From contig NZ_JAFBCZ010000010.1 in the NCBI RefSeq assembly GCF_016907925.1, positions 1-64,000 of the forward strand: a DNA stretch of 64,000 nt. Direction: 5' to 3'. Under the pieces are notes generated by a model, which was given only the letters and a program-made list of their open reading frames with translations, was not told the DNA's origin and ran no database searches. Below are positions 1 to 64,000 of this stretch, in pieces (within the stretch, counting starts at the first letter, position 1; the number at the start of each line of letters is the position of its first letter). The position numbers were made by a program, and so were the translations under genes. This DNA comes from Herpetosiphon giganteus. Lineage in GTDB: Bacteria > Chloroflexota > Chloroflexia > Chloroflexales > Herpetosiphonaceae.

Positions 1-126
1 GGCTTTGTCGCCGCATGTTTTAATTGTTTGTTACAGATAACAAATGGAACACTATCGTTCCTCGATTTCGTGATTTGAACTAGCAACAGTGGTTAAATAC
101 CACTATCTCGTAAATCATAAAAATGA

Positions 127-435
127 GGTGGAATACTTATAATTGGGGTAGAAGATAACGAAAGTAACGAAATAATAGGCATAGAAAATATATCAAATCC
201 TGATGATCAGAGAAATTTCTTACGCGAAATAAGTGAGATAGTTATATCTTATGTAAAACCAAAACCCTATTATCATATAAATTTCATTGAAGATGAAGAT
301 AAAATAATTGCAATAATTAATATTTATACTGCAAGAAATATATGTTATATCAACGGTAAAGTACCAATTAGAAGTGGAGAATCATCATATTATCTATCAG
401 ATCAGGCGGACATAGATAATCTAATTGCATCTTGA
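127..435 (+). pseudogene. Remnant of an AlbA_2/Schlafen-type putative DNA-binding protein
   Basis: The open frame encodes about 102 residues ending at TGA 433-435. It begins GGILIIGVEDNES, which matches the core of AlbA_2 (Schlafen AAA_4) domains, and later reads YINGKVPIRSGESSYY, which matches the domain's C-terminal strand (pattern hGxhYhRxGss). An in-frame TGA lies directly upstream at 124-126 and no ATG, GTG or TTG start was found in the frame. A one-base change near 124 would join it to an AAT-GA codon pair of the kind expected before the Gly-Gly. The DNA is much richer in A and T than the genes that follow. It is therefore read as the decayed 3' end of an acquired gene. The family call rests on motif resemblance only. 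Confidence 0.45.
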
Positions 436-573
436 CAGCAAAAGAATAATGCTAGCTAGTAGGTTATATCTTAAAAATATTATTAAACTTATATCAAACC
501 AGAATAATCACACAAATCTGTGCAATCTGTGGCTCAAAAACTTAACCTTCGTTCCCTTCGCATTCTTCGTGGT

Positions 574-623
574 TAAAAAATTAAATCCACCGTGGCTCAA
601 GCGCTGATCCACGGTGGATTTAA
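574..623 (-). terminator. Intrinsic terminator after the 625-1155 gene
   Basis: A perfect 15-bp inverted repeat (581-595 and 609-623) has a 13-nt loop. On the minus strand it is followed by a run of six T. It begins two bases past the stop codon of the minus-strand gene. Confidence 0.8.
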
Positions 624-624
624 T

Positions 625-1155
625 TTAGGCCGACCAACCCCAGCCAACGCCATCGGGCTTGGCATCGGCACTAGGCATGGTGCGGGTCAAGCGCCAAACT
701 TGACGGGTGGTGGGATCGGTAATTTGAAAAAGAGCTTGGGTTTCGGTTTGATCGATCAACAAAAATTCGAGGTTTAAATTTGAATGCGGATTATTGAGCC
801 ATTGCTCAATTTCTTGGATGTAGCGTTGAGGCTGCTGGGCAAAAAGTGCATCGCCTTCGCCCAAACCAAGGCTTGCCGCCTTGTGATCAAGCTCCAGCAT
901 AATTGCGCTATTCAGCATATCGGCAATTTCGTGGGCGCTACTTTCCTCGCGATTGGTGCGAACACACACATATTCGGCCAAATCGACCGGCTCGCCATGC
1001 TCTGCAACCGGGTGCAGTGGAAACGTAGCCAACGGGAAGCCAAGCTGATCGGGGTGGAGCGGTTCTGATACGGCGGTACAGACTTGCGAATCGGTCGCCG
1101 CAATCACCAACCATTGGTCGCTGGTTGGATGATGTAACAACATCCGGCGTTCCAT
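625..1155 (-). CDS. Hypothetical protein (176 aa)
   Basis: A soluble protein of 176 residues with no family I recognise. The start at 1155 (MERRMLLHHPT) is chosen because a GGAG box lies a few bases upstream; the frame stays open a further 28 codons upstream without a comparable site. The middle is acidic (ADMLNSAIMLELDHK) and the C-terminal third looks like a small alpha/beta domain (FLLIDQTETQALFQI, then RQVWRLTRTM). It has no signal peptide or membrane segment. It is a single gene closed by its own terminator, with an AT-rich 260-bp region upstream that separates it from the next minus-strand gene. Codon use resembles the neighbours, so it is probably a real lineage-specific gene. Confidence 0.7.
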   Translation of the reverse strand: MERRMLLHHPTSDQWLVIAATDSQVCTAVSEPLHPDQLGFPLATFPLHPVAEHGEPVDLAEYVCVRTNREESSAHEIADMLNSAIMLELDHKAASLGLGEGDALFAQQPQRYIQEIEQWLNNPHSNLNLEFLLIDQTETQALFQITDPTTRQVWRLTRTMPSADAKPDGVGWGWSA

Positions 1156-1356
1156 ATAGACTCCTCTGCGCATCGTTGAGAAAGGAGAATCAACGTTATT
1201 TTGGATGTTTCTCGCAATGCGTGCTGTATTATAACCCAAGTTATAAAAATAATTAATAGATCGTTATGTATATAGCTCGCTACAGCAACATTCATCGGTG
1301 ACGTTAATATGCCTAATTTGATATATATTTGACGCATAAATAGCAAGAAGTGGCGC

Positions 1357-1394
1357 TTAAAAGCAAATAACGTGGCGTACCACGTTATTTGCTT
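1357..1394 (-). terminator. Intrinsic terminator after the GNAT gene
   Basis: A perfect 15-bp inverted repeat (1361-1375 and 1380-1394) has a 4-nt loop and a short T run on the minus-strand exit side. It lies 20 bp past the stop of the minus-strand GNAT gene. Confidence 0.8.
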
Positions 1395-1414
1395 ATTAAT
1401 ATTTGATTATGTAT

Positions 1415-2299
1415 TTATTGCGCTACGACATCGCGACGTAAGCTAACCATTTCATGAGATAAACGAAAGCCAACTTTTTCGTATAAACCCCGCGCCGTTG
1501 GATTATCTTGGTCAACAACTAATTCAAGTTCCTGAATTTCAGGCGCACTAAAAATCCATGTCAAACAATGCTGCATAATCTTGGTGGCAATTCCACGGCC
1601 ACGAGCAATCGGCGCAACCCCAACAAATTCAATCCCTGCTTCGGCAAATTCTGGTTGGCGTTCGGTATAAATGTAGCCCAACAATTGTTCACCGTCACGC
1701 ATAATAAATACTTGACGATCCTGATTAATTCGTTCGAGAATTTGGCTGCCGCTATAGTAAGTTTGGGGGAATAATTGATCATGCAATTCGCAGAAGGCTG
1801 CGTGTAATTCTGCTGGCAACGCTTCAACATCACTCTTGGTTGCATGGTCAGTTAATTGTGAACGTTTGTAGGCGAGAATTGCGTGGGTATTGCGCTGGTA
1901 AAATTGCTGGCGCGCAGCCCAATCACGCACAAATTGATTTTGCAAATTGCAAAAAATATCAATCATGGTGACATGTGGCTTTAGCTCGGGCAATAATTCA
2001 GCCAGCAAGCTATCGGCAAGCTCAAAGCGCTGGTCGCCTAAGGCAATTGGCCCCCATAAGAAAGCGCGGCCAGTATCCGAAATTTGCTCTAGGCCAATCA
2101 AGCCTTGCAATTGGTCATCGGCGCTAGCTAAGGCAAATTGTTGTTCGATTGGAAACTCAAGCTCACGCCATGTTTGGGCAATTTGATCAGCTTGCGCGCC
2201 AGCAAAGCCCAAATGGGTGCTTGGTTCGTGCTGAAATTGGGCCATAAACGCGGCTGCTTGGTCAATCTGGTCTGGTTGCATACGGTTAATCGTTGGCAT
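1415..2299 (-). CDS. GNAT family N-acetyltransferase, two-domain
   Basis: A 294-residue protein whose C-terminal half is a clear GNAT domain. It has the acetyl-CoA pyrophosphate loop (VGVAPIARGRGIATKIM, about residues 227-243) followed by DNPTARGLYEKVGF, the usual beta5-alpha4 ending. The N-terminal 140 residues resemble a second, degenerate GNAT fold (FLWGPIAL), as in tandem-GNAT enzymes. It would transfer an acetyl group from acetyl-CoA to an amine; the acceptor cannot be read from the sequence. The start is supported by GAGGT a few bases before the ATG. It is divergent from holB, with the promoter region between them, and monocistronic with its own terminator. Confidence 0.85.
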   Translation of the reverse strand: MPTINRMQPDQIDQAAAFMAQFQHEPSTHLGFAGAQADQIAQTWRELEFPIEQQFALASADDQLQGLIGLEQISDTGRAFLWGPIALGDQRFELADSLLAELLPELKPHVTMIDIFCNLQNQFVRDWAARQQFYQRNTHAILAYKRSQLTDHATKSDVEALPAELHAAFCELHDQLFPQTYYSGSQILERINQDRQVFIMRDGEQLLGYIYTERQPEFAEAGIEFVGVAPIARGRGIATKIMQHCLTWIFSAPEIQELELVVDQDNPTARGLYEKVGFRLSHEMVSLRRDVVAQ

Positions 2300-2322
2300 C
2301 TATCTACCTCACATTCGGCTAT

Positions 2323-2351
2323 TTGGTACTGAGCTATTTTCTTGGTATCAT
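2323..2351 (+). promoter_or_regulatory. Sigma70-type promoter for holB
   Basis: TTGGTA (2323-2328), a 17-bp spacer, then TATCAT (2346-2351) with an extended-10 TGG. Transcription from here would begin near 2358, which places the ATG at 2350 upstream of the transcript and favours the GTG at 2395 as the holB start. Confidence 0.55.
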
Positions 2352-2394
2352 GGCAAAACGAGATCATTCGTTGGATGGATTGGAGCGTACAGCG

Positions 2395-3420
2395 GTGGGA
2401 GCATGGAATATCATCGGAAATGAGTGGGCAGTTGAATTATTACGCTTGGCAATTGCCCGTAATTCGGCCAGCCATGCCTATTTACTCACCGGTTTGCCCA
2501 ATATTGGCAAAGCAACCTTGGCTTTGCACATCGCCCAAGCGCTCAATTGCGAGCACAACAATGGCGATGTTTGTGGCGAATGTCGCGCCTGCAAGCGGAT
2601 TGCCAAAGGCAATTTCCCCGATGTGCGGATTGTTGGCTTGGCCGAACAAGCAGCCCAACAAAAAGCCAGCGAAAGCGTCAAAACCCGCTTGGGCATTGAC
2701 ACCGTGCGCGAATGGCAGGCTGATATTGCCCTACGGCCATACGAAGGGCGACGGCGGGTTTTTATTATGCACGACGCAGAAACCATGACCGAACAAGCAG
2801 CCAATGCCTTGCTCAAAACGCTTGAAGAACCACCACCGTTTGCTACCTTGATTTTGGTTGCCAATAGCGCTGGCGATTTGTTGCCAACGATCACGTCGCG
2901 CTGCCATGTGCTGAAACTGCGCCCAGTGCCGCGCCAACAAGTGACCAAAGCATTAATCGAACGCTGGCAAATTGCCCCCGCCGATGCGGCGATTGTGGCC
3001 GCTTGGAGCGCAGGCCGCATTGGCTGGGCCGCGACGGTAGCCCAATCGCCCGACCTACTGCAAGCCCGCGCCGAACAACTTGAGAGTTTGATCGAATTGC
3101 CAAGTAAGCCGTTGGTCGAGCGCTTCAAATGGGCCGAAAGCTGGAGCAAAGCCAATCGCGAGCGCGATGAACTTTTTGCGATGCTCGAATTATGGCAAGT
3201 GTGGTGGCGCGATGTGCTATTGACCGCCGCTGGCACGCAACAAGGCCTGATTAATATCGATCGGGTTGAGGATTTGCAAGCGCTCGCTCGCCTGCCCTTG
3301 CCAGCAATTCATAAAACGCTCAAAGGCATCAACGATGCGGTGACTCAAATTCGCGAGAATGTCAGTCCTCAATTGGCGCTCGAAGGCGTTTTGCTCAATT
3401 TAGCTGGGGCGAAGGGGTAG
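2395..3420 (+). CDS. holB: DNA polymerase III subunit delta'
   Basis: Clamp-loader subunit delta' of the replicative polymerase, a AAA+ protein that acts with tau/gamma and delta to load the beta clamp. From the GTG start (341 aa) it shows a Walker A-like loop GLPNIGKAT (33-41), a four-Cys zinc module (Cys 52, 60, 63, 66), the box NALLKTLEEPP and the SRC motif (TITSRCH) typical of delta' and gamma. The length fits the family. The GTG at 2395 has GGAG about 10 bases upstream and lies downstream of the predicted promoter; alternative in-frame starts are at 2350 and 2293. The gene stands alone between a divergent GNAT gene and a repeat-rich spacer. Confidence 0.9.
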   Translation: MGAWNIIGNEWAVELLRLAIARNSASHAYLLTGLPNIGKATLALHIAQALNCEHNNGDVCGECRACKRIAKGNFPDVRIVGLAEQAAQQKASESVKTRLGIDTVREWQADIALRPYEGRRRVFIMHDAETMTEQAANALLKTLEEPPPFATLILVANSAGDLLPTITSRCHVLKLRPVPRQQVTKALIERWQIAPADAAIVAAWSAGRIGWAATVAQSPDLLQARAEQLESLIELPSKPLVERFKWAESWSKANRERDELFAMLELWQVWWRDVLLTAAGTQQGLINIDRVEDLQALARLPLPAIHKTLKGINDAVTQIRENVSPQLALEGVLLNLAGAKG

Positions 3421-3824
3421 CGTTTGATCCACGAAGGGCACGAAGCGCACGAAGGACGGAAACCACGAAGAGCGCGAAGGACACGAAGATGGGGCTATTG
3501 GCTTTTGGCTCTAGGCTGCATCCCTCATCTTTCATCCTTTCTCTGCGCCTCTGCGTTAAGAAGAACGTTTTTGGCCACAGATTGCACAGATTATTCCGAT
3601 AGCCCATAGCCCTACTTCTCTCTGCGCCTCTGCGTTAAATGGTGATCCACGAAGAACACGAAGGTTCAGTTTTTTCGCCACGAATTACACGAATTGCACG
3701 AAGCATGTTCCGATAGCCTAGAGCCTTCAGCCAAGAGCCTTTTTGCCCTCTGACTTTTGATGTTTGACTTTGGCCTTCATCGCTCTCTCTGACCCCTATG
3801 TTCTATGCTCTATGTTCTATGTTC
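3421..3824. repeat. Mosaic of short word-like intergenic repeats
   Basis: A 404-bp gene-free stretch built of short repeated phrases. It holds CACGAAG-type 9-mers (3425-3490, 3646-3665), CTCTGCGCCTCTGCGTTAA twice (near 3540 and 3621), CACAGATTGCACAGATT (near 3576), ACGAATTACACGAATTGCAC (near 3681), GATAGCCTA or GATAGCCCATAGCC (near 3598 and 3713), and TCTATG[TC]TCTATG runs (near 3798-3826). The same phrases recur near 540, 16160-16385, 47340-47695, 51205-51357 and 55830-55985. No coding potential or transposase is seen. The open frames crossing it are produced by the repeats. Confidence 0.75.
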
Positions 3825-4859
3825 TTATTGGGGAACCCGCGTCATGCCGCCGATGTCGCCTGGCTCTTCGATTAACACTGGTGGATTGCCCGCCAAATCC
3901 ATCTGCCAAAGGCCGGAGAACGTCCAAACGTACAACAGCGAACCATCGAGCACAATCCGAGGATCTTCGAAGATTTCGCGATTGACTGCTTTACCTTGGC
4001 CAGTTGCGACATCGACCGACCAGACTTGCCAACCCAAACCATGCGCCGCCGCAGGCTTGACGAACCAATCGACCCAACTTGGCTCGCGTTGGCTAAGCGT
4101 CAAGGGGCTTGCGGCCAGATAAATCGTTTTGCCATCTGGCGACCAAATCGGCGCTTCCAAGGCACTGACCAATTCTGGTTGGTCGAACAACACCCGTTCT
4201 TGCTTGGTTTGGAGATCGTAGAGATAGAGGGTTGGATAAATGCCATCACGGGTACGCACAAACGCCATTTGCCTGCCATCTGGCGAAATCGAAGGAAAGG
4301 TTCCGGTCATAACGATGGTTTGTTGCGTGCCGCTAGCAACATCAATCGCAACGATTGAGCTACCAGATTGCAAAAAGACCCCATCGTTATCAAAGCGCAA
4401 AGTCTGATAGACCCCATACAAGGTTTTGCCATCTGGCGACCAAACCGGCGTATCGAGTGAATCATAAATTTGCTGGCCATCGCGTTTGCCAGCCTCGGGC
4501 ACAAACAACGCTTTGCTGGCTCCACCATCAACCGAAAGTTGGTTGGCGTGATTGACTGGAACCACAAATGGCTGTTCTGCGCTTGGGGTTGGCACAGGAG
4601 GCCGATACGAATAGACTACACTTTTGCCATCGGGGGCAATGCTGGGGAAGGTTGAATAGGCATTGGGCGCTTCGTTGGTTAATTGCGTCCACTGTTTGGC
4701 GGGCAAATCGAAGCGCCACAAATCGCCACCGCGCGAGATAATCAGCGAAATAGTGCCAAGCGTGGGAGCAGCGGCAGCTGGCGGCGTGACCGTCGGCGAG
4801 CTAGCAGCCCCACAACTCGACAAGAGAATACAAACAAGAACACAAATCATGAATCGCAT
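3825..4859 (-). CDS. Lipoprotein with WD40-like (PD40/TolB-type) beta-propeller
   Basis: A 344-residue protein with a lipoprotein signal: hydrophobic N-terminus and lipobox LSSC, with the lipidated Cys at residue 16. A Pro/Ala/Thr-rich linker follows. The rest carries repeated propeller signatures SxxPDGK: SIAPDGKSVVYS, WSPDGKTLYGV, SISPDGRQMAFV and WSPDGKTIYLA. These are the marks of PD40/TolB-like propellers. It probably sits on the outer face of the membrane; its ligand is unknown. Its ATG lies three bases after the stop of the upstream GNAT gene, so the two are probably cotranscribed and translationally coupled. Confidence 0.85.
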   Translation of the reverse strand: MRFMICVLVCILLSSCGAASSPTVTPPAAAAPTLGTISLIISRGGDLWRFDLPAKQWTQLTNEAPNAYSTFPSIAPDGKSVVYSYRPPVPTPSAEQPFVVPVNHANQLSVDGGASKALFVPEAGKRDGQQIYDSLDTPVWSPDGKTLYGVYQTLRFDNDGVFLQSGSSIVAIDVASGTQQTIVMTGTFPSISPDGRQMAFVRTRDGIYPTLYLYDLQTKQERVLFDQPELVSALEAPIWSPDGKTIYLAASPLTLSQREPSWVDWFVKPAAAHGLGWQVWSVDVATGQGKAVNREIFEDPRIVLDGSLLYVWTFSGLWQMDLAGNPPVLIEEPGDIGGMTRVPQ

Positions 4860-4862
4860 GAA

Positions 4863-5939
4863 TTATCGCTCGCGGAGATAGAGCGCGATATCAGTGCCCT
4901 GATTATTGCGCGGATCGATATAGGCCTTGGGAATAAATCCAACTCGCTCGAAACCTGCTTGCTCGTAGGCCGCAGGCAACGCCGGATGATCAAGCGGCAC
5001 ATGCCCAAGCAACTGGTTGGCAAAATGGTTGGCTGGTAATTGGCGCAGCATCTCATTCAACAAGATCGGCGCTTGCTCGATATGGCCTGCTGCCAAATAA
5101 CAATCAACCAAAAGTTGATGTTGCTGGTAATAGGGGTTTGGCCATGGATAAACTGGTGGCATAATGCTGCCCCAGCCAACAATCGCCCCGCTGGCAGCGG
5201 TCAGGCCCGTTAATACCGCCACATCGCCCTCTTGTTGCTCGAAGGCTGGAAAGAAATCGTCGGCTCCAATATTGGCATCACCAAGCATTTGCAAGCCGTA
5301 ATGGCGCACAATCCGATTATCTGGCGCATTGAACAACGATAATAACAATGGCACATCGGCCCGATCCGATGATCGCATAAAGACCGCGGTACTGGGCGCA
5401 AATAAATGCTTGAGGAAGTTTTCGGGCGAATCGCCATCGCTAATGCGCCATGCAATGCGATTGCCTGTGCGGCTACTTTCGCTTTCATTAATCGTCACAA
5501 AATGATACTGCTCATAAAACGACATGGCACTATCATTATGTTCAGTGCTAATAATGAGCGCTTGACCGCCACTTGCCTCAAAATCGTTAATCGCCAACTT
5601 CAACAACTTACTAGCCAAGCCTCGGCGACGATACGGCTCAGCTGTATACACCCGATGAATCGAACCCAATTGTGGACAGAATTTTGAACGACACAGCAGC
5701 ATAGCGCTCACAGGCCGTCCCTGCACTTGGGCCAAATACCATACATCTTGGCTAAAGCGCAGCCCAACAAGGCGCAGGTGCATATCAAATGACCAACGCC
5801 ATGCCACCGCCGGATCTTCACCCCATCGGTGATAAAGCTCCTCAAGCGGTTGGGCAAATTCAGAAGCAAGCGGTTGGATGCGCGAGAGGACTGCCTCAGT
5901 TCCTGCACCCAGAGCAATCCGCGCAACTTCTTCGTACAT
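4863..5939 (-). CDS. GNAT family N-acetyltransferase
   Basis: A 358-residue acetyltransferase. An N-terminal GNAT domain contains RVYTAEPYRRRGLASKLL, the acetyl-CoA binding loop, followed by IISTEHNDSAMSFYEQYHF. The C-terminal half looks like a second, degenerate GNAT domain (AVLTGLTAASGAIVGWGSI, then AAYEQAGFERVGF). The start at 5939 (MYEEVARIAL) has GGAGGG a few bases upstream; the frame remains open for 52 codons further but lacks a comparable ribosome site there. It is the first gene of a two-gene unit with the propeller lipoprotein, and it faces away from the secreted LVIVD protein. Confidence 0.85.
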   Translation of the reverse strand: MYEEVARIALGAGTEAVLSRIQPLASEFAQPLEELYHRWGEDPAVAWRWSFDMHLRLVGLRFSQDVWYLAQVQGRPVSAMLLCRSKFCPQLGSIHRVYTAEPYRRRGLASKLLKLAINDFEASGGQALIISTEHNDSAMSFYEQYHFVTINESESSRTGNRIAWRISDGDSPENFLKHLFAPSTAVFMRSSDRADVPLLLSLFNAPDNRIVRHYGLQMLGDANIGADDFFPAFEQQEGDVAVLTGLTAASGAIVGWGSIMPPVYPWPNPYYQQHQLLVDCYLAAGHIEQAPILLNEMLRQLPANHFANQLLGHVPLDHPALPAAYEQAGFERVGFIPKAYIDPRNNQGTDIALYLRER

Positions 5940-6330
5940 CAGCGACCCTCCAAGCTCGATAGCTCGTCTGTTGGTCGCATCATACTCTAGGCCTCGCCGC
6001 TTGTCCACTACAGCCGATAGCGCAAGGATTTCGAGGCTTTGCCAAACATTCCATTGTTGGATTAATCCACAGCTCAACGACAATCCACAACGCAAATTTT
6101 AGGGGGTACAGGGGGATGAAAACCCCCTGTGTTTCCCTCCAGCGGAGGGACGGAAGGGAGGAGAATCATTGGCTAAATCACCCTATTCCTCAGAAAATCA
6201 GCATTACCATCATGGTGGTGGGAACTTATTTCAATCATTGACGTTATTCCTGCATAGGCATATGCGATTTTATTGATATGCCTTAAATTTGCCCAAGTTT
6301 TGGGAGCAACGAGGGGAATGGAGGTTGATC
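5940..6330. other. Divergent intergenic region with hairpins
   Basis: About 390 bp between divergent genes. It holds a hairpin with G5/C5 arms (6108-6115 and 6123-6130), a purine-rich stretch of GGAGGG-like words (6140-6165), and a 7-bp inverted repeat GGCATAT/ATATGCC (6258-6264 and 6276-6282). TTGACG at 6238-6243 is a possible -35 box, with no good -10 box at the right distance. I see no tRNA, riboswitch or mobile element. Confidence 0.4.
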
Positions 6331-6420
6331 ATGGCCAACACCAGGCCCAGATTCTTGCAGCAGTATTCGGGACATACTGCCTTTGGAGGTATTAGTGGTT
6401 CATCGTTTGCTTCGTTGTAG
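6331..6420 (+). CDS. Possible small ORF overlapping the LVIVD gene start
   Basis: A 29-codon ORF beginning MANTRPRFLQQYSGHTAF and ending with a Gly/Ser-rich tail. A strong GGAGG (6320-6324) sits six bases before its ATG. It overlaps the first 26 bases of the LVIVD gene in another frame, and the LVIVD ribosome site (GGAGGT 6385-6390) lies inside it. It could be a leader peptide that couples or represses translation of the next gene, or it could be chance. There is no homology information. Confidence 0.35.
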   Translation: MANTRPRFLQQYSGHTAFGGISGSSFASL

Positions 6421-8332
6421 CCTGCTCCTTACGCTTGTCGTTGGAGCTATCGCCAGCCATCATGCCACTCCGCTGGCCGCCCAAAGCCCACAGTCTAGCC
6501 CCAGCCAATTGGCAATTACTGGCCAAGTTGGCGGTGATAGCTCCACCATGATCGTTGCCGCCAACGCAGCCTATGTTGGCATCGGCCCCCGAATCGCCAC
6601 CTATGATCTTAGCAACCCCGATCAGCCAAGCCTGCACAATCAAAGCGACATCTTACCAGCCACAGTGCAAGATTTAGCGCTTGGCGATGGGTATTTGTAC
6701 GCTGCCTTGGGCTATGGCCGCGAGCATGGCTTAGCAACATTTTCATTAGCCACGCCGCTCACCCCAACCTTGGTCAGCTTTTATCAACTCGAATTATCGG
6801 CCATGACAGTTTTCAGCTATCAAAATTATGTCTATGTGCAAGTTGATGATGGCTTGAAGGTTTTTGACCTCACGAATCCGCGCCAACCACAGCTGGTTAA
6901 TCAACTCAATCAGTATGGGATTGCCAACGTCACGATTCAAGGCAATCAGGCATTTTTGAACATTCAATCGTGGCTTGCTGGATTCGATAGCCTCGATATT
7001 CTCGATTTGAGCGAGCCAATGACCCCAACGCTCAAAAGTTCAACCACGCTGGGCGATATTTTAGATATTGAAATTGCCAACGATGTTGCCTATGTCAATA
7101 CCCAACTAGGCCTGCGGGTGGTTGATATTCGCGATGCGAGCAACCCAAGCATCATCAACCAAACCGATGCTGTTGCTGGCCTGCAACTCGCAGTAAGCGA
7201 TAATACCCTCGCCATGATTGGGCTGGATTTTGCCTTACATACCTGGGATATTACCAATCCGATCACGCCGACCGAAATCGCCGCCAGCAGCGAAACGATT
7301 CTTGGATGGCCAACCAACTTAATTGCCAAACAACACCGTGGCTATGTACTGACCCGTTCTGGTCAACTCAATGTCTTTGATTGGAGCAATCGCCAAGCGC
7401 CCACTCGCATCGATACGACTGAAACCCCAGGCTGTAAAGAAAATGTGGCCTTGCAAGTTGTCGGCGATTATGCCTATGTTGCCGATTGGGGTCGTGGTTT
7501 GTGTATTGTCGATTTGCGCAACCCCAATCAGCCAACTGTTGTCGGGCGCTTCGACCTCACAACCGAGCGCAATGCAGTCAGCGATATTGCCGTCCAAGGC
7601 TCGTTGGTCTATATGGTCGATTGGAGCCATGGCATTTATGTGATCGATGTCAGCGACCCGACCGCACCAACCCAAGTCAGTTTCTTCGCAACTGCTGGCT
7701 TTCCAGCGGCAATTGCGGTCAACGGCCCAATGGTCTATGTTGGCGAATCGATCAACGATCAAGGGGTTGGTGGCAGCGTGCGAATTTTTGATCTGACTGA
7801 TTTGGCTAATCCGGTTGAGCACAGCCAGTTTTACACCAGCAAAGTTGCCCAACTCGCCGTGGTTGATCAAACCCTGTATGTGGCAGATAACGAGGGCGGC
7901 TTGCGGATTCTCGATGTGCGCAACCCAGACAATATTCAAATGCTCGGCCAATATGCCGATAACTGGTTTGCGATGGATGTGGCAATCCAGGATAACCTTG
8001 CCTTTGTAGCAACCACCGCAGGCCTCGAAATTGTCGATATTAGCAATTCGAGTGCGCCAACCTCAGTGAGTCGTTTAGAAAGTAGCTTGGTTGATGGAGT
8101 AGTCGTCGCCGCTGATCAACTGTATATTGGCGTAGATGGGGGCATTCAGCAAATCGATATTCGCCAGCCAAGCAACCCACAAATTGTTGCCAATTTGCTA
8201 CTCGCCCGCGATTCATGGATTCTGCCAGCGTTGCATGATGAGGCGATTGTAGCGCTAAGCTATCATGGTGGTGGTATGTTTGTGATTCGTGAACAACATC
8301 AACTCTTTCTGCCTGTTGTAAGCAAAAACTAA
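6395..8332 (+). CDS. Secreted LVIVD-repeat beta-propeller protein
   Basis: A protein of about 645 residues with an N-terminal signal sequence (hydrophobic LLRCSLLLTLVVGAIA, followed by an Ala-rich cleavage region). The rest is built of more than ten tandem repeats of roughly 45 residues. Each carries a strand such as LKVFDLTNPRQPQL, LRVVDIRDASNPSI, LCIVDLRNPNQPTV or IYVIDVSDPTAPTQ, the hallmark of LVIVD repeats. These form beta-propellers in exported proteins. The C-terminus (HQLFLPVVSKN) resembles the short ending LPLV seen on many exported Chloroflexota proteins. GTG 6395 is chosen because GGAGGT lies four bases upstream; TTG 6383 is the alternative but overlaps that site. No enzyme motif is visible. 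It is followed by a strong terminator. Confidence 0.85.
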   Translation: MVHRLLRCSLLLTLVVGAIASHHATPLAAQSPQSSPSQLAITGQVGGDSSTMIVAANAAYVGIGPRIATYDLSNPDQPSLHNQSDILPATVQDLALGDGYLYAALGYGREHGLATFSLATPLTPTLVSFYQLELSAMTVFSYQNYVYVQVDDGLKVFDLTNPRQPQLVNQLNQYGIANVTIQGNQAFLNIQSWLAGFDSLDILDLSEPMTPTLKSSTTLGDILDIEIANDVAYVNTQLGLRVVDIRDASNPSIINQTDAVAGLQLAVSDNTLAMIGLDFALHTWDITNPITPTEIAASSETILGWPTNLIAKQHRGYVLTRSGQLNVFDWSNRQAPTRIDTTETPGCKENVALQVVGDYAYVADWGRGLCIVDLRNPNQPTVVGRFDLTTERNAVSDIAVQGSLVYMVDWSHGIYVIDVSDPTAPTQVSFFATAGFPAAIAVNGPMVYVGESINDQGVGGSVRIFDLTDLANPVEHSQFYTSKVAQLAVVDQTLYVADNEGGLRILDVRNPDNIQMLGQYADNWFAMDVAIQDNLAFVATTAGLEIVDISNSSAPTSVSRLESSLVDGVVVAADQLYIGVDGGIQQIDIRQPSNPQIVANLLLARDSWILPALHDEAIVALSYHGGGMFVIREQHQLFLPVVSKN

Positions 8333-8348
8333 ATTAACCAGCGAATAA

Positions 8349-8400
8349 GCAACTGTTGGCGCACAATCTGCTAGAGATTGGGCCAACAGTTGCTGCTTTT
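8349..8400 (+). terminator. Intrinsic terminator of the LVIVD gene
   Basis: A 12-bp inverted repeat GCAACTGTTGGC (8349-8360) / GCCAACAGTTGC (8382-8393), followed by TGCTTTT. Confidence 0.8.
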
Positions 8401-8440
8401 AAGCATTTAACAAAAAACTTGCGTATTTTGCATGAAGCTA

Positions 8441-8449
8441 TGTTATAAT
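8441..8449 (+). promoter_or_regulatory. Extended -10 promoter of the pseudouridine synthase gene
   Basis: TGTTATAAT gives a perfect -10 box (8444-8449) with an extended TG. A possible -35 box TTGCGT at 8419-8424 has a long 19-bp spacer. Transcription would start near 8456. Confidence 0.6.
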
Positions 8450-8457
8450 GGCCCAAA

Positions 8458-8505
8458 GGTGCCGTTAGGAGGCACTACCACTGTGAAGAACCTCGTCGCT
8501 TGATG
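8458..8505 (+). promoter_or_regulatory. Leader hairpin and six-codon minigene upstream of rluB
   Basis: At the predicted 5' end of the mRNA, GTGCC (8459-8463) can pair with GGCAC (8471-8475), enclosing most of the strong ribosome site AGGAGG. Downstream is a minigene GTG-AAG-AAC-CTC-GTC-GCT-TGA (8483-8503, peptide MKNLVA). Its stop overlaps an ATG at 8503 that is in frame with the synthase and would add 32 residues. This may be a translational control element; it is inferred from layout only. Confidence 0.3.
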
Positions 8506-8598
8506 CACGTATTATCGTTCGGATGTCCGCTGTACTCCCGATCATTCAAGCATGCACTGACGACCCCAACAGTAAGAACCACGACCTGTGGAGTAATA

Positions 8599-10902
8599 AT
8601 GGAACGTTTACATAAGTTTTTGGCGCGGGCCGGCGTAGATTCACGTCGGGCTTGCGAAGATTTGATGTTGGCTGGACGCGTATCGGTTAATGGGCGCGTT
8701 CAACGCGAATTAGGAACCCAGATCGACCCCGATAAAGATGACATTCGAGTTGATGGCGAACGAATTACCCCGCCAACCGAGCTTCATTACGTCTTATTGA
8801 ACAAGCCAAGCAGCGTCATGACCACGCTCAGTGACCCTGAAGGCCGCCAAACAGTCGCCGATTTGGTTAAATCGCACAATCGTTTGTTTCCCGTAGGTCG
8901 CCTCGATTACGATAGCGAAGGGCTATTGTTGATGACCGATGATGGCGATCTGACCTTTCGTTTAACCCACCCATCGTTTGAAGTCGAAAAAGAATATCAG
9001 GCCTTGTTGAACCAGACTCCATCAGTCGAGCAGTTGCGCGAGTGGCGCAATGGGGTTGAGCTTGACGATGGCAAAACCGCACCCGCTTGGATCGAAATGT
9101 TGAATGAAACACCCGATGGGACATGGGTTCGGGTGGTTATTCACGAAGGCCGCAACCGTCAAATTCGCCGCGTGGCCGAAGCCCTTGGCCTCGAAGTCCG
9201 CCGCTTGATCCGTTTGCGCGAAGGCCCGCTCAGTTTAGGTGAATTAAAACCAGGTGAATGGCGTGCATTAACGCCAACCGAAATCGACCGCTTGCGCATG
9301 CACGGCAAGCAAAGCAAAGCTTGGACTCCAGTCCGCCCACAAGAGAACGCCGAGGGTGGCAAACAGCGCCGCCAAGTGCGCCGCATTGATCGGTCTGGAC
9401 AGTTGGTAGAACGTCGGGCTGATGTTGAACCGCGCTTACAACGAGCGCCTCACTTTACTTCACAGGAAAATACAATGTCATTTGAAGATTTCTCAATCGA
9501 AGAAGAACGCGCTAACGCCGATCGCCCAAGCCGTCGCCCAGAACCTCGCCGCGAAGGTGGATTTAGCGACCGTGGCCCCCGCCGTGATGGTGGCAGCCCC
9601 AGCGACCGTGGCCCCCGACGTGATTTTGGTGACCGTGGCCCGCGCCGTGAAGGTGGCTTTGGCGACCGTGGCCCTCGCCGTGAAGGCGGCGGCTTTGGCG
9701 AACGCGGTCCACGCCGTGAAGGCGGATTTAGCGACCGTGGCCCTCGCCGTGAAGGCGGCGATTTTGGCGACCGTGGCCCTCGCCGTGAAGGCGGATTTAG
9801 CGAACGCGGTCCTCGTCGTGAAGGCGGCGGTTTTGGCGAACGCGGTCCTCGCCGCGAAGGCGGCGGCTTTGGCGAACGCGGTCCTCGTCGTGAAGGCGGC
9901 TTTGGCGAACGCGGTCCTCGCCGCGAAGGCGGCGATTTCGGTGACCGTGGCCCACGCCGTGAAGGCGGCTTTGGCGAACGCGGTCCGCGCCGCGAAGGTG
10001 GCGATTTCGGTGACCGTGGCCCACGCCGTGAAGGTGGCGGCTTCAGTGACCGTGGCCCACGCCGTGAAGGCGGCGATTTCGGTGACCGTGGCCCGCGTCG
10101 TGAAGGTGGCGGCTTTGGCGAACGAGGCCCACGCCGTGAAGGCGGTGGTTTTGGCGAGCGTGGCCCACGCCGTGAAGGCGGCTTTGGCGAACGAGGCCCT
10201 CGCCGTGAAGGCGGCGGCTTTGGCGAACGTGGTCCTCGTCGTGAAGGTGGCGGCTTTGGCGAGCGCGGCCCACGCCGTGAAGGCGGCGGTTTTGGCGAAC
10301 GCGGCCCGCGCCGTGAAGGCGGTGGCTTCGGTGACCGTGGCCCTCGTCGTGAAGGCGGTGGTTTTGGCGAACGTGGCCCTCGTCGTGAAGGTGGTGGTTT
10401 TGGCGAACGCGGTCCACGCCGTGAAGGCGGCGGCTTTGGCGAACGCGGCCCTCGTCGTGATGCAAGTGGCTTTGATCGCACCAATCGGCGCGAAGAATTT
10501 TTCGATGATCGACCCCGTGGCGAGCGCGGCTTAGCCCTTGATCGTGCCCATCGTGGTGATGATCGGCCTAAAAATACCTTTGGTGGTGGCCGACGCTCAA
10601 ATAATCAAGGCTCGTTTGAACGCCGTGGCTTCGACAATCGTGGCCGCGATGATCGCCGTGGCTTTGATAACCGTGGCCGCGACGATCGCCGTGGCTTTGA
10701 TGATCGCTCAGATCCACGCCGCGATCAAGCTCCACGCCGTGATCAAGCGCCACGCGAAAATATCGCTGATCGTGGGCCAATTACTGCGCGTAATAACCCA
10801 GCACCTACGCCAGCGCCAAGCACTGAACAATCGGCTCAACCAGCACGCCGCATGCGCGTCGTTCGGCGTTTGAAAAAGGCAGGCGGTGATGAACAAGCTT
10901 AA
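8599..10902 (+). CDS. rluB: RsuA/RluB-family 23S rRNA pseudouridine synthase with long Arg/Gly repeat tail
   Basis: Converts a uridine in rRNA to pseudouridine. Residues 1-60 form an S4 RNA-binding domain ([12 protein letters not shown]...SRRACE). The catalytic domain contains [12 protein letters not shown], with the catalytic Asp at about residue 103, and [14 protein letters not shown]. The usual enzyme ends near residue 245. Here a further 520 residues follow: 26 RGPRR-centred units of 11-12 residues (about 320-620), then [10 protein letters not shown] and RRDQAP repeats, ending [14 protein letters not shown]. Such a tail is likely disordered and RNA-binding. The ATG at 8599 has GGAG upstream and begins at the S4 domain; an in-frame ATG at 8503 is possible. 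RluB rather than another RsuA-family member is the best guess from the S4-plus-core layout and is not certain. Confidence 0.88.
9559..10460 (+). repeat. 36-bp/33-bp coding tandem repeat in rluB
   Basis: Twenty-six tandem units coding for variants of [12 protein letters not shown] and [12 protein letters not shown]. Codon-level variation (CGT/CGC, GGC/GGT) shows the units have diverged silently while the peptide is held. The array leaves several other frames open on both strands; these are by-products. Confidence 0.9.
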
Positions 10903-11146
10903 ACAGGCCTATCTCCAATTAGCAGTTGAACGAGATCGCACGCGGCGGCAAGCGCAACGCTACGCCGCTGAATCGCAACGTTGGCTGGAACGAATTGCGC
11001 TCGCAAAACGCTGTGATGAGCCAGAATTGGCCCGTCAAGCTCGCGAACGCGCATTGCAAACCGCCCAAGCCGAAATTCAACTGCGAACTGAATTAGCACG
11101 CCAAGACGTGCTCTTCGATCAATTGGCAGCCAGTCTCCAAGCTTAA
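10889..11146 (+). CDS. Hypothetical small coiled-coil protein (85 aa)
   Basis: A charged, almost wholly helical 85-residue protein ([20 protein letters not shown], then [18 protein letters not shown]). Its spacing and composition resemble a short PspA-like or coiled-coil adaptor, but I do not recognise a family. The ATG at 10889 overlaps the last 14 bases of rluB and its ribosome site (AGGCGG) lies inside rluB, so it is translationally coupled to the synthase. A GTG three bases earlier is an alternative. The tight coupling hints at a function with the synthase or its ribosomal substrate. A terminator follows. Confidence 0.7.
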
Positions 11147-11166
11147 TTCATCATTGTTCCAAAGCA

Positions 11167-11199
11167 CCAAACACTGCTTGAAGTTCAAGCAGTGTTTGG
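11167..11199 (+). terminator. Hairpin ending the rluB unit
   Basis: A near-perfect palindrome: 16-bp arms 11167-11182 and 11184-11199 around one base. The T-tract downstream is weak (CATTTAAC). Confidence 0.6.
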
Positions 11200-11300
11200 C
11201 ATTTAACAAACTATGCTAAAATTCAGCCAGCATTCAGCATCCTTAGAGGAAGGAGCAACCTATCCGACGCATATCTTGGTCTTCAGCTTATTGGTGGCCA

Positions 11301-12815
11301 TTGCTCTTTTTCGCTCTCGCGATGGCTGGCGGCAGTTTATGGCTGGTCAATCCTGAAGATTTCTGGTGGCATCTCAAAATTGGCGATCTCATTCGCGAAA
11401 CAGGCACGATTCCTGAGCTTGGGCTTTTTTCTGCAACCCAAGCCAATACCCCATTTTTCTATCAAAGCTGGTTGGCTGAAGTTCTGTTTTCGTGGACATA
11501 TCAGCTTGGTGGATTAGTCGCAATTTTACAATTGCGCAATATGTTATTAATTGCAACCTACGGATTATTACTCTGGCATGGCCTTCGCCGAGCAAAAGGC
11601 AATGGTCGCGCTGCCATGCTTGGCCTCGTATTTATGGTAATCGTCGCATTCAATAATTGGAATGTTCGGCCACAAATGTTTTCCTGGCTGCTTTTTGCCG
11701 CAACCTTTGTGATTGTCAGCGAAGTTGCCACTGAACGCTGGTCGACGAAAGCCTTATGGCTGCTGCCAATCATTGAAATAGCATGGGTCAACCTGCATGG
11801 CGCGTTTACGCTTGGGCCAATTCTGGTCGGCGCAGCAGCAGTTGGCGCAATCATCGATCGGCGACGCGATCATCCTGAAGCGCCAATTTACGCAACAATG
11901 CGGGCACTCTGGCTGGCCTTTGCAGCAATGCTTGCAGCAACCCTGATCAATCCTCGGGGCTGGGGAGTTTTAGTCTATGTCTGGAAGCTGTTAACCGATC
12001 CATCGAGCCAAGAACTTATCAGCGAATGGGCTTCGCCTTTATCCACCCTGAGCAACCCCGTTTCGCAGTTTTTGCTTGCAGTCGTCTTTATTGCGGTGAT
12101 CATGATCGTGGTGGTTTGGAAAAAAATGCGCACTGCTGATCTCTTGATCATCGGCACAATGATTGGGTTAACCCTGACTGGCATTCGCTATCAGCTGTGG
12201 TTTGGCATGGTCGCAGGCCCAATTATCGCCGAAGCCTTGGTCCAGCGCGGACGCTTGAAATTGATCAAGCGCAATCCCCCTGCACCCAAAGCAATTGCCT
12301 GGTTAACGATTGCGCTGGCGGTCGTTGGCTTGCTGGTGCAGCCAATCATTCGGATTTGGTTGCCAATGCCTGCTGCATTAAATGGGGCAAGCGGCGATTT
12401 GCCTCATGCTGAATTAGCCACCGCCGCAACGCCAATTCAAGCAGTAGCCTTTCTGCAAGCCAACCCACCAAGCCAAGCCTATTATCACGAAATGCGCTAT
12501 AGCAGCTATTTAATCTGGCAGGCTGGCGAACAATTACCAGTGTTTGTTGATACGCGGGTTGAGTTGTACCCAATTGCCCAATGGAATGAATATAAGTGCA
12601 TTATGGCGGGCAATGATTGGGAACGCCTCTTAGCGAAATATGCGATGAATACCATTATGGTTGATCGCGAAATCGGCAAAGATCTGGTTAGCGCAGTCCA
12701 AGCCAACCCCGCGTGGCAAGAGGTTTACGCCGATCAACAAACCTTGATTTACGAGCGCGATTCGCACATTGCCCAACCATCCAATCAGCCAATTAGCTGT
12801 CCTGCAACCAATTAG
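11301..12815 (+). CDS. Polytopic membrane protein, GT-C-like, function unknown
   Basis: A large hydrophobic protein with about ten to twelve membrane segments and a C-terminal soluble domain of roughly 110 residues. Near the N-terminus it has NPEDFWWHLKIGDLIRE followed by FSATQANTPFFYQSWLAE. This D/ExxWHLxxG pattern is seen in uncharacterised bacterial membrane proteins that resemble GT-C glycosyltransferases. The first non-ATG start is TTG 11301. However, a strong AGGAAGGAG box (11247-11255) sits seven bases before an in-frame ATC at 11262, and the intervening residues (RRISWSSAYWWP) look like a normal cytoplasmic N-terminus, so the true protein may be 13 residues longer. Its gene is next to a small two-helix membrane protein. 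Confidence 0.8.
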   Translation: MLFFALAMAGGSLWLVNPEDFWWHLKIGDLIRETGTIPELGLFSATQANTPFFYQSWLAEVLFSWTYQLGGLVAILQLRNMLLIATYGLLLWHGLRRAKGNGRAAMLGLVFMVIVAFNNWNVRPQMFSWLLFAATFVIVSEVATERWSTKALWLLPIIEIAWVNLHGAFTLGPILVGAAAVGAIIDRRRDHPEAPIYATMRALWLAFAAMLAATLINPRGWGVLVYVWKLLTDPSSQELISEWASPLSTLSNPVSQFLLAVVFIAVIMIVVVWKKMRTADLLIIGTMIGLTLTGIRYQLWFGMVAGPIIAEALVQRGRLKLIKRNPPAPKAIAWLTIALAVVGLLVQPIIRIWLPMPAALNGASGDLPHAELATAATPIQAVAFLQANPPSQAYYHEMRYSSYLIWQAGEQLPVFVDTRVELYPIAQWNEYKCIMAGNDWERLLAKYAMNTIMVDREIGKDLVSAVQANPAWQEVYADQQTLIYERDSHIAQPSNQPISCPATN

Positions 12816-12829
12816 TACAAGGAAATCGC

Positions 12830-13114
12830 ATGCAACCGTCTGACCAGCAGCCACGTTCGCTCAATCGTGCCAACTTAAGCCCCGAAGAGCGCAAATTGCG
12901 CCGTTCGATCGCTTTGGCAATGCTTTTTTCGCCAACAATGTGTGTCTTGCCATTATTGGCTTTTACCGCAGGTCAAAGTAAGTATGGCGTGGTGATTTGG
13001 GCCGTCTGGTTGCTGATCACAATTGCATTAGTGGCGGTTATCTGGCGGGCTGCAAGCGGGCTGCGCAAAATCGCCGAACAACGGCTGCAAAACGAATCAA
13101 CATCCAATAACTAA
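12830..13114 (+). CDS. Small membrane protein (94 aa), two TM helices
   Basis: A 94-residue protein with a hydrophilic, Arg-rich N-terminus (LSPEERKLRRSI) and two membrane helices at about residues 27-49 and 53-73, then a short charged tail. AAGGAAA precedes the ATG. It begins 14 bases after the previous membrane protein gene and ends at a clear terminator, so the two are probably one transcript. I do not recognise a family. Confidence 0.7.
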   Translation: MQPSDQQPRSLNRANLSPEERKLRRSIALAMLFSPTMCVLPLLAFTAGQSKYGVVIWAVWLLITIALVAVIWRAASGLRKIAEQRLQNESTSNN

Positions 13115-13117
13115 ACT

Positions 13118-13176
13118 AAAACTGCATCTGCCTTGCTCGATTTCAACGAATAGAAGGCGATGCAGTTTTCTTTTTA
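13118..13176 (+). terminator. Intrinsic terminator
   Basis: AAAACTGCATC (13118-13128) pairs with GATGCAGTTTT (13159-13169), with an inner GCCTT/AAGGC extension, followed by CTTTTT. Confidence 0.8.
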
Positions 13177-13190
13177 GAATTGGGTGGCTT

Positions 13191-13745
13191 ATGCTAGGAC
13201 AATCGGTCGAGCGCAGTTTGTTGGTCATTGATGAAACTGATCAGCAGCTGGATTTGCTGCAACGCTATCAGAACCGTTCAATGTTGTTAATGCTGATGCG
13301 CCATCTTGGCTGCGGCCTCTGCCGCCAACAGCTCTATCGCTTGCGCGACTATCAACAGCGCTTTGCAAACGCCGATTGCGAAATTGCAATCATTACGATG
13401 GGCGATGCAGCAATGGCCAAGGGCTTTCGCCAGCTCAACCAACTGCCATTTGCCGTCTATTCCGACCCCAAGCAACAGGTCTACGAGGCGTTTGAAATTG
13501 GCCAAGGTTCGCTCTGGACGGTCGCAGGGCCGCATGTTTTAGCCCGCCAAATGCTGCTGGCCTTCAAAGGCATTCCTTCATCAGTCAATCTCGCAGCTGA
13601 ATCAATTCGCCGCCTTGGGGGAATTGTGCTGCTCAATCCGCAAGCAGAAATTGCCTTTCACCATGTTGCTAACCCAATTCATCGCTACCCGCCTTGGGAA
13701 GACGTTTTACAGCTATTGGAACAACCACAGCAACGGGCTGCTTAA
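13191..13745 (+). CDS. AhpC/TSA-like (PRXL2-type) thioredoxin-fold protein
   Basis: A 184-residue thioredoxin-fold protein of the AhpC-TSA_2 kind. The motif RHLGCGLCRQQLYRLRDY carries a CxxC (CGLC) at the position of the peroxiredoxin-like active site. It is followed by IITMGDAAMAKGFRQ, FAVYSDPKQQVYEAF and the shared C-terminal block RRLGG...FHHVANPIHRYPPW. It probably acts as a thiol-disulphide reductase or peroxiredoxin-like protein in the cytosol; no signal peptide is present. The next gene is a clear paralogue with the same architecture (CGIC), so this is a tandem duplication. The substrate is unknown. Confidence 0.8.
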   Translation: MLGQSVERSLLVIDETDQQLDLLQRYQNRSMLLMLMRHLGCGLCRQQLYRLRDYQQRFANADCEIAIITMGDAAMAKGFRQLNQLPFAVYSDPKQQVYEAFEIGQGSLWTVAGPHVLARQMLLAFKGIPSSVNLAAESIRRLGGIVLLNPQAEIAFHHVANPIHRYPPWEDVLQLLEQPQQRAA

Positions 13746-13818
13746 GCTGCATACATCCTTTTAGCGCTCACTACACGTAGGCTTAGATAGTGAATATGTG
13801 GAGCGCTAGGATACGATT

Positions 13819-14361
13819 ATGACAGCAATAGCAACAACATCAATGGTTAATTTATGGATCTTAGATGAAACAGGCGAACGAGTAGAGTTTGAACAACTCT
13901 GGCACGATAAACCAGTTTTGATCTTTTTTATGCGCAATATTGGCTGTGGCATTTGCCGCCAAACGCTCTTGAAGCTGCGCGATCATGCTGCTGACTTCGA
14001 AAAGGCTGGGTGGCAAGTAGCGGTGCTGATGATGGGCAACGCCGAATTAGTTTCGCGATTCCGTTCGATGTATAACATTCCCTTCCCAATTTATATCGAC
14101 CAAAGCTTGCAAGTGTACGATTATTTCGATATTGGCGAGGGTTCGTGGTTTGAAGTGCTCTCGCCACAAGTGCTGATTCGCCAAGCACGGCTGTTAGTTG
14201 GTGGCATGGAGTTGTTGAATGGCTCTGGCTCAATGCGCCGCCTCGGTGGCACGGTCGCGATCAATCGGGCAGGCGAAGTCGTCTATCACCATGTCGCCAA
14301 CCCAATTTATCGCTACCCAGAATGGTCAAGTGTCTTGCAAGCCTTGCCAAAGGCTAGCTAA
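13819..14361 (+). CDS. AhpC/TSA-like (PRXL2-type) thioredoxin-fold protein, paralogue
   Basis: A 180-residue paralogue of the preceding gene. It has the active-site loop RNIGCGICRQTLLKLRDH (CxxC), VLMMGNAELVSRFRSMYN, and the same ending RRLGG...YHHVANPIYRYPEW. The 73-bp gap between the two holds TAGCGCTC (13762-13769) and GAGCGCTA (13801-13808), which can form a hairpin, so the two may be separately tuned. Its stop codon overlaps, antiparallel, the stop codon of the convergent GNAT gene (14358-14361). Function is as for its neighbour, and substrates may differ. Confidence 0.8.
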   Translation: MTAIATTSMVNLWILDETGERVEFEQLWHDKPVLIFFMRNIGCGICRQTLLKLRDHAADFEKAGWQVAVLMMGNAELVSRFRSMYNIPFPIYIDQSLQVYDYFDIGEGSWFEVLSPQVLIRQARLLVGGMELLNGSGSMRRLGGTVAINRAGEVVYHHVANPIYRYPEWSSVLQALPKAS

Positions 14362-15140
14362 AGCCAAACCAAGCCATAGCTAATTAAGCCAGGTTGTTGC
14401 TGCAAACCCAGCTTTTGGGCCAGCCGATATGAAGCGAGATTTTTGCTCGAACATTCCCAATGGGCTTGCAGCCCTCGCTGACGGCAGGCAGCAAGCATAG
14501 CGCTTGCCAAATGAAAGCCCAAGCCTTGCTTTTGATAGGCTTCCAAGGTTTCGATGCCTAAGCCGCAGCGTTGCGCGCTCAGATATTCGGCGGTGCACCA
14601 AGCAACAATTGTTTGCTCAACACAGATTGCCAAGCCCAAGCCATTGGCTAAAAATCGCTCAAGGCTTGGCCACATCCAGCTAATTTCTTGGATAATTGGC
14701 TGCGCACTTGGCAGTTGCAAGAGTTCAGCATCGAGCTGGTGCAGTGCAAATTGGCTGGCCAATGGGCTATTGACTAGGGCTTGCTCTTGATCGCGAAAAA
14801 AATAGCTGCTGCTTGGCTGGGCTTGGTAGGGGCTAAGCAAATCACTCAATTCTAGTTGACTATTGCGCAGCAACCGCAATTTGATCACATGGCGTGCTGG
14901 CATGGCGGGAACGACTGTTTGCAGCCAGTGTTGATTAAATTCAGCTTGATCGAGCGCACGCTCGCCCGCCAAATACAGCACATTGTTAGCTTGATCCCAA
15001 CAACTGCTCCACGTGGCGGCGTGCCAGTAGCAGCCTTGCGAATTGCCAGCAGCCAGCGCGGCATAGATCAAGCCAAATTGGGGATCAGGCGGAAAACGAC
15101 GATCGTTGGCAAGTTCGGCTAAGGGTCGTTGTTCAATCAT
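14358..15140 (-). CDS. GNAT acetyltransferase (GNAT_acetyltran type)
   Basis: A 260-residue protein whose C-terminal 110 residues fit the PF12746-like GNAT group: IVAWCTAEYLSAQRCGLGIE, then AYQKQGLGFHLASAMLAAC, then CSSKNLASYRLAQKLGL. The Gln/Gly-rich loop in the middle segment is the acetyl-CoA site. The N-terminal half lacks familiar motifs and probably positions the acceptor. Its stop codon overlaps that of the convergent thioredoxin-fold gene by four bases. The start is the first ATG and no convincing ribosome site was seen, so it could be slightly shorter. Confidence 0.8.
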   Translation of the reverse strand: MIEQRPLAELANDRRFPPDPQFGLIYAALAAGNSQGCYWHAATWSSCWDQANNVLYLAGERALDQAEFNQHWLQTVVPAMPARHVIKLRLLRNSQLELSDLLSPYQAQPSSSYFFRDQEQALVNSPLASQFALHQLDAELLQLPSAQPIIQEISWMWPSLERFLANGLGLAICVEQTIVAWCTAEYLSAQRCGLGIETLEAYQKQGLGFHLASAMLAACRQRGLQAHWECSSKNLASYRLAQKLGLQQQPGLISYGLVWL

Positions 15141-15270
15141 CGCAACCTCATCTCGATTGATTAACCCTTAGCTTACCACCATTATGTCTTTTCGATTGAG
15201 ATCCACGCTCCGTTTCAGCAGAATCAGCTAATTGGCCTGCTTCGATCAAGCCACGCTTCGCTGCTTGTTA

Positions 15271-16068
15271 TTAGGCAACTGCTTGCAGAGCCAAGGCCTT
15301 GGTTTCAACCCAATCGAGCGCATAATCGGCGACTTCTTGCCAGTTTGGCTGGCCCACAATATAGTGGTTGCGCCCAGCAAATTGCTTGAAATCGGTCAAA
15401 CTTGGGCTGTGGCGATATTTGCGATAGTTGCTGTAATTCAGCGAGGCAGGAATAATCTGGTCAATTTCGCCAGCAATCAACAGCAGCGGCGCATGCTCGG
15501 CCTTGAAATCAACTTTGCTCACGCTGGTCAACGATTGACGCAAGTTTTTCAGCGATTCGGGCACAACTTGGCTTTGATAAATTGCCTGTTGCTCGGCCAG
15601 CGGCATGCCATTCACAAAGCTATATTGAAAATGCGCGAATGGCATCGTGTAGGGCTTGCTTGCTGAACGCAAGGGGTTGATCATTGGCAAGGCAGATTTG
15701 ATAAACGACCATTTGGTGCTGATTACACCCTGCGGCGGTGCAGAATCGATCGCCACGCCAGCCCTAATTAATTGGCGATTCGCCAGAATTTGGGTAATCA
15801 GGCCGCCCATCGAATGGCCAATGACAATTGGTTTTTCGGGCAAATTTTGCACAAATTGCGCATGAACATCAATACTTTCGCGCAAATCGTGCTGTGCCAA
15901 GGCGGGGTCATTGGCCCGTTGCTGCAATGCAGCTACGCTATGATCGCGGCCTGGCCAAGCAGGCGCTAAGACTGTATAGCCCTTAGCTTGGTAGTGGTCG
16001 ACCCAGGGTTGCCATGAGTGCTTGGTAACAAATAAACCATGAATTAACACAATTGTTGAATTTGCCAT
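15271..16068 (-). CDS. Alpha/beta-hydrolase fold protein
   Basis: A 265-residue hydrolase. It begins MANSTIVLIHGLFVTKHSW (oxyanion-hole HG), with the nucleophile elbow GHSMGG at about residue 82, an acidic residue in LLIAGEIDQIIP and the final His in AGRNHYIVG. The Ser-Asp-His triad is therefore complete. It is likely a cytosolic esterase or lipase-like enzyme; the substrate is unknown. The start at 16068 places the first strand correctly; the frame stays open 13 codons upstream but those residues do not fit the fold. The gene stands alone next to a repeat-rich spacer. Confidence 0.85.
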   Translation of the reverse strand: MANSTIVLIHGLFVTKHSWQPWVDHYQAKGYTVLAPAWPGRDHSVAALQQRANDPALAQHDLRESIDVHAQFVQNLPEKPIVIGHSMGGLITQILANRQLIRAGVAIDSAPPQGVISTKWSFIKSALPMINPLRSASKPYTMPFAHFQYSFVNGMPLAEQQAIYQSQVVPESLKNLRQSLTSVSKVDFKAEHAPLLLIAGEIDQIIPASLNYSNYRKYRHSPSLTDFKQFAGRNHYIVGQPNWQEVADYALDWVETKALALQAVA

Positions 16069-16159
16069 GTGAATCCATCCATTTCTACAAAGCGACGTTG
16101 GTCGCAACGCGATAGCTGAATGGATTCTAGTCCAACGTCAAGGGACAAAATGTCCTTTG

Positions 16160-16385
16160 GCCATGTGTTAAAGAACATAGAACAGAGGGCATAGAACATA
16201 GGGCATGGGGATTGCAGTATTGATCCACGAAGGGCACGAAGAGCACCAAGGGAATGAGGCTATAGGCTTTTGGCTTTTGCTATTCCAACCCATGTCCGAT
16301 AGCCTATAGCCCAAAGCTTATAGACATCGGTTCTCCGCGCCTCTGCGTTAAAACCCGACCCCCACGTTTTTCATCCTTCATTCTT
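16160..16385. repeat. Word-like intergenic repeat cluster
   Basis: Part of a 323-bp gene-free spacer (16069-16391). It holds AAGAACATAGAACAGAGGGC and ATAGAACATAGGGCAT (the reverse complement of the TCTATGTTCTATG words), GATCCACGAAGGGCACGAAG near 16222, GATAGCCTATAGCCCA near 16299, and CTCCGCGCCTCTGCGTTAA near 16334. The same phrases make up the 3421-3824 cluster. The rest of the spacer shows no further structure. Confidence 0.7.
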
Positions 16386-16391
16386 GTACTG

Positions 16392-17333
16392 TTAGTTGCT
16401 ATGCTTGAGGCCAAGCGGCAGGCCAATTTCTGCATAAATTGCTTGGCTCTCGGCGTTGGCTGGCAAAAAGGCCACAATCTGCGGAAAATCAAATTGAAAA
16501 TAGCCCGCCGACATCAACAAAGGCCGCAACCAAGCCCGCTTGGGCGTTGGCTGAGTATGCGGAATTAGCGCTTCAAGCACAATCGTTGGCGATTCAAAGC
16601 CGCCGCTTGGAGGCACAATCGGTTTATCAAGGCTGACGGTTGGCCAGTGGATGGCAAATTCTGGCAATTGCAACAAACGGGCAACCAACTGTTGATACCA
16701 CGGCTCATATTGACACAACAGATTGGCCTGTTTAAAGCCATAGATCGTTTTGCGCAGCATATGCTGCCACGAAGCGCGATTTTGAATCAACTGCTGGTAG
16801 AGCGGCAACGTGGGGTCGCATAAGAGGCCCAACACATTCAACTGGCTTGGATCAATCGCTGCCAGCATTGCCGGCGTAATGCCAAATAAATTGAGTAAAT
16901 GCTGATTGAAATAGTGCATCTGCCAATCGCGATTGATCACAAAGGCGGGCATGCTCAGTTGCTGCACAATTTCAATCGTAATTTCAAGAATTGGGTTGAG
17001 CGCCGCATCGGTCAGATACGGCATAATTGGCGAGCTATCAGCGGCAATCAATAAGCGATTGCGCTCCTCGATCGTACAATTCAGATAATCGCCAATATCC
17101 ATCACCACCTCGCGGCGGGGCGGGCGCGTAATGCGGCCTTTGCGCATCTGCTTGTAGCTGCTATAGACCATATCTTCGAGTTCAGTGCGATTCCAAGTGC
17201 GCGGCCCCCATGGGTCGTCGTGTTGCCAACGATTTTGGGGCACGTTGCCTTGCTGGCGACGCGCTAACAATTCTTCAACTACCCCGACAAAGGCCAGACA
17301 ATCGGGATGCACCAGTTGTTGCCCAAGCGCCAT
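16392..17333 (-). CDS. XRE/MmyB-type transcriptional regulator
   Basis: A 313-residue regulator. The N-terminal part has a helix-turn-helix-like region (MVYSSYKQMRKGRITRP, then MDIGDYLNCTIEERNRLL). A MmyB-like ligand-binding (PAS-fold) domain follows, with the family's typical NRDWQMHYFNQHLLNLFGI and the later LLCDPTLPLYQQLIQN. The C-terminal hydrophobic stretch is less conserved. MmyB regulators are linked to fatty-acid or stress-related control; the ligand is unknown. The start at 17333 has GGGAGGG three bases upstream. It is divergent from the LacI regulator, and its promoter must lie in the 84-bp gap that also holds the LacI operator. Confidence 0.75.
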   Translation of the reverse strand: MALGQQLVHPDCLAFVGVVEELLARRQQGNVPQNRWQHDDPWGPRTWNRTELEDMVYSSYKQMRKGRITRPPRREVVMDIGDYLNCTIEERNRLLIAADSSPIMPYLTDAALNPILEITIEIVQQLSMPAFVINRDWQMHYFNQHLLNLFGITPAMLAAIDPSQLNVLGLLCDPTLPLYQQLIQNRASWQHMLRKTIYGFKQANLLCQYEPWYQQLVARLLQLPEFAIHWPTVSLDKPIVPPSGGFESPTIVLEALIPHTQPTPKRAWLRPLLMSAGYFQFDFPQIVAFLPANAESQAIYAEIGLPLGLKHSN

Positions 17334-17356
17334 AGACCCTCCCTGATAAAGCCAAC

Positions 17357-17385
17357 TTGTCAAGTTCAAGCAACTACAGTATACT
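17357..17385 (+). promoter_or_regulatory. Sigma70 promoter for the lacI-type gene
   Basis: TTGTCA (17357-17362), a 17-bp spacer and TATACT (17380-17385). The predicted transcription start (about 17392) lies in the palindrome that follows, a typical autorepression layout. Confidence 0.7.
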
Positions 17386-17386
17386 T

Positions 17387-17404
17387 TATTTAAACGTTTA
17401 AATA
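17387..17404. promoter_or_regulatory. Perfect 18-bp palindromic operator (LacI type)
   Basis: TATTTAAACGTTTAAATA is perfectly self-complementary with a central CG, which LacI-family operators usually carry. It overlaps the start of the lacI transcript and sits next to the divergent MmyB-like gene, so the regulator probably represses itself. Confidence 0.75.
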
Positions 17405-17417
17405 GATGAGGCCAACG

Positions 17418-18350
17418 ATGGCAACGATTAAGGATGTTGCGCAATTAGCAGGGGTTTCATTTGCCACGGTATCGTATGTCTTGAACGACAGCATGCCGGT
17501 GAGCGAAGCCACGCGCAACAAAGTGCTAGCCGCAGTCACAAAGCTCGGCTATCAACCTCATCGTCAAGGCCGCAATCTACAACGTCAACGCACCTTAACT
17601 ATCGGTGTGCTCCTACCCCAAGCCAATCTCTTATGTGAAGTTGATTTAGCGACTTGGCTGCTTGAAGCAACCAATGCTGCGACCAGCGCAGGCTATAGTT
17701 TGCTGCTGCAACCAGCAGATAGTCAAGCTCGCGGTGATTTGGCTGATGGATGGATTAGCTTTGGTACGCCGCTCGATCCCCAATTGCCTCAGGTTTGGGC
17801 ACTCGCGCCGCCGTGTGATCAACCAGCTGTCTTATGTGACGCAGCGTTTGCAGCCCAGCGCGCGGTCGAAACCTTGACCCATTCGGGCATGCGGCGGATT
17901 GGCCTGATTACGCTGCCGCGTAGCATTCCAGGCTCGGCCCGTTGGTATCTTGGCTATCGGCGCGCGTTACGGCGGGCAGGCCTTGGCTTCGACCCAGGCT
18001 TGGTGGTTGAGCCAGCAGCCAATCGTTTTCACGATGGCGTAGCGGCCTACGAAACCCTTGCCGCCAGCGAAAACGACTACGATGGCTTGATTGTCTGTGG
18101 TCACCAATTAGCAACCGGAGTTGTGATGGTCGATCACGCCAAAGTGCCAGTGATTGTAAGCCATAGCAGCAGCCAACGCGGCATCTCCGGCTTTCGCTGG
18201 CCAACCGAACTCTGGGCGCACACCTTGGTTCGCAAACTCCTACAACAGCTTGATGGAGCTGCCATTGCCCACCGCACATGGCTTAACCCAAGCTTGGTCA
18301 TTGGTTCATTAGGTTTCAAGGAGGATCTCGATGGCTTCAATTACGTTTGA
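17418..18350 (+). CDS. LacI family transcriptional regulator
   Basis: A 310-residue repressor. The N-terminal DNA-binding domain reads [21 protein letters not shown] (about residues 2-22), the classic LacI helix-turn-helix, with the hinge near residue 55. A periplasmic-binding-like sensor domain follows, with weaker motifs: GWISFGTP, then [20 protein letters not shown], then [16 protein letters not shown] 17418 is preferred because GAGG lies six bases upstream; ATG 17406 is the alternative. The gene overlaps the next (ABC ATPase) by 20 bases, so the two are expressed together and the repressor probably controls a sugar uptake function. The inducer is likely an oligosaccharide; this is inferred from context. 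Confidence 0.88.
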
Positions 18351-19434
18351 TCACGTTGATAAAGTCTTTGGCGATGTCCATGTGCTCAAAGATCTCAACA
18401 TTGATATTCCCGACCAAGAATTTTTGGTGCTGGTTGGCCCTTCAGGCTGTGGTAAATCAACCGCCTTGCGCTGTTTGGCTGGCCTCGAAGAAATCACCGG
18501 CGGCCAAATTATGATCGGGGATCGCGTGGTCAACAATGTTGCGCCCAAAGATCGCGATATTGCCATGGTGTTCCAAAGCTATGCCTTGTATCCCCACATG
18601 ACCGTGTTTGATAACATGGCTTTTGGCTTGAAACTGCGCAAAGTGCCCAAGCCAGAAATTAAACGCCGCGTCGAAGAAGCTGCCGAAATGATGGCGATCG
18701 GCCACTTGCTTGATCGCAAACCACGCCAACTTTCGGGCGGTCAACGCCAACGGGTTGCCTTGGGCCGTGCAATCGTCCGCGACCCAGCCGTCTTCTTGAT
18801 GGACGAACCACTCTCGAACTTGGAAGCCAAGTTGCGGGTGCAAACGCGGGCTGAAATTAGCAAGCTGCACCAACGGCTCAAAACCACCTTCATCTACGTG
18901 ACCCACGACCAAACCGAAGCCATGACCATGGGTTCGCGGATTGCGGTTATGCGTGATGGCTTGTTGCAACAGCTCGATAGCCCACAAACCTTGTACGATC
19001 ATCCAGTCAACAAATTCGTGGCAGGCTTCATTGGTTCGCCTTCGATGAACTTCATCAAAGGTACCTTGACCAAAGGCGATGGCCGCTTGTTCTTCGATGG
19101 CGGCAGCTTCGCAGTTCCAATTCCCAATAGCCGCCGCGCCCACATCGAATCGCACATTGGCAAAGAAGTTGAGCTTGGCGTGCGCCCAGAAGACGTGCAC
19201 GATGCAGCGCTCTTGCCACCAGGCATTAACGGCGATGCAGTCGTCGAAACCACGGTCGATGTGACCGAACCAATGGGTAGCGAAATCTACGCCTACCTGC
19301 AAAGCGGCCAACACTCGATCATCGGGCGCTTCGACCCCCGAACGTCAGCCCGCCCAGGCCAGCCAATTCGCGCAGTCTACGATATGGAAAAAATGCATAT
19401 CTTCGACATCGCCACCGAAAAAGCTTTAGTCTAA
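18331..19434 (+). CDS. ugpC: Sugar ABC transporter ATP-binding protein (MsmK/UgpC/MalK type)
   Basis: A 367-residue ATPase that powers carbohydrate importers. It has a Walker [10 protein letters not shown] (36-44), the Q-loop [10 protein letters not shown], the signature LSGGQRQR (about 134-141), Walker [16 protein letters not shown], the H-loop YVTHDQTEA, and a C-terminal TOBE/MalK-type regulatory domain (VRPEDVHDA...[14 protein letters not shown]). The start has AAGGAGGATCTCG upstream, inside the lacI gene. No permease or binding protein gene is nearby, so this ATPase probably serves several distant importers. Whether the substrate is maltose, glycerol-3-phosphate or another sugar cannot be told from the sequence, so the symbol is provisional. 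Confidence 0.92.
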
Positions 19435-19440
19435 AAATTT

Positions 19441-19489
19441 GGCTTCAGCGAAGCCTAAACAGCAGCGCAGCATAATTCTTGCTGCGCTG
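19441..19489 (+). terminator. Double hairpin after the ABC ATPase gene
   Basis: A small hairpin GGCTTC-AGC-GAAGCC (19441-19455) is followed by CAGCGCAGC (19463-19471) / GCTGCGCTG (19481-19489) with a 9-nt loop. The T-tail is weak (TTTGCGTTT). Confidence 0.6.
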
Positions 19490-19600
19490 ATTTGCGTTTA
19501 AATTCACCCTTGACACCACCCATAATTCTTGAAATACTAGCTCAATCCAACCTGAGATGTTGGGTATGAATCACTTGGCGCTTCTTGATGAGAGGATACA

Positions 19601-20014
19601 ATGCTCCGAATATGGTTAATCCTTGGAATATGCTGCTTAACTGCCTGTGGTACTACCCAACAGGAGCAAGCAACCATGACCGCCCAAGCAACACGCTTTA
19701 TTCAGCAAATGTCAGTCAAGCATGGCACAATGCATCATACCGATAACCAATTTGGCATTGGCCTAGAGTTTGTTGAAAATGGTGAATATACCGATGAGCA
19801 AGGCCAAACCCAACAAGGCCTCTTTGCCCGCATTGCGGTCGCCGATGAAACCCAGCGCGATCCAGCGTATCGGGCCACAAACATTATTGTCCACGAGGGC
19901 AGTATTTTCGAGGCTGGCGAACGCTACGAAGTGATTGAGCTGCATAAAGGTTCATCAAATGGCATGCCTGGCTCGAATAGCAGTTATATGGTTTTTGGCA
20001 AATTAGCCGATTAA
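19601..20014 (+). CDS. Small lipoprotein, function unknown
   Basis: A 137-residue protein with a lipoprotein signal (LGICCLTACG; lipidated Cys at about residue 16). The mature part holds GLFARIAVADETQR and IVVHEGSIFEAGERYEVIEL, and it looks like a small beta-rich domain. No family recognised. A possible promoter TTGACA at 19510-19515 has a poor -10. It is followed by a strong terminator, so it is probably monocistronic. It sits next to the NUDIX and glycosyltransferase genes but shows no functional link to them. Confidence 0.75.
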   Translation: MLRIWLILGICCLTACGTTQQEQATMTAQATRFIQQMSVKHGTMHHTDNQFGIGLEFVENGEYTDEQGQTQQGLFARIAVADETQRDPAYRATNIIVHEGSIFEAGERYEVIELHKGSSNGMPGSNSSYMVFGKLAD

Positions 20015-20039
20015 TTTCAGCCCTATCAACGGTATAATA

Positions 20040-20078
20040 AAAACTGGTGGATGTTGCAATCCATCAGTTTTCATTTTA
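20040..20078 (+). terminator. Terminator hairpin between the lipoprotein and NUDIX genes
   Basis: AAAACTGGTGGAT (20040-20052) pairs with ATCCATCAGTTTT (20059-20071), one mismatch, then TCATTTT. It lies directly upstream of the NUDIX start and supports the start at 20093. A TATAAT at 20033-20038 overlaps the region, so the hairpin may instead sit at the very 5' end of the NUDIX transcript. Confidence 0.65.
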
Positions 20079-20092
20079 GTGGAATCAAATCT

Positions 20093-20746
20093 ATGCCAAA
20101 CCAAGCCTTCGTTGCGGCGCTCCAAGCGCAACTCGCCAATTTAAACCACGATGATGAAGCGCGCGCACGGCTGTTGCCAACCTTCGATAATGGCAACCCG
20201 AGCCGCAATTTATTGCCGCCAGCCAATATTCAGCCACGCCATGGCGCTGTTCTAGCCTTGCTTTATCCAGAGGCAGAGAACTTGTTTGTGCCATTAACGG
20301 TGCGTAGCGGCAACTTGCGCAGCCATACTGGCGAGATCTCGCTGCCTGGCGGCTCGATTGACTCAAGCGATGCCAGCCCTGAGGCCGCTGCCCTGCGCGA
20401 AGCCCACGAGGAAATTGGCCTACACATCGATCAGCCCACAATTATTGGGCGGCTCAGCGAGTTGTATGTGCCAGTCAGTAATTTTCTGATCACGCCAATT
20501 GTGGCATGGCTTGATCATGCTCCCGATTTAGCGCCAAATCCCAGTGAGGTTGCCGCTGTGCTGCATTTGCCATTACACCATCTTTGGGCCGCTGATGCAG
20601 TACAAACCGAAGAGCGAATGATCCGCGGTGTAGCCTTGCAAGTGCCACATTATCCCTATGGCGAGCACAAAATTTGGGGCGCAACCTCAATTATTCTGAC
20701 CCAACTAGCCTTACGCGCCCAAGCTGCGCTGCAACAAATAGTATAA
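20093..20746 (+). CDS. NUDIX hydrolase, CoA pyrophosphatase type
   Basis: A 217-residue enzyme. It contains the CoA-NUDIX signature LTVRSGNLRSHTGEISLPGG followed by the full NUDIX box ending LREAHEEIGL (Gx5Ex7REUxEExGU). It should hydrolyse CoA or its derivatives to 3',5'-ADP and phosphopantetheine compounds, as NudL does. ATG 20093 lies downstream of the terminator hairpin; an in-frame upstream extension exists but would run through that hairpin. It is followed by a glycosyltransferase gene 31 bp downstream. Confidence 0.9.
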   Translation: MPNQAFVAALQAQLANLNHDDEARARLLPTFDNGNPSRNLLPPANIQPRHGAVLALLYPEAENLFVPLTVRSGNLRSHTGEISLPGGSIDSSDASPEAAALREAHEEIGLHIDQPTIIGRLSELYVPVSNFLITPIVAWLDHAPDLAPNPSEVAAVLHLPLHHLWAADAVQTEERMIRGVALQVPHYPYGEHKIWGATSIILTQLALRAQAALQQIV

Positions 20747-20777
20747 TGGCGACCTAATCACTTAGCGTTGAGAGCCA

Positions 20778-21815
20778 ATGAAACGGATTCTTGTTTGTAC
20801 AGCCCAAGTGCCTTTTGCCCGTGGTGGGGCCGAATTGCTCGCCGAAGGGCTGGTAACTGCCTTGCGTCACGCTGGCCACGAGGCCGATTTGGTGGCACTA
20901 CCCTTCACGCGCACGCCGCATCGCGAGTTGCTCAATAGCGCGCTAGCCTGGCGCATGCTCGATCTGAGTCACGTTGAAGATCGGCCTGTCGATCAAGTGA
21001 TCTGTACCAAATTTCCTTCATATGCGGTTGCGCACCCCAAAAAAGTGGTTTGGTTGGTACATCAACATCGCCAACTCTACGATTGGCGCGGCACAAACTG
21101 GAGCGATTGGGGCAGTCAACCTGACGATGATCATCTGGCCCGAACATTAACCAAGCTTGATCACCAAGCCTTAGCTGAAGCCAAACGCCGTTTTAGCATC
21201 TCCAAAATTGTGAGCCAGCGCTTGCAACGCTTCAACGATCTCGCCAGCACGCCACTCTATCCACCCTCGATTTATAGTGGGCGCTTGCGCCAAGGCCGCT
21301 ACGAACCTTATATTTTGAGCATTTCGCGGCTTGATCAGGCCAAACGGCTTGATTTATTGCTGCATGCGCTGACCTACACTGAGCAACCAGTTAAAGCGAT
21401 TATCGGTGGCCGCGGCCCAGCCATGGCCGAACTCCAAGCCTTGAGCAAGCAATTGGGGCTTGAACAACGGGTTGAGTTTCGCGGCTGGATGGACGATCAA
21501 ACATTAATTGATTTGTATGCTGATGCCCGCGCCGTTTTTTATGCGCCCATTGACGAGGATTTTGGCTTTGCTACGATCGAAGCGCTTGAGGCCGCCAAGC
21601 CAGTGCTGACCGCCCAAGATTCTGGCACCGTTTTAGAATTTATCCACGATGGAAAAACCGGCTTTGTAGCTCCCGCCGAACCTCGGGCCATGGCCGCGCG
21701 GCTTGATACGCTTTGGCAGTCGCCAGCCTTGGCAGCCCAACTTGGTAGCAATGGCCCAGCTATGGTTGCCAATATTCGCTGGGAGCATGTCGTCAAGCAG
21801 CTGGTTTTAGCTTAA
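20778..21815 (+). CDS. Glycosyltransferase family 4
   Basis: A 345-residue GT-B enzyme. The C-terminal GT4 domain has YILSISRLDQAKRLDLLLHA, IGGRGPAMAELQAL, the retaining-enzyme motif DEDFGFATIEALEAAKPVLT and a glycine-rich nucleotide-binding region. The N-terminal domain contains the usual PFARGGAELLAEGL strand-loop-helix. It transfers a sugar from a nucleotide sugar to an unknown acceptor, likely on a cell-surface glycan. Its stop directly abuts the stop of the convergent GT2 gene, with no gap. Confidence 0.88.
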   Translation: MKRILVCTAQVPFARGGAELLAEGLVTALRHAGHEADLVALPFTRTPHRELLNSALAWRMLDLSHVEDRPVDQVICTKFPSYAVAHPKKVVWLVHQHRQLYDWRGTNWSDWGSQPDDDHLARTLTKLDHQALAEAKRRFSISKIVSQRLQRFNDLASTPLYPPSIYSGRLRQGRYEPYILSISRLDQAKRLDLLLHALTYTEQPVKAIIGGRGPAMAELQALSKQLGLEQRVEFRGWMDDQTLIDLYADARAVFYAPIDEDFGFATIEALEAAKPVLTAQDSGTVLEFIHDGKTGFVAPAEPRAMAARLDTLWQSPALAAQLGSNGPAMVANIRWEHVVKQLVLA

Positions 21816-22973
21816 TTATTCTTTGTAGGTGCGGCCTTTCCAGGTTACGCCGCGCCCCGACCAAATGCGCCACGCTGCTTCTGCCGCCAACAGCATATAG
21901 CAGACAATGCCCAAAGGAAAAAGCAGTGCATAGCGACGCGACAAGCCATATAATTGCTGCATAAAGCGGCCCCAACTCCAGAATGCAAAGCCATTTAACA
22001 GCGTAGCCATGCCACTCAACAAAAGTTTTGGCCAGAATGTCCAGCGGCGCAGCCAAGCCCACATGCTCAGCAAAGCCAAGCCAAATGGCACAACCCCAAC
22101 CAAAATCTGGCGAAAACCAGCCCACGAAGAGCGTGCGCCACCATTACGCAAGCCAGCAATCGCATTTTTAACCAAGCCCTCGCGTACCTCGCTGCCATTG
22201 GTGTACATCCGCACTCGCAGCAACTCGCCAGCATACACCGCCTTCATGAGGCCGCCAGCGCGCACAATTGCTTGGGCTAATTCAACATCCTCAAGCACCC
22301 GATCGCGCACTGCTGCATGGCCGCCAGCGCGCAGGTAGGCGCTGCGCCGCACTAAAATAAACTGGCCATTCGCCAAAACCACACCAGAGCCAGGCGTATT
22401 AACTTTGCTCACCGGATAGGCTGCCTGAATAATTGAGAAAAACGCTGGCAACAAGGTTTTTTCCCAAAAACTGCCAAGCTCTGAAAATGGCAAAAACGTT
22501 AGCAAATCGAGCTTTTCTGCTTCAGCATAGGCCAACGCTTGGGCCAACATCGCAGGCTGCGGCTTGGTATCAGCATCAAGAAATAACAACCATTCGCTCG
22601 AACTGGCCTCGGCCAATTGCCAACAAGCCCAGCATTTGCCAGTCCAGCCAGCAGGTAATGGTTGGCCGTGCAACAAGCGCACCCGTTGATCGTGGACTGC
22701 AACTTCGGCTACAATCGCGCTAGTTTGGTCGGTCGAATGATCATCAAGAATGGTCAGTTGCCAATCACTGCTGGTTTGCTGCGCCATCCCACGCAACACA
22801 TGGCCAATATTATGCGCTTCATTACGCGCTGGCACCAACACAGCGATGCTTGGCAGTGGCTCAGGCGCTGGACGTGGCTCAATTTGGGGAATTTTTTTGA
22901 GCAACAGCGCATCACGCACCAATAAAATCAACGAAGCCAAGCCTAAGCCTAGCCCAATCACAACAGGAAGCAT
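21816..22973 (-). CDS. Membrane-bound glycosyltransferase family 2 (CruC/HpnB-like)
   Basis: A 385-residue protein. The N-terminal TM helix (MLPVVIGLGLGLASLILLV) precedes a GT2 domain: VLVPARNEAHNIGHVL, DDHSTDQT, then PAGWTGKCWACWQLA, with the DxD-like DADTKP and the acceptor motif VLEDVELAQ. The last 130 residues hold several TM helices (LVGVVPFGLALLSMW...). The GWTGKxWA motif resembles CruC carotenoid glucosyltransferases and HpnB; carotenoid or hopanoid glycosylation is a reasonable hypothesis for this lineage but unproven. The start at 22973 is 6 bp from the divergent membrane protein start, so promoters must overlap the genes. No strong ribosome site is visible. Confidence 0.85.
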   Translation of the reverse strand: MLPVVIGLGLGLASLILLVRDALLLKKIPQIEPRPAPEPLPSIAVLVPARNEAHNIGHVLRGMAQQTSSDWQLTILDDHSTDQTSAIVAEVAVHDQRVRLLHGQPLPAGWTGKCWACWQLAEASSSEWLLFLDADTKPQPAMLAQALAYAEAEKLDLLTFLPFSELGSFWEKTLLPAFFSIIQAAYPVSKVNTPGSGVVLANGQFILVRRSAYLRAGGHAAVRDRVLEDVELAQAIVRAGGLMKAVYAGELLRVRMYTNGSEVREGLVKNAIAGLRNGGARSSWAGFRQILVGVVPFGLALLSMWAWLRRWTFWPKLLLSGMATLLNGFAFWSWGRFMQQLYGLSRRYALLFPLGIVCYMLLAAEAAWRIWSGRGVTWKGRTYKE

Positions 22974-22979
22974 AGATCG

Positions 22980-24347
22980 ATGAATCCTCAAACTGCAAAA
23001 CAATCAGCACACTATATCACGCAGCCGCCGCGCCAATGGATGGATCAGGCCGTGCCGTGGTTGATCGTCGGCCTACTTTTGCCACTCTACTGGCTGATGA
23101 GTAGCCCAACTATTAGCACAGCCTATGGCAGCAGCGACAGCGGCGAGTTAGCCACCGCGCTCTGGTTTGGCGCAGTGCCGCATCCACCAGGCTCGCCAAC
23201 CTATTTGCTGATTGGGCAAGTTGCGCTCCACTGGTTTGGCGGCGAGCTAGCCCAACGCTTAGCATTGTTGAGTGGCTTAGCAACGGCCTTGAGTGCAGGC
23301 ATCGTCGCAGCCTGTGTTGGATTAAGCGCCAGCGACCAGCTACGCTCGATCCGCTGGAGCGCAATGTTGGCCGCAGGCTTGGGCTTTGGCTTGAGCCAAC
23401 GAATTTGGCAACAAGCCCTAGTCGTCGAAGTCTATGCCTTGGCGAATGTGTTTCAGCTGCTTTTGCTGTGGCTCAGCCTGCGTTGGCAGCGCTGGCAACA
23501 AGCGCGTACCCTGGCGGCACTTGGCTTGGTCTGCGGCTTGGGCTTAGGCGTGCAACTACCAGTTGCTGCGTGGTTGGTCGGCTTTGGGGTGTGGTGGTTT
23601 AAGGCCAAGTGGGCGATTAAATGGCCGCAAATTGGGCTATTTTTGCTTATGCTGCTGCTTGGCCTAAGTAGCTATCTCATATTGCCGTGGCGGGGCGCGG
23701 TGGTTCCACAAGCAAGTTGGGGCGATTGGAGCAGTGTTGCTGGCGCAATCAGTCACATCAGCGCTAGCGAATATCGCTATTTAGTTGGCGCTGTGCCACT
23801 GAGCGAGCAAATTCAACGCTGCATTTTAGCAATTCGCGATTTGCTCGCTAGCTATTGGTGGATCGTCGGCCCGTTGCTCATTGGCTGTGGTTGGCAAAAA
23901 ATCACGCTGGCGCAACGCTGGCTGCTGGTTGCTTGGGCTGGCGTAACCCTGCTTTGGGCTATCAGTTATGGTGGCGCTGATGCCCAAGTCTATCTCTTGC
24001 CAATTCATGGCTTGGCCGCTTGGCTGCTTGGCATGGGCGTAGTGTGGTTGGCACAAAAGCCAAGGCTGGCAGGTTGGATTTGGCTCGCGCCAATGTTGAT
24101 ATTAATCTGCTTGCCCTTGGGTTGGCAATTTTCGCTGCGTAACCAAACCCAAAGCCGCGATCAAGCAATCGCGCTGCTGCACCAACAACCAGCCAATGGC
24201 CAATTGCTGAGCAACGACGATCAAACAACATTTAGTGCCTGGTATGTGCAATCGGTGTTGGGAGTGCGGCCTGATGTGCAAATTATTGATCAGCGCCTAC
24301 AACAACAGTTGTGGTATCAGCGACGGGAAGGGTTATCAACTCGCTAG
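22980..24347 (+). CDS. DUF2723-type membrane protein (protein O-mannosyltransferase-like), possibly shortened
   Basis: A 455-residue polytopic protein. Its N-terminal loop contains SDSGELATALWFGAVPHPPG, the DUF2723 signature (DxGE...HPPGxPxY). DUF2723 proteins, which resemble TMEM260, are multi-span glycosyltransferase-like enzymes. About ten membrane spans follow. The C-terminal soluble tail is only about 50 residues (VRPDVQIIDQRLQQQLWYQRRE), shorter than the domain usually found there, and its last 65 bp overlap the 3' end of the convergent phosphatase gene. It may be truncated. The ATG has no clear ribosome site; the start is uncertain and could be at 23040. It diverges 6 bp from the GT2 gene. 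Confidence 0.7.
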   Translation: MNPQTAKQSAHYITQPPRQWMDQAVPWLIVGLLLPLYWLMSSPTISTAYGSSDSGELATALWFGAVPHPPGSPTYLLIGQVALHWFGGELAQRLALLSGLATALSAGIVAACVGLSASDQLRSIRWSAMLAAGLGFGLSQRIWQQALVVEVYALANVFQLLLLWLSLRWQRWQQARTLAALGLVCGLGLGVQLPVAAWLVGFGVWWFKAKWAIKWPQIGLFLLMLLLGLSSYLILPWRGAVVPQASWGDWSSVAGAISHISASEYRYLVGAVPLSEQIQRCILAIRDLLASYWWIVGPLLIGCGWQKITLAQRWLLVAWAGVTLLWAISYGGADAQVYLLPIHGLAAWLLGMGVVWLAQKPRLAGWIWLAPMLILICLPLGWQFSLRNQTQSRDQAIALLHQQPANGQLLSNDDQTTFSAWYVQSVLGVRPDVQIIDQRLQQQLWYQRREGLSTR

Positions 24348-25674
24348 GATCTTTAATAATATCAACGATCACCAAGGTCAGGTCGTCTGCTTGGCGGGCA
24401 GCGCCACGGAAGCGATCAACATCGGCACAATAGGCATCAATCAAGCCAGCAGTATTTTCTGCTTCCAGCTCACGCACCGCCAAGCACCAACGATCAAAGC
24501 TATACAACTCGCGTTGCTCGTTCATGGTTTCAATTACGCCATCGGTATAGACCACTAAGCGATCATTGGCTTGCAATTGGATGGTTTGCTCAGCATAGGG
24601 AAAGTTGCGAATTGAGCGTAGCGGCGTGCCAAAGGCCTCTAATTCCTGAATCGCGCCATTGCGCCGCAAGAGCGGAAACGGGTGGCCTGCATTGGCAAAG
24701 CGCAATTGATGATTGCGCAAATTGAGCACCCCATACCAAACTGTCATCATCTGATTAACCGCATCGTCGGCGTGCAAAATCGCGTTGACATGGCGCAACA
24801 CATGGCCCGGGTTGCGCGAACGACGAGCCTCGCTCCGAATAATTGAGCGCGTCATGGCCATCACCATGGCGGCAGCAACGCTCTTGCCAGTTGCATCGCC
24901 GACAATAATTGCAATTTCATCGTCATTCAAACGAATCAGATCATACAAATCGCCGCTGGTTTCGAGCGCTGGCTGCACCGAAGCGCCAATATCGAGACAT
25001 TCGCTATAGCGTTGTGGCTTGGGATAGAGGTCTTGTTGCAAATTGCGCGCAATCGCCAACTCCTGGCGAATCAGCGTATCTTGCATTAATTGCTGACGCG
25101 CTGCTTGCAGTGAGAGCATCGAATTATCAAGTGTGCGTTGGTAAATCCAAGCTACGGCAGTAATAATAATAAAAAAGCTTAAGATTGGAATTGTATCAGC
25201 AATCCACTGCAAACTAGGCTTATAGCCCATATAAAGCACAACAGCCGTATTAACTACAACAGAAATTGCTGATGCTTTGCGTGTTGTAAAAAACACAAAA
25301 AACATAATACAAACGCCAAGCATATACGAAAATAACGTTTGGTTTATGCTATTTTCAGAATTTGTCAAAACCAACATAATAAATAGAAGGTTGGTATAAC
25401 TACAGAAAAAATAATACACAAATAAAGAATTCTTTTTCTTCAATACAATAGATATTAAGTAAAAAGATCCAGCATTAATTGCTAATGATAAAATTGCAGG
25501 AATAATATTACGATCGGGGTTCAACAAAAAAACGATTACAATTAATAAACCAAAGAAGAAATGAACTCCAATAATCGTTTTAATCAGGTTCTTAAGAAAA
25601 ACAGATTTTCGTTGAGAATCTGTCTGAGTTTCTAGGTTCTGTGAGCTAAGATCGTTGTTTGGTTGAAAGATCAT
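24283..25674 (-). CDS. Membrane-anchored PP2C-type (SpoIIE/RsbU) serine phosphatase
   Basis: A 463-residue protein. Residues 30-185 form about six membrane helices (IIGVHFFFGLLIVIVFLL, then YYFFCSYTNLLFIMLVL, then SFFIIITAVAWIY). A coiled linker (LQAARQQLMQDTLIRQELAIARNLQQDLYPKPQR) leads to a complete PP2C/SpoIIE domain: GDLYDLIRL, IIVGDATGKSVAAAMVM, FANAGHPFPLLRR, VYTDGVIETMNE and DDLTLVIVDI. It should dephosphorylate an anti-sigma-factor antagonist of the STAS type; no partner lies beside it. The membrane half is far richer in A and T than the catalytic half. ATG 25674 is chosen because a further TTG upstream falls inside the terminator of the previous gene. Confidence 0.9.
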   Translation of the reverse strand: MIFQPNNDLSSQNLETQTDSQRKSVFLKNLIKTIIGVHFFFGLLIVIVFLLNPDRNIIPAILSLAINAGSFYLISIVLKKKNSLFVYYFFCSYTNLLFIMLVLTNSENSINQTLFSYMLGVCIMFFVFFTTRKASAISVVVNTAVVLYMGYKPSLQWIADTIPILSFFIIITAVAWIYQRTLDNSMLSLQAARQQLMQDTLIRQELAIARNLQQDLYPKPQRYSECLDIGASVQPALETSGDLYDLIRLNDDEIAIIVGDATGKSVAAAMVMAMTRSIIRSEARRSRNPGHVLRHVNAILHADDAVNQMMTVWYGVLNLRNHQLRFANAGHPFPLLRRNGAIQELEAFGTPLRSIRNFPYAEQTIQLQANDRLVVYTDGVIETMNEQRELYSFDRWCLAVRELEAENTAGLIDAYCADVDRFRGAARQADDLTLVIVDIIKDPSELITLPVADTTTVVVGADQ

Positions 25675-25679
25675 AAGGC

Positions 25680-25707
25680 AAAAGAGCCACAATTAGGATT
25701 GTGGCTC
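25680..25707 (-). terminator. Terminator of the Nif11-like peptide gene
   Basis: A 10-bp inverted repeat (25684-25693 and 25698-25707) with a 4-nt loop, followed on the minus strand by TTTTGCC. Confidence 0.75.
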
Positions 25708-25738
25708 AATAAAAACAGCTTCAAAAGATTTCACCGAT

Positions 25739-25951
25739 TTATAGCCAGCCACTTTTAGCAGCAGTCTGAATCCCTTGGAAATTAGTGGCCGATTCTGCGA
25801 CTTGCTTTAATTCATCATCAGTTAAGTTAAAACCATGATTTTTAATCGTTTCGGCAATATCGCTACTATCCAACAGTTCTTGACGGAAGGCTTCGTCCGA
25901 GGTGGCTTGATCGATCAGGCGTTGAAATTCATCGCTATGCTTTGAACTCAT
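25739..25951 (-). CDS. Nif11-like small peptide, possible RiPP precursor
   Basis: A 70-residue protein. Residues 9-50 fit the Nif11-like leader: FQRLIDQATSDEAFRQELLD, then ETIKNHGFNLTDDELKQV, with the conserved G-[FY]-x-[FL]-[ST]-x-[ED]-EL pattern. The C-terminal tail (ESATNFQGIQTAAKSGWL) would be the core if it is a RiPP precursor. The core has no Cys or Pro and only two Thr and two Ser, so it is not an obvious lanthipeptide or sactipeptide core, and no modifying enzyme or transporter lies nearby. A good GGAGGA ribosome site and a -10 TATAAT support expression. It could also be a stray Nif11-family protein with a different role. Confidence 0.65.
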   Translation of the reverse strand: MSSKHSDEFQRLIDQATSDEAFRQELLDSSDIAETIKNHGFNLTDDELKQVAESATNFQGIQTAAKSGWL

Positions 25952-25987
25952 ACGGGTTCCTCCAGGGTAGGATGTTGGATGACCATC

Positions 25988-26015
25988 ATTATATGAAGAT
26001 CTTGGATATTAGCAA
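25988..26015 (-). promoter_or_regulatory. Promoter of the Nif11-like gene
   Basis: On the minus strand TTGCTA (26010-26015), a 16-bp spacer and TATAAT (25988-25993). The start of transcription would be about 30 bases before the ribosome site of the small peptide gene. Confidence 0.55.
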
Positions 26016-26116
26016 TAGGTTATCAGTTCAAACCATTCTTACAGTTCAAGCCACGTCTCGTCTACATCAGCCAATGTATCTTTGGGTACAATCGGCTGTT
26101 GGTTATGGTAAGTATA

Positions 26117-26737
26117 TTAGTGCTTGAGTGTCGCGAGAATATAGTTAATCAGGTCGCGGTCGCGATCATCAAGGCCATGGAGTAGGCGTTGCTGGTCGCG
26201 TTCGCCAGCCCAAATTTGTTCAACTGGGTTGCTCAGTTGCCAACCAAGGCTCTCAAGGTCGGCCAAGGTCAAGCGTAATTCGGCCCGTGGTAGCGCAGGA
26301 TCGTGAGTTGCTGCTACAATAGCATCAAGCAAACTTGTAAAATCTTCGAGATCCATTCCGCCGCCAGCATCACTCTGTTTGGCAACCAGCATTTGAATGC
26401 TCAGCAATAACTCACCAATTTGGTCTTGCTCATGGCGCTCTAAGCGATCATACAAGACCTGAATTTGGGCTTGATCGTTATTCAACACTGCTTCGCGTAA
26501 ATCAGGTGGGAGTTGGTCGATCAATTGCTCAAGGGTTGGGGCTTCGGCATAGCTATCCAGCGCTTGCTCAATCTGAAGCTGCTGAAATTGCTCAAGCTGT
26601 TGACTAACGAGGGTTTGTTGTTCGACCGGCATCGCGGCAAAAGCTGCTTCAAACGCCACGCTATCGCCGCTTTCTAGCGCTTGCAGCACAGCTGGGGGTA
26701 AACTAGCAAGCAAGCCACGTAGTTCGGTGGTATCCAT
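26117..26737 (-). CDS. Hypothetical acidic helical protein (206 aa)
   Basis: A 206-residue, acidic, mainly helical protein (LRGLLASLPPAVLQALESGD, then IQVLYDRLERHEQDQIGELL). No known domain, signal or membrane segment was recognised. GGAGG lies a few bases before the ATG. The gene is divergent from the PlsC-type acyltransferase, with about 48 bp between start codons. It may be regulatory or structural; nothing in the sequence decides this. Confidence 0.65.
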   Translation of the reverse strand: MDTTELRGLLASLPPAVLQALESGDSVAFEAAFAAMPVEQQTLVSQQLEQFQQLQIEQALDSYAEAPTLEQLIDQLPPDLREAVLNNDQAQIQVLYDRLERHEQDQIGELLLSIQMLVAKQSDAGGGMDLEDFTSLLDAIVAATHDPALPRAELRLTLADLESLGWQLSNPVEQIWAGERDQQRLLHGLDDRDRDLINYILATLKH

Positions 26738-26785
26738 AACTGCCTCCTTTGCAGCTATCGTATCACAGAAGTTTGGGGGACATTC

Positions 26786-28078
26786 ATGGGTCGTTTTGTT
26801 CGTTGGCTGGTGTTTCGCCTCTTACGTTTGTACTACCCACGCATCGCCGTCGAAGGCTTAGAACAATTGCCCCGTGGGCGGGTGATGTTTGTGCTCAATC
26901 ACCCCAATGGTTTGCTCGACCCATTGTTGCTGATGTTGATTCTCGGCCAGCCCGTTGCGTTTTTGGCCAAAAATACCTTTTTCAACAACCCAATTGGCCG
27001 TTGGATGATGCATGCGTTTGGCGCTTTGCCAATTTATCGCCAAAGCGATGCCGCTGAAGGCAGCAATACCCGCGATTTGAATGAACAAACGTTTGCCCGC
27101 TGCCGTCAATTACTTGCCGATCAACACCATTTAGCCTTATTTCCCGAAGGAACGTCGCACTCCGAAGCCTATCTCTTGCCGTTGCGTTCAGGTGCGGCCC
27201 GCATTGCGCTTGGCGCAGAGGCCGAGCACAATTGGCAACTCGATTTGAAGATTGTGCCAATTGGCTTGTGGTATGAAGATAAGCATATTTTTCGTTCTTC
27301 AGTGCTCTTATTAGTTGGCAAACCAATTAACGTTAATCAATTCCAGCATGCTGAGGCCGAGCGCGAACAGGCAGTTGCCAGTTTGACCACGCGCATGGCT
27401 GAGCATTTGGGCGGCGTGGTGTTCCAAGCTGGCAACGCCGAGTTATTGCGCGGCCTGCCAGTGATGGTTGGCTGGACGGTCGATCGCTTGCGGCGCAAAC
27501 GCCCGAGTGGCCGCGAAGCCTATACCTCGCTCACCCCCACCGAACGAGTGCAATTAGCAACCTTGGCGGCCAAAGCCCAGCGCTACGCCCGCACCTTGCG
27601 GCTTTTGGGCATCGCCGACCCTTGGGCACCACAATTGCCCTTAGCCACTCGTTGGCGCTTTTGGCGCAAATTTTTGTGGACATTGCTGGCTTTTATTCCG
27701 GCGGCATGTGGTATTTTGCTCAGCTACCCGATGTATCGGCTCAGTGGCATAATCGCTACCCGCATGACCAAAGAGCTAGAAGTACTGAGCACGATTAAAT
27801 TGATTGCAGGTATGGTCTTGCAACCAATTGGCTGGATTGTAACCAGCCTAATCATTGGGTTATTGACAACTTGGCAAGCTGGCTTGATTGTGTTGCTACT
27901 AGCCCCGTTATTTGGCTTTATTGCCCTGCGCTGGAGCGAGCGCTGGCGGGCTGTGCGCGAGGCAACCGCCGCTTCGTGGCTACGGCTGACCCAACCAGAC
28001 CTTACCAGCCAATTATTGCAACGCCGCCGCGACTTGGGCGAGCAAATTTCCAATACCATTTTGAGCTTAAACGATTAA
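26786..28078 (+). CDS. plsC: PlsC-type glycerophospholipid acyltransferase with C-terminal membrane domain
   Basis: A 430-residue acyltransferase. The N-terminal half holds the catalytic motif NHPNGLLDP (an HX5D variant of the usual HX4D), FFNNPIGRWMMHAFGALPIY and the acceptor motif LFPEGTSHSE. It should acylate the sn-1 or sn-2 position of a glycerolipid, feeding membrane synthesis. A C-terminal extension of about 130 residues carries three or four membrane helices (WTLLAFIPAACGILLSY, then LIAGMVLQPIGWIVTSLIIG). The HX5D spacing recurs in GPAT-like bacterial and fungal enzymes of the same fold and does not imply loss of activity. The gene is monocistronic. Confidence 0.85.
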   Translation: MGRFVRWLVFRLLRLYYPRIAVEGLEQLPRGRVMFVLNHPNGLLDPLLLMLILGQPVAFLAKNTFFNNPIGRWMMHAFGALPIYRQSDAAEGSNTRDLNEQTFARCRQLLADQHHLALFPEGTSHSEAYLLPLRSGAARIALGAEAEHNWQLDLKIVPIGLWYEDKHIFRSSVLLLVGKPINVNQFQHAEAEREQAVASLTTRMAEHLGGVVFQAGNAELLRGLPVMVGWTVDRLRRKRPSGREAYTSLTPTERVQLATLAAKAQRYARTLRLLGIADPWAPQLPLATRWRFWRKFLWTLLAFIPAACGILLSYPMYRLSGIIATRMTKELEVLSTIKLIAGMVLQPIGWIVTSLIIGLLTTWQAGLIVLLLAPLFGFIALRWSERWRAVREATAASWLRLTQPDLTSQLLQRRRDLGEQISNTILSLND

Positions 28079-28087
28079 TTAAACAGA

Positions 28088-28112
28088 GCGCAGGATGAAG
28101 TTCAGCCTGCGC
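28088..28112. terminator. Hairpin between convergent genes
   Basis: GCGCAGG (28088-28094) pairs with CCTGCGC (28106-28112) with an 11-nt loop between the acyltransferase and the convergent metallo-beta-lactamase gene. T-tracts are weak on both sides, so efficiency is uncertain. Confidence 0.5.
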
Positions 28113-28120
28113 CCCCCAAT

Positions 28121-29044
28121 TTAAATTAATTCAACCGCCTGTGGATTGCGATCGAAAAAGAGTTTTAAGCCATGCACGCTCATCGCCAAATTGCCCCAGA
28201 GCACCAAATTGAGCGCTGGCGAAACAGGCTCCTTGGTTGGCAGTGCCCGTTCAACAATTGCCTCAACTGGCAATTCAGCAGCATGCAGGTTATCACGCAC
28301 ATCGCGCACGATCTTGACCAAACGCTCGTGCATTTCTTCGAGGGCCAAGGCTGGCGGGGCAACCGTCGGGCCAAAGTGCGAAGGCAACAGTTGGCGAATC
28401 GGGTATTGCGCCAAGGTCTGGAAGGTTTGCAGCTGATCGGCCAAATTAAAGGCTGGTGGTGGGGTGACGGGCATATTGAGATTATAGGTGCTCATCAAAA
28501 TGCCAATCGAATCGCCAGCCCACATTGTGCCCGAATTGGCTTCCCAAAACGCCAGATGATCGGGCGAGTGGCCAGGCGTTGGCACCGCTTCAAGCACAAT
28601 CCCTTTGCCCAAATTCAAGCTCAAATGTTCGGCGGGCAAAATTCGCTCGGCGGCAATAGGCTGCATCGTGCCATACACCTGCCACATTGGGCCAACCGCC
28701 CGCTCCACGCTACGCATGAGTTTGCTTGGCTCGGCCAAATGCGCCGCCGTCATTGAGTGTAAATAAACCTTGGCATTGGGCAAATGCTGAGCCAAAATCC
28801 CAGCTCCACCGCTATGATCCATGTGAACGTGGGTTAAGAGAATATGTTGAACTGCGGCGGGGTCGATTCCAAGTTGCTGCAAACCGGCCAAGGTTGCTTC
28901 AGCGGTTAACGATGTGCCAGTTTCAATCAGGGCGACCTGATCGCCTTGTACCACATAGGTTGCGCCAAAACCATCGGTTGTCAGCAGGCCATTATCGATC
29001 ATGGCAATCTGATCGCTCAGTTGGGTTAGCGGAACTTGCATCAT
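28121..29044 (-). CDS. Metallo-beta-lactamase-fold hydrolase
   Basis: A 307-residue hydrolase. It has the metal-binding motif HVHMDHSGG (HxHxDH), downstream ligands in PTPGHSPDHLAF, WAGDS and LLPSHFGPTV, and a C-terminal helical region. The fold covers glyoxalase-II-like, thioesterase-like and other hydrolytic enzymes; the substrate cannot be assigned. GGAG precedes the ATG by four bases, with a second ATG one codon later. It is monocistronic, facing the acyltransferase, and its upstream region is shared with the strong rpmH promoter. Confidence 0.85.
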   Translation of the reverse strand: MMQVPLTQLSDQIAMIDNGLLTTDGFGATYVVQGDQVALIETGTSLTAEATLAGLQQLGIDPAAVQHILLTHVHMDHSGGAGILAQHLPNAKVYLHSMTAAHLAEPSKLMRSVERAVGPMWQVYGTMQPIAAERILPAEHLSLNLGKGIVLEAVPTPGHSPDHLAFWEANSGTMWAGDSIGILMSTYNLNMPVTPPPAFNLADQLQTFQTLAQYPIRQLLPSHFGPTVAPPALALEEMHERLVKIVRDVRDNLHAAELPVEAIVERALPTKEPVSPALNLVLWGNLAMSVHGLKLFFDRNPQAVELI

Positions 29045-29154
29045 TGCACTCCGTTTCGACTACAAAATCAAGATATGGCTATTTTACCTGATTCAGTTGA
29101 GAATCGCACCTCAGCATTGGATATAATCATTTGCTAGGCTAAGCATGATACAAT

Positions 29155-29184
29155 TTGACATGGTTCGGACGGTCAGGCTATAAT
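29155..29184 (+). promoter_or_regulatory. Strong sigma70 promoter of the rpmH operon
   Basis: TTGACA (29155-29160), an 18-bp spacer and a perfect TATAAT (29179-29184). Transcription starts near 29191, giving a 100-nt leader before rpmH. Confidence 0.8.
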
Positions 29185-29241
29185 AGATAAGCTACAGCGC
29201 GTCCATGGCGGCGTGCTATCAATTTTGTCTTATCTATACAG

Positions 29242-29265
29242 AAGCGCGAGCACGCGCTTTTGTTT
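29242..29265 (+). promoter_or_regulatory. Terminator-like hairpin in the rpmH leader
   Basis: AAGCGCG-AGCA-CGCGCTT (29242-29259) is a perfect 7-bp stem followed by TTGTTT. A second inverted repeat TAGATAAG (29184-29191) / CTTATCTA (29229-29236) lies upstream and could form an alternative fold. This may be a leader attenuator or an RNA processing stem. Confidence 0.4.
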
Positions 29266-29290
29266 CGTCTGACACCGGAGGATTCGCACA

Positions 29291-29467
29291 ATGCCAAAAC
29301 GAACTTGGCAACCAAAACGCATCAAGCGCCGCCGTGTTCACGGTTTCTTGGAGCGCATGCAAACTCGCACAGGCCGCGCCGTATTGAAAGCTCGTCGCCA
29401 ACGTGGTCGCTGGAAGTTAACTGTTAGCGACAAACGCCGACCAGCAGGCCCAGGCGGTCATCGCTAA
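29291..29467 (+). CDS. rpmH: 50S ribosomal protein L34
   Basis: A 58-residue protein: [19 protein letters not shown], then [17 protein letters not shown], the invariant L34 signature. It is longer than the usual 44-46 residues through a tail ending [19 protein letters not shown] precedes the ATG. It is the first gene of the rpmH-rnpA-yidD-yidC-jag operon; rnpA begins three bases after its stop. The expected neighbour dnaA is not in this window. It was too short for a default 60-residue cutoff. Confidence 0.97.
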
Positions 29468-29470
29468 ACA

Positions 29471-29842
29471 ATGCAACGTTCACAGCGCCTTCGCTCGCCA
29501 CGCGATTTTCGCCGTGTTCGCGAAGGCGGTCGTACATGGTCACATCCACTCTTGGTGCTGAGCGTCGCGCCAGCGCGGGCCAATCGCGTTCGGTGTGGGA
29601 TTGTGGTTCGCAAAGCGCTGGGCACAGCCGTCGAACGCAATCGTTACAAACGCCGAGTGCGCGAAGCTATCCGTTTGATCTACGATCAGATTCGCCCAGG
29701 ATGGGATGTTATTTTTATTGTACGAGCGGGATTTCGCACAGCGGCCTGGGAGCAGATTCAGCAGGCCGTTTCGCGTTTACTGCAACAAGCGCAGCTATGG
29801 CATGATCGTGAACAACCATCACAGGAAGATCGCCATGGGTAA
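29471..29842 (+). CDS. rnpA: Ribonuclease P protein component
   Basis: The protein cofactor of RNase P, which matures tRNA 5' ends. It is 123 residues with the hallmark RNR motif in [19 protein letters not shown], preceded by [18 protein letters not shown] and [14 protein letters not shown]. Length fits the family. It lies three bases after rpmH, and yidD starts inside its last eight bases, so translation is coupled. Confidence 0.97.
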
Positions 29843-30041
29843 GATCTTATTGGCACTTATTCGCTTGTACCAGCGTTTTTCGCGATATACACCACCAAGT
29901 TGTATCTATACGCCAACCTGTTCCCACTATGGCTATCAAGCTATCGCGAAATATGGGGCATTCAAAGGTACATGGTTGACACTGAAACGGATCGCCCGTT
30001 GCCATCCATGGGCACAGGGTGGTGAAGACCCTGTTCCATAA
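29835..30041 (+). CDS. yidD: Membrane protein insertion efficiency factor YidD
   Basis: A 68-residue protein. It starts at ATG 29835 ([21 protein letters not shown]), followed by the YidD motif [19 protein letters not shown] and RCHPWAQGG, where three Cys are conserved. It overlaps rnpA by eight bases. It assists YidC-dependent insertion of membrane proteins. An in-frame upstream extension exists but its residues do not match the family. Confidence 0.95.
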
Positions 30042-30059
30042 GTTGGCACAGGGTTTTTT
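30014..30059 (+). promoter_or_regulatory. Possible transcription attenuator between yidD and yidC
   Basis: Three 7-base segments ACAGGGT (30014-30020), ACCCTGT (30028-30034) and ACAGGGT (30048-30054) can form two mutually exclusive stems: 1-2, inside the yidD coding sequence, or 2-3, followed directly by six T (terminator). Segments 1 and 3 are identical, including the preceding GGC. Movement of ribosomes to the yidD stop (30041) could choose between the stems and so tune yidC and jag against the upstream genes. Confidence 0.5.
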
Positions 30060-30086
30060 GCTATGACAACGTAGGAATATACGGCT

Positions 30087-31028
30087 ATGAATTTTCTAGG
30101 TCCAATCTTTTTACCATTTCTCGAATGGCTGTTCCATCTGTTTGGCAACTTGGGGTGGGCAATTATCGCTTTTACGATTTTAGTTCGTTTAGGCATGTTG
30201 CCGCTAACGCTAAAGCAATTACGTTCGCAACGCAAAATTATGGTCATCCAACCAAAATTGCGCGAATTGCAACGTAAATATAGCAAAGATCGCGAAAAAC
30301 TGACCCAAGAAACCATGAAGCTCTATCGTGAGCATGGAGCCAGCCCCGTTGGTGGGTGTTTGCCGCTGTTGATTTCGTTGCCAATTTTGTTTGGCGTATG
30401 GCAAGCAATTCAACTCTTTGGCAGCCAAGTGCAAACAACTGCTGCTGAAGTACAGTTTTTGTGGTTGCCCCGCCTGACCCCATTGGTCGACGATGCAGGC
30501 AAAGCAATTGCTGGCAGTGCCAAAGACCCCTACTATATTTTGCCACTCTTGGCAATTGGCTTCCAATTCATCACAACCTTGATGGCGATGCAACGCAACC
30601 CAGACCCACAGCAAGCCTCAATGAACAAAGTGATGATGTTTATGCCATTTATCTTTGGCTTTATCTACTTCCAGTTCCCATCAGGCGCAACCCTGTATTC
30701 GGTCACTGGTTCGTTGATTCAAATGGTGCAACAATATTTCACCTCAGGCTTTGGCTTGCTTTCGAAATATTTGCCATTTTTGCCCGAAAAAACCGGCTTC
30801 TTGCACCAACCATTGCCAGAATCGGCTACAATCACGATTGAAGAACCAGAAAGCCCAAGTGATCAGCCCCAACGCCGCGATTTTTGGACTGCGCTTGGCA
30901 AATTAGAACCGGTTACTGATGTCAGCGCCGCTGGTGCTGCCGCCGAAAGTGGTAGCAGCGACATCGCAACCGAACAAGCAATTGAAGATGTTAAGGCGCA
31001 GCTTGGCAAGCCGAAAAAACGGCGCTAG
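30087..31028 (+). CDS. yidC: Membrane protein insertase YidC/Oxa1 family
   Basis: A 313-residue insertase. A first membrane helix (LEWLFHLFGNLGWAIIAFTI) precedes the conserved cytosolic hairpin (RQQ-like KQLRSQRKIMVIQPKLRELQ), then LISLPILFGVWQAI, ILPLLAIGFQFITTLMAM and MMFMPFIFGFIYFQFPSG. The short N-terminus without a large periplasmic domain is the Gram-positive/Chloroflexota type. It inserts proteins on its own or with Sec. It is the fourth gene of the rpmH operon; see the hairpin just upstream. Confidence 0.96.
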   Translation: MNFLGPIFLPFLEWLFHLFGNLGWAIIAFTILVRLGMLPLTLKQLRSQRKIMVIQPKLRELQRKYSKDREKLTQETMKLYREHGASPVGGCLPLLISLPILFGVWQAIQLFGSQVQTTAAEVQFLWLPRLTPLVDDAGKAIAGSAKDPYYILPLLAIGFQFITTLMAMQRNPDPQQASMNKVMMFMPFIFGFIYFQFPSGATLYSVTGSLIQMVQQYFTSGFGLLSKYLPFLPEKTGFLHQPLPESATITIEEPESPSDQPQRRDFWTALGKLEPVTDVSAAGAAAESGSSDIATEQAIEDVKAQLGKPKKRR

Positions 31029-31061
31029 TCTCGGCTTATAATTCGGAGGAACGTGTAGGAC

Positions 31062-31784
31062 ATGGCGTTGCAAAAAGTTGAAGTACGCGCAGCAAGCGTG
31101 GCCGAGGCCGTGGCTCAAGCCCTCGCCCAACTCGGCAAAGATGAAGATGAAGCTCTGATCGAGGTTTTAGCGCAAACCGCTGATTCAGCCCTTGTCCGCG
31201 TCAGCGTCGATGATGATGAGGATGAGTTGCTGGCTGAGTATGGCGATGATGACGATGAGGAGCAACCCAAACGTCGTCGCCGCCGCGTCGCTAGCACCGA
31301 TGAGCAAACCGTGGCGCTCGCCCGTCAGTTGCTTGAGGCCTTGCTCACTCGCATGAACATCGATGCCTTTGTAACGCCGGTTGTACAGAAGGCCAAAGGC
31401 TCCGATGATGAAGAAGATACGCTGACATTGCATATCGAGGGTGTCGATGAAGAAACCACCGGCCTGATGATTGGCCGCCGTGGCGAAACATTGCGCTCAT
31501 TGCAATATCTGCTGAATGTCTTAATTCATCGCCAAACTGGGCGCTGGTCGCAAGTGGTAATCGACATTGGCCAATATCGCCAACGTCGCCAAGATTCACT
31601 TGAGGGCTTGGCGTTGCGCATGGCCGAACGCGTGCGCCAATCAGGCCGCCCAATGCCGCTTGAACCAATGAGTTCATTCGAACGCCGCATCATCCATATG
31701 GCGCTGCGCGAAGATCCGTCAGTCTATACCGAAAGCGCTGGCGAAGGTGAGCATCGAAAAATCGTTATTTATCCAAAACGCTAG
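31062..31784 (+). CDS. jag: Jag/KhpB, Jag_N-KH-R3H single-stranded nucleic acid binding protein
   Basis: A 240-residue protein: an N-terminal Jag_N domain, a long acidic/basic linker (DDDEDELLAEYGDDDDEE then KRRRRR), a KH domain with GLMIGRRGETLRSLQYLLN and an R3H domain ending SFERRIIHMALREDPSV. It binds RNA and is linked to cell-shape and insertion control in other bacteria. The acidic linker is unusually long. GGAGG precedes the ATG. It is the last gene of the rpmH operon. Confidence 0.95.
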   Translation: MALQKVEVRAASVAEAVAQALAQLGKDEDEALIEVLAQTADSALVRVSVDDDEDELLAEYGDDDDEEQPKRRRRRVASTDEQTVALARQLLEALLTRMNIDAFVTPVVQKAKGSDDEEDTLTLHIEGVDEETTGLMIGRRGETLRSLQYLLNVLIHRQTGRWSQVVIDIGQYRQRRQDSLEGLALRMAERVRQSGRPMPLEPMSSFERRIIHMALREDPSVYTESAGEGEHRKIVIYPKR

Positions 31785-31858
31785 TCAATGGCGATTAGCG
31801 CTGTGGTTGCGCGGGTGTTGTTCTCAGCACCCGCCAATCAGTATCCAAGGAGTCGATG

Positions 31859-32842
31859 ATGATTCCCTTAACTAACTTGCCTGCCACAGTCAGCATCCGC
31901 GAAGTTGGCCCCCGCGATGGCTTGCAAAACGAGGATCGCATCCTCACCACCGAGCAAAAAATCCTGCTGATCAATGCCCTCAATAATTCTGGCTTGCGCC
32001 AAATCGAAGTTGGTTCGTTCGTCAACCCGCGCTATGTGCCCCAAATGGCCGATACCGCTGAGGTTTTTGCGCGTATCGAACGCCGCCCCGATGTGATTTA
32101 TAGCGCAATTGCGCCAAATTTACGCGGAGCGCAACGGGCCATCGAAGCCCGCGCCGATTCGGTGCAAATCTTTTTGAGCGCATCCGAAAGCCATAATCAA
32201 AGTAATGTGCGTATGAGCATCAACGAATCGCTGGCTGCTGCCGCCGATATTGCGCTGGCGCTCAAGGATGCCCAAATCGAGTTCGAAGCTGTGCTTTCGG
32301 TAGTTTTTGGCTGTCCCTTCGAAAACGATGTGCCAATCGAGCGCGTCGTGAGCATGACTGAACGCTTGCTCGCGCTTGGAGCTAGCCAAATTACGCTTGG
32401 GGATACAACCGGCATGGCTCATCCACGCTTGGTGCAAGCGGTGGTGCTAGCCTTGCGCGAGCGCTTCCCGCACGCGCCTTTGCGCTTGCACCCGCATAGC
32501 GCACGCGGCGCTGGCTTAGCCAACGTATTGGCTGCGCTCGAAGTTGGCATCGATCGCATTGATGCGAGCATTGGGGGGATTGGCGGTTGTCCTTTCGCGC
32601 CAGGCGCACCAGGCAATATCTGCACCGAAGATACCGTGCATATGCTGCACGAAATGGGCATCGACACCGGCCTCGATATTCCAAAGTTGGTTTCGTGTGC
32701 CAAACTGATCGAAAGTTTGCTTGGCCACGAAGTGCCTGGTCAAGTCATCAAAGGCGGCATTTGTGGCCATATTCCTGGCGGCAAGATGCGCCCATGGGAC
32801 GAAGCAGCAGTACTCGACGCGCCAACCAGCCGTACCGTTTAA
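31859..32842 (+). CDS. Hydroxymethylglutaryl-CoA lyase-like protein
   Basis: A 327-residue TIM-barrel protein of the HMGL-like family. It matches VGPRDGLQNE (substrate and metal site), VGSFVNPRYVPQMADTAEV, the active Cys loop GGCPFAPGAPGNICTED and ASESHNQSNV. It should split HMG-CoA into acetyl-CoA and acetoacetate, in leucine breakdown. The motif that is normally HxHDTxG reads LHPHSARGAG (the two His remain; Asp and Thr are replaced by Ser and Ala), so activity or substrate may differ. The start at 31859 has GGAG six bases upstream; ATG 31856 is the alternative. It is monocistronic with its own terminator. Confidence 0.85.
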   Translation: MIPLTNLPATVSIREVGPRDGLQNEDRILTTEQKILLINALNNSGLRQIEVGSFVNPRYVPQMADTAEVFARIERRPDVIYSAIAPNLRGAQRAIEARADSVQIFLSASESHNQSNVRMSINESLAAAADIALALKDAQIEFEAVLSVVFGCPFENDVPIERVVSMTERLLALGASQITLGDTTGMAHPRLVQAVVLALRERFPHAPLRLHPHSARGAGLANVLAALEVGIDRIDASIGGIGGCPFAPGAPGNICTEDTVHMLHEMGIDTGLDIPKLVSCAKLIESLLGHEVPGQVIKGGICGHIPGGKMRPWDEAAVLDAPTSRTV

Positions 32843-32850
32843 GCATCACT

Positions 32851-32893
32851 AACCCATCCAGGAAACCATATAGTTCGCTTGGATGGGTTTTTG
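32851..32893 (+). terminator. Intrinsic terminator of the HMG-CoA lyase-like gene
   Basis: AACCCATCCA (32851-32860) pairs with TGGATGGGTT (32880-32889), followed by TTTG. Confidence 0.8.
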
Positions 32894-33089
32894 CTTGCCA
32901 AAATTTGCCAGCTCCCTCGTTTGGCTGCCACTACAGTACCCCATTAGTCATGAACAACCCCGCTACGAAGCCTTATAGCAGCGTGCAAAAAGGCCTATAA
33001 CAGGGCGGACCGATAGACCATACCCGTCATAGGCTATCAGATCTATGCTGCTTGCAAGCAAATGATTCATGGATTAAGGGATTGCCACT

Positions 33090-33911
33090 ATGTTTCAGCC
33101 ACCAGCCAAGCACGCCAATCAAGCAGTCGTCGGGCAAGCCCCTGAACTTTCGGTTATCATTCCCTGTTTCAACGAACAAAAACGCATCATCCCCAGCATC
33201 GACGCAATCGTGCAGTATCTCAACGAGCGAGGCCGTTCGTGGGAGTTAATTATTAGCGACGATGGCTCAACCGATCAAACAGTTAGCTTGATCGAAGCCC
33301 AAAAATATCCTAATCTGACGATTATCAAAAGCTCAAGCAACCATGGCAAAGGTCATGCAGTACGAGCTGGAATTATTGCAGCCAAAGGCAATTTTATTCT
33401 GTTTACTGATGCAGATAATGCTACGCCAATAACTGAGTTAAATAAATTATTGCCCTCGTTAGAGCAAGGCAACTACGATTTGGCAATTGGCTCGCGAGCC
33501 AAACAACTGCTGCAAACCAAAGAACGGCGTTTGAGCCGCTGTGTAATGAGTGCTGGGCTGCGGCTGATTGTTGAACATGGCTTGAAACTGAATATTCACG
33601 ATAGCCAATGTGGCTTCAAACTGTTTCATCGGGCGGTGGCCAAACATCTGGCCCAAGTGCAAACGATCAATGGCTTTGCCTTCGATTTAGAGCTGTTGGT
33701 GATTGCCGATATTTTTGGCTATCAAACCAATGAAATTCCCGTCGAATGGGTTGATGTTGCTGGCTCGAAAGTCCATCCCATTCGTGATGCCTATCAGTTT
33801 CTGCGCGACATTATGATTATTCAAATTAACCATTGGCGTGGACGCTACCCAAGCTCAAGCCAAAAAAAAACAAAAGCTAAATCGCAGCAATCAGGCCAGT
33901 GGTTTGCCTAA
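33090..33911 (+). CDS. Glycosyltransferase family 2, ALG5/DPM1-like (polyprenyl-phosphate glycosyltransferase)
   Basis: A 273-residue GT2 enzyme. It has SVIIPCFNEQKRIIPSIDAI, the metal-binding ISDDGSTDQT, SSNHGKGHAVRAGI, FTDADNATPITEL (DxDN), DSQCGFKLFHR and INGFAFDLELLVIADIFGY, which is the ALG5/dolichyl-phosphate glucosyltransferase pattern. It likely moves a sugar from UDP-glucose or a similar donor onto polyprenyl phosphate at the cytosolic membrane face. The C-terminus is basic. AAGGG precedes the ATG. The following gene is a flippase, so the two may serve the same surface glycan. Confidence 0.85.
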   Translation: MFQPPAKHANQAVVGQAPELSVIIPCFNEQKRIIPSIDAIVQYLNERGRSWELIISDDGSTDQTVSLIEAQKYPNLTIIKSSSNHGKGHAVRAGIIAAKGNFILFTDADNATPITELNKLLPSLEQGNYDLAIGSRAKQLLQTKERRLSRCVMSAGLRLIVEHGLKLNIHDSQCGFKLFHRAVAKHLAQVQTINGFAFDLELLVIADIFGYQTNEIPVEWVDVAGSKVHPIRDAYQFLRDIMIIQINHWRGRYPSSSQKKTKAKSQQSGQWFA

Positions 33912-34199
33912 AAAACCTCTATTTTGCAGCTTGAATAGCTGATTGTTCAGCATTTATAGCTCCTCAGCCCCTCAGCTACGTGGCGAGGGGCTTCGCGTTG
34001 CAATGAACAGCTTTAGCATAGACGAGGCTGCTAACCCTAAGCACAAGATCTAGTCGAATAGCTTGGGGTTGATAGTCCTTTCTGTTTCCCCCCTTGGCAC
34101 TTTAGTAGCGCTCGGATGAGTGACTATTCGCTTATTGGTTTCAGCCCTGAACCAATCTATAGTTAAGCTAGCGGTATTTTTACACGAAAGCCTACTTCT

Positions 34200-35441
34200 A
34201 TGGGTGTCCTTCAACGTTCTGGTTTCACAACCACCCACATTCCACTCCTGCGGCGGCTCAAACAATCAACAACGTTCTGGTTGCTGGGCAGTATGCTCTT
34301 GGTTAATCTGGCGAATTATGGCGTTGCAAGCGTGCTTGGCCGTGGGTTAGGTCCAGCAGCCTATGCCCAAATCAACGTTATCATGACCTTGTTTGGCCTC
34401 GCAACCTTGGGCAGTAGTTTTTTTCAAATTCAAGCTGCCCGGGCCAGCCTTAGTCCCAACAATCATGCCAAATTGAGGCAGCTTCGCCAAATAGCTTGGG
34501 TTGTTGGAGCGTTCAATGCGCTGCTCTGCGCAGGTTTGGCTGGATTTTGGTCAAGTCTGTTTGGCACAAGCTCAACGCCATTGCTGCTGCTTGGAGTGGG
34601 CTTGATCTGCTACTATCCGCTTGGGGTTGAGCGTGGCATTATGCAAAGCCAAGCGGCGTTTGGGTGGCTTGCAGGTAATTTACTGCTGGAAACCATGATT
34701 CGGCTCGCTGGAGCAATCAGCGTGCTCAAATTGGGTTTGGGCGTAACGGCAGTCAGTACAGTCTTTGTTGGTTCATTGCTCGCAGCGTGGAGTTTGAGTT
34801 ACGCCAAACCAGCCATAGCCGAGAATGTTGGTTCAACCAATCAGTTTCAACCATTAACACCAATCGGGCTGCGTATGCTAGGCCAAGGCTTTATCCTCAA
34901 TAGCGATCTGCTCTTGGTAACGTTGTGGTTTTCGCAGCATATTGCTGGCCAATATGCAGCTTTAGGCTTGATTGGCAGGCTTGGATTCTTCGTCAGCAGC
35001 ACGGTTGCAACATTGGGTTTTGCCAAGCTGGTACGGGCCGATCAATCGAGGCACCAACAGCAACAAGCATTTTGGCAAAGCGTGGCTATGATACTTGGCA
35101 TTGGAATCATATTTAGCCTAACCTGCTGGGCCATGCCTCAGCTGCTCATTAAGGGGCTATTTGGTTCAGCCTATCTGCCGATTGCTGGGGTGCTTTGGCG
35201 CTACGCTGCGATTGCCAGTGGCTATGCAGTGGTAAATTTCCTCGTTAGCTATCAAGCGGCCCAACAGCGACAGACTGGGGTTTGGCTGACGCTTGGGGCG
35301 GGCATTGGCCAAGTCGCGCTTTTGATCGTAGCGCATCAAACGATTAACCACGTGTTGAATGTTCAAGCGCTGGTTATGCTAGGGTTGTTGGCAACAGTTT
35401 GCTTGAGCGAATGGATGGAGCGCACAAAAAACCGCGCTTGA
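34200..35441 (+). CDS. MOP-superfamily polysaccharide flippase (Wzx-like)
   Basis: A 413-residue protein with 12 predicted membrane helices. The first is ANYGVASVLGRGLGPAAYA, which matches the Wzx/MATE-like opening NxxxxxxLGRxLGPxxYG. It should move polyprenyl-linked oligosaccharides or a similar lipid-linked precursor across the membrane. Gene and hairpin are close: a bidirectional terminator overlaps the 3' end. No ligase or polymerase is adjacent. The 288 bp upstream contain only a short hairpin (33966-33992) and a T-poor region. Confidence 0.8.
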   Translation: MGVLQRSGFTTTHIPLLRRLKQSTTFWLLGSMLLVNLANYGVASVLGRGLGPAAYAQINVIMTLFGLATLGSSFFQIQAARASLSPNNHAKLRQLRQIAWVVGAFNALLCAGLAGFWSSLFGTSSTPLLLLGVGLICYYPLGVERGIMQSQAAFGWLAGNLLLETMIRLAGAISVLKLGLGVTAVSTVFVGSLLAAWSLSYAKPAIAENVGSTNQFQPLTPIGLRMLGQGFILNSDLLLVTLWFSQHIAGQYAALGLIGRLGFFVSSTVATLGFAKLVRADQSRHQQQQAFWQSVAMILGIGIIFSLTCWAMPQLLIKGLFGSAYLPIAGVLWRYAAIASGYAVVNFLVSYQAAQQRQTGVWLTLGAGIGQVALLIVAHQTINHVLNVQALVMLGLLATVCLSEWMERTKNRA

Positions 35442-35464
35442 TCGCGATGATCAAGCGCGGTTTT
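35428..35464. terminator. Bidirectional intrinsic terminator
   Basis: A perfect 16-bp inverted repeat (35428-35443 and 35449-35464) with a 5-nt loop, overlapping the flippase stop codon. On the minus strand a longer T run (TTTTTT) follows, serving the auracyanin-like gene; on the plus strand TTTTG follows. Confidence 0.85.
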
Positions 35465-35481
35465 GATTGCAGCCAATCAGC

Positions 35482-36345
35482 TTATTTAACGGTTAGCGTA
35501 CCCTTCATACCAGCTGCATAGTGGCCAGGGTAGGCACAGATATAGCTGTAGGTACCTGGCTCCAATTGAGCATCAACACTGTCAGTTTCGCCAGCATTGA
35601 TCGTTTTGGTGTGAGCAAGCGACGTATCGGCGCTTGGCGTGAAGTCAGGGGCGTTAGCAACTGCTGAATCAACAGCTTTTTGCTCTTCGCCTGGTTTGAC
35701 AATCACAACGTTGTGGGGCACAGCGCCAACATTATTGAAGGTTACTTTGACGCTGCCTGCACTTGCGCTAAGCTCGGTTTGGGCAAACTTCAAATCGGCT
35801 CCAGCAGCGCTATCGACGGTTACGCCAGCGCCACCGCCAGCAGGAGCAGCGCCACCGCCACCAGCAGCCACAACCTTGAACGTGCCCTTCATACCAGCTG
35901 CATAGTGGCCAGGGTAGGTACAAACATAGCTGTAGGTACCTGGCTCAGCAATGTTGAAGGTGGCTGTATCATTGGCCCCGCCATCAATGGTCTTGGTGTG
36001 GGCCAGCGCGTTAGCGGCTTCAAAATTGGTGGCAGTTGCTGCGTCGGCCACGGTTTTATCTTCTTCGCCGGGGTTGACCAACACCCAGTTGTGAGGCACA
36101 ACACCTTTGTTATTAAAGGTTACTTTAATTTCGCCGGTACCTGCGGTTAACTCGGTTTTGGCAAAGGCCAAGGTGGCACCATCGGCACTATCAATGGTCA
36201 AATCATTGCTCACTGAGCCAGCAACCGCGACATCGGGGACACCTTTAAAGACCCCTACGTTGTCGTCAGCAGTACCACCGCAAGCAACCAAAGTGCCTGC
36301 TAATAAAACGCCCGCAAGCGGACGTGTCCAGCGCCGAATAGGCAT
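35482..36345 (-). CDS. Two-domain auracyanin-like blue copper lipoprotein
   Basis: A 287-residue lipoprotein (signal ending LVACGG; lipidated Cys at about residue 22). It carries two tandem cupredoxin domains separated by a Gly/Ala linker GGGGAAPAGGGAG. Each domain has the type-1 copper ligand set: VPHN (His), then YSYxCxYPGHYAAGMKG (Cys, His, Met). The two domains are nearly identical at their copper sites. Auracyanins in filamentous anoxygenic Chloroflexota carry electrons from Alternative Complex III; a duplicated form suggests electron relay to a terminal oxidase at the outer membrane face. The start has GGAGG a few bases upstream. It is monocistronic. Confidence 0.9.
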   Translation of the reverse strand: MPIRRWTRPLAGVLLAGTLVACGGTADDNVGVFKGVPDVAVAGSVSNDLTIDSADGATLAFAKTELTAGTGEIKVTFNNKGVVPHNWVLVNPGEEDKTVADAATATNFEAANALAHTKTIDGGANDTATFNIAEPGTYSYVCTYPGHYAAGMKGTFKVVAAGGGGAAPAGGGAGVTVDSAAGADLKFAQTELSASAGSVKVTFNNVGAVPHNVVIVKPGEEQKAVDSAVANAPDFTPSADTSLAHTKTINAGETDSVDAQLEPGTYSYICAYPGHYAAGMKGTLTVK

Positions 36346-36502
36346 CGATTTCCTCCATAAAGCATCTGTTTGTTGGCAAACGTATACACTGAATTATAGC
36401 ATAATGGCTTGGGCTTGGTCTCAAAGAATCGGCATTGTTTTGGATAGGCCAATTGGTAGTCAATTGCTCACCAAATGCTCACAAAGATTTACCAAAAGTT
36501 CC

Positions 36503-36530
36503 TTGACGCACTCACAGGCACTGTTATAAT
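36503..36530 (+). promoter_or_regulatory. Promoter of the SWIM-gene leader
   Basis: TTGACG (36503-36508), a 16-bp spacer and TATAAT (36525-36530) with an extended TG. The predicted start at about 36537 gives a 165-nt leader before the SWIM gene. Confidence 0.75.
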
Positions 36531-36571
36531 ACACACCAAGAGGCTGCTGTAACTGGAAAGGCCCACCCACA

Positions 36572-36688
36572 ATGCGAATTGAATTCGACAATTGGGTTAA
36601 CGATAGCACGACAGAGGCATCAGCCTGTGTCGTTTTTTGTACCAACGCTACGGCGTGGGAACGGCTCACGGCGTTTTTCGCTATATAA
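36572..36688 (+). CDS. Small leader ORF (38 aa) upstream of the SWIM gene
   Basis: An ORF beginning MRIEFDNWVNDSTTEASACV and ending TAA at 36686-36688; its stop abuts the ribosome site GGAGG of the SWIM gene. GGAAAG lies about 13 bases before its ATG, a poor position. Both terminator-like hairpins of the leader lie inside it, a typical attenuation layout. I know no homologue. It could be a leader peptide or chance. Confidence 0.4.
   Translation: MRIEFDNWVNDSTTEASACVVFCTNATAWERLTAFFAI
36608..36678 (+). promoter_or_regulatory. Two tandem terminator-like hairpins in the SWIM leader
   Basis: Hairpin 1: ACGACAGAGGC (36608-36618) / GCCTGTGTCGT (36623-36633), one mismatch, followed by a six-T run. 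Hairpin 2: ACGGCGTG (36650-36657) / CACGGCGT (36667-36674), one mismatch, followed by TTTT. Both precede the SWIM gene's ribosome site, so transcription would end early unless the stems are prevented. Confidence 0.55.
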
Positions 36689-36701
36689 GGAGGATCGTCC
36701 A

Positions 36702-36989
36702 ATGTACTCCGATATGATTAGCAAGATCGACAAAGCCAAACGGTACGCCCAAGAACCAGAACGGATTGCAATTCAACAGTTTAGTGCGACCTTCCGTGGT
36801 GGCAATAACCACGAAGTCCAGCTGTTGGCAAGCGGTGAATGGCACTGTGATTGTGAATTTTTTGCCCATTGGAACACCTGCTCACACGTGATGGCATTGC
36901 AACGGATCTTAGAGCCAATGTTAAATGATGATGCTCGCCGAGCTGGCTCACCATTTACCTTCGATGAAATTGCCGAGGCTGTTGGCTAA
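36702..36989 (+). CDS. SWIM zinc-finger protein (95 aa)
   Basis: A 95-residue protein consisting mainly of a SWIM domain: WHCDCEFFAHWNTCSHVMAL provides CxC...CxH zinc ligands. SWIM domains bind DNA or proteins. The N-terminus (MYSDMISKIDKAKRYAQEPE) is helical, and the C-terminal 30 residues end with DEIAEAVG. AAGGAGG lies a few bases before the ATG at 36702. It is translated after a regulated leader and is followed by gltX. Confidence 0.85.
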   Translation: MYSDMISKIDKAKRYAQEPERIAIQQFSATFRGGNNHEVQLLASGEWHCDCEFFAHWNTCSHVMALQRILEPMLNDDARRAGSPFTFDEIAEAVG

Positions 36990-37012
36990 AGGATTTGCTC
37001 CAGGGTCAAGGT

Positions 37013-37055
37013 TGCGCCACGTGACGAGTAGCTACTTGTCGACGTGGCGTAGCTG
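37013..37055 (+). terminator. Hairpin after the SWIM gene
   Basis: CGCCACGT (37015-37022) pairs with ACGTGGCG (37042-37049), with an inner AGTAGCTACT palindrome, followed by TAGCTGTTTAAA. The T-tract is weak. Confidence 0.5.
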
Positions 37056-37103
37056 TTTAAAGCGAGAAGGGTCGTGCGCGCATATCACCGCCAGCAACGG
37101 CTA

Positions 37104-37112
37104 TGGTATAAT
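37104..37112 (+). promoter_or_regulatory. Extended -10 promoter of gltX
   Basis: TGGTATAAT (TATAAT 37107-37112 with an extended TG), 20 bases before the gltX ATG; no good -35 box. Confidence 0.5.
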
Positions 37113-37131
37113 CGCGACGCAAGGAGGTATT

Positions 37132-38619
37132 ATGTCGGATCGTCCAACACCAGCCCGCACGCGCTTTGCGCCAAGTCCGACGGGCTATCTGCATATCGGT
37201 AGTTTACGTACCGTGTTATTTAGCTGGTTGTGGGCACGCCACACCGGCGGTCAATTTTTATTACGGATTGAAGATACCGATCGCAAGCGCTTTGTCGAAG
37301 GCGCAGAAGAACAATTAACCAGTTCACTGCAAGCGATCGGCCTCATGTGGGATGAAGGTCCAATTGTTGGCGGTCCTCACGCACCTTATAAACAATCCGA
37401 ACGCTTGGACATTTATCAGGCTCACGCTGCAAGCTTGATCGAAAAAGGCGTTGCTTACCGTTCGTATGCCACCGCCGAAGAAATTGCCGCCCTCAACGCC
37501 AAACGCGAGGCGCGTGGCGAGCCAAAGCTCTTGGTGTTTCGCAATTTGCCCGGCATCGACGACGCAGCCCGTGAAGCAGCTGGCGAGCCATACAACGTGC
37601 GGCTGAGCCTCAAAACGACTGGCAAAACGATCGTGCATGATCTGGTTCGCGGCCAAATTGAGTTTGATAATGCAGCCTTGAAAATGCCCGATCCGGTGCT
37701 GTTGAAAACCGATGGCTTCCCAACCTATGCCCTCGCCGCCATGGTCGATGATCACTTAATGGGGATCACCCACGTGCTGCGAGCTGATGAATGGCTGCCA
37801 ACCTGGCCGATTCACCATCAAATCTACGAGGCCTTTGGCTGGGAGCAACCGGTTTGGGTGCATGTGCCGCAAGTTTTGGGCAGCGATGGCAAGAAGCTTT
37901 CCAAACGCCATGGCGATACCTCGGTGACCGAGTATATTGAGCTTGGCTTTTTGCCTGAAGCAATCGTCAACTATTTGGCCTTAATTGGCTGGTCATACGA
38001 CGATAAAACTGAGTTTATGACCCTTGAAGAGTTGATCGAGCGCTTTGATCTGAATCGGATTCGCCCATCGGGCGGGGTGTTTGATCGCGATAAGCTTTTA
38101 CACTTCAACGGGGTCTATTTGCGCAATTTGGCTGCTGCTGATTTAGCGCAACGCATCGCCCCCTATTTGAGCAAAGCTGGCTTAATTAGTGCTGAACCAA
38201 CTGCGGCAGAATTGGCCAAGGTGGCCGAATACTTGCCATTAGTGCAAGAACGGATTAAGCTACTCAGCGAAGCACCAGAATTGCTAGATTTCTTCTTTGT
38301 TGATCCACAGGGCTACGACCCAGCCTTGTTGGTGCCAAAGAAGGGCGACCCAGCCCAAACTGTCGAGGTGCTTGGTCAAGTCAAGGCCAGTTTGGAAGCT
38401 CTCGAAACGTGGGATAGCCCAAGTTTAGATAAGCTTTTGCACGATTTTGTCAATCAACTTGGGCTGAAAATTCCCCAAGTTTTTATGCCTATTCGGGTTG
38501 CGCTCACTGGGCGAACCACCTCACCAGGCCTGTTTGAAACCATGGCGGTGTTGGGTAAGGCCGTGACGCTCGCGCGAATCAGCACTGCTGCTGCGGCGCT
38601 TTCCTCTGCCTCTGTATAG
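37132..38619 (+). CDS. gltX: Glutamate--tRNA ligase
   Basis: A 495-residue class I synthetase that charges tRNA-Glu. It contains RFAPSPTGYLHIGSL (HIGH motif), FLLRIEDTD, the anticodon-binding C-terminal domain and the KMSKS loop GKKLSKRHGD. Length fits. GGAGGTATT precedes ATG 37132; the frame runs open 69 codons upstream through unrelated sequence and the hairpin, so those are excluded. Glutamate charging may serve glutamine transamidation too, but gatCAB is not seen here. Confidence 0.97.
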   Translation: MSDRPTPARTRFAPSPTGYLHIGSLRTVLFSWLWARHTGGQFLLRIEDTDRKRFVEGAEEQLTSSLQAIGLMWDEGPIVGGPHAPYKQSERLDIYQAHAASLIEKGVAYRSYATAEEIAALNAKREARGEPKLLVFRNLPGIDDAAREAAGEPYNVRLSLKTTGKTIVHDLVRGQIEFDNAALKMPDPVLLKTDGFPTYALAAMVDDHLMGITHVLRADEWLPTWPIHHQIYEAFGWEQPVWVHVPQVLGSDGKKLSKRHGDTSVTEYIELGFLPEAIVNYLALIGWSYDDKTEFMTLEELIERFDLNRIRPSGGVFDRDKLLHFNGVYLRNLAAADLAQRIAPYLSKAGLISAEPTAAELAKVAEYLPLVQERIKLLSEAPELLDFFFVDPQGYDPALLVPKKGDPAQTVEVLGQVKASLEALETWDSPSLDKLLHDFVNQLGLKIPQVFMPIRVALTGRTTSPGLFETMAVLGKAVTLARISTAAAALSSASV

Positions 38620-38643
38620 TTCGATTAGTCAGGAGGATGTTCA

Positions 38644-38898
38644 ATGACGCTTGACGAAGCCAAAACCGAATTGACCAACTTGGTCTTGGGAGTTTCGCCC
38701 GATGCCGTGTTACGCTATAAAAAACGGGGCAGCGATGAGTTGGCGATTCGGGTTTATGCCCCAGCCGACCACGAGGATGCCATTCGTGAAGCAACCCGCG
38801 AACGTTCAATCGCCTTGTTAACCGAACACGATTTGGATGTTCAGATTTTGATTTACGATATTTCAACCTCGTTGCCAACCGAAGAAGGCGCAGAGTAA
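38644..38898 (+). CDS. Hypothetical small protein (84 aa)
   Basis: An 84-residue soluble protein of a ferredoxin-like alternating pattern (MTLDEAKTELTNLVLGVSPD, then IALLTEHDLDVQILIYDI). No domain recognised. AGGAGG lies a few bases before the ATG, so expression is well supported. It lies 24 bases after gltX, probably in its transcript, and is closed by its own terminator. Confidence 0.7.
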   Translation: MTLDEAKTELTNLVLGVSPDAVLRYKKRGSDELAIRVYAPADHEDAIREATRERSIALLTEHDLDVQILIYDISTSLPTEEGAE

Positions 38899-38931
38899 CC
38901 TGCACCTAGCGGAGCCAACGGCCTCTAGCAG

Positions 38932-38961
38932 CAATGCTAGGGGCTGCTTTTGATTAAAGGG
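38932..38961 (+). terminator. Intrinsic terminator
   Basis: CCTCTAGCA (38932-38940) pairs with TGCTAGGGG (38945-38953) with one G-T pair, followed by CTGCTTTT. Confidence 0.7.
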
Positions 38962-38968
38962 AAAGGCC

Positions 38969-40045
38969 ATGGATTCCTATCAACCAACCAGCGATGAACG
39001 CCAAGCGATGCGCGCATTTCTGCAACGCGCCGAGGTGCGCATCTCGACAATGCACCGCATTGCAGGCGTATTTTTGAATGGCGCAGGCTTATTGATTTTG
39101 TTGCCAGTCTTTTTTCGCGATGCAATTAGCGACATCAACGAGATTGTGCTCACCCAGATTGCCCAGCTCTTTACGCTGTGGCAAACTGGCCAATTTTCGT
39201 GGTCGGCAGTTGCCGATTTGGGCCTCTACACGCTGCTGTTTATTCCGTTTATCGCAACCTTGGGCATTCCGCTGTATGCATTTTTGCTGTTGCTGAAAGA
39301 TATTGTCTACTTTTATTTTGCCAACCAAAGCCCTGGCTTCACCCATAAATTGTTTAACCCGCGTTTTATCCTTTCGGGCTTGGCGTTTTCCACCGACGAA
39401 GCGCCAGCAGTCAAGCGCGCCGTGATTCAGCATCAATATAATTCCGATTTGTTGGAGTTTATTTTGCCCTTCGAGCGCCACGAAGCAGCGTTTTATGATC
39501 ATGTCTATCAGCAAAGCGAGGGCTTAATTGTGCCGCCCAGCCGTGATGCGGCCCAACTAGCCAGCCAAGGCATCAACCAAAGCCAAATCAGCCAGCAAGC
39601 AACCGAGCGTTTTAACACGGCCTTGGGCTTATCGGGCTTTCTCGATCGCACCTTGATTGAAGAAGTAGCACGAACTGAAATTTCGGTAGTGCGCTATGCG
39701 TTATGTCTACGACGTTTGGTGTTGCGCTATATCAAAGCCTTGTTGATGTTTGTTTGGACGACCTTGCTCTCGTTTATTTTGGTTTCGTTCCTGGAGCACT
39801 TGCAGCCGTTGGTAATTTTGGCGGTGGGCTATGTGGTTTGGTCGGCGCTTACGCCATTGGTCGTGCGCATGCCTACCAACTGGATCTGGCAAGCACTGCG
39901 CGAGGATGTCAATCTCAAAGGAGTGGCCCGTGATGAAGAAATAACCCGTTTTGAGCGCTTTGTCGTCAAGGTCTGTCGTTTGACCTTGGCAATAGCGCTG
40001 TTGACCTTGCTCAGCGAAATTGGGCGGCTGATAGTGCATGTTTAG
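38969..40045 (+). CDS. Membrane protein of unknown function (358 aa)
   Basis: A 358-residue protein with about four membrane helices: two near residues 29-47 and 86-112 (IAGVFLNGAGLLILLPVFF, then LLFIPFIATLGIPLYAFLL), two near 250-295, and a C-terminal hydrophobic segment. Between them a soluble domain carries FNTALGLSGFLDRTLIEEVART. No family recognised. GGAAAGGCC precedes the ATG. It is separated from the gltX unit by a terminator. Confidence 0.7.
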   Translation: MDSYQPTSDERQAMRAFLQRAEVRISTMHRIAGVFLNGAGLLILLPVFFRDAISDINEIVLTQIAQLFTLWQTGQFSWSAVADLGLYTLLFIPFIATLGIPLYAFLLLLKDIVYFYFANQSPGFTHKLFNPRFILSGLAFSTDEAPAVKRAVIQHQYNSDLLEFILPFERHEAAFYDHVYQQSEGLIVPPSRDAAQLASQGINQSQISQQATERFNTALGLSGFLDRTLIEEVARTEISVVRYALCLRRLVLRYIKALLMFVWTTLLSFILVSFLEHLQPLVILAVGYVVWSALTPLVVRMPTNWIWQALREDVNLKGVARDEEITRFERFVVKVCRLTLAIALLTLLSEIGRLIVHV

Positions 40046-40054
40046 GGATTGAAA

Positions 40055-40232
40055 GCCCCTCACCCCAACCCCTCTCCCGTCCAACGGGCGAGGGACTTTT
40101 CATGTTGTAGTTCGGCCACAAATTCCGTTGCTCCCCCTCGCCCGCGTTTAGTGGGCGAGGGGGTTGGGGGGTGAGGGCATGGTCTCCGATCCTCTCGCCC
40201 GCGTTTAGTGGGAGAGGTGCGGGGGGTGAGGG
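40055..40232. repeat. Palindromic CCCTCACCCC-type intergenic repeat, three units
   Basis: A 178-bp spacer almost filled by self-complementary sequence: CCCTCACCCCAACCCCTCTCCC-like text at the left pairs with GGGGGTTGGGGGGTGAGGG-like text at the right. Two hairpins share the loop GCGTTTAGT: CCCTCGCCC (40135-40143) / GGGCGAGGG (40153-40161), and a shorter partial copy at 40191-40217. The outer sequences match the element at 47527-47634. It is a REP-like or MITE-like family and may serve as terminator for tatC. Confidence 0.7.
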
Positions 40233-40237
40233 AATTG

Positions 40238-40990
40238 CTAATTAGCATTCTTGGGTTGAGCAAAACGGCCTAGCAACAAGCCAAATTCAAACAATAAATA
40301 CATCGGCACTGCCAAAAATGCGAGGTTAGCAGGGTCGCCAGTTGGGGTCAGAATTGCAGCCGCCACCACGGTAATCAGCACCACATAGCGGCGATAGCGC
40401 CCAAGTTTACGCGGGTTGAGAATGCCAATTTTGGTCAGGGTAAACATGATCATTGGCAACTCAAAGACAATCCCGTTGATCAACAGCAAGCGGGTCAGAA
40501 TCGAGAGAAAATCATCGAGCCGCGGCTTATTTTCAATCAAATTGCCAGCATTCTCAGTGCCAAAATTGATCAAAAATTTAATGGCCGCAGGTGCGGTCAC
40601 AAACCAGCCAAACGCAATGCCGCCAACAAAGCAAAAAATCACCAACGGCAGCCCAATAAAAATCCATTTGCGTTCGGTGCGGGTTAGGCCGGGCGCTAAG
40701 AAGGCCAGCAGTTGATAGATGATAATCGGCATCGCAGCAGCAATGCCCAAGGTGAGCGCGGTGCTGAGGTAGGTAGTAAACGTTTCGGTAACTTCGGTAG
40801 TTTGCACGCCCTGCTCGCCAGCAAAGCTCAAAATCAAATATTTGATAAAGCCAGTGCTATTGACGATGTAAAAGCCACCAAGCATGCCAATTAAGACCGC
40901 AATCGAAACTTTGGTCAGGCGTGAGCGCAACTCGCGCAAGTGGTCGAGCAAGGTCATGGTGCCATCAACGGCGGTAGTTGCTTTAGCCAT
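40238..40990 (-). CDS. tatC: Twin-arginine translocase subunit TatC
   Basis: A 250-residue protein with six membrane helices. The N-terminal consensus (MTLLDHLRELRSRL, with the conserved Glu in the first loop) and PLVIFCFVGGIAFGWFVTAP fit TatC, the receptor of the Tat export pathway for folded proteins. It starts at ATG 40990 with GAGGAG upstream, overlapping the end of tatA/B by eight bases. An in-frame extension upstream would lie within the tatA/B frame and is ignored. The tatA/B gene is directly upstream, so the pair is coupled. Confidence 0.95.
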   Translation of the reverse strand: MAKATTAVDGTMTLLDHLRELRSRLTKVSIAVLIGMLGGFYIVNSTGFIKYLILSFAGEQGVQTTEVTETFTTYLSTALTLGIAAAMPIIIYQLLAFLAPGLTRTERKWIFIGLPLVIFCFVGGIAFGWFVTAPAAIKFLINFGTENAGNLIENKPRLDDFLSILTRLLLINGIVFELPMIMFTLTKIGILNPRKLGRYRRYVVLITVVAAAILTPTGDPANLAFLAVPMYLLFEFGLLLGRFAQPKNAN

Positions 40991-41453
40991 TGGTTTGCTC
41001 CTCGGCGGCTGAGGCACGCAATGCCTGATCGAGTGGTTGGTCGAGCAAATCGTCATCGAGCATCATGCGAGCTTGGTTGGCAATCTCTGGGCGGGCCAAG
41101 GGTGGTTTGGGGGTTGGATCAATCACATTGGCAGCGGCGGTGGTTTTGGGGTCTAAGCCAAGGTCGACGATCATCGCCCGATCGTCATCGGAGAGAATCG
41201 AGCGCCCAAGCTCCTGAATTTGGCGGCGCGGATCGAGGTCGCGCAACTGGCGGGCCATCTTCTCGACCGATTCATAATCATCGCCCAACTCGTTGCGGGC
41301 CTGATTGCGCAGATCGGTAATCATCTTGCGGCCTTTGCTGATCCACTGGCCAATTTGAAACAGCATTTCAGGCAAGCGTTCAGGGCCGACGACCACGAGG
41401 GCAATCACCAAGATGATCACAAATTCAAACGGGCCAATCCCAAAAATTGTCAT
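40983..41453 (-). CDS. tatA: Sec-independent translocase TatA/TatB-type protein
   Basis: A 156-residue protein: one short N-terminal membrane helix (IGPFEFVIILVIALVVVGP), the characteristic GPERLPEM motif, an amphipathic helix (QIGQWISKGRKMITDLRNQA) and a long charged C-terminal region with Pro-rich stretches. The length and tail are more like TatB, but only one such gene is seen here, so it may serve both roles. It overlaps tatC. Confidence 0.85.
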   Translation of the reverse strand: MTIFGIGPFEFVIILVIALVVVGPERLPEMLFQIGQWISKGRKMITDLRNQARNELGDDYESVEKMARQLRDLDPRRQIQELGRSILSDDDRAMIVDLGLDPKTTAAANVIDPTPKPPLARPEIANQARMMLDDDLLDQPLDQALRASAAEEQTNG

Positions 41454-41519
41454 AAGCGTCTGACCACTAGCTAAAGGCTTTGGGGATACGCTTTAAGCAA
41501 GTATTAACCTCAAGCCCAA

Positions 41520-41572
41520 CAAATAACAAATGGACAATGCCGCAAGGTTTGAACCTTGGGTGGCATTGTCCA
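41520..41572 (-). terminator. Terminator of the fab-nusB-acpP operon
   Basis: TGGACAATGCC (41531-41541) pairs with GGCATTGTCCA (41562-41572), enclosing a nested CAAGGTT/AACCTTG stem. On the minus strand a T-rich tail follows (TTTGTTATTTG). It closes the long minus-strand operon at acpP. Confidence 0.8.
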
Positions 41573-41587
41573 CTGTTCGCATACAAA

Positions 41588-41827
41588 TTACTCTTGGATG
41601 TGTGCTTTGATAAATGCTTCGGCATCGCCGACGGTGCGCAATTTTTCAGCTTCTTCGTCGGTAATTTCTACGCCGAATTCTTCTTCGAGCGACATGACCA
41701 ACTCGACCAAATCGAGTGAGTCGGCGTTGAGGTCATCCAAGAAGGTTGCGCTTGGGACGATTTTTTCTTCTTCTACGCCCAATTGTTCAGCAACCAATTT
41801 CTTCAAGCGTTCGTTTAAGTCTGCCAT
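41588..41827 (-). CDS. acpP: Acyl carrier protein
   Basis: A 79-residue carrier: [20 protein letters not shown] then the phosphopantetheine site in [20 protein letters not shown] (Ser of DSL). It shuttles acyl chains during fatty acid synthesis. GGAG precedes ATG 41827; the frame remains open upstream but those residues do not belong. It is the last gene of the fab operon, 55 bp after nusB. Confidence 0.97.
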
Positions 41828-41882
41828 TGGTAGAATCTCCGTATAGAAAATAAGTCCGAGGTTAGCAAAAATGCTTCCTGCG

Positions 41883-42323
41883 TTATTCCTCGGATTCAGG
41901 TTTATTGACCACGGTACTGAGCACGCCATTGACAAATCGACCAGAATTATCACTGCCGAAGTGTTTGGCGAGTTCGACCGCTTCATTAATCACGGCTTTA
42001 ACCGGAGCTTTATCCGCTGCCGCATCGTAAAGAATTTCAAACAAGGCGATGCGCAGCACCGCAATATCCACGCCTGGCATTTGGTGGACGGGCCAAGATG
42101 GTGCGACTTTGGTAATTAAATCGTCAATTGTTTGACGATTGAGCCATGCACCATTGACAATACGGGCAAAAAAATCACGACCTTCTGCGCTGAACATTTC
42201 ATCATCGCTGATGCGTGCAACAACCGAATCAAGGTCGTGGGTGGTTTGATCAAGTTCAAAGAGTGCCTGAAGTGCCGCAGCACGCACTCGGTGGCGAAGG
42301 CTACCCACGGTTCTGCTCGACAT
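41883..42323 (-). CDS. nusB: Transcription antitermination protein NusB
   Basis: A 146-residue all-helical protein: [20 protein letters not shown], then [20 protein letters not shown], then [21 protein letters not shown], and [25 protein letters not shown]. This is the NusB signature; it works with NusE on boxA RNA during rRNA transcription. Its start overlaps the last 23 bases of the Asp23/Gls24 gene, so translation is coupled. Length fits the family. Confidence 0.95.
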
Positions 42324-42663
42324 CCTGAATATAGACGTTAACGGCGCGGACGGGCATCCCGACCATTTCGTTTAACGCTTCGGTTACCGCCGATTGAACA
42401 CGAGCACCGAGATCAAGCAAGTTGATGTCGGGTTGGGCGATCAGGTAGCAATCGGCACTGACACTATCATCGACAACCCGAATTGCCACGCCATCGGCGT
42501 TGGCACTTCCGCTCCCCAGCATGCTGCCCATGCGTTGTTGGCCGGGCACGCTGCCCAAACGCGCAACGCCAGCAACATCTTGGGCCGTCAGCGAGACAAT
42601 CGCTGAAAGCACATCGGGAGCAATTGTCACAGTTCCAAATGGTTGATTCACGGTTTTCTCCAC
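42301..42663 (-). CDS. Asp23/Gls24 family protein (DUF322)
   Basis: A 120-residue protein: [20 protein letters not shown], then VAGVARLG and [20 protein letters not shown], then VNVYIQDVE, the Asp23/Gls24 pattern. The function is unsettled; members are linked to envelope stress and membrane. Sitting between accC and nusB in a fab operon is common in Firmicutes and Chloroflexota. It overlaps nusB by 23 bases and lies seven bases after accC. Confidence 0.85.
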
Positions 42664-42670
42664 GACTGCC

Positions 42671-44038
42671 CTAGGCTGTCGCTTCTTTGGCAGTCTGTTG
42701 ATTTAAAATATCAGCCAAGGTGTGCGTGGCAACATCACCGCTCACAAAAGCTGGTTCGTTCATCATGCGCAGTTGAAATGGCAAGGTGGTTGTAATGCCA
42801 CTAATCACACACTCGCTTAATGCCCGCCGCATCCGTTCAATGGCCTCAAGCCGCGTTTCGCCCCATACGATCACTTTGGCTAACATCGAGTCGTAGTTGG
42901 TGGGGGTACGATAGCCTGAATAAAGATGTGAATCGACCCGCACGCCTGGGCCACCTGGTGGTAAATAGAGATCGACAGTCCCACCAGCAGGCATAAAATC
43001 ACGGTCAGCATCTTCGGCATTAATCCGACATTCAATCGCATGCCCGCGTATTTTAATGTCATCCTGAGTGAGCGTCAAGCGTTCGCCAGAAGCAATCCGA
43101 ATTTGCCACTTAACTAAATCCAAGCCGGTCAGCCATTCGGTCACTGGATGCTCAACCTGCAAACGGGTATTCATTTCCATAAAATAGAAATTTCCCTGAT
43201 GATCGAGCAAAAATTCCATGGTGCCGGCGTTGTAGTAGCCAATCTCGCGCACGCCGTGCAAGGCGGCTGCGCCCATTTTTTGGCGCAATTCTGGGGTCAG
43301 GGCTGGCGATGGGCCTTCTTCGACGACTTTTTGGTGGCGACGTTGCAACGAGCAATCGCGCTCGCCAAGGTGAATTGCATTGCCATGCTGGTCGGCCAAA
43401 ATCTGAATTTCAACGTGACGCACGACAGGCAAGTATTTTTCCATATACAAATCGCCACGGCCAAAGGCGGCTTCGGCTTCGGCGCGTGCTGTATTGAAGG
43501 CTCGCGCCAATTCGTCAGGCTGGTTGACGACGCGCATGCCGCGCCCGCCACCGCCAGCGACAGCCTTCAAGAGCACCGGGTAGCCAATGCTATCGGCAAG
43601 GCCTTGGGCTTCTTCAACGCTGGTCAAGGGGTTTTCGGTGCCAGGCACAAGCGGCAGGCCAGCGAGTTTCATGGCTTGTTTGGCAAGGGCTTTATCGCCC
43701 ATTCGCTGAATCGAATCTGCCGAAGGGCCAATGAAGGTCAGGCCACATTCACGGCAGCTCTCAGCAAAATAGGGATTTTCCGAAAGAAAGCCATAGCCAG
43801 GGTGAATCGCATCGCAATCGCTAATCAGCGCGGCGCTAATCAAGGCTGGCGCGTTCAGGTAAGATTTAGCGGGGGCTGGCGGGCCGATACAAATTGCTTC
43901 ATCGGCCATGCGCACTGCCAGCGAATCGCGATCGGCCTCGGAATAGGCCGCAACCGCTTTGATGCCCAACTCATGGCAGGCGCGAATGATCCGCACGGCA
44001 ATTTCGCCACGATTGGCAACCAAAATTTTGCGTAACAT
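42671..44038 (-). CDS. accC: Biotin carboxylase subunit of acetyl-CoA carboxylase
   Basis: A 455-residue ATP-grasp enzyme. It starts KILVANRGEIAVRIIRACHE, with HPGYGFLSENPYFAE, the ATP site AVAGGGGRGMRVV, the biotin carboxylase signature MEMNTRLQVEHPVTE and the C-terminal domain. It makes carboxybiotin for malonyl-CoA production. GAGG precedes ATG. The carrier protein gene accB, often directly upstream, is absent here; the gene upstream is fabG. Hence accB and accD must lie elsewhere. Confidence 0.97.
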   Translation of the reverse strand: MLRKILVANRGEIAVRIIRACHELGIKAVAAYSEADRDSLAVRMADEAICIGPPAPAKSYLNAPALISAALISDCDAIHPGYGFLSENPYFAESCRECGLTFIGPSADSIQRMGDKALAKQAMKLAGLPLVPGTENPLTSVEEAQGLADSIGYPVLLKAVAGGGGRGMRVVNQPDELARAFNTARAEAEAAFGRGDLYMEKYLPVVRHVEIQILADQHGNAIHLGERDCSLQRRHQKVVEEGPSPALTPELRQKMGAAALHGVREIGYYNAGTMEFLLDHQGNFYFMEMNTRLQVEHPVTEWLTGLDLVKWQIRIASGERLTLTQDDIKIRGHAIECRINAEDADRDFMPAGGTVDLYLPPGGPGVRVDSHLYSGYRTPTNYDSMLAKVIVWGETRLEAIERMRRALSECVISGITTTLPFQLRMMNEPAFVSGDVATHTLADILNQQTAKEATA

Positions 44039-44086
44039 GGTGGTTCCTCAGCTAAAGCGTTCAAGCAAACGTCCCAACGCTGCTCT

Positions 44087-44842
44087 CTAATACATGGTCA
44101 TGCCGCCATCGACGGCCAAGGTTTGGCCAGTGATGTAGCCAGCAGCATCGGAAGCCAAGAACACCACCGCATTGGCGATTTCGGCAGGTTGACCCATGCG
44201 CGCCAAGGGAATTCGATCCAAGGCTTTGTTAATCAAATCTTCGGACATGGCGTTGCGGGTCATATCGGTTTCGATAAAGCCTGGGCAAATTGCGTTGGCG
44301 GTAATGCCGCGCGAAGCCATTTCTTGGGCCACCGATTTGCTAAAGCCGATCAGGCCTGCTTTGGCGGCGGCATAATTAGCTTGGCCAGCATTGCCCGTCA
44401 GACCAATCACTGAGCTAATCGTAATTACGCGGCCCCATTTATTTTTCATCATCGGGCGCAGCACAGCCTTGGTGAGCAACATCACGCCGCGCAAGTTGGT
44501 TTGCAATACATCATCAACTTCGCTCTCTTTCATGCGCAACAACAAGTTATCACGGGTAATGCCAGCATTGTTGACCAGAATATCGACCCGCCCAAAGGCT
44601 TCGGTCGTCGCTTTGAGCAAGGTTTCGTGGCTGGCAGGGTCGGCCACATCTGCTTGCACAGCAAGCGCTTTGCCACCCTTGGCCGAAATCGCCGCAACGA
44701 CCTCAGCCGCTGCTGCCTCGCTGCCACGATAATTGACCACCACGGCGGCTCCGCTTGCAGCCAAGGCCTCGGCAATCGAACGCCCGATGCCACGCGAAGC
44801 TCCAGTCACAATTGCGACACGACCGGTTAAATCTAGTTGCAT
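44087..44842 (-). CDS. fabG: 3-oxoacyl-[acyl-carrier-protein] reductase FabG
   Basis: A 251-residue SDR reductase that reduces 3-oxoacyl-ACP with NADPH. The cofactor site reads TGASRGIGRS, followed by NNAG, the catalytic Ser in TISSVIGLTG and the YxxxK site NYAAAKAGL. The start at 44842 has AAGGAG upstream. The catalytic set is intact. It is the downstream one of three FabG-type genes in a row, followed by accC. Confidence 0.93.
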   Translation of the reverse strand: MQLDLTGRVAIVTGASRGIGRSIAEALAASGAAVVVNYRGSEAAAAEVVAAISAKGGKALAVQADVADPASHETLLKATTEAFGRVDILVNNAGITRDNLLLRMKESEVDDVLQTNLRGVMLLTKAVLRPMMKNKWGRVITISSVIGLTGNAGQANYAAAKAGLIGFSKSVAQEMASRGITANAICPGFIETDMTRNAMSEDLINKALDRIPLARMGQPAEIANAVVFLASDAAGYITGQTLAVDGGMTMY

Positions 44843-44858
44843 GCTTGCTCCTTCAACA

Positions 44859-45602
44859 CTAAACCATGCGCCAACCGCCATCGACTGGCAGCACTTGGCC
44901 GGTAATATAGCCCGCCTCGGGATTGGCCAGCATAAAAATCGCTGGCGTAATTTCGGCAGGCGCTCCCAACCGTTTGAGCGGCACAATATTGGTGGCCCAT
45001 GGGATATAACTTGGGTCAAAACTCGACATATGGGGCCGCGAAATCAGGCCCGGGGCAACACTATTGACCGTAATGCCCCACGGCGCTACCTCGCGGGCCA
45101 GCGATTTCGAAAAGCCAATAATTCCGCCAAGCGCGGCAGCATAATTGGCTTGGGTCAGGCCGCCAGCCAAAGGCTGATAGCCAGTAATCGTAATAATCCG
45201 CCCATAGCGGGCTTTTTGCATTGGCCGCAACACGGCGCGGGTAATGCGGGTTACGCCACGCAGCATCGTCTCCAGCACATCGTTCCATTGCTCTAGCGTC
45301 ATCTCAGCAACTGGCGCGTTGTTGACTGCTGAATGGGCGGTGATCAGCATATCGAGCCGCTCCCAGCGCCGCACAGCCACCTCAACGAGGCTGTTCATGG
45401 CTTCAGCATCGCGCACATCGGCCTTGATTGCAATCAGGCGTTGTTCGTCGGCAATCGTGGCACACATTTCTTCGGCCAGCTCATCGCGTTGGCGATAGCA
45501 AAAAACCACCCGTGCGCCGCGTTGAATGAGGCCTGAGACAACTTCGCGCCCAATCGCGCCAGTGCCACCTGTGACAATCGCCACTTGATCATTGATACTC
45601 AT
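44859..45602 (-). CDS. FabG-like SDR lacking the catalytic Lys (probable pseudoenzyme)
   Basis: A 247-residue SDR of FabG type. The NAD(P)-binding motif TGGTGAIGREV and the C-terminal PVDGGWRM are kept, but the catalytic Ser position reads ITITGYQ, the NNAG turn reads AHSA and the YxxxK motif reads NYAAALGGI (Tyr kept, Lys replaced by Leu, codon CTT). A conventional reduction mechanism is unlikely. It is the middle gene between two intact FabGs, in the same operon, 16 bp before the next gene. It may be a scaffold, a heterodimer partner or a regulator. Loss of three catalytic features makes a simple single error unlikely. Confidence 0.9.
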   Translation of the reverse strand: MSINDQVAIVTGGTGAIGREVVSGLIQRGARVVFCYRQRDELAEEMCATIADEQRLIAIKADVRDAEAMNSLVEVAVRRWERLDMLITAHSAVNNAPVAEMTLEQWNDVLETMLRGVTRITRAVLRPMQKARYGRIITITGYQPLAGGLTQANYAAALGGIIGFSKSLAREVAPWGITVNSVAPGLISRPHMSSFDPSYIPWATNIVPLKRLGAPAEITPAIFMLANPEAGYITGQVLPVDGGWRMV

Positions 45603-45611
45603 TCTGCACCC

Positions 45612-46361
45612 CTATGGCATGACCCAGCCGCCATCAATCGTCAGCACATGGCCAATAATATACGATGCAGCAGGCGAGGCCAGAAAGGCCACCGCTGGCG
45701 CAACTTCTTCGACTTTGCCAAAGCGTTTGAGCGGAATCACATCAAGCGCCCAGGTTCGCAACCATTGCGGAATATGGTCGATAAAGTCGGTGTCGATATA
45801 GCCAGGCGCGACCACGTTGACCACAATTCCATCGGCGGTTACTTCGCGGGCCACGGCCTTGGAAAAGCCAACCAAGCCCATCTTGGCCGCAGCATAGTTG
45901 GTTTGGCCAACATTGCCCGCCAAGCCCGCCAAAGAGGCAATGCTAACGATTCGGCCATAGCTGTTGGCCCGCATCGCTGGCAATACCGCTTGAGTGCATA
46001 AAAATGCCGAGGTCAGATCAGCTTTGATCACATCGTCCCATTCCTCGTCTTTCAAACGCTGAAACAGGTTGTCGCGGGTAATACCCGCATTGTTGATCAA
46101 AATATGAATCATGCCCCATTCAGTTAATGTTTGGGTCACCATGGTTTCAACTGCCTGCTGATCGGTCACATCTGCTTGAATCGCCATGGCCGTGCCACCA
46201 GCAGCCTGAATTTCGCCAACCACTGCTTCAGCTTTAGCGGCACTTGATTGATAATTGACAACGACTTTAACGCCCCAACTGGCTAGCTCCAAAGCAATCG
46301 CTCGGCCAATTCCGCGCGATGCTCCGGTCACAATCGCAACATGGTCTTTCATTCCCCGCAT
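45612..46361 (-). CDS. fabG: 3-oxoacyl-[acyl-carrier-protein] reductase FabG
   Basis: A 249-residue SDR: cofactor loop TGASRGIGRAI, NNAG, the catalytic Ser in SIASLAGLAG and the YxxxK site NYAAAKMGL. The start at ATG 46361 has GTGAGG eight bases upstream; an alternative ATG lies three codons later. It is the first FabG after fabD, so it is probably the primary reductase of the operon, with two paralogues downstream. The acyl-chain or head-group preference of each copy cannot be seen. Confidence 0.93.
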   Translation of the reverse strand: MRGMKDHVAIVTGASRGIGRAIALELASWGVKVVVNYQSSAAKAEAVVGEIQAAGGTAMAIQADVTDQQAVETMVTQTLTEWGMIHILINNAGITRDNLFQRLKDEEWDDVIKADLTSAFLCTQAVLPAMRANSYGRIVSIASLAGLAGNVGQTNYAAAKMGLVGFSKAVAREVTADGIVVNVVAPGYIDTDFIDHIPQWLRTWALDVIPLKRFGKVEEVAPAVAFLASPAASYIIGHVLTIDGGWVMP

Positions 46362-46384
46362 AGCAAATGCCTCACCCATGTACA

Positions 46385-47317
46385 TTACTGGGCGTTATTG
46401 TACTCGCCAATCTTCGCTATGTCATCAAAGCTGGCAAGATTCAGGCGTTGCAAGCTGGGATCGATGCGCTTGACCAAGCCAGTCAGCACGTTGCCAGCGC
46501 CAATTTCAAGCACAGTTTGCACACCCAAGGCCGCCATTTGTTCAATCGTGGCAATCCAGCGCACAGGAGCCGTAATTTGAGCCACCAACTCAGCCCGAAT
46601 CTCGGCGGCGCTACTGATTGCTTGGGCGGTGCTATTGGCAATCACTGGCACGTGGGCGGCATTAATCGTCGCTGCGGCAATTGCAGGAGCCAAGCCAGCA
46701 GCGGTTGCTTCCATCAAGGGCGAGTGAAACGCGGCGCTCACATTCAAGGGCATAATTTTTTTGGCCCCAGCAGCTTTGGCTTGTTCGCTGGCTGCCGCAA
46801 CCGCCGCACTGCTGCCACTAATCACCAATTGGCCATGGGCATTTTGGTTGGCCACAACGCATGCGCCAAGCTCGCTCACATTGGCACAGACAGCTTCGAG
46901 CGGCGCAAGATCCAGCCCAATCACGGCGGCCATCGCACCTTCGCTGGCTTGGGCCATTAATTCGCCACGTTGGCGCACCAAACGCAGCGCGGTGGCAAAA
47001 TCAAGGGCTTTGGCTGCAACCAAGGCGCTATATTCGCCCAACGAATGGCCCGCAACCACGCTTGGCTTCAGCTCAATGCCTGCCTCTGCAAGCGCCGCCA
47101 ACAAGGCCACGCTCACGGTCAACAAGGCTGGTTGGGTGTTTTCAGTGGCAGTTAAATCAGCTTCTGGCCCATCAAAGCACAACGCCGCTAAATCAAAACC
47201 CAGCACTGTGTTGGCTTCGGCAAAAATTGCCTGAGCCGCCGCCGATTGTTCGTAGACTTCACGGCCCATGCCCACTTTCTGCGAGCCTTGGCCAGGAAAA
47301 AGCAATCCGATTGTCAT
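46385..47317 (-). CDS. fabD: Malonyl-CoA:ACP transacylase
   Basis: A 310-residue transacylase that loads malonate onto ACP. It has LFPGQGSQKVGMGRE, the nucleophile Ser in GHSLGEYSAL (about residue 93), the His in AAFHSPLM (about 200) and a conserved Gln-rich loop ending VLEIGAGNVL. It is the first gene of the fab-accC-nusB-acpP operon. Confidence 0.97.
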   Translation of the reverse strand: MTIGLLFPGQGSQKVGMGREVYEQSAAAQAIFAEANTVLGFDLAALCFDGPEADLTATENTQPALLTVSVALLAALAEAGIELKPSVVAGHSLGEYSALVAAKALDFATALRLVRQRGELMAQASEGAMAAVIGLDLAPLEAVCANVSELGACVVANQNAHGQLVISGSSAAVAAASEQAKAAGAKKIMPLNVSAAFHSPLMEATAAGLAPAIAAATINAAHVPVIANSTAQAISSAAEIRAELVAQITAPVRWIATIEQMAALGVQTVLEIGAGNVLTGLVKRIDPSLQRLNLASFDDIAKIGEYNNAQ

Positions 47318-47688
47318 TGGGTATCTTTCTATTATTAAGAGGGGTCAGGGGCTAGGGATTGGGGGTCAGGTTTTAGCCACGAATTACACGAATTGCACGA
47401 ATTATTTCTTTGCATCGTAAAGCTATGGCTTCATACCCAAGATCCAAATTCCAAATCCCCAACCTCTATGCTCTATGCTCTATGTTCTATGTGTAATGGT
47501 TCATTGCATTAACAACCAATTGTAACGTTCCCTCACCCCCAGCCCCTCTCCCACGGCGGCGGGCGAGGGGAGCACTCCGATCGCGGTTCCCCCTCGCCTC
47601 GCATGCGGGAGAGGGGGCTAGGGGGTGAGGGAACAAGAACGGTTGCCAATCTCATAAACCATTACATCTATGTTCTATGTTCTATGCT
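47318..47688. repeat. Repeat-filled spacer with a near-perfect 108-bp palindrome
   Basis: The 371-bp spacer between fabD and fabH. Near 47380 it has ACGAATTACACGAATTGCAC, near 47470 and 47670 CTATGTTCTATG-type words. Between 47527 and 47634 a long inverted repeat of about 25-bp arms (GTTCCCTCACCCCC...GGGGGTGAGGGAAC) surrounds a GC-rich core. Its arms match the 40055-40232 element. No gene was seen. Confidence 0.75.
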
Positions 47689-48675
47689 CTATTTCCCTCC
47701 CCACACCAACACACCCGAAGCCCAGGTTAGGCCGCCGCCAAATGCGGTCAGCAAAATCGTATCGCCTGGCTGCATGCGCCCAGCATCGGCGGCTTCGGCC
47801 AAGGCTACGGGTAAGGTAGCAGCTGAGGTATTGCCATATTCTTGAATATTGACAAACACCTGCTCCATTGACACGTTGAGCCGCTTAGCAACCGCCTCGA
47901 TAATGCGCAGATTCGCTTGATGCGGAACCACTAATTGCACATCGGCAGGCGTTTTGCCAACTTGCTGCAACACATGAACTGAGCTTTCGACCATGGCGCG
48001 CACAGCATACTTGAACACTTCAGCGCCATTCATCTGAATATATTGTTCAGACTGATCAAGCCGCTCGTGAGTTGCAGGGTAGAGCGTGGCTCCAGCCTTG
48101 ATCCACAGCAATTCGGCAGTATCGGGAATTGCGCCCAATTTGTAGGCTTGCAGCCCGCGCTCTTGCTCAGTGGCTTCGAGAATAACCGCGCCAGCAGCAT
48201 CGCCGAAAATCACGCAGGTATTGCGATCGTGCCAATTTAAGAATGGCGAGATCGTTTCTGCACCGCAGAGTAATACTTTACGCACACCGCCACCGCGAAT
48301 CATGGCGGTGACTGCGCTGAGCGCATATAAAAAGCCACAGCAAGCGGCGTTCATATCCATCACGCCAGCGTTGATTGCGCCTAATTTGGTTTGAACCAAA
48401 GCGGCGGTTGAGGGCAAAAGCAAATCGGGCGAGGTGGTAGCAACCACAATCAAATCAAGCTCTTCTGGCTGCACACCAGCCTTATCGAGCGCAATCCGCG
48501 CGGCGCGGGTGGCCATATCCGAGGTTGCTTGGCCTTCGGCCACAATATGGCGGCGCTGAATGCCGGTGCGCGATTGAATCCATTCGGCGTTGGTATCGAC
48601 AATCTGTTCAAGCTCTTCGTTCGTAAGCACCCGTTCGGGAGCGTAGCGCCCCCAGCCAGTAATTGCTGCATTCAT
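47689..48675 (-). CDS. fabH: 3-oxoacyl-ACP synthase III
   Basis: A 328-residue thiolase-fold enzyme that starts chains by condensing acetyl-CoA with malonyl-ACP. It carries the active Cys in NAACCGFLYAL, His in VPHQANLRII and Asn in GNTSAATLPVALAE. GGGAG lies nine bases before ATG 48675; the frame continues upstream without a ribosome site. Its transcript starts with yceD-rpmF, and a terminator between rpmF and fabH may set its level. Confidence 0.95.
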   Translation of the reverse strand: MNAAITGWGRYAPERVLTNEELEQIVDTNAEWIQSRTGIQRRHIVAEGQATSDMATRAARIALDKAGVQPEELDLIVVATTSPDLLLPSTAALVQTKLGAINAGVMDMNAACCGFLYALSAVTAMIRGGGVRKVLLCGAETISPFLNWHDRNTCVIFGDAAGAVILEATEQERGLQAYKLGAIPDTAELLWIKAGATLYPATHERLDQSEQYIQMNGAEVFKYAVRAMVESSVHVLQQVGKTPADVQLVVPHQANLRIIEAVAKRLNVSMEQVFVNIQEYGNTSAATLPVALAEAADAGRMQPGDTILLTAFGGGLTWASGVLVWGGK

Positions 48676-48736
48676 TGCAAAACACTCCCGTGGTGAAGCC
48701 GTTTCATGCTGCACTGCACAATAAACCGCCTAAAAT

Positions 48737-48773
48737 GCGAAAGGGACGAGAACCATGTTCTCGACCCTTTCGC
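48737..48773 (-). terminator. Terminator or attenuator between rpmF and fabH
   Basis: GCGAAAGGG (48737-48745) pairs with CCCTTTCGC (48765-48773), with an inner CGAGAAC/GTTCTCG stem; on the minus strand ATTTTAGG follows. A moderate T-tract suggests partial readthrough into fabH. Confidence 0.65.
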
Positions 48774-48794
48774 TGCTTTGCTGCCAAACATGGC

Positions 48795-48986
48795 TTATGC
48801 TTCAGCATTGTCCTTCTTGAGGTATTGGCGACCCTTGTAGGTACCGCAATTCAAGCAAACGCGATGTGGACGGCGATAGCCGCCACAGTTTGGACAAGCC
48901 GACAATGAAGGTGCGGTCAAAGCAAGGTGTTGGCGGCGGTGCCCGCGTTGTTCGCGGGTAATTTTACGTCGTGGCAATGCGCCCAT
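48795..48986 (-). CDS. rpmF: 50S ribosomal protein L32
   Basis: A 63-residue L32 with the zinc ribbon CPNCGGYRRPHRVCLNCG (Cys at about 31, 34, 44 and 47) and the usual start MGALPRRKITREQRG. It lies six bases after yceD, the standard yceD-rpmF pair, and is separated from fabH by a terminator. Confidence 0.97.
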   Translation of the reverse strand: MGALPRRKITREQRGHRRQHLALTAPSLSACPNCGGYRRPHRVCLNCGTYKGRQYLKKDNAEA

Positions 48987-48992
48987 GAGAAA

Positions 48993-49529
48993 CTAGGCTC
49001 CTTTCAGCAATTGTTTGAGCGCGGCTAAACGCTCATCGATCACTTGATCGTCCAAATCGTCGGCTGCTGGGTTATCGTTGCGGTTTTGGCCATCCAACGA
49101 CAATCCACGACAATCTGGGCGACAAATCGGCGCGATTGGTAAGTTGATGAGCGTGTATTCACGGGCAGCATCGCCAAGGTCAAGCAAATGGTTGCCGTTA
49201 ATTTTGAACACATCAGGCTCTTCTGGTTCTGGCAACGGTGCGCCCGTCGTTGCATGAACCGTCGCAAAATATTCTTCAGCGAAATCGAACTCAACAGGTT
49301 GGCTGAAATCGCTTAAGCATCGCACACATTCTAAGGTGACGTTGCCGCTCATCGCGGCATCAACTAAGACCCCATTTTTGGTGCGGGTCATTTTAACATC
49401 GCCTTCGGTAATCCTCAGGCGACTACCATCACCCAAATCTAGTTGTTCGTTTTCATATGTATACTGGCGGGTCGCCCCAACGTATTCTTGCAACAGTTGG
49501 GATACATTGAATTGGAGTTCGGATGACAT
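48993..49529 (-). CDS. yceD: YceD/DUF177 family protein (23S rRNA accumulation protein)
   Basis: A 178-residue protein. The core ECVRCLSDFSQPVEFDFAEE and ICRPDCRGL match the DUF177/YceD family, found next to rpmF in most bacteria and needed for 23S rRNA accumulation. The four Cys may bind a metal. A GGAGG ribosome site and a perfect promoter lie upstream. Length and placement fit. Confidence 0.92.
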   Translation of the reverse strand: MSSELQFNVSQLLQEYVGATRQYTYENEQLDLGDGSRLRITEGDVKMTRTKNGVLVDAAMSGNVTLECVRCLSDFSQPVEFDFAEEYFATVHATTGAPLPEPEEPDVFKINGNHLLDLGDAAREYTLINLPIAPICRPDCRGLSLDGQNRNDNPAADDLDDQVIDERLAALKQLLKGA

Positions 49530-49571
49530 ACAGTGACCTCCTGCTGGAATTCAACCCGCAAGCGACGTGAC

Positions 49572-49600
49572 ATTATAGGCGCGAGAACGCGCTCTGTCAA
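49572..49600 (-). promoter_or_regulatory. Consensus sigma70 promoter of yceD-rpmF-fabH
   Basis: On the minus strand TTGACA (49595-49600), a 17-bp spacer and TATAAT (49572-49577); both boxes are perfect. It is overlapped by the 3' end of the upstream coiled-coil gene, ending at 49597. One of the strongest promoters in the window. Confidence 0.9.
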
Positions 49601-50109
49601 ACTACGCCCAGTTCATCGAGGCCATTTTGAATAATTGTCAGCGATTTGCCGATATGCTCTTCAAGGTTGAGCAACACTTGACGCGCATATTCATCGGCAT
49701 CAGAGCGCACTTTGGCAGCTTCTGATTCTGCTTCGGCAATCATTCTGGTGCGTTCGCGCTGGGCAATTTCAAGCATGCCCTGTTCCGAAAGCGTGATCGC
49801 AATTTTCTTTTTGGTTGCCTCGATCAGTTGGTCGCGTTCGCGCACAATCTGGCGTGCTTGGCGTAATTCATTGGGAACCGCAACCCGCATCCGGTCGATA
49901 ATGTCGAAGACTTGCTTTTCGTCGATCATTAATCGGCTGGTTAGGGGCACACGGCCACCACTCGCTAAAACCTCTTCCAACTCGTTAATCAGGCGCTCAA
50001 ACTCGGCCTCAGCATATTCTGGGGGGCGCTGGTATTGCCCGACTGGCTCCACGCTGGTTGCTTCCTGATGTTCACTGGGCTGTTCTCCCCATTGGGCTTG
50101 TTCGCTCAT
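49597..50109 (-). CDS. Coiled-coil protein (DivIVA/F0F1-b-like), possible peripheral membrane organiser
   Basis: A 170-residue protein with a Gln/Glu-rich N-terminus (about 60 residues) and a long coiled coil (RLINELEEVLASGGRVP, then DIIDRMRVAVPNELRQ, then RTRMIAEAESEAAKVRSDADE). The pattern resembles DivIVA-like or ATP synthase b-like proteins. It overlaps coaD by four bases and is probably cotranscribed with it and rsmD, an arrangement that recurs in related bacteria. Its exact role is unknown. Confidence 0.7.
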   Translation of the reverse strand: MSEQAQWGEQPSEHQEATSVEPVGQYQRPPEYAEAEFERLINELEEVLASGGRVPLTSRLMIDEKQVFDIIDRMRVAVPNELRQARQIVRERDQLIEATKKKIAITLSEQGMLEIAQRERTRMIAEAESEAAKVRSDADEYARQVLLNLEEHIGKSLTIIQNGLDELGVV

Positions 50110-50603
50110 GTGCGTGACTCCTCATGCTTTTGATAGGCTTGCTTGAGCGCAAGGGCAATATGGGCGGGCACAAACGAGCTAACGTCGCCGCCATAGGCCG
50201 CAATTTCGCGCACCGCGCTTGAGCTAAGCAACGTAAACCGTTGGTCAGCCATCAAACAGACCGTATCTAGCGTAGGAGCCAAGTGATGATTGATATGCGC
50301 CATTTGAAATTCGTGCTCGAAATCGGTTGAGGCTCGTAAGCCACGCACCAACACCGTCGCATTAATCCCAAGTGCATACTCCACAACTAAACTCGAAAAA
50401 GCATCCACCCGCACATTTGGCAGGTGCGCTACCGATTCGCGAATCATGGCAATCCGTTGCTCGGTGGTAAATAGCAACTTTTTGTACGGACGATGAGCTA
50501 CCGCTAAGACCAACTCATCAAACAAGCGTGATGCGCGCTCGGCAACATCAAGATGTCCGTTGGTAATCGGGTCGAAGCTTGCAGGGTAGACAGCAATAGT
50601 CAC
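50106..50603 (-). CDS. coaD: Phosphopantetheine adenylyltransferase
   Basis: A 165-residue nucleotidyltransferase that converts 4'-phosphopantetheine and ATP into dephospho-CoA. It shows YPASFDPITNGHLDVAERA (T/HxGH), LVRGLRASTDFEHEFQMAH and the ATP-binding SSSAVREIAAYGGDVSSFVP. Length fits. It sits between rsmD and the coiled-coil gene. Confidence 0.97.
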   Translation of the reverse strand: MTIAVYPASFDPITNGHLDVAERASRLFDELVLAVAHRPYKKLLFTTEQRIAMIRESVAHLPNVRVDAFSSLVVEYALGINATVLVRGLRASTDFEHEFQMAHINHHLAPTLDTVCLMADQRFTLLSSSAVREIAAYGGDVSSFVPAHIALALKQAYQKHEESRT

Positions 50604-50609
50604 AGGTGA

Positions 50610-51185
50610 TTACTCCGATTGCGGCGGTAACGCTGGGCTCAATTCATACATTGAGAAACAGGAATCGCCGATACGCCGATGCTTGAGTAAACTCAGTGGC
50701 CCAAGTTGGGGCGGCATCACCAGCTTTGGCCAATGGCCTAAAACTAATACGCCATTTGGATCTAAAATGCCGCGTTCAGCAACCCGCACCACAAGGTCGG
50801 GAATGCCTTCCATAGCATATGGCGGATCGAGCAGGATTATAGCATATTTTGTTTTTTCGTCGATGATTTGCAGAAATTTATCGACCGAAATGTTCCAAAC
50901 TTTGGCTCGCTCAGCCAGTTTGGTCGTTTTTAGGTTGTCTTTGGTCACCGCCGCAACATGGCTGCGTGCCTCGACAAAATCGGCCCATTCAGCCCCGCGC
51001 GATAAGCACTCAATGCCCAATGATCCGGTGCCAGCAAATAAATCTAAGGCGCGGCCTTCAAAGGCATCAAAGCCCTCTAAAATAGCAAATAACGATTCTT
51101 TGACCCGATCAAGCATCGGGCGCGTGCCAATATCTGGCGGGCCTTTTAATTGTCGCCCCTTGGCACTGCCAGTAATCACCCGCAT
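50610..51185 (-). CDS. rsmD: 16S rRNA (guanine(966)-N(2))-methyltransferase RsmD
   Basis: A 191-residue SAM-dependent methyltransferase: MRVITGSAKGRQLKGP, RPMLDRVKESLFAIL, LDLFAGTGSLGIECLSRGAE and the catalytic LLDPPYAMEGIP. It modifies G966 of 16S rRNA. It lies six bases before coaD, a conserved rsmD-coaD pair. Confidence 0.95.
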   Translation of the reverse strand: MRVITGSAKGRQLKGPPDIGTRPMLDRVKESLFAILEGFDAFEGRALDLFAGTGSLGIECLSRGAEWADFVEARSHVAAVTKDNLKTTKLAERAKVWNISVDKFLQIIDEKTKYAIILLDPPYAMEGIPDLVVRVAERGILDPNGVLVLGHWPKLVMPPQLGPLSLLKHRRIGDSCFSMYELSPALPPQSE

Positions 51186-51204
51186 TGGCGTAACCCCGTA
51201 ATAT

Positions 51205-51357
51205 AAGGATGAAGGATGAAGGATGAAGGATGAAAATTCACAGCGAATTATGAGTAAGCCAATTTTTAGGCTAGATTAATGGCAATAAACCCAATAACCT
51301 ATAAATTTCCACTTATCCTCATTCATAATTCATCCCTCATCCTTCATCCTTCTAAAA
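51205..51357. repeat. Inverted repeat of GGATGAA words between rsmD and the next gene
   Basis: Four copies of GGATGAA at 51207-51236 and the reverse complement (TCATCC/TTCATCC) at about 51330-51354, with matching ATTATGAGT and ATTCATAATTC inner parts, form imperfect arms of about 40 nt. The stem lies in a 166-bp spacer. The same GGATGAAGGATGA words occur at 55829-55862. Confidence 0.65.
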
Positions 51358-51699
51358 GACTTCTGCCCCGAATTCGGCTAGCTCGTCGGCAATCGATTCA
51401 ATATCGTGGATGGTGCGCATTTTTTTGATCAGCCCCGTATATTTTTGGCGATTGGCATCGTGGGCCATCACCGCCCGCTCAACATATTGGGTCAAATACA
51501 GTTTCAAGGCCGCTAATTGGCCTTCATCCAAGCGCTCGCCGTTCATATAAGCATCGACGGCAGCCTCTAAAACGCCAGTTTGTTCTTCCATCCAAAAGCG
51601 TGGTGGCACTGCCACTTTAAATGGATAGGGATATTCGCGGTTGGGCACAAATACTAAATTGCCAATTTGCTCGGCATCTTCAGGCCATTGCTCTGTCAT
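51352..51699 (-). CDS. Hypothetical small protein (115 aa)
   Basis: A 115-residue soluble protein (PNREYPYPFKVAVPPRFWME, then LEAAVDAYMNGERLDEGQLA), largely helical in its second half. No family recognised. It is 23 bases downstream of the Gfo/Idh/MocA oxidoreductase and may share its transcript. Its C-terminal end is contiguous with the repeat spacer. Confidence 0.7.
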   Translation of the reverse strand: MTEQWPEDAEQIGNLVFVPNREYPYPFKVAVPPRFWMEEQTGVLEAAVDAYMNGERLDEGQLAALKLYLTQYVERAVMAHDANRQKYTGLIKKMRTIHDIESIADELAEFGAEVF

Positions 51700-51722
51700 T
51701 TTCGCAGAATCCTTCAGTAGAT

Positions 51723-52763
51723 TTAGTTCTGAATATCGTTCAAGCTCGCCAAGGGCACAATTGGGTCGATTTGCTGGACGCTATTACTTTCAGCAGCATC
51801 AATTGCTCGCATAATTAAGCGCCAATCGGCCAATGCGCTTGCCAACGTGGCCACAATTGGCTCATCATCAACAATCGCCGCGTAAAAATTACGAAACTCG
51901 CTTTCGTAACCACGCAAATCACGAGCTTGGTAGTGTTCTATTGTACCATCAGCCCGATATAATGTCGTCTGATCGCCACGAATCGTAATACTACCGCTCG
52001 TGCCATGCACAACTGTCCAATCAAACGAGGGATTTTCGGTTTTCACTGCACCCGAAAAACACAACGAGCCAAGCACGCCCGAGGCAAAGCGCAAGTTCAA
52101 AACCATGGTGTCAGGGCCGCGCAGCACCGGATGCACATCTTTAATGAAGGCATGAGCGCTTTCGATTGGCCCGCCAATTTCGCGCAACAAGGCTGCTTGA
52201 TGCACGCCAGCATCGGCCAACACCGCGCCGCGATATTGATGATCGTGCCGCCAAGGCGTTGCGCCAAAGCCTTGCGTTGGATCACTCCAAAAGGTTGCGC
52301 GCAGATCAATCAACACCACATCGCCAATCGCCCCTGCATCCATCCAAGCTCGCGCTTGTTTCAGATCATCGCGATAGTGGAAATTCTCGGCAATGAGAAT
52401 TTTGACCGGAGCATGCTTGCACGCTGCAACCAACGCTTCAGCTTGGGGCAAATTCGCGGCCAATGGTTTTTCGCAAATCACATGTTTGCCAGCAGCCACT
52501 GCCGCCTGAATTGCCTCGGCGTTGCGCTGAATTGGCAACGAAATTAACACTGCATCGATCGAAGAATCAGCAAAGAAATCCACCCACGAATCAGTGATCG
52601 TTGGGTGGACATCCAGCAGGCCTGCCAACGCCTCAGCATTTGCCCGATTATGGTCGCAAATGCTAACAATTTGAAAGGAATTCGGTAATGCTTTGAGCGC
52701 TGGCAGATGCAAATGCTTGACCGCTAAACCGGCTCCAAGCACTCCTAACCTGATTGTTTTCAT
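51723..52763 (-). CDS. Gfo/Idh/MocA family oxidoreductase
   Basis: A 346-residue NAD(P)-dependent oxidoreductase. The dinucleotide-binding site is LGVLGAGLAVKHLHLPALKA. It continues with AEALAGLLDVHPTITDSW, the catalytic-region motif VICEKPLAANLPQAEALV and the C-terminal beta-sheet domain. It probably oxidises a sugar or inositol-like substrate; no partner gene decides which. Its ATG overlaps the stop of the small membrane protein by one base (TAATG), so translation is coupled. Confidence 0.88.
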   Translation of the reverse strand: MKTIRLGVLGAGLAVKHLHLPALKALPNSFQIVSICDHNRANAEALAGLLDVHPTITDSWVDFFADSSIDAVLISLPIQRNAEAIQAAVAAGKHVICEKPLAANLPQAEALVAACKHAPVKILIAENFHYRDDLKQARAWMDAGAIGDVVLIDLRATFWSDPTQGFGATPWRHDHQYRGAVLADAGVHQAALLREIGGPIESAHAFIKDVHPVLRGPDTMVLNLRFASGVLGSLCFSGAVKTENPSFDWTVVHGTSGSITIRGDQTTLYRADGTIEHYQARDLRGYESEFRNFYAAIVDDEPIVATLASALADWRLIMRAIDAAESNSVQQIDPIVPLASLNDIQN

Positions 52764-53119
52764 TAATGGCGAGCCTCGCGCTGGAAGCGGCGACGTTGCA
52801 TGAGAGTTGGGCGGCGGCGAATTTTGAAGGGTGATGGTGGAGTTAATGGATCATCAGCAGCCAAGCGAGCGCGGCGCTTTGGGCGTTCAAAGCGATAATA
52901 ATCAAAGCCAACTAAGCCAACCCCAATCACGGCGGCAACCGCGATAATGACCGAACCAACTAGGCCTTCAGCGTTGCGGGTGTACACCAAGCCGCTCACA
53001 AAGGCGGTTGCGAGGGTTAGCCAACCCAACGCACCTTGCCAGCGCTTGCGAAAAACAAACAACACAAGAACAGCAAACACCGCTAAAAAGCCGAAAACGA
53101 ACCAATCAACACGAGTCAT
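52763..53119 (-). CDS. Hypothetical membrane protein (118 aa)
   Basis: A 118-residue protein with three membrane helices (VDWFVFGFLAVFAVLVLFVF, then LTLATAFVSGLVY, then SVIIAVAAVIGVGLVGF) and a basic C-terminus with many Arg. No family recognised. It is coupled to the following oxidoreductase gene through a TAATG overlap. Confidence 0.7.
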   Translation of the reverse strand: MTRVDWFVFGFLAVFAVLVLFVFRKRWQGALGWLTLATAFVSGLVYTRNAEGLVGSVIIAVAAVIGVGLVGFDYYRFERPKRRARLAADDPLTPPSPFKIRRRPTLMQRRRFQREARH

Positions 53120-53230
53120 AGCGTGCTCCTCTAAGTCAAAGCATGGCTGTTAATACTGTAGCACACAATGGGCCATGCCTTCCGAACCAATCCGATCGAT
53201 TATGGTTAATCATGGGCCATAATCGCATGT

Positions 53231-53260
53231 TTGACAAGCAGGCTTTAGATCTATTATTCT
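53231..53260 (+). promoter_or_regulatory. Promoter of the padR-type gene
   Basis: TTGACA (53231-53236), an 18-bp spacer and TATTCT (53255-53260). Transcription starts near the operator that follows. Confidence 0.65.
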
Positions 53261-53261
53261 A

Positions 53262-53297
53262 TACCTTGTATAACAAAGTATCCTTTATCACAAGGTA
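53262..53297. promoter_or_regulatory. Inverted repeat, probable PadR operator
   Basis: TACCTTGT (53262-53269) and ACAAGGTA (53290-53297) are exact inverted copies with a 20-bp spacer. The right half overlaps the ribosome-site region of the padR gene (start 53302), matching autoregulation. Confidence 0.6.
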
Positions 53298-53301
53298 GCC
53301 T

Positions 53302-53637
53302 ATGTTTGAACGTGAACTTCTTAAAGGTAGCCTCGGTTTGATGCTGATGGCACTCATTGAGCAAGGCCCAATGTATGGCTACCTGATCGCCAAGGAAATC
53401 CGCTCCCTCACCGACGACGTAATTGATCTGAAAGAGGGTTCGTTGTATCCTGCGCTTCATCGATTGGAAAAAGAAGGGATGATTGAAGGCTTCTGGCAAC
53501 GCCGTGAAGACGGTGTTGACCGCCGCTACTATCGGATAACGGCAGCTGGTCAAGCTGTCTTAGACGAACGTCGCGCCCAATGGAGTCGATTTAGTGCCGC
53601 AGTTTCAAAGGTGGTCTCCGATGCACCGTCCCAATGA
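53302..53637 (+). CDS. PadR family transcriptional regulator
   Basis: A 111-residue winged-helix protein: LLKGSLGLMLMALIEQGPMYGYLIAKEI, then KEGSLYPALHRLEKEGMI, then DGVDRRYYRITAAGQAVLDE, which match PadR. It is short without a long C-terminal domain. It overlaps the following HAAS-like membrane gene by 17 bases, and the pair probably forms the familiar PadR-HAAS unit. The operator-like repeat sits directly upstream. Confidence 0.88.
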   Translation: MFERELLKGSLGLMLMALIEQGPMYGYLIAKEIRSLTDDVIDLKEGSLYPALHRLEKEGMIEGFWQRREDGVDRRYYRITAAGQAVLDERRAQWSRFSAAVSKVVSDAPSQ

Positions 53638-54157
53638 TAGCTATTTTGCTGAACTTGAACATGAATTAGCAGCGCTCAGTGTGGCTGAACGTGAAGCCAT
53701 TCTGCGCGAACTTCGTTCGCACTACGACGATGCCGCTGCCGATCCCACTGCTGATGATCAGACATTACGCTTAGGGTTGCCGTTTCAGGCCGATCAGATT
53801 GGGCGCAAGCTCAAGCGTATTCATCGCTCGGCGAAACGTGAGGCCATTAAACATCGCACCATGATGATCGTCGCAACCGTAATTGCCAGCATTGCAATTG
53901 TGCTCTCGTTTATCTTTCCATGGATCGATGGCAATCTTTTGGCCTTCATCCTTGGCGGTACAGCCGTGGTCTGCTCAATTCTCTCAGTTGTCGGAATTTG
54001 GCTGCCAAAACAAACGGTCGGCCAATGGCTCTTTTGGAGTGGCAGCACTGGCCTGACATTAATCGGCCTACCATCGGTAATTAGTTTCAGTAGTTTCTAT
54101 CTCATATTCGGCCCTTTGTTGTTGTGGACAGGAACCCGACTACAACGGACGTATTAA
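53621..54157 (+). CDS. HAAS-like signalling membrane protein (DUF1700 type)
   Basis: A 178-residue protein. The N-terminal DNA-facing part reads FAELEHELAALSVAEREAIL, then LRSHYDDAAADPTADDQ, typical of the HAAS domain that precedes membrane helices. Three or four helices follow (MMIVATVIASIAIVLSFIFP, then FILGGTAVVCSILSVVGIWL). Such proteins couple PadR to a transport or envelope function. ATG 53621 lies inside the PadR gene; the ribosome site is AGGTGG. Confidence 0.75.
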   Translation: MHRPNDSYFAELEHELAALSVAEREAILRELRSHYDDAAADPTADDQTLRLGLPFQADQIGRKLKRIHRSAKREAIKHRTMMIVATVIASIAIVLSFIFPWIDGNLLAFILGGTAVVCSILSVVGIWLPKQTVGQWLFWSGSTGLTLIGLPSVISFSSFYLIFGPLLLWTGTRLQRTY

Positions 54158-54172
54158 GCCGCTAATGTGGCT

Positions 54173-54196
54173 GCCCCGTTCGAGCGGGGTTTCTTT
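54173..54196 (+). terminator. Intrinsic terminator of the padR unit
   Basis: CCCCG (54174-54178) pairs with CGGGG (54185-54189), followed by TTTCTTT. Confidence 0.7.
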
Positions 54197-54223
54197 AGTG
54201 TGCCTAAAACAAGGAGTAGCACT

Positions 54224-55243
54224 GTGTTACACGAACAACAAACCCCCATCACCCCCTTAGTTATCAATGGCCCATGGACGCGCGAAGCCCGCGAACGCGC
54301 CATTGCTGAAGAAGTAAAATTAGCCTATATCGAATATTTTCGCAAAGCTGTCAAAACCCGCAATTGGTTGCCATGGGACGATTTGCCCTTGCATGAGATG
54401 GAGCAATATGGCCATCTGCTCAGCGAAGATACCGTAACCTTGGTCGAAAGTTTCCTCGGCGTTGAAGATTACGTTGGCGATTATGTCGAGGATACGATCA
54501 ACATTGTGCATGGCAAACGAGAACGGCGCAATATTCAATTGCAATGGGGCGCTGAAGAATCGAAGCATGCAGAAGCCTGGGAATTGGTGCTGTTGCACTC
54601 GGGCCGCCGCACCAAAGAGCAATTAGAAAGCTATCGCGATCAAGTCGCCGAGCATCGCTGGACGATGTATGAAAATCACCCTGGCTTTGATACGCCCTTG
54701 GGCGTTGCCGCCTATGCCATGGTCCAAGAACGGGCCACCTATTTCAATTATGAAGAATTGCGCAAACGGATTCGCAGCGAATATGGCTTGCCCGAGCATA
54801 GCACCGAAGAAGAACGCAAACGCGGCAAGCAAATTGGCGCAGCCGCAGCCTTCAAAATCGTTGGCGTTGATGAAATTGCCCACCACGGCATGTTTTTGCG
54901 CGTGATCGATATTTACAAGCGCTATTTGCCCTATGAAACGCTCGATATGGTGTTTCGGGTGCTGAATGGCTTCAACATGCCAGCATTACACATTTTGCCC
55001 AATGCAGAGGAATTGAAAGCCTCGTTGGAACGCACCAAACTCTATACGCCACTCAAGCATGGCCGTTTTGTCGCCAACCCAGTGCTCGATGCCATGGGCT
55101 TCAACAACAAACGTGCGCTCGAACGGGCCGTGCAACACGCCAAGCTTTTGCCAACCGGCCTTGGCCCTGAACACGTCGCCATTGGCCGCGATGGCGAGTT
55201 TGTGATTTCGATGCAGCCAGATGCAGAAGTCGAAGCCGCCTAG
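54224..55243 (+). CDS. Acyl-ACP desaturase (FA_desaturase_2 family)
   Basis: A 339-residue soluble diiron desaturase. The metal-binding motifs are GAEESKHAEAWE (EExxH) and VGVDEIAHHGMFLRV (DExxHH), in a helical bundle like that of plant stearoyl-ACP desaturases. It should introduce a double bond into acyl-ACP, linking to the fab operon. GTG 54224 has AAGGAG a few bases upstream; the frame stays open for 19 codons further but crosses the terminator hairpin. It stands alone between two terminators. Confidence 0.9.
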   Translation: MLHEQQTPITPLVINGPWTREARERAIAEEVKLAYIEYFRKAVKTRNWLPWDDLPLHEMEQYGHLLSEDTVTLVESFLGVEDYVGDYVEDTINIVHGKRERRNIQLQWGAEESKHAEAWELVLLHSGRRTKEQLESYRDQVAEHRWTMYENHPGFDTPLGVAAYAMVQERATYFNYEELRKRIRSEYGLPEHSTEEERKRGKQIGAAAAFKIVGVDEIAHHGMFLRVIDIYKRYLPYETLDMVFRVLNGFNMPALHILPNAEELKASLERTKLYTPLKHGRFVANPVLDAMGFNNKRALERAVQHAKLLPTGLGPEHVAIGRDGEFVISMQPDAEVEAA

Positions 55244-55258
55244 GATTTTGCCTAAAGC

Positions 55259-55294
55259 CAAAAGCGCAGGAAGCATTGAATCCCTGCGCTTTGG
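55259..55294 (+). terminator. Intrinsic terminator of the desaturase gene
   Basis: AAAGCGCAGG (55261-55270) pairs with CCTGCGCTTT (55283-55292), with a 12-nt loop; a short T-poor tail follows. Confidence 0.6.
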
Positions 55295-55339
55295 TGTTTA
55301 ACCCAGCATTCACCGAACAACAAATGGTTAAGAAGAACG

Positions 55340-55705
55340 TTAAGAATTCGAGATTGATGATTGTTGGGTGTTGGTATAAGCCGCCAAATCTTGTTCTTCG
55401 ATCATCGGCATAAAGCGCGTCATCTCGACCATCTTGAAGATTTTTTGATGATGCGGGCTGACGTGTAAACAAAAGACTTTATAGCCATTCTTGCGCGCAG
55501 CCACCACAAACTTCAGCAGCACCGAAATGCCAGCCGAGTTGATAAAGGCCACATCGGCAAAATCTAAAACCGTAATTGGTTTCATTTGAGTACAAGCATG
55601 CTCGATCGCTGCCGCCGAAACGGCATCGACGCTGTTGGTCAAAATATGCAACAGCACGACATCATCCCACTCTTCTCGGCGAATTACCGATTGTACGTCG
55701 CTCAT
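55340..55705 (-). CDS. STAS-domain anti-sigma-factor antagonist
   Basis: A 121-residue STAS protein. The phosphorylatable Ser motif lies in FADVAFINSAGISVLLKFVV, and the fold matches RsbV/SpoIIAA. It would bind and sequester an anti-sigma HATPase when dephosphorylated. AGGAGATC precedes ATG 55705; upstream the open frame runs into the repeat spacer. The HATPase gene is next, upstream, separated by a 283-bp repeat-rich spacer, so they may be separate transcripts. Confidence 0.9.
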   Translation of the reverse strand: MSDVQSVIRREEWDDVVLLHILTNSVDAVSAAAIEHACTQMKPITVLDFADVAFINSAGISVLLKFVVAARKNGYKVFCLHVSPHHQKIFKMVEMTRFMPMIEEQDLAAYTNTQQSSISNS

Positions 55706-55829
55706 AATAGATCTCCTAGGTTGGTCAACGCGGCCAACTCTGCCTTGATCATAGTTGAGCAAGCGATTTTTGGCAACCAAGCTGCATGAAATTTTGATGA
55801 CAGATCTTAAGAACAGAGAGCATTGATAA

Positions 55830-55985
55830 GGATGAAGGATGAAGGATGAGGGATGAGAGATGAAGCCTAAAACCGATTGCCCTTCGCGTTCTTCGCGATC
55901 TTTGCGGTTCCATTCTTCGTGCGCTTCGTGTCCTTCGTGGATCAACGCTAGCCCCGACCCCTGATCCCCAGCCCCCGACCCCCAC
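55830..55985. repeat. Repeat-rich spacer between STAS and HATPase genes
   Basis: It holds GGATGAAGGATGAGGGATGA (near 55829-55862) and CTTCGTG-type 9-mers in inverse orientation (near 55890-55945), ending with CCCCGACCCC-like text. It belongs to the same word family as 3421-3824. It separates the STAS gene from its probable partner. Confidence 0.7.
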
Positions 55986-55988
55986 TCG

Positions 55989-56405
55989 CTACTTTGCTTT
56001 GAAAATTCGCAGCCGCAAACTGGTGCCAGTGCCAGAGCTTTGCACCTCGTATTGATCGACCAACTCGCTGATCAGATATGAGCCAAAGCCGCGCAACATG
56101 CCTGATTCAAGATTATCTTCCTCGACCACGCGGCGCTCGGTGTTGAAGTGCTCGATGCCTTTGCCGTGATCGATAATTTCAACTTCTAGTTGATCGGCGT
56201 GCAGCGAAAAGATGACTTCGACCGAGCCAACCATGCCGCCACCGCCATGCTCAATCGCGTTGGTTACGGCTTCGCTCACCGCCAGCTTGAGATCTTCGAC
56301 GCGCTCACGCGGAAAGCCCATGGTGCTGCCAAGCTCGGCGGCGCTGGCCCGCACAACCCGCTCAAAAACCAGGTCAGATGGAATGTTGAGGTGAATCCGA
56401 TTCAT
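55989..56405 (-). CDS. Anti-sigma-factor serine kinase-like HATPase (RsbW type)
   Basis: A 138-residue GHKL/HATPase_c protein. It has the N-box EAVTNAIEHGGGGM, the G1 box VEIIDHGKGIEHF and the G2-like GMLRGFGSYLISELV, as in RsbW/SpoIIAB. It would bind and phosphorylate a STAS antagonist, and in the classic system hold a sigma factor; no sigma factor gene lies here. It overlaps the TPR gene by four bases (ATGA), so the two are coupled. Confidence 0.9.
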   Translation of the reverse strand: MNRIHLNIPSDLVFERVVRASAAELGSTMGFPRERVEDLKLAVSEAVTNAIEHGGGGMVGSVEVIFSLHADQLEVEIIDHGKGIEHFNTERRVVEEDNLESGMLRGFGSYLISELVDQYEVQSSGTGTSLRLRIFKAK

Positions 56406-57958
56406 CGTGAACCTCCACGGGCCATTGCGCGGCCCTTTTGGGGTAATTGTTCTTGTTGATTGATCAGATGTTCATAGCGGCGAAGGTAGGCTTTGCCCAA
56501 GGAGCTGTTGCCAACTTGCAGGTAACATGCCCCCAGATAATAGAGTGCTTGGGTATGGCGTGGGTTACGCCGCAGCACTTTTTCAAATAACGGGATGGCT
56601 TGAGCTGGTTCGAGCATTTCTTTATAACACGTGCCCAGCATAAAGGTGGTTTCAATATCATCGGGCCAGTGCATTAGCACATGGCTAAATTCACGTGATG
56701 CCAAATCGTAGCGTCGCCGCCGCGTGTACATATAGCCCAAATCGTAGCGCAATGAATGGGCATGCGGTGCTAATTCAACCGCTTTGCGCCAAGCAGCCAA
56801 AGCCCAACTTTCGTGGCCCAACACGGTATACATAAAGCCCAACAAATAGTAGGCGTTGGGATCTTTGGGCAAGAGCTGCACCGCGCGTTCAAAAGCACGC
56901 ATGGCGGCATGATGTTTTTCTAAATCATAGAGCAGCTTGCCCATTTGCAAGAAAATTTGGCCATCGTTGGGACGCAATTTGGCAGTGCTATACAAATGGT
57001 TGTAGGCCTCGCGATGCTTGCCCTGAAAACGCAAAATCGCGCTGATACGTAGCCGAGCATCAACATAATAGCGATCTTGCGGCGGAATCTGGCCATACTC
57101 TTGGAACGCCAATTCCCAGCGGCGCGCCCGCGCCAACAAATTACCAAGCAAATAGCGCGCCCGATGTTCGGTTGGCCGCCATTTGAGCAGGGCTTCGTAA
57201 ATGCGCTTGGCATCTTCGTCATAGCCTTGGGCCTTGAGGTCGTCGCTCAAACGGTAGTACCAATTGGCAACCTCTTGCTCCGATTTGCTCACCAGCACTT
57301 CATCGGGGCCAACGCTGGGCGAGATAAAGGTTGGCTCAACCCGCAACGCCTCGGCAAAACAGCGCTGAGCCAATTCGTGAGCACCATGGGCTTGGTGCAT
57401 CAAACCCATGTAATACAAGGGTTCGCCAGCGTAGGGCCGCAACTCGCGAGCCGAGGTAAAGTGAATATAGGCGCGGCCAGCGTCGTCGAGCATCTGATAG
57501 GCGCGACCAAGTGCAAAATGGGCCTCGTACAAGCCATTGTTATGCTCAAGCGCTTCCTTGAAAGCGCCAATTGCGCGATCAATTTGGCGCATCGCCCCAA
57601 AAGCCACGCCTAAGTTATAGTGCGCTTCGGCCAGTTGCGGATCGGTTTGTACCGATTCCAAATATTCGCGCTGGGCAGTTGGCCAATCATCTTGAAAAGC
57701 GCAGGCATTGCCAATATACAAATAAATAATCGCCCGCTCGCGATCGTAAATTTGCGATTTCTCATCGCCTTCGACATAGGCCGCGATCAAGGCAGTTTTG
57801 AAATGCTCGATCGCATCAGGATAATTGGCGGCCAAATAGGCTTTGATCCCGCGTCCAAACGCAGCACCCAAGCGCGTCCCAGCCATAAAACGCTCGCTCC
57901 CAGCAAAGGTATCGAGGTCCAGCGGCATTACATTGAGCGTGTCAACATTGGTAGTCAT
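56402..57958 (-). CDS. TPR-repeat protein (518 aa)
   Basis: A 518-residue protein made of at least ten TPR units: IEHFKTALIAAYVEGDE, AQREYLESVQTDPQLAEAHYNLGVAFG, AIGAFKEALEHNNGLYEAHFALGRAY, ALRVEPTFISP, IYEALLKWRPTEHRARYLLG, AFERAVQLLPKDPNAYYLLGFMY and later repeats. It is probably a protein-interaction scaffold in the cytosol. It sits between the HATPase and phosphatase genes in the signalling cluster, so it may present partners to the switch. It has no obvious enzyme domain. Confidence 0.85.
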   Translation of the reverse strand: MTTNVDTLNVMPLDLDTFAGSERFMAGTRLGAAFGRGIKAYLAANYPDAIEHFKTALIAAYVEGDEKSQIYDRERAIIYLYIGNACAFQDDWPTAQREYLESVQTDPQLAEAHYNLGVAFGAMRQIDRAIGAFKEALEHNNGLYEAHFALGRAYQMLDDAGRAYIHFTSARELRPYAGEPLYYMGLMHQAHGAHELAQRCFAEALRVEPTFISPSVGPDEVLVSKSEQEVANWYYRLSDDLKAQGYDEDAKRIYEALLKWRPTEHRARYLLGNLLARARRWELAFQEYGQIPPQDRYYVDARLRISAILRFQGKHREAYNHLYSTAKLRPNDGQIFLQMGKLLYDLEKHHAAMRAFERAVQLLPKDPNAYYLLGFMYTVLGHESWALAAWRKAVELAPHAHSLRYDLGYMYTRRRRYDLASREFSHVLMHWPDDIETTFMLGTCYKEMLEPAQAIPLFEKVLRRNPRHTQALYYLGACYLQVGNSSLGKAYLRRYEHLINQQEQLPQKGRAMARGGSR

Positions 57959-57968
57959 AACAGTTCCC

Positions 57969-59066
57969 TTAGGACGATCCTTTGGTGGATTGGAGCAAGC
58001 GATATTCTTCGATCACTGGGCGCAGTTGCGCTTGAAGCTCGCGGGCAATTCCACGGCCAAATTGGCTGGCCACCATTTCATTCAACGGACGCAACAACTC
58101 TAGGCATTGGTCGGGCGTGCGGCTTGCGCCAACAAGCGCTAAGCTTTGCCACCATTCATCAGCAGTCATTGGCCCAACTACATCGGCCACAATGCTATGC
58201 ATTTCATCAAGCAAATTGGCCAAACGCCGCCGCACGAGCACCATTGTCACATCATCGTGTTTGAGCTGGCCTTGGGTCCAAGCGCGAACTTCGCTGAGCA
58301 CGCGGGCCATCAAGGCCCGTGGCTTAAGGTGGCCAACTGTTTGTAAAAGGTTCTGAAAGCGTGGGTAGCCATATAAAACTTGATGCTCATTGGTCGCTTC
58401 AACAACCCCGTCAGTGTACAACATGACCGAATCGCCATAATTCAGTTGCAAGATGGATTCAGTATAGCAATCGATCTCCATCACGCCGAGCGGCACACCT
58501 GACGTTTCGATTTCAACAACTTGATTATTGATCACAATCAGATAATTGTGCCCAGCATTTGCCAATTGCATCATGCCAGTTTGCGGGTTGATTAATGCAT
58601 AGAGCATCGTAACCATGCCCTGCGGCATTTCTTCGATCAAAATATTATTAACTGCGGCCAAAGTGTGGCCTGGCGATTGGCCACGCCGCACTTCGGCCCG
58701 AAAGACCGTGCGCGCCACCGCCATCCGCAAAGCAGCAGGCAAGCCCTTGCCGCTAACATCGCCAATCATAATTCCTTGCGAGTCGTTGACCGCCAGAAAA
58801 TCATAGAGGTCGCCGCCAAGCTCGCGGGCTGGCAACGAAACTGCGCTCAGCTCCCAACCCGGCAGGCGCGGCACGGTTTCGAGCATCAAGCCTTGCTGCA
58901 AATCACGCGCCAATTGCAAATCTTGTTCCAGCTCAGCTTGACGTTGGTCGGGCACTGGCGCTGCGGGCACTGGCGCAGGCAAAGCAGGCTCAAGCGGAAT
59001 CGCCACCCGACCATGAGCACGATGACTGAGCAGTGAACTATAGATTGCTGGCTGTACTTTTTGCAT
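57969..59066 (-). CDS. PP2C-type phosphatase (RsbU/SpoIIE)
   Basis: A 365-residue cytosolic phosphatase. The N-terminal 50 residues are Pro/Ala-rich, followed by a coiled helix (QAELEQDLQLARDLQQGL). The PP2C core reads GGDLYDFLAVND, IMIGDVSGKGLPAALRMAVA, NAGHNYLIVINN, LYTDGVVEATNE and DDVTMVLVRRR. A C-terminal extension of about 100 residues has no known motif. It should dephosphorylate the STAS antagonist. It lies four bases after cheR and ten bases before the TPR gene. Confidence 0.9.
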   Translation of the reverse strand: MQKVQPAIYSSLLSHRAHGRVAIPLEPALPAPVPAAPVPDQRQAELEQDLQLARDLQQGLMLETVPRLPGWELSAVSLPARELGGDLYDFLAVNDSQGIMIGDVSGKGLPAALRMAVARTVFRAEVRRGQSPGHTLAAVNNILIEEMPQGMVTMLYALINPQTGMMQLANAGHNYLIVINNQVVEIETSGVPLGVMEIDCYTESILQLNYGDSVMLYTDGVVEATNEHQVLYGYPRFQNLLQTVGHLKPRALMARVLSEVRAWTQGQLKHDDVTMVLVRRRLANLLDEMHSIVADVVGPMTADEWWQSLALVGASRTPDQCLELLRPLNEMVASQFGRGIARELQAQLRPVIEEYRLLQSTKGSS

Positions 59067-59070
59067 AAAA

Positions 59071-60528
59071 TTAAAATGTTCCTTGGCTGGCTTCTAAGCT
59101 GCCAATCCAGCGTTCGCAGGCTGAACGCAACCAGCCGACCGCGATGCCGTCAATGACGGTGCTGCTTGAATGTTGGGCCAACTTGCGTAAGGCATGTTGA
59201 TAATAGCGTAAGGCTGCGGTTTCCCGCCCTTGGTGGCGATAGCTTTCGGCCAAATGAAAGGCGATTGTCGGCGATTCGGGCACCAAATAGCTGGCACGCT
59301 CCAAATAATTAATCGCTTTATCCCACGCACCTTGGTTGAGCTCGATCATACCCAGCACCACATAGGCAGCATCTTGCAAGACATCAAGTTCTAAGGCGCG
59401 GCGGGCCTCGGCAGCAGCTTGCTCGTTTTGGCCAAGGTCGGCATGCAATTGAGCAGCCAAAGCCAAAATTGCTGGCTGACGCTGATTAGGCGCAATAGTT
59501 GCCAAAAGGCTTAATCCACGCCGTTGCTGGCCTTGTGCCCGCAAAGTACGGGCTTCTGCCAACAAACTTGCCACATCAGGCACTTTCGGCACATCAACAG
59601 TAACGATAGGCCGCGTAATTGGCCGTGGGCGCGCTGGAGTTGGCTCGACTGGCTTGTTGAGCGGCGTAGTAATGGGCCGTTCGACCGTCGGGCGTGGCTT
59701 AGGCTGACCATCGCCTTTGCGATAAATGAAAGCGCCAGCCACCTCGACCGTTTCAAAGCGATCAAAAATGCCCCACAGCGATTCAGAAAAGCCCAACAGC
59801 AAATAGCCACCAACCGCCATCGCCGCATAAATTCGTTCGATCAATTGGCGACATGTTTCAAGCTGAAAATAGATTGTGACGTTTTGGCAAAACACCACAT
59901 CAAGCTGATAGGCCCAATGCGGCAGTGCATCAAGCAAATTGTGCTGCTCGAATTGTACCAAGGATCGCGCTGCTTCGCTGACGCGCAACGACCCATTGGG
60001 CTGTTGCTCAAACCATTGTTTGTAGTCGGCTTGAACATTGGCCAACGAACGCCCACGATATTCGCCAGCAATCGCGCGCTCCAGCGGCACATGGCTTAAA
60101 TCGGTGGCCCAAATTGAAATCGGGCGGCTTGGCGGATTGCCCCATTGCTGCAAGGCAACCATGGCCATGCTATACGGCTCCTCGCCAGTTGAGCAGCCAG
60201 CGCTCCAGCAACGCAGCGGACGCAACGGCGAACGAACACGCTGAAGTTCAGGGAAAATATGCTCGCGCAAAGCCCGAAAATGAGCTGGATTGCGAAAAAA
60301 TTGAGTTTCGTGATTGGCCAAGCGCTCAGCCAACCACTGTACCTCGCTCGCATTGGTCGGGTCTTGAATGCGCAACGTATAGGCCGCTGGGCTAATTTGC
60401 AATTGGCGATAGCGCTCCTGAACAAACATGCGACCTTGGCGCATGCGACTATCATCGAGATACAAGCCCGCTCGGCGAGCGAGATAATCGCGGATGATCG
60501 TCCATTGTTCAGTGCTTAACTCACTCAT
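59071..60528 (-). CDS. cheR: CheR methyltransferase with C-terminal TPR domain
   Basis: A 485-residue protein. The N-terminal half is a CheR-type methyltransferase: ANHETQFFRNPAHFRALRE, RCWSAGCSTGEEPYSMAMVA (SAM loop), SIWATDLSHVPL and DVVFCQNVTIYF. It methylates Glu on chemoreceptors. The C-terminal part (residues 320-485) holds TPR units (LLAEARTLRAQGQQRRG, then LELDVLQDAAYVVLGMIELN), a fusion seen in alternative-function chemosensory systems. It overlaps cheB by four bases. Confidence 0.93.
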   Translation of the reverse strand: MSELSTEQWTIIRDYLARRAGLYLDDSRMRQGRMFVQERYRQLQISPAAYTLRIQDPTNASEVQWLAERLANHETQFFRNPAHFRALREHIFPELQRVRSPLRPLRCWSAGCSTGEEPYSMAMVALQQWGNPPSRPISIWATDLSHVPLERAIAGEYRGRSLANVQADYKQWFEQQPNGSLRVSEAARSLVQFEQHNLLDALPHWAYQLDVVFCQNVTIYFQLETCRQLIERIYAAMAVGGYLLLGFSESLWGIFDRFETVEVAGAFIYRKGDGQPKPRPTVERPITTPLNKPVEPTPARPRPITRPIVTVDVPKVPDVASLLAEARTLRAQGQQRRGLSLLATIAPNQRQPAILALAAQLHADLGQNEQAAAEARRALELDVLQDAAYVVLGMIELNQGAWDKAINYLERASYLVPESPTIAFHLAESYRHQGRETAALRYYQHALRKLAQHSSSTVIDGIAVGWLRSACERWIGSLEASQGTF

Positions 60529-61607
60529 CGACGTTCAGCTTCACTGAGCAGCGCCACCAACCGCGGCGCAATCGAATCGGCAGCCAAAAATTCCATCGCC
60601 GCCCCAACTTCCTCGGCGGCTCGCGGCATGCCCCAAATCGCGCTGGTTGTGCGATCTTGGGCAATTGTGCGAGCGCCTGCCCGCCGCAAGGCCAACAACC
60701 CTTGTGCGCCGTCGCGGCCCATGCCAGTTAACAGCACGCCAATCGTTTGCTTGGGCAATACCTTGGCCGCTGATTGCATGGTTACGTCAACCGATGGATA
60801 CAGCAAGTTATCTGGTTGCGATTCAAGATGAACCGTCCAGTTGCCATCGATGCGCAAATGATGGGTATCGGGAGCAACATAGACATGGCCGTTTTTCAAA
60901 CTGCCGCGATGCTGCGCCAATTCCACCTTCAAGGGCGAATGATTGTCCAACCAGTCTACCATTGTACCAACAAATCCCTCGGCGATGTGCTGCACAATGA
61001 TAATGCTTGCGGGGATGCTTGCAGGCAGGCTATGCAGGAGTTTGTATAACACACGCGGGCCGCCCGTCGAAGCGCCAACCACAATCAGCCAGCGTTGGCT
61101 TGGCGGGCTAATTGAAGCCATCAATAAAGGAATATTGGTCTCGGTAGTTGGCGATTTGCGCCGTCGCCCGCGCAAGTGGGTTACAACTTTGACCCGCGAA
61201 AGTACCTTAACTCGTTCCAATAGTCGCATCCGATTTGCTTCACCTTGGGCAAGAGTTAAATCGGTGGGTTTTTCCCACACTTCCAAGGCTCCGGCGTTGA
61301 GCATCTGAAAGGTTAAATTGCGATCATGGCGGGTCAGCGATGAGGTAATCACCAAAATTGGGGTTGGATGATAGGCCATAATTTCTTCGGTGGCCTGCAA
61401 ACCATCCATCACTGGCATGCGCACATCCATCGTGATAATATCTGGTTGCAAGGCTGCCGCCAGTTGCACCGCCTCACGCCCATCACGGGCCTCGCCAACT
61501 ACTTGAATCGCCGAATCACTGGCTAAAATAGTGCTGATGACTCGGCGCGAAACCGCCGAATCATCGACAACTAAGACGCGAATTGGTGCAAGCGGCCCTG
61601 TCATCAT
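60525..61607 (-). CDS. cheB: Chemotaxis response regulator-methylesterase CheB
   Basis: A 360-residue protein: an N-terminal receiver (RVLVVDDSAVSRRVI; phosphorylated Asp in DIITMDVRMPVMDG) and a C-terminal methylesterase with the catalytic Ser in VVGASTGGPRVLYKLL, then QHIAEGFVGTM and LLTGMGRDGAQGLL. It removes methyl groups from receptors or deamidates them. Its ATG overlaps the CheY stop by one base. MM at the start leaves a second ATG at 61604. Confidence 0.95.
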   Translation of the reverse strand: MMTGPLAPIRVLVVDDSAVSRRVISTILASDSAIQVVGEARDGREAVQLAAALQPDIITMDVRMPVMDGLQATEEIMAYHPTPILVITSSLTRHDRNLTFQMLNAGALEVWEKPTDLTLAQGEANRMRLLERVKVLSRVKVVTHLRGRRRKSPTTETNIPLLMASISPPSQRWLIVVGASTGGPRVLYKLLHSLPASIPASIIIVQHIAEGFVGTMVDWLDNHSPLKVELAQHRGSLKNGHVYVAPDTHHLRIDGNWTVHLESQPDNLLYPSVDVTMQSAAKVLPKQTIGVLLTGMGRDGAQGLLALRRAGARTIAQDRTTSAIWGMPRAAEEVGAAMEFLAADSIAPRLVALLSEAERR

Positions 61608-61966
61608 TACATACCCAACAACAGTTTGACCCGATTGGGCAAATCGAGCAAATCAAGGTCTTTGTTGAGATAATCATCGACTCCGGCCTCAAAGCCAGCT
61701 CGTTTATCATCCATTGAGGTCAACATGATAATTGGCAATTCTTCAAATAAGGGATTAGCGCGCAACTGACGGCAAACCTCGTAGCCATCAATTCCAGGCA
61801 TTTGCACATCCAACACCACTAAATCAGGCGTGAGATCGCCGATTTTTTGCAGTGCTTCCTCGCCGCTATAGGCCAAATCGACGGCATAGCCATACATTTC
61901 GAGCCGCATTTTGACAATATCGGTAACCAGTTTGCTATCGTCAACAACTAAGATTCGTTCACTCAT
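61607..61966 (-). CDS. cheY: CheY-like response regulator
   Basis: A 119-residue single receiver domain: ILVVDDSKLVTDIVKMRLEM, the phosphorylatable Asp in DLVVLDVQMPGIDGYEV, Thr/Ser region LPIIMLTSMDD and Lys in DDYLNKDLD. No output domain. It receives phosphate from the adjacent CheA. It lies 50 bases after cheA and one base before cheB. Confidence 0.9.
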   Translation of the reverse strand: MSERILVVDDSKLVTDIVKMRLEMYGYAVDLAYSGEEALQKIGDLTPDLVVLDVQMPGIDGYEVCRQLRANPLFEELPIIMLTSMDDKRAGFEAGVDDYLNKDLDLLDLPNRVKLLLGM

Positions 61967-62016
61967 TGAAAAACTCCTCGCAGGGAAAGATTGGCAGTAA
62001 TCAAGGCCAGGCTACT

Positions 62017-64000
62017 TTAGCGGCCAAGTAATTGATGAATCGTTTCGAGCAAGTTGCTTTGATCAAACTGGCTTTTGACGATATAGGCTTGTGCACCAGC
62101 CAATAAGCCTTCACGCCGATCGCTATCACGGGCTAGGCTTGTGATAATGATAATTGGCAGTTGGCGCAAACGTTCATGGCCACGCACCCGACGGGTCAAC
62201 TCAAAGCCAGTCAGCAACGGCATTTCAACATCGCTTACCAGCAGATCGTAGGAATTGAGGTTGAGCTTGTCAAGCGCATCTTGGCCGTTAATCGCGGTTT
62301 CGACGATGTAGCCCGCCGATTGTAGCATCGAGCGTAGTAGTTCGCGGGTGGTAAACGAATCTTCGGCAACCAGCAATTTGGCTGGCTGACGTTTGCTGGG
62401 CGCTGGCAAGGCCACTGGTTTGCCCCATTCGCGCGCCCGCGCCGCAATCGCCAACGGATTGAGCACTAGCACCAAACGCCCATCGGGCAGGGCAATGGCC
62501 CCAGTGCATAAGCGCTGTTCGTTCAATAAGGCCCCCAGCGATTTGACCACAACTTCGCGTTCATCAACCAATTTATCGACGAGCAAGGCCAAAGGCCGAT
62601 TGGCCGGCCCCAAAACCACCAGATTGGAAATATCCGATGGCTGCGGCAACGGTCCACGCTGCTCAAGCAATGGTGCCAGCGCCACAATGCTCACGCTCCG
62701 TTCATCAACCCGCACGCTCGGGCGACCTTCGACCATTTGAATTTGCGCGCCCGAAACCCGCCGCCCACCCAAACAGGCGGTCGATGGCAAGGCATAGGTG
62801 GTTCCAGCCACATCAAACAACAGCACCCGCGTGGTTAGCAAGGTAATTGGCAAAATCAGGGTGAAAGTCGTGCCTTGGCCCAGCACGGAATGCACATCAA
62901 CCCGTCCGCCAACTTCACTCACAGCGGCGCGCACCACATCCATGCCCACGCCACGCCCAGAAACATCGGTGATGATTGCGCTGGTGGAAAAACCAGGCTG
63001 CCAGATTAACTCCAAAGCTTCTTCATCGCGCAACCGCGCAGCCGATTCAGTATCGATAATGCCGCGTTTAATGGCTGTTGCCCGAATCACCGCTGGATCA
63101 ATGCCACGGCCATCGTCGCTGATGATAATTTCAATCGTGCCACCCAACGAGCGTGCTTGCAAGCGCAAGGTCGCTTCAGCAGGCTTGTTGGTTTTAATTC
63201 GATCATCGGGCGTTTCAACCCCATGATCAAGCGCGTTGCGCACCAAATGCAGCAACGGATCAGCCATCAACTCGATCACTTTGCGGTCGGCCTCGGTGGT
63301 TTCGCCTTCGGTGATTAAGTTAACTTCTTTGCCCAACGAACGGGCTAATTCGCGCACTGCTCGCGGAATCGGCGCAAACAAACCAGCGACTGGCTGCAAG
63401 CGGGTCGCCATCACCTCGGCCTCAAGTTCATCGACCAAGGCTTCACTGGCGGCACTATGGCTGCTCCAACGCTCGCTGAGCAAGCGCAATTGGTTGCGGG
63501 TCGATTGAGCTAAATTTTGCAATTGGCTGGCGAGTTCGCTAGCCTCACGCCGTTGCTGAAAGGTCACGCGCTGACCAGTTAAACGCTCGCTCAGTTGTTG
63601 GCTCAGACGTTCGCTTTTGCTCAGCAATTTATCTAAGGCTTCAAGATCGGCCACATGCTCAAGATGCAACTGACGGGTAACGACCAACTCACCAGCCGTA
63701 TTCAATAAACGATCCAAGCGTGAAATTGGCACGCGCACTGTCGAACGCGTGGTATTGATCAGCTTTGGAGCTTCGCCCGTAGGTCTAGCTTTTTTCGGGG
63801 CTGGGGGCGCGACAACTGGGGCTGGCTCAGGCTTGGGTTGCTCAAGCACAACTGGCACTGGCTTGGGTTCTGGCTCAGCCACAGGCTCAACAATCGGCGC
63901 TGGCTTTTTGGCTGGTGGCGAAGTTGGCAGGCTTTCGCCAGCTGCTAATGCATTCAGTTGCTCGACCAACATATCGACATTGGGATCAGTCGGCGGCGGC
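62017..64000 (-). CDS. cheA: Hybrid chemotaxis histidine kinase CheA (partial)
   Basis: The frame runs off the right edge (about 660 residues visible), so the N-terminal HPt domain is out of view. Visible parts: a Pro/Glu-rich linker; the dimerisation and catalytic domain with RVPISRLDRLLNTAGELVVTR, HLVRNALDHGVETPDDR (N box), GRGIDP and VSGRGVGMDVVRAAV; a CheW-like domain; and a C-terminal receiver (LLVAEDSFTTRELL, Asp in LLVSDVEMPLLTGFEL). A fused receiver gives a hybrid kinase like those in complex chemosensory systems. The gene is followed by cheY. Confidence 0.93.
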   Translation of the reverse strand, partial: PPPTDPNVDMLVEQLNALAAGESLPTSPPAKKPAPIVEPVAEPEPKPVPVVLEQPKPEPAPVVAPPAPKKARPTGEAPKLINTTRSTVRVPISRLDRLLNTAGELVVTRQLHLEHVADLEALDKLLSKSERLSQQLSERLTGQRVTFQQRREASELASQLQNLAQSTRNQLRLLSERWSSHSAASEALVDELEAEVMATRLQPVAGLFAPIPRAVRELARSLGKEVNLITEGETTEADRKVIELMADPLLHLVRNALDHGVETPDDRIKTNKPAEATLRLQARSLGGTIEIIISDDGRGIDPAVIRATAIKRGIIDTESAARLRDEEALELIWQPGFSTSAIITDVSGRGVGMDVVRAAVSEVGGRVDVHSVLGQGTTFTLILPITLLTTRVLLFDVAGTTYALPSTACLGGRRVSGAQIQMVEGRPSVRVDERSVSIVALAPLLEQRGPLPQPSDISNLVVLGPANRPLALLVDKLVDEREVVVKSLGALLNEQRLCTGAIALPDGRLVLVLNPLAIAARAREWGKPVALPAPSKRQPAKLLVAEDSFTTRELLRSMLQSAGYIVETAINGQDALDKLNLNSYDLLVSDVEMPLLTGFELTRRVRGHERLRQLPIIIITSLARDSDRREGLLAGAQAYIVKSQFDQSNLLETIHQLLGR

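Follow-up and report, generated by a model that had tools for sequence, protein, structure and literature searches.

What a FabG paralogue without its catalytic lysine does between two intact FabGs is the question raised by this locus of Herpetosiphon giganteus. The window, by which we mean the whole stretch of 64,000 nucleotides analysed, carries three tandem FabG-type short-chain dehydrogenase/reductases (SDRs). The sequence-only reading had placed the defective gene at positions 44859–45602, as the middle one of three. The coordinates are correct and the gene, here called pseudo-FabG, is on the minus strand; the plus strand at 44859–45602 is not the pseudo-FabG gene. The SDRs on its two sides both hold Ser/Tyr/Lys, as had been stated. 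The genes of concern are the following.

44859..45602, minus strand: pseudo-FabG, ATG to TAG, 247 aa, an SDR of FabG fold
45612..46352, minus strand: FabG1up (G1), the upstream neighbour, with intact Ser/Tyr/Lys/NNAG, Arg97 and Asn145
44087..44836, minus strand: FabG2, downstream, a canonical FabG with catalytic residues intact and a basic ACP patch of R123, K129 and R172
46385..47317, minus strand: fabD, upstream in the same gene run, named from sequence
47689..48678, minus strand: fabH, upstream in the same gene run, named from sequence
42671..44038, minus strand: accC, adjoining FabG2, named from sequence
41588..41827, minus strand: acpP, acyl carrier protein, named from sequence

The order on the minus strand is rsmD, coaD, a DivIVA-like gene, DUF177, fabH, fabD, fabG1up, pseudo-fabG, fabG2, accC, an asp23-like gene, nusB, acpP, tatA and tatC. 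Neighbour gene names were assigned from the sequences, and a family search was run for the three SDRs only. The start codon of FabG1up was picked by us, and its open frame extends further upstream. In the window 9 bases separate FabG1up from the pseudo-FabG behind it; over 28 loci where the two adjoin, the spacing ranges from −1 to 157 bases when start positions follow the alignment. A promoter scan found 6 promoter-like sites against 4.9 expected and a terminator scan 9 terminator-like sites against 7.9 expected, so that neither indicates the ends of the operon. The product of acpP is presumed to be the substrate carrier.

Residues are numbered from here on as in E. coli FabG; past residue 57 or so, the alignment puts these numbers 3 below those of the window protein. 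Pseudo-FabG keeps the cofactor motif as TGGTGAIG, shows AHSA in place of NNAG at window residues 89–92, and reads YAAAL instead of YAAAK with a CTT codon for the Leu, all as had been noted earlier together with the changed Ser. The Asn-Ser-Tyr-Lys tetrad of an active FabG reads Met113, Gly141, Tyr154 and Leu158 in window numbering (Asn110>Met, Ser138>Gly, Lys155>Leu), and the Tyr is its sole survivor. The loss of the tetrad Asn goes beyond the earlier reading, as does that of Arg97, an ACP contact, which is Glu in the window protein; Asn145 is Gly. Retained are Arg123, Arg129, Arg167, Glu168, Arg208, Glu214 and Tyr229. Window FabG1up, for its part, has Arg123>Pro, Arg129>Ser and Arg172>Asp.

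Pseudo-FabG belongs to the classical SDRs, with 167.6 bits for PF13561 and 153 bits for PF00106 (adh_short/adh_short_C2, above gathering score). Against the NCBIfam model TIGR01830, with its cut-off of 297.75 bits, it scores 204.5 and falls below the equivalog line; FabG1up scores 296 bits and FabG2 327 bits. The AlphaFold2 monomer model has the Rossmann/FabG fold at a mean pLDDT of 92.7. The closest solved structures are FabGs, with 4jro_A as the best Foldseek match (TM 0.91).

The absence of the Lys is a property of a family. A profile (A1) was built from 16 pseudo-FabG members, with a match line of E <= 1e-95. By profile score, 46 of 82 genomes of the order hold pseudo-FabG, one copy each, and three more (G416, G424, G420) carry it beside FabG1up, as read from the neighbourhood. 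In a search of the window genome and 40 related ones, the six members of the genus, window genome included, all read YAAAL, and relatives down to 42% identity are also without the Lys. None of the copies read, 46 full and 4 partial or divergent, has it. A Lys in other assemblies would have refuted the sequence-only reading, and its argument against a single error withstands this check.

A wider search took in 400 phylum genomes, of which 40 belong to the order. Outside the order the best match to A1 reaches 291 bits, and members within it reach at least 357 bits, except for the most divergent at 333.5 bits (G427). The four best outside matches (G229, G294, G132, G214) have Ser/Tyr/Lys intact. 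Named genomes of bacteria and archaea were scanned as well, with at least 596 matching stretches. Among the best 80, in all of which the Lys position was read and 27 of which entered the residue alignment, 75 have the Lys; the other five, from Oscillochloris, Kouleothrix, Chloroflexi bacterium OHK40 and two Roseiflexus, are members of the pseudo-FabG family.

Residues were counted over 42 pseudo-FabG, 44 FabG1up and 48 canonical FabG rows. A divergent FabG (G040), a truncated FabG1up (G411) and the pseudo copies of G416, G424 and G420 were set aside; the near-copies of the window gene (G002–G005) stand outside the 42 and 44 rows and were read separately. Lys155, Ser138 and Asn86 are present in 44/44 FabG1up and 48/48 canonical rows. 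In pseudo-FabG, position 155 carries Thr in 22 rows, Ala in 15, Leu in 4 and Met in one, position 138 is Ala in 30, Gly in 11 and Ser in one, and Asn86 of NNAG is kept in 5/42. At the Tyr151 position there are 26 Tyr, 15 Phe and one Met. Of the cofactor site, G12 and G18 are kept in 42/42, G16 in 29/42 and R15 in 45%. Asp59 and Gln148 are invariant (both 42/42).

By Nei-Gojobori counts, dN/dS is 0.028–0.150 for pseudo-FabG in ten of the 11 species pairs, the remaining pair being saturated, and 0.029–0.091 for FabG1up in 11/11. Pseudo-FabG is thus a kept protein. A decaying duplicate or an assembly error has a negligible chance: the two-frame copy of G416 could be cited for it, and it is countered by the same substitutions in separate genomes, by purifying selection (0.03–0.15) and by a single clade at 100% SH-aLRT. 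Since the family is one such clade, the simplest view is that the Lys was already gone in its common ancestor.

Could the active site instead have been rebuilt around other residues, giving an enzyme of different chemistry? Tyr151 in 26/42 and Gln148 in 42/42 could be cited for it. However, no conserved polar replacement is seen, which bears as well on the other refuting condition of the sequence-only reading, an active SDR clade lacking the Lys: position 138 is Ala or Gly (Ser once), 155 is Thr, Ala, Leu or Met, 92 is Tyr, Asn, Phe or Leu, and Tyr151 itself becomes Phe or Met in 16 rows. FabI-type enoyl reductases have the motif Tyr-x6-Lys; FabI-like chemistry was considered for the window protein and rejected, for residue 161 is Ile. 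A change of chemistry is therefore quite improbable.

Whether pseudo-FabG travels with a particular FabG was asked of the same 82 genomes with a separate profile (A2) for FabG1up. In 47 genomes FabG1up reaches 366 bits or more, other FabGs follow from 333 bits down, and one further copy is at a contig end (G411). Both genes are found in 48 genomes, pseudo-FabG alone in one, FabG1up alone in none and neither in 33; with many draft assemblies among them, the lack of a gene in any one genome is uncertain. All 48 FabG1up genomes hold pseudo-FabG, 45 by profile and three by reading the neighbourhood. In these three, the copy of G424 is cut by the contig end beside FabG1up, that of G420 scores 320 bits, slightly below the profile score line, and that of G416 (L213, from about 5960) lies in two frames beside an intact FabG1up. 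The two-frame gene is either a sequence error or a broken gene, and in the latter case FabG1up may survive without pseudo-FabG. The genome with pseudo-FabG in which FabG1up was not found (G435) is 71% complete. G420 has two separate FabG1up/pseudo-FabG pairs (L215, L216); in the second pseudo copy position 123 is Pro and the cofactor motif is partly lost.

The f1 and f2 genomes read show the order fabH-fabD-FabG1up-pseudo-FabG-FabG2-accC. In the f4 genomes read the pair follows fabH-fabD, and FabG2 does not adjoin. Four f3 genomes (G016, G429, G432, G433) have fabD and then pseudo-FabG, with FabG1up on another contig. In seven f3 genomes of Roseiflexus type (G013, G019, G022, G025, G027, G031, G436; loci L060, L064, L066–L069, L205) no recognised fab gene adjoins pseudo-FabG, and FabG1up is elsewhere; in the closed genome G013 the two are 595 kb apart. 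Both genes are kept in all eleven f3 genomes despite the separation.

The sequence-only reading had suggested a structural or regulatory partner of fatty acid synthesis, with complex formation to be tested against the two FabGs. The suggestion is upheld in outline, as the protein is non-catalytic by sequence, conserved, placed in the fabH-fabD-fabG run and co-inherited with a FabG. The partner indicated is upstream FabG1up and not FabG2, which is unlinked in the f3 and f4 genomes read, occurs in pair-less genomes and travels with accC/nusB/acpP. Partnership with both neighbours was accordingly rejected.

The pair is lacking in 23 of 56 genomes with at least 90% completeness and at most 5% contamination. 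At the thresholds used, FabH was found in 76 and FabD in 80 of the 82 genomes, and among 13 pair-less genomes whose neighbourhood was examined FabH and FabD are side by side in 12. As 33 of the 82 genomes do without the pair, the fatty acid synthesis of the order does not require pseudo-FabG. In pair-less G012 (L230), FabH was not found at the threshold applied, and the genes directly behind fabD are a canonical FabG and accC.

A phylogeny built on six neighbouring genes, covering 47 of the 82 order genomes and 2 outgroups, gives 11 gains or losses of the pair, at least 8 of them on supported branches; presence of the two genes is identical across these 49 genomes. The partial distance correlation between pseudo-FabG and FabG1up, given three neighbour genes, is 0.281 (26 genomes; 0 of 2000 permutations as high). 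The same test yields 0.269 for pseudo-FabG with FabD and 0.347 for FabG1up with FabD. These values are similar or higher, so the distance-matrix signal is not specific to the pair.

FabG1up and pseudo-FabG are sister clades at 94% SH-aLRT in a tree of 135 rows. A tree of 74 rows, thinned from the 135 with nine long-branched rows left out, supports the grouping at 100/97 (bootstrap/SH-aLRT). Two other placements are 37 and 39 log units lower, with the AU test borderline (p 0.055 and 0.053). Trp241 is common to the pair (pseudo-FabG 42/42, FabG1up 44/44, canonical 2/48), and Trp199 mostly so (37/42 and 43/44).

The residues lost by the two sisters were compared at the 70 positions where 90% or more of the 48 canonical FabGs agree, a position being counted as lost below 50%. 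Both proteins keep 49. Twelve are lost in pseudo-FabG only (R15, N86, T90, D92, R97, V106, S138, N145, G147, N150, K155, A156), four in FabG1up only (M98, N110, R123, R129) and five in both (R91, L94, R172, T189, P205). R123 and R129 are the only ones of the 70 that are lost in FabG1up yet kept at 80% or more in pseudo-FabG. R97 and N145 are each present in 44/44 FabG1up and 0/42 pseudo-FabG rows. Conversely, position 123 is R or K in 42/42 pseudo-FabG and 0/44 FabG1up rows, 29 of the latter having Pro, and R129 is found in 42/42 and 11/44. Each reciprocal loss is a single stem event, conserved afterwards.

These positions have been assigned functions in other bacteria. According to the simulations and mutants of E. 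coli FabG in PMC12490732, two subunits bind ACP, the one that catalyses by R97 and its neighbour by R123, and the Ppant arm is contacted by N145; activity drops in the mutants R97T, R123P and N145G. The Pro123 of FabG1up is the same change as the R123P that weakened the E. coli enzyme. R129 is named with R172 as an ACP-docking residue of E. coli FabG in PMC8007833, and R97, R123 and R129 are the positive residues of Acinetobacter baumannii FabG in PMC8041823. Position 172 is Trp in 41/42 pseudo-FabG rows and Asp or Glu in 35/44 FabG1up rows; R172 is thus gone from both proteins, which argues against a simple transfer of the whole ACP patch.

We propose, with a probability of roughly 0.55, that pseudo-FabG is a catalytically dead FabG paralogue and the ACP-docking subunit of an obligate heteromer with FabG1up. 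The two would most likely form a 2+2 tetramer. FabG1up would provide the active site, the site for NADPH and, on the catalytic side, the ACP contacts R97 and N145. Pseudo-FabG, as its neighbour across the alpha4/alpha5 interface, would supply the basic patch of R123 and R129 for acyl-ACP docking in trans. A homo-oligomer of FabG1up would lack the basic patch and bind ACP poorly, and one of pseudo-FabG could not catalyse. Across alpha4/alpha5, a FabG1up/pseudo-FabG contact would comprise both an ACP dock and a single complete active site, and a pseudo/pseudo contact neither. Several findings weigh against the proposal: the one stem event behind each reciprocal loss, the Arg still at 129 in 11/44 FabG1up rows, the absence of R172 from both proteins, the Pro123 of one G420 pseudo copy, the two-frame copy of G416, the unspecific distance correlation, the borderline AU test and the cofactor glycines kept in pseudo-FabG. 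FabG is reported to hold ACP with catalytic and neighbour residues; if the proposal is true, the pair may have divided these two roles. The broader idea, a split ketoacyl reductase in a type II synthase with catalysis in one FabG, the ACP dock in its sister and only the heteromer working, we consider close to an even bet. Such an arrangement could be likened to a chain-length factor.

The geometry can be compared with the tetramer interfaces of known FabGs. In YpFabG the alpha4/alpha5 interface is described (PMC4635001) as loops with L95, M98, D100, T142, M143, N145 and G147 touching the partner helices, which present R116, K119, K163, S164, R167 and E168; our placing of the R123 carrier as the alpha4/alpha5 neighbour is an inference from this description, the neighbour being unnamed in section 4 of PMC12490732. 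The helix side is kept in pseudo-FabG (K/R119 40/42, K/R163 42/42, R167 42/42, E168 41/42), and the loop side is eroded (N145 0/42, G147 20/42). The residues of the second interface are kept as well, R208, E214 and Y/F229 each in 42/42, as is W103 (42/42), so that residues of both interfaces persist. SpFabG bears on the geometry from the other side. According to PMC11467476, NADPH converts the tetramers of this S. pneumoniae enzyme to dimers, which are put forward as its active form and probably use the other interface and not alpha4/alpha5. Such a dimer would leave no alpha4/alpha5 neighbour, which speaks against the proposed geometry, as does the lower number of tetramers formed by its mutant without Ser/Tyr/Lys.

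The same co-inheritance and interface data also fit a purely structural or allosteric subunit, which would stabilise or activate the FabG1up oligomer with no part in ACP docking, perhaps sensing NADP(H) via the remaining Rossmann motif. G12, G18 and Asp59, each in 42/42, are in line with this, and a docking role alone leaves the two glycines unexplained. The SpFabG mutant without Ser/Tyr/Lys still binds NADPH, with fewer tetramers formed (PMC11467476), and in trypanosomatids a dead paralogue raises the activity of deoxyhypusine synthase 3000-fold (PMC3663545). However, the cofactor site is degraded at R15, N86 and K155, and nothing in a structural role accounts for R123 (as R/K) and R129 being kept in 42/42 of the dead copy and lost in the live partner. 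We regard this explanation as possible, if somewhat doubtful.

With docking by pseudo-FabG as the preferred reading, the pair can be set beside known systems. Homotetrameric FabG shares with pseudo-FabG the fold, the operon setting, the tetramer-interface residues and the R123/R129 patch, but pseudo-FabG is without the Ser, the Lys, the NNAG Asn, R97 and N145. Human mitochondrial KAR is an HSD17B8/CBR4 heterotetramer in which both subunits keep the catalytic residues; the likeness would lie in its being a heteromeric ketoacyl-ACP reductase of two FabG-type paralogues. BbsCD (PDB 7PCS) is reportedly an SDR heterotetramer whose inactive subunits are pseudoenzymes. Chain 7pcs_B (BbsD) matches the pseudo-FabG model with Z 33.8, and many SDRs match it too. 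The likeness to BbsCD would be an inactive SDR subunit paired with an active one, the pairing of pseudo-FabG being indicated by co-inheritance. BbsCD differs as a (hydroxybenzyl)succinyl-CoA dehydrogenase of toluene degradation (PMC10818641). Trypanosomatid deoxyhypusine synthase likewise joins an impaired enzyme and a dead paralogue in a heterotetramer (PMC3663545), but enzyme and pathway are unrelated.

Inactive-subunit SDRs are already known through BbsCD, and the new part would be the split of catalysis and docking between two FabGs. No report of such a division was found in the open-access literature searched, and no description of the pseudo-FabG protein was found there among papers sought on FabG pseudoenzymes, on SDRs that are heteromeric or contain an inactive subunit, and on FabG of Herpetosiphon. 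If true, the pair would be a natural experiment separating carrier recognition from catalysis in fatty acid synthesis, and genes of the order likely annotated "3-oxoacyl-ACP reductase" would not be reductases alone.

FabG1up might also be a stand-alone reductase for CoA esters or for medium or long chains, with pseudo-FabG performing a separate task in the same pathway. The medium-chain enzyme PpFabG4 shares with FabG1up Ala140 (44/44 FabG1up rows) and, in 29/44, Pro123 (PMC12490732), and the acidic residue at 172 in 35/44 rows points the same way. PpFabG4 differs in being a homotetramer that has also lost R97, kept in 44/44 FabG1up rows, and section 4 of PMC12490732 mentions no dead partner for it. 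With a stand-alone FabG1up, neither the 48/48 co-inheritance, even where the genes are unlinked, nor the conservation of the docking Arg residues in the dead copy would have a reason, and we think it unlikely. The tetrad Asn110 of FabG1up is Asp in 33/44 rows and His in 4. Judged from its residues, FabG1up may show unusual kinetics or chain-length preference.

Follow-up and report, generated by a model that had tools for sequence, protein, structure and literature searches.

A single-receptor chemosensory operon and an RsbU/RsbW/RsbV-like partner switch share one conserved gene block in Herpetosiphon and its order

On one contig of the 6.16 Mb genome of Herpetosiphon giganteus, the genes of a complete chemosensory pathway lie on the minus strand next to those of an RsbU/RsbW/RsbV-like partner switch, and both sets have been kept together over most of the order, which suggests that the two function as a single signalling device. 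We give a probability of about 0.5 to the reading that a single-receptor operon of the Frz/Wsp kind is joined here to an RsbU/RsbW/RsbV-like switch and works as proposed below. The window, that is, the whole stretch of DNA analysed, comprises the first 64,000 nucleotides of the contig (C10:1-64000), and the nearest named relatives of the host are Herpetosiphon geysericola, H. llansteffanensis and H. aurantiacus.

Organisation of the block and its chemosensory genes

The initial annotation had proposed eight genes on the minus strand between positions 55340 and 64000, and all of them were found by combining open reading frames with Pfam searches, with their catalytic motifs intact. The tight spacing claimed from cheY to the HATPase gene was borne out by the measured intergenic gaps, which are -1 base for cheY/cheB, -4 for cheB/cheR, +4 for cheR/PP2C, +10 for PP2C/TPR and -4 for TPR/HATPase. 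An open reading frame between the PP2C and TPR genes of a relative (L048) had no Pfam match and was taken as a product of chance.

Neither a CheW gene nor a receptor had been seen at first. This is correct within the window, but immediately beyond its right edge, on the same strand, an MCP gene (contig 64339-65841) is followed by two CheW-type genes, cheW2 (contig 65864-66283) and cheW1 (contig 66276-66710). Reading the sequence to the right of position 64000 thus recovered both kinds of gene, whose apparent lack was due to the window edge that hid them. The cheA gene (62017..64000, minus strand) also crosses this edge to an ATG start at contig position 64323, and its product contains Hpt, dimerisation, HATPase and CheW domains and a C-terminal receiver domain (Pfam). 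A CheY-binding P2 domain was not detected in CheA with Pfam, and a proline-rich linker is found in its usual place. Downstream, all on the minus strand, come cheY (61607..61966), which encodes a single receiver domain (Pfam REC), cheB (60525..61607), which encodes a receiver and a methylesterase domain (Pfam REC and CheB, 2.2e-57; NCBIfam CheB above cut-off), and cheR (59071..60528), whose product carries the methyltransferase domain at residues 74-263 (Pfam CheR, 1.5e-51) and C-terminal TPR repeats at residues 353-450. The MCP has 500 aa, six hydrophobic segments and no further Pfam domain, and each of its arms, assessed with the 40H length class in view, measures around 20 heptads, a by-eye estimate from the length of the conserved region. 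CheW1 reaches 71.6 bits with the Pfam CheW model and CheW2 23.0 bits, slightly below the cut-off of 23.5. CheW2 (L003:10864-11283) is strongly diverged, so that its counterparts in many relatives are difficult to identify, and it may bind a partner other than the usual receptor/CheA pair.

The genome encodes one MCP and one CheA, and CheW domains above the cut-off occur only in CheW1 and in CheA; this is therefore the sole chemosensory pathway found in this Herpetosiphon. A promoter-like block, TTGACA-18-TATGCT (contig 66846-66817, minus strand), recognised by its sequence and conservation, precedes cheW1 and is identical in five Herpetosiphon genomes, with diverged surroundings. An OmpR-type regulator gene upstream of cheW1 was rejected as a member, as it is not in the block outside Herpetosiphon. 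The chemosensory part had been noted earlier in H. llansteffanense, where passages on its 93rd-largest contig, our L036, refer to an "entire chemosensory system" and do not mention the phosphatase, kinase and TPR genes (PMC6210107).

The partner-switch genes

The second half of the block starts with a PP2C/SpoIIE-type phosphatase of 365 aa (57969..59066, minus strand; Pfam SpoIIE/PP2C, 9.6e-46). Its metal-site motifs GGDxYDF, GDVxGxG, YTDG and DDxT are conserved across orthologs, and its matches in the PDB include Rv1364c and RssB-type phosphatases of Pseudomonas. Pfam and sequence analysis recognised neither a sensor domain nor a membrane segment in the phosphatase. The next gene on the same strand encodes a TPR protein of 518 aa (56402..57958; Pfam TPR), which we propose as the hub of the system; AlphaFold models, built from four near-identical input sequences, were poor for both proteins (mean pLDDT of 46 for PP2C and 54 for TPR). 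It is followed by an RsbW/SpoIIAB-like serine kinase of 138 aa (55989..56405, minus strand; HATPase_c_2, PF13581, 1.4e-24), in which the ATP-binding N, G1 and G2 boxes are intact and conserved across orthologs and which matches the RsbW structure 6m36 at 2.3e-13. The last gene encodes a STAS antagonist of 121 aa (55340..55705, minus strand), assigned by Pfam (STAS, 4.8e-07) and by an ortholog alignment. The predicted phospho-acceptor is Ser57 (codon 55537-55535), located in F-I-N-S-A-G; the consensus is FINS(A/G/S)GIS and the serine is invariant in 32 sequences. A start at TTG 55945, which over-extends the protein through a repeat, was rejected in favour of ATG 55705, where the conserved protein begins.

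Other partner-switch parts are common in this genome, which holds several further RsbW-like kinases and 46 STAS matches. Two more clusters that combine RsbW-like kinases with STAS genes lie at G000:C25:46600-50686, where a PP2C is also near, and at G000:C19:32925-34179, so the genome has several partner switches. The window also contains, at 24283-25692 and distant from the block, another gene for a SpoIIE-type phosphatase (469 aa).

As first noted, the gene set has no sigma factor. The genome contains 30 sigma-70 region-2 matches, none of them on contig C10, and no sigma factor was found among the flanking genes examined in relatives. Because the sigma factor is missing, the system was not classed as a sigma-controlling Rsb system. 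It could still be a classical anti-sigma switch in which the HATPase sequesters a sigma factor whose gene lies outside the block; Che signalling would then activate the PP2C, the STAS protein would be dephosphorylated and the sigma factor freed, with transcription as the output. The likeness of the HATPase to RsbW and SpoIIAB, the resemblance of the PP2C to Rv1364c and RssB-type phosphatases, which belong to known sigma-factor switches, and the 30 sigma-70 matches would fit such a scheme. However, besides the absence of a sigma gene from the block, the contig and the relatives' examined flanks, the HATPase scores below the NCBIfam equivalog cut-offs (79.4 bits versus 145 for RsbW, 66.1 versus 135 for SpoIIAB) and the scheme does not account for the TPR gene, so that we regard this explanation as rather unlikely.

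Transcription of the STAS gene

The initial annotation described one continuous string of genes up to and including STAS. Sequence features are consistent with an operon running from cheW1 to the HATPase gene, whereas in Herpetosiphon the STAS gene is probably transcribed apart. A promoter-like TTGCCA-17-TATGAT ahead of STAS (55748..55776, minus strand), identified by its match to the consensus and its conservation, is preserved together with a ribosome-binding site in 6/6 Herpetosiphon genomes. These include G070 and G274, where STAS lies downstream of the HATPase gene at a distance of around 30 kb (G070:C4:148529-179910 and G274:C3:397479-428772), attributable to an insertion or a rearrangement. 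In the remaining Herpetosiphon species the two genes are close together, and the majority of the other families have them overlapping or almost adjoining. The probable separate unit in Herpetosiphon, with its displacement by 30 kb in two species, speaks against a single device.

Between the HATPase and STAS genes lies a repeat-rich spacer (55777..55988, minus strand) which, by sequence reading and comparison, contains CACGAAG/CGCGAAG-type repeats and varies between species. The degenerate repeat occurs in this spacer (window 55840-55935, minus strand) and upstream of cheW1 (L003:12035-12130), and similar copies are present in the corresponding spacer of sister species and elsewhere in the window.

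Conservation across the order

The order MCP-CheA-CheY-CheB-CheR-PP2C-TPR-HATPase-STAS was found by tblastn in three families, with 25 of the sampled non-Herpetosiphon genomes showing it; the count was made by hand from tblastn tables on the relatives' regions, and the CheR and HATPase matches of L148 are broken. A PP2C ortholog is present in 63/82 genomes of the order. Of 40 genomes sampled from the order, 38 have the TPR ortholog; one further member of the class has it as well, and at 1e-50 no others were found among 400 genomes drawn from the phylum. This contiguity in three families supports the view of the Che and the Rsb-like genes as a single conserved unit, and when relatives were examined for separate Che and Rsb-like loci, which would have spoken against it, the lone split genome, G142, turned out to break between CheA and CheY rather than at the junction of Che and switch genes. 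The shared order, the spread of the phosphatase and the presence of a single MCP and a single CheA argue for the coupled device that we favour.

Median identities to the other families are 76% for CheY, 72% for TPR, 69% for STAS, 57% for HATPase, 50% for PP2C, 49% for CheB, 48% for MCP, 46% for CheA and 44% for CheR. Because the gene order is kept though the proteins have diverged to this extent, the arrangement is far from chance. The input side varies, and CheY, TPR and STAS are held; CheY, the most conserved member, has 63 of its 119 residues invariant in 31 sequences. The high conservation of these three proteins, together with that of the catalytic motifs, likewise favours the coupled device.

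In members of another family, a lone receiver protein is encoded 3′ of STAS on the same strand (L149:931-3525 and L048:17070-17450), and L149 also has a receiver-HD-type (HD_5) protein after STAS on that strand. These genes hint at a link between c-di-GMP and the block.

Natural variants and the role of the TPR protein

Three genomes of the genus g10 (G214, G253 and G260) keep CheW-MCP-CheA-CheY-CheB-CheR-TPR, and orthologs of PP2C, HATPase and STAS are absent genome-wide from them: nothing matches STAS at 1e-8 or PP2C at 1e-60, and the best HATPase match is a paralog with 36-38% identity. The PP2C/kinase/STAS trio has been lost there as a unit. In G281, which belongs to the same class but to a different family, the TPR, PP2C, STAS and HATPase genes lie together, and the Che genes are not next to them but on another contig. 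Taken together, these two variants single out the TPR protein as what the two halves share. In G142, which has a single CheA, CheW-MCP-CheA lies around 0.54 Mb from CheY-CheB-CheR-PP2C-TPR-HATPase-STAS, and this split places CheY on the switch side. Where the initial annotation saw the TPR protein as a scaffold, these differences in gene content point instead to a bridge between Che and the switch as its likeliest role. The joint loss of the trio, the TPR gene that accompanies the trio in G281 and the CheY-CheB-CheR genes that stay with it in G142 all support the coupled device, and g10, which indicates that Che and TPR can function in the absence of the switch, counts against it. A further co-absence gives weak support: G134 is without CheW, the TPR protein and any pilus/secretion motor ATPase above cut-off, and in its congener G380 the TPR gene and the motor ATPases are also absent. 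The weight of these co-absences is small because the genomes of this lineage are small.

The same variants bear on other ways of connecting the two halves, or of leaving them unconnected. The TPR protein might itself be the effector, on which CheY~P and unphosphorylated STAS both dock, so that the switch would gate the output of chemotaxis directly, and neither a sigma factor nor transcription would be involved; on balance we doubt this. Signals might also flow in reverse, with the phosphorylation state of STAS acting, via TPR or CheR-TPR, on the methylation of the receptor or on CheY output to adjust the gain slowly. The persistence of Che-TPR in g10, where the trio looks like a dispensable modulator, and the N-terminal membrane region of the G281 phosphatase, which could sense directly, would agree with this idea. 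The phosphatases of Chloroflexales, however, have no recognised sensor domain and probably receive their input from a neighbour, which makes reverse flow improbable. Indeed, that the phosphatase is devoid of a recognised sensor or membrane segment in Chloroflexales, whereas the one with no Che neighbours in G281 has a membrane region, is an argument for the coupled device. Finally, the modules might be co-inherited for the same cell state and share nothing but expression, since either half can be found alone (g10, G281) and the correlations between protein distance matrices, 0.76-0.97, are what joint vertical descent would produce and are by themselves no proof of interaction. Gene neighbourhood may indeed mean co-regulation alone. 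Yet the order has been kept over deep divergence, the break of G142 falls inside the Che genes and leaves CheY-CheB-CheR with the trio, and the trio is lost as a unit; we consider this the least probable of the explanations.

Proposed mechanism

According to the coupled device, the six-helix membrane MCP, together with CheW1 and CheW2, would control the hybrid CheA, which would phosphorylate CheY, and the receptor would be adapted by CheB and CheR-TPR. The TPR protein would read CheY and bring it to the PP2C/kinase/STAS trio, where the kinase is expected to phosphorylate STAS on Ser57 and the PP2C to remove the phosphate. The level of unphosphorylated STAS could in this way serve as an adjustable set-point. 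By analogy, unphosphorylated STAS is likely to be the active form, as proposed for HmpV (PMC8256260). The most likely job of the whole device would be to control the surface behaviour of the filaments, either gliding or pilus activity. The carriers that can be placed are Herpetosiphon and, probably, Chloroflexus and Roseiflexus, all of them gliding filaments; a motility output is favoured because of these carriers and because this is the sole Che system of the Herpetosiphon genome. We infer the protein-protein steps and the direction in which control runs from the genes and their arrangement, and the output in motility from what is known of the carrier genera. The role in predation that had been considered at first is unlikely, as the block is common to other families of the order and most of its carriers lie outside the family of Herpetosiphon.

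Relation to known systems and significance

The closest biological parallel, by layout and role only, is Nostoc punctiforme, a filamentous glider in which the chemotaxis-like Hmp system and the HmpU/HmpV/HmpW switch are both needed for motile hormogonia; the STAS protein HmpV was proposed as the output, no adjacent sigma factor was reported, and the sigma factor required for hmpV is not the one that the remaining genes need (PMC6495340, PMC8256260). This dependence of hmpV parallels the separate promoter-like block of STAS described here. The Nostoc loci are dispersed (hmpA-F at Npun_5959-5964, hmpU/hmpW at 5134-5135 and hmpV at 5169; PMC10581220), whereas here a single block also includes CheB, CheR and a TPR gene between PP2C and kinase. 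A hybrid CheA, a CheR with C-terminal TPR, CheB, two CheW-type proteins and one MCP are features of Wsp and Frz (PMC5907407). The block shares them with Frz of Myxococcus and Wsp of Pseudomonas, its CheA having no detected P2, and differs in that it has no diguanylate cyclase or FrzZ-type output and in that a single CheY is followed by PP2C, TPR, kinase and STAS. With RsbU/RsbW/RsbV and SpoIIE/SpoIIAB/SpoIIAA of Bacillus it has in common a PP2C, a HATPase serine kinase and a STAS protein with a conserved serine; unlike them, it has no sigma factor alongside, an extra TPR gene, sub-equivalog scores and chemosensory neighbours. In the HptB pathway of Pseudomonas, receiver, phosphatase and kinase domains are combined in one protein, whereas the present block encodes CheY, phosphatase and kinase as individual proteins and includes chemoreceptor and methylation genes. 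The likeness lies in histidine phosphorelay genes that accompany a PP2C/STAS switch, and in Pseudomonas the HptB/PA3346/PA3347 (HsbR/HsbA) phosphorelay feeds such a switch and affects motility (PMC8256260). No description of a joint Che/partner-switch block was found in the literature searched, most subscription journals lying outside it.

If the coupled device holds, a chemosensory array feeds an Rsb-like switch without a local sigma factor, and its two halves are joined in one conserved block and not dispersed as in Nostoc. If instead the TPR protein is the effector, gliding filaments would have a new means of connecting a fast chemosensory signal with a phospho-switch that works slowly. The natural variants, in which the trio is lost, the Che genes are not adjacent or the block is split, are ready-made comparisons. 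To our knowledge, the steering of gliding in filamentous Chloroflexota is not understood. In Herpetosiphon, the whole chemosensory repertoire lies in one block with the switch, which brings the question of whether gliding or its regulation depends on it within reach of a few knockouts.
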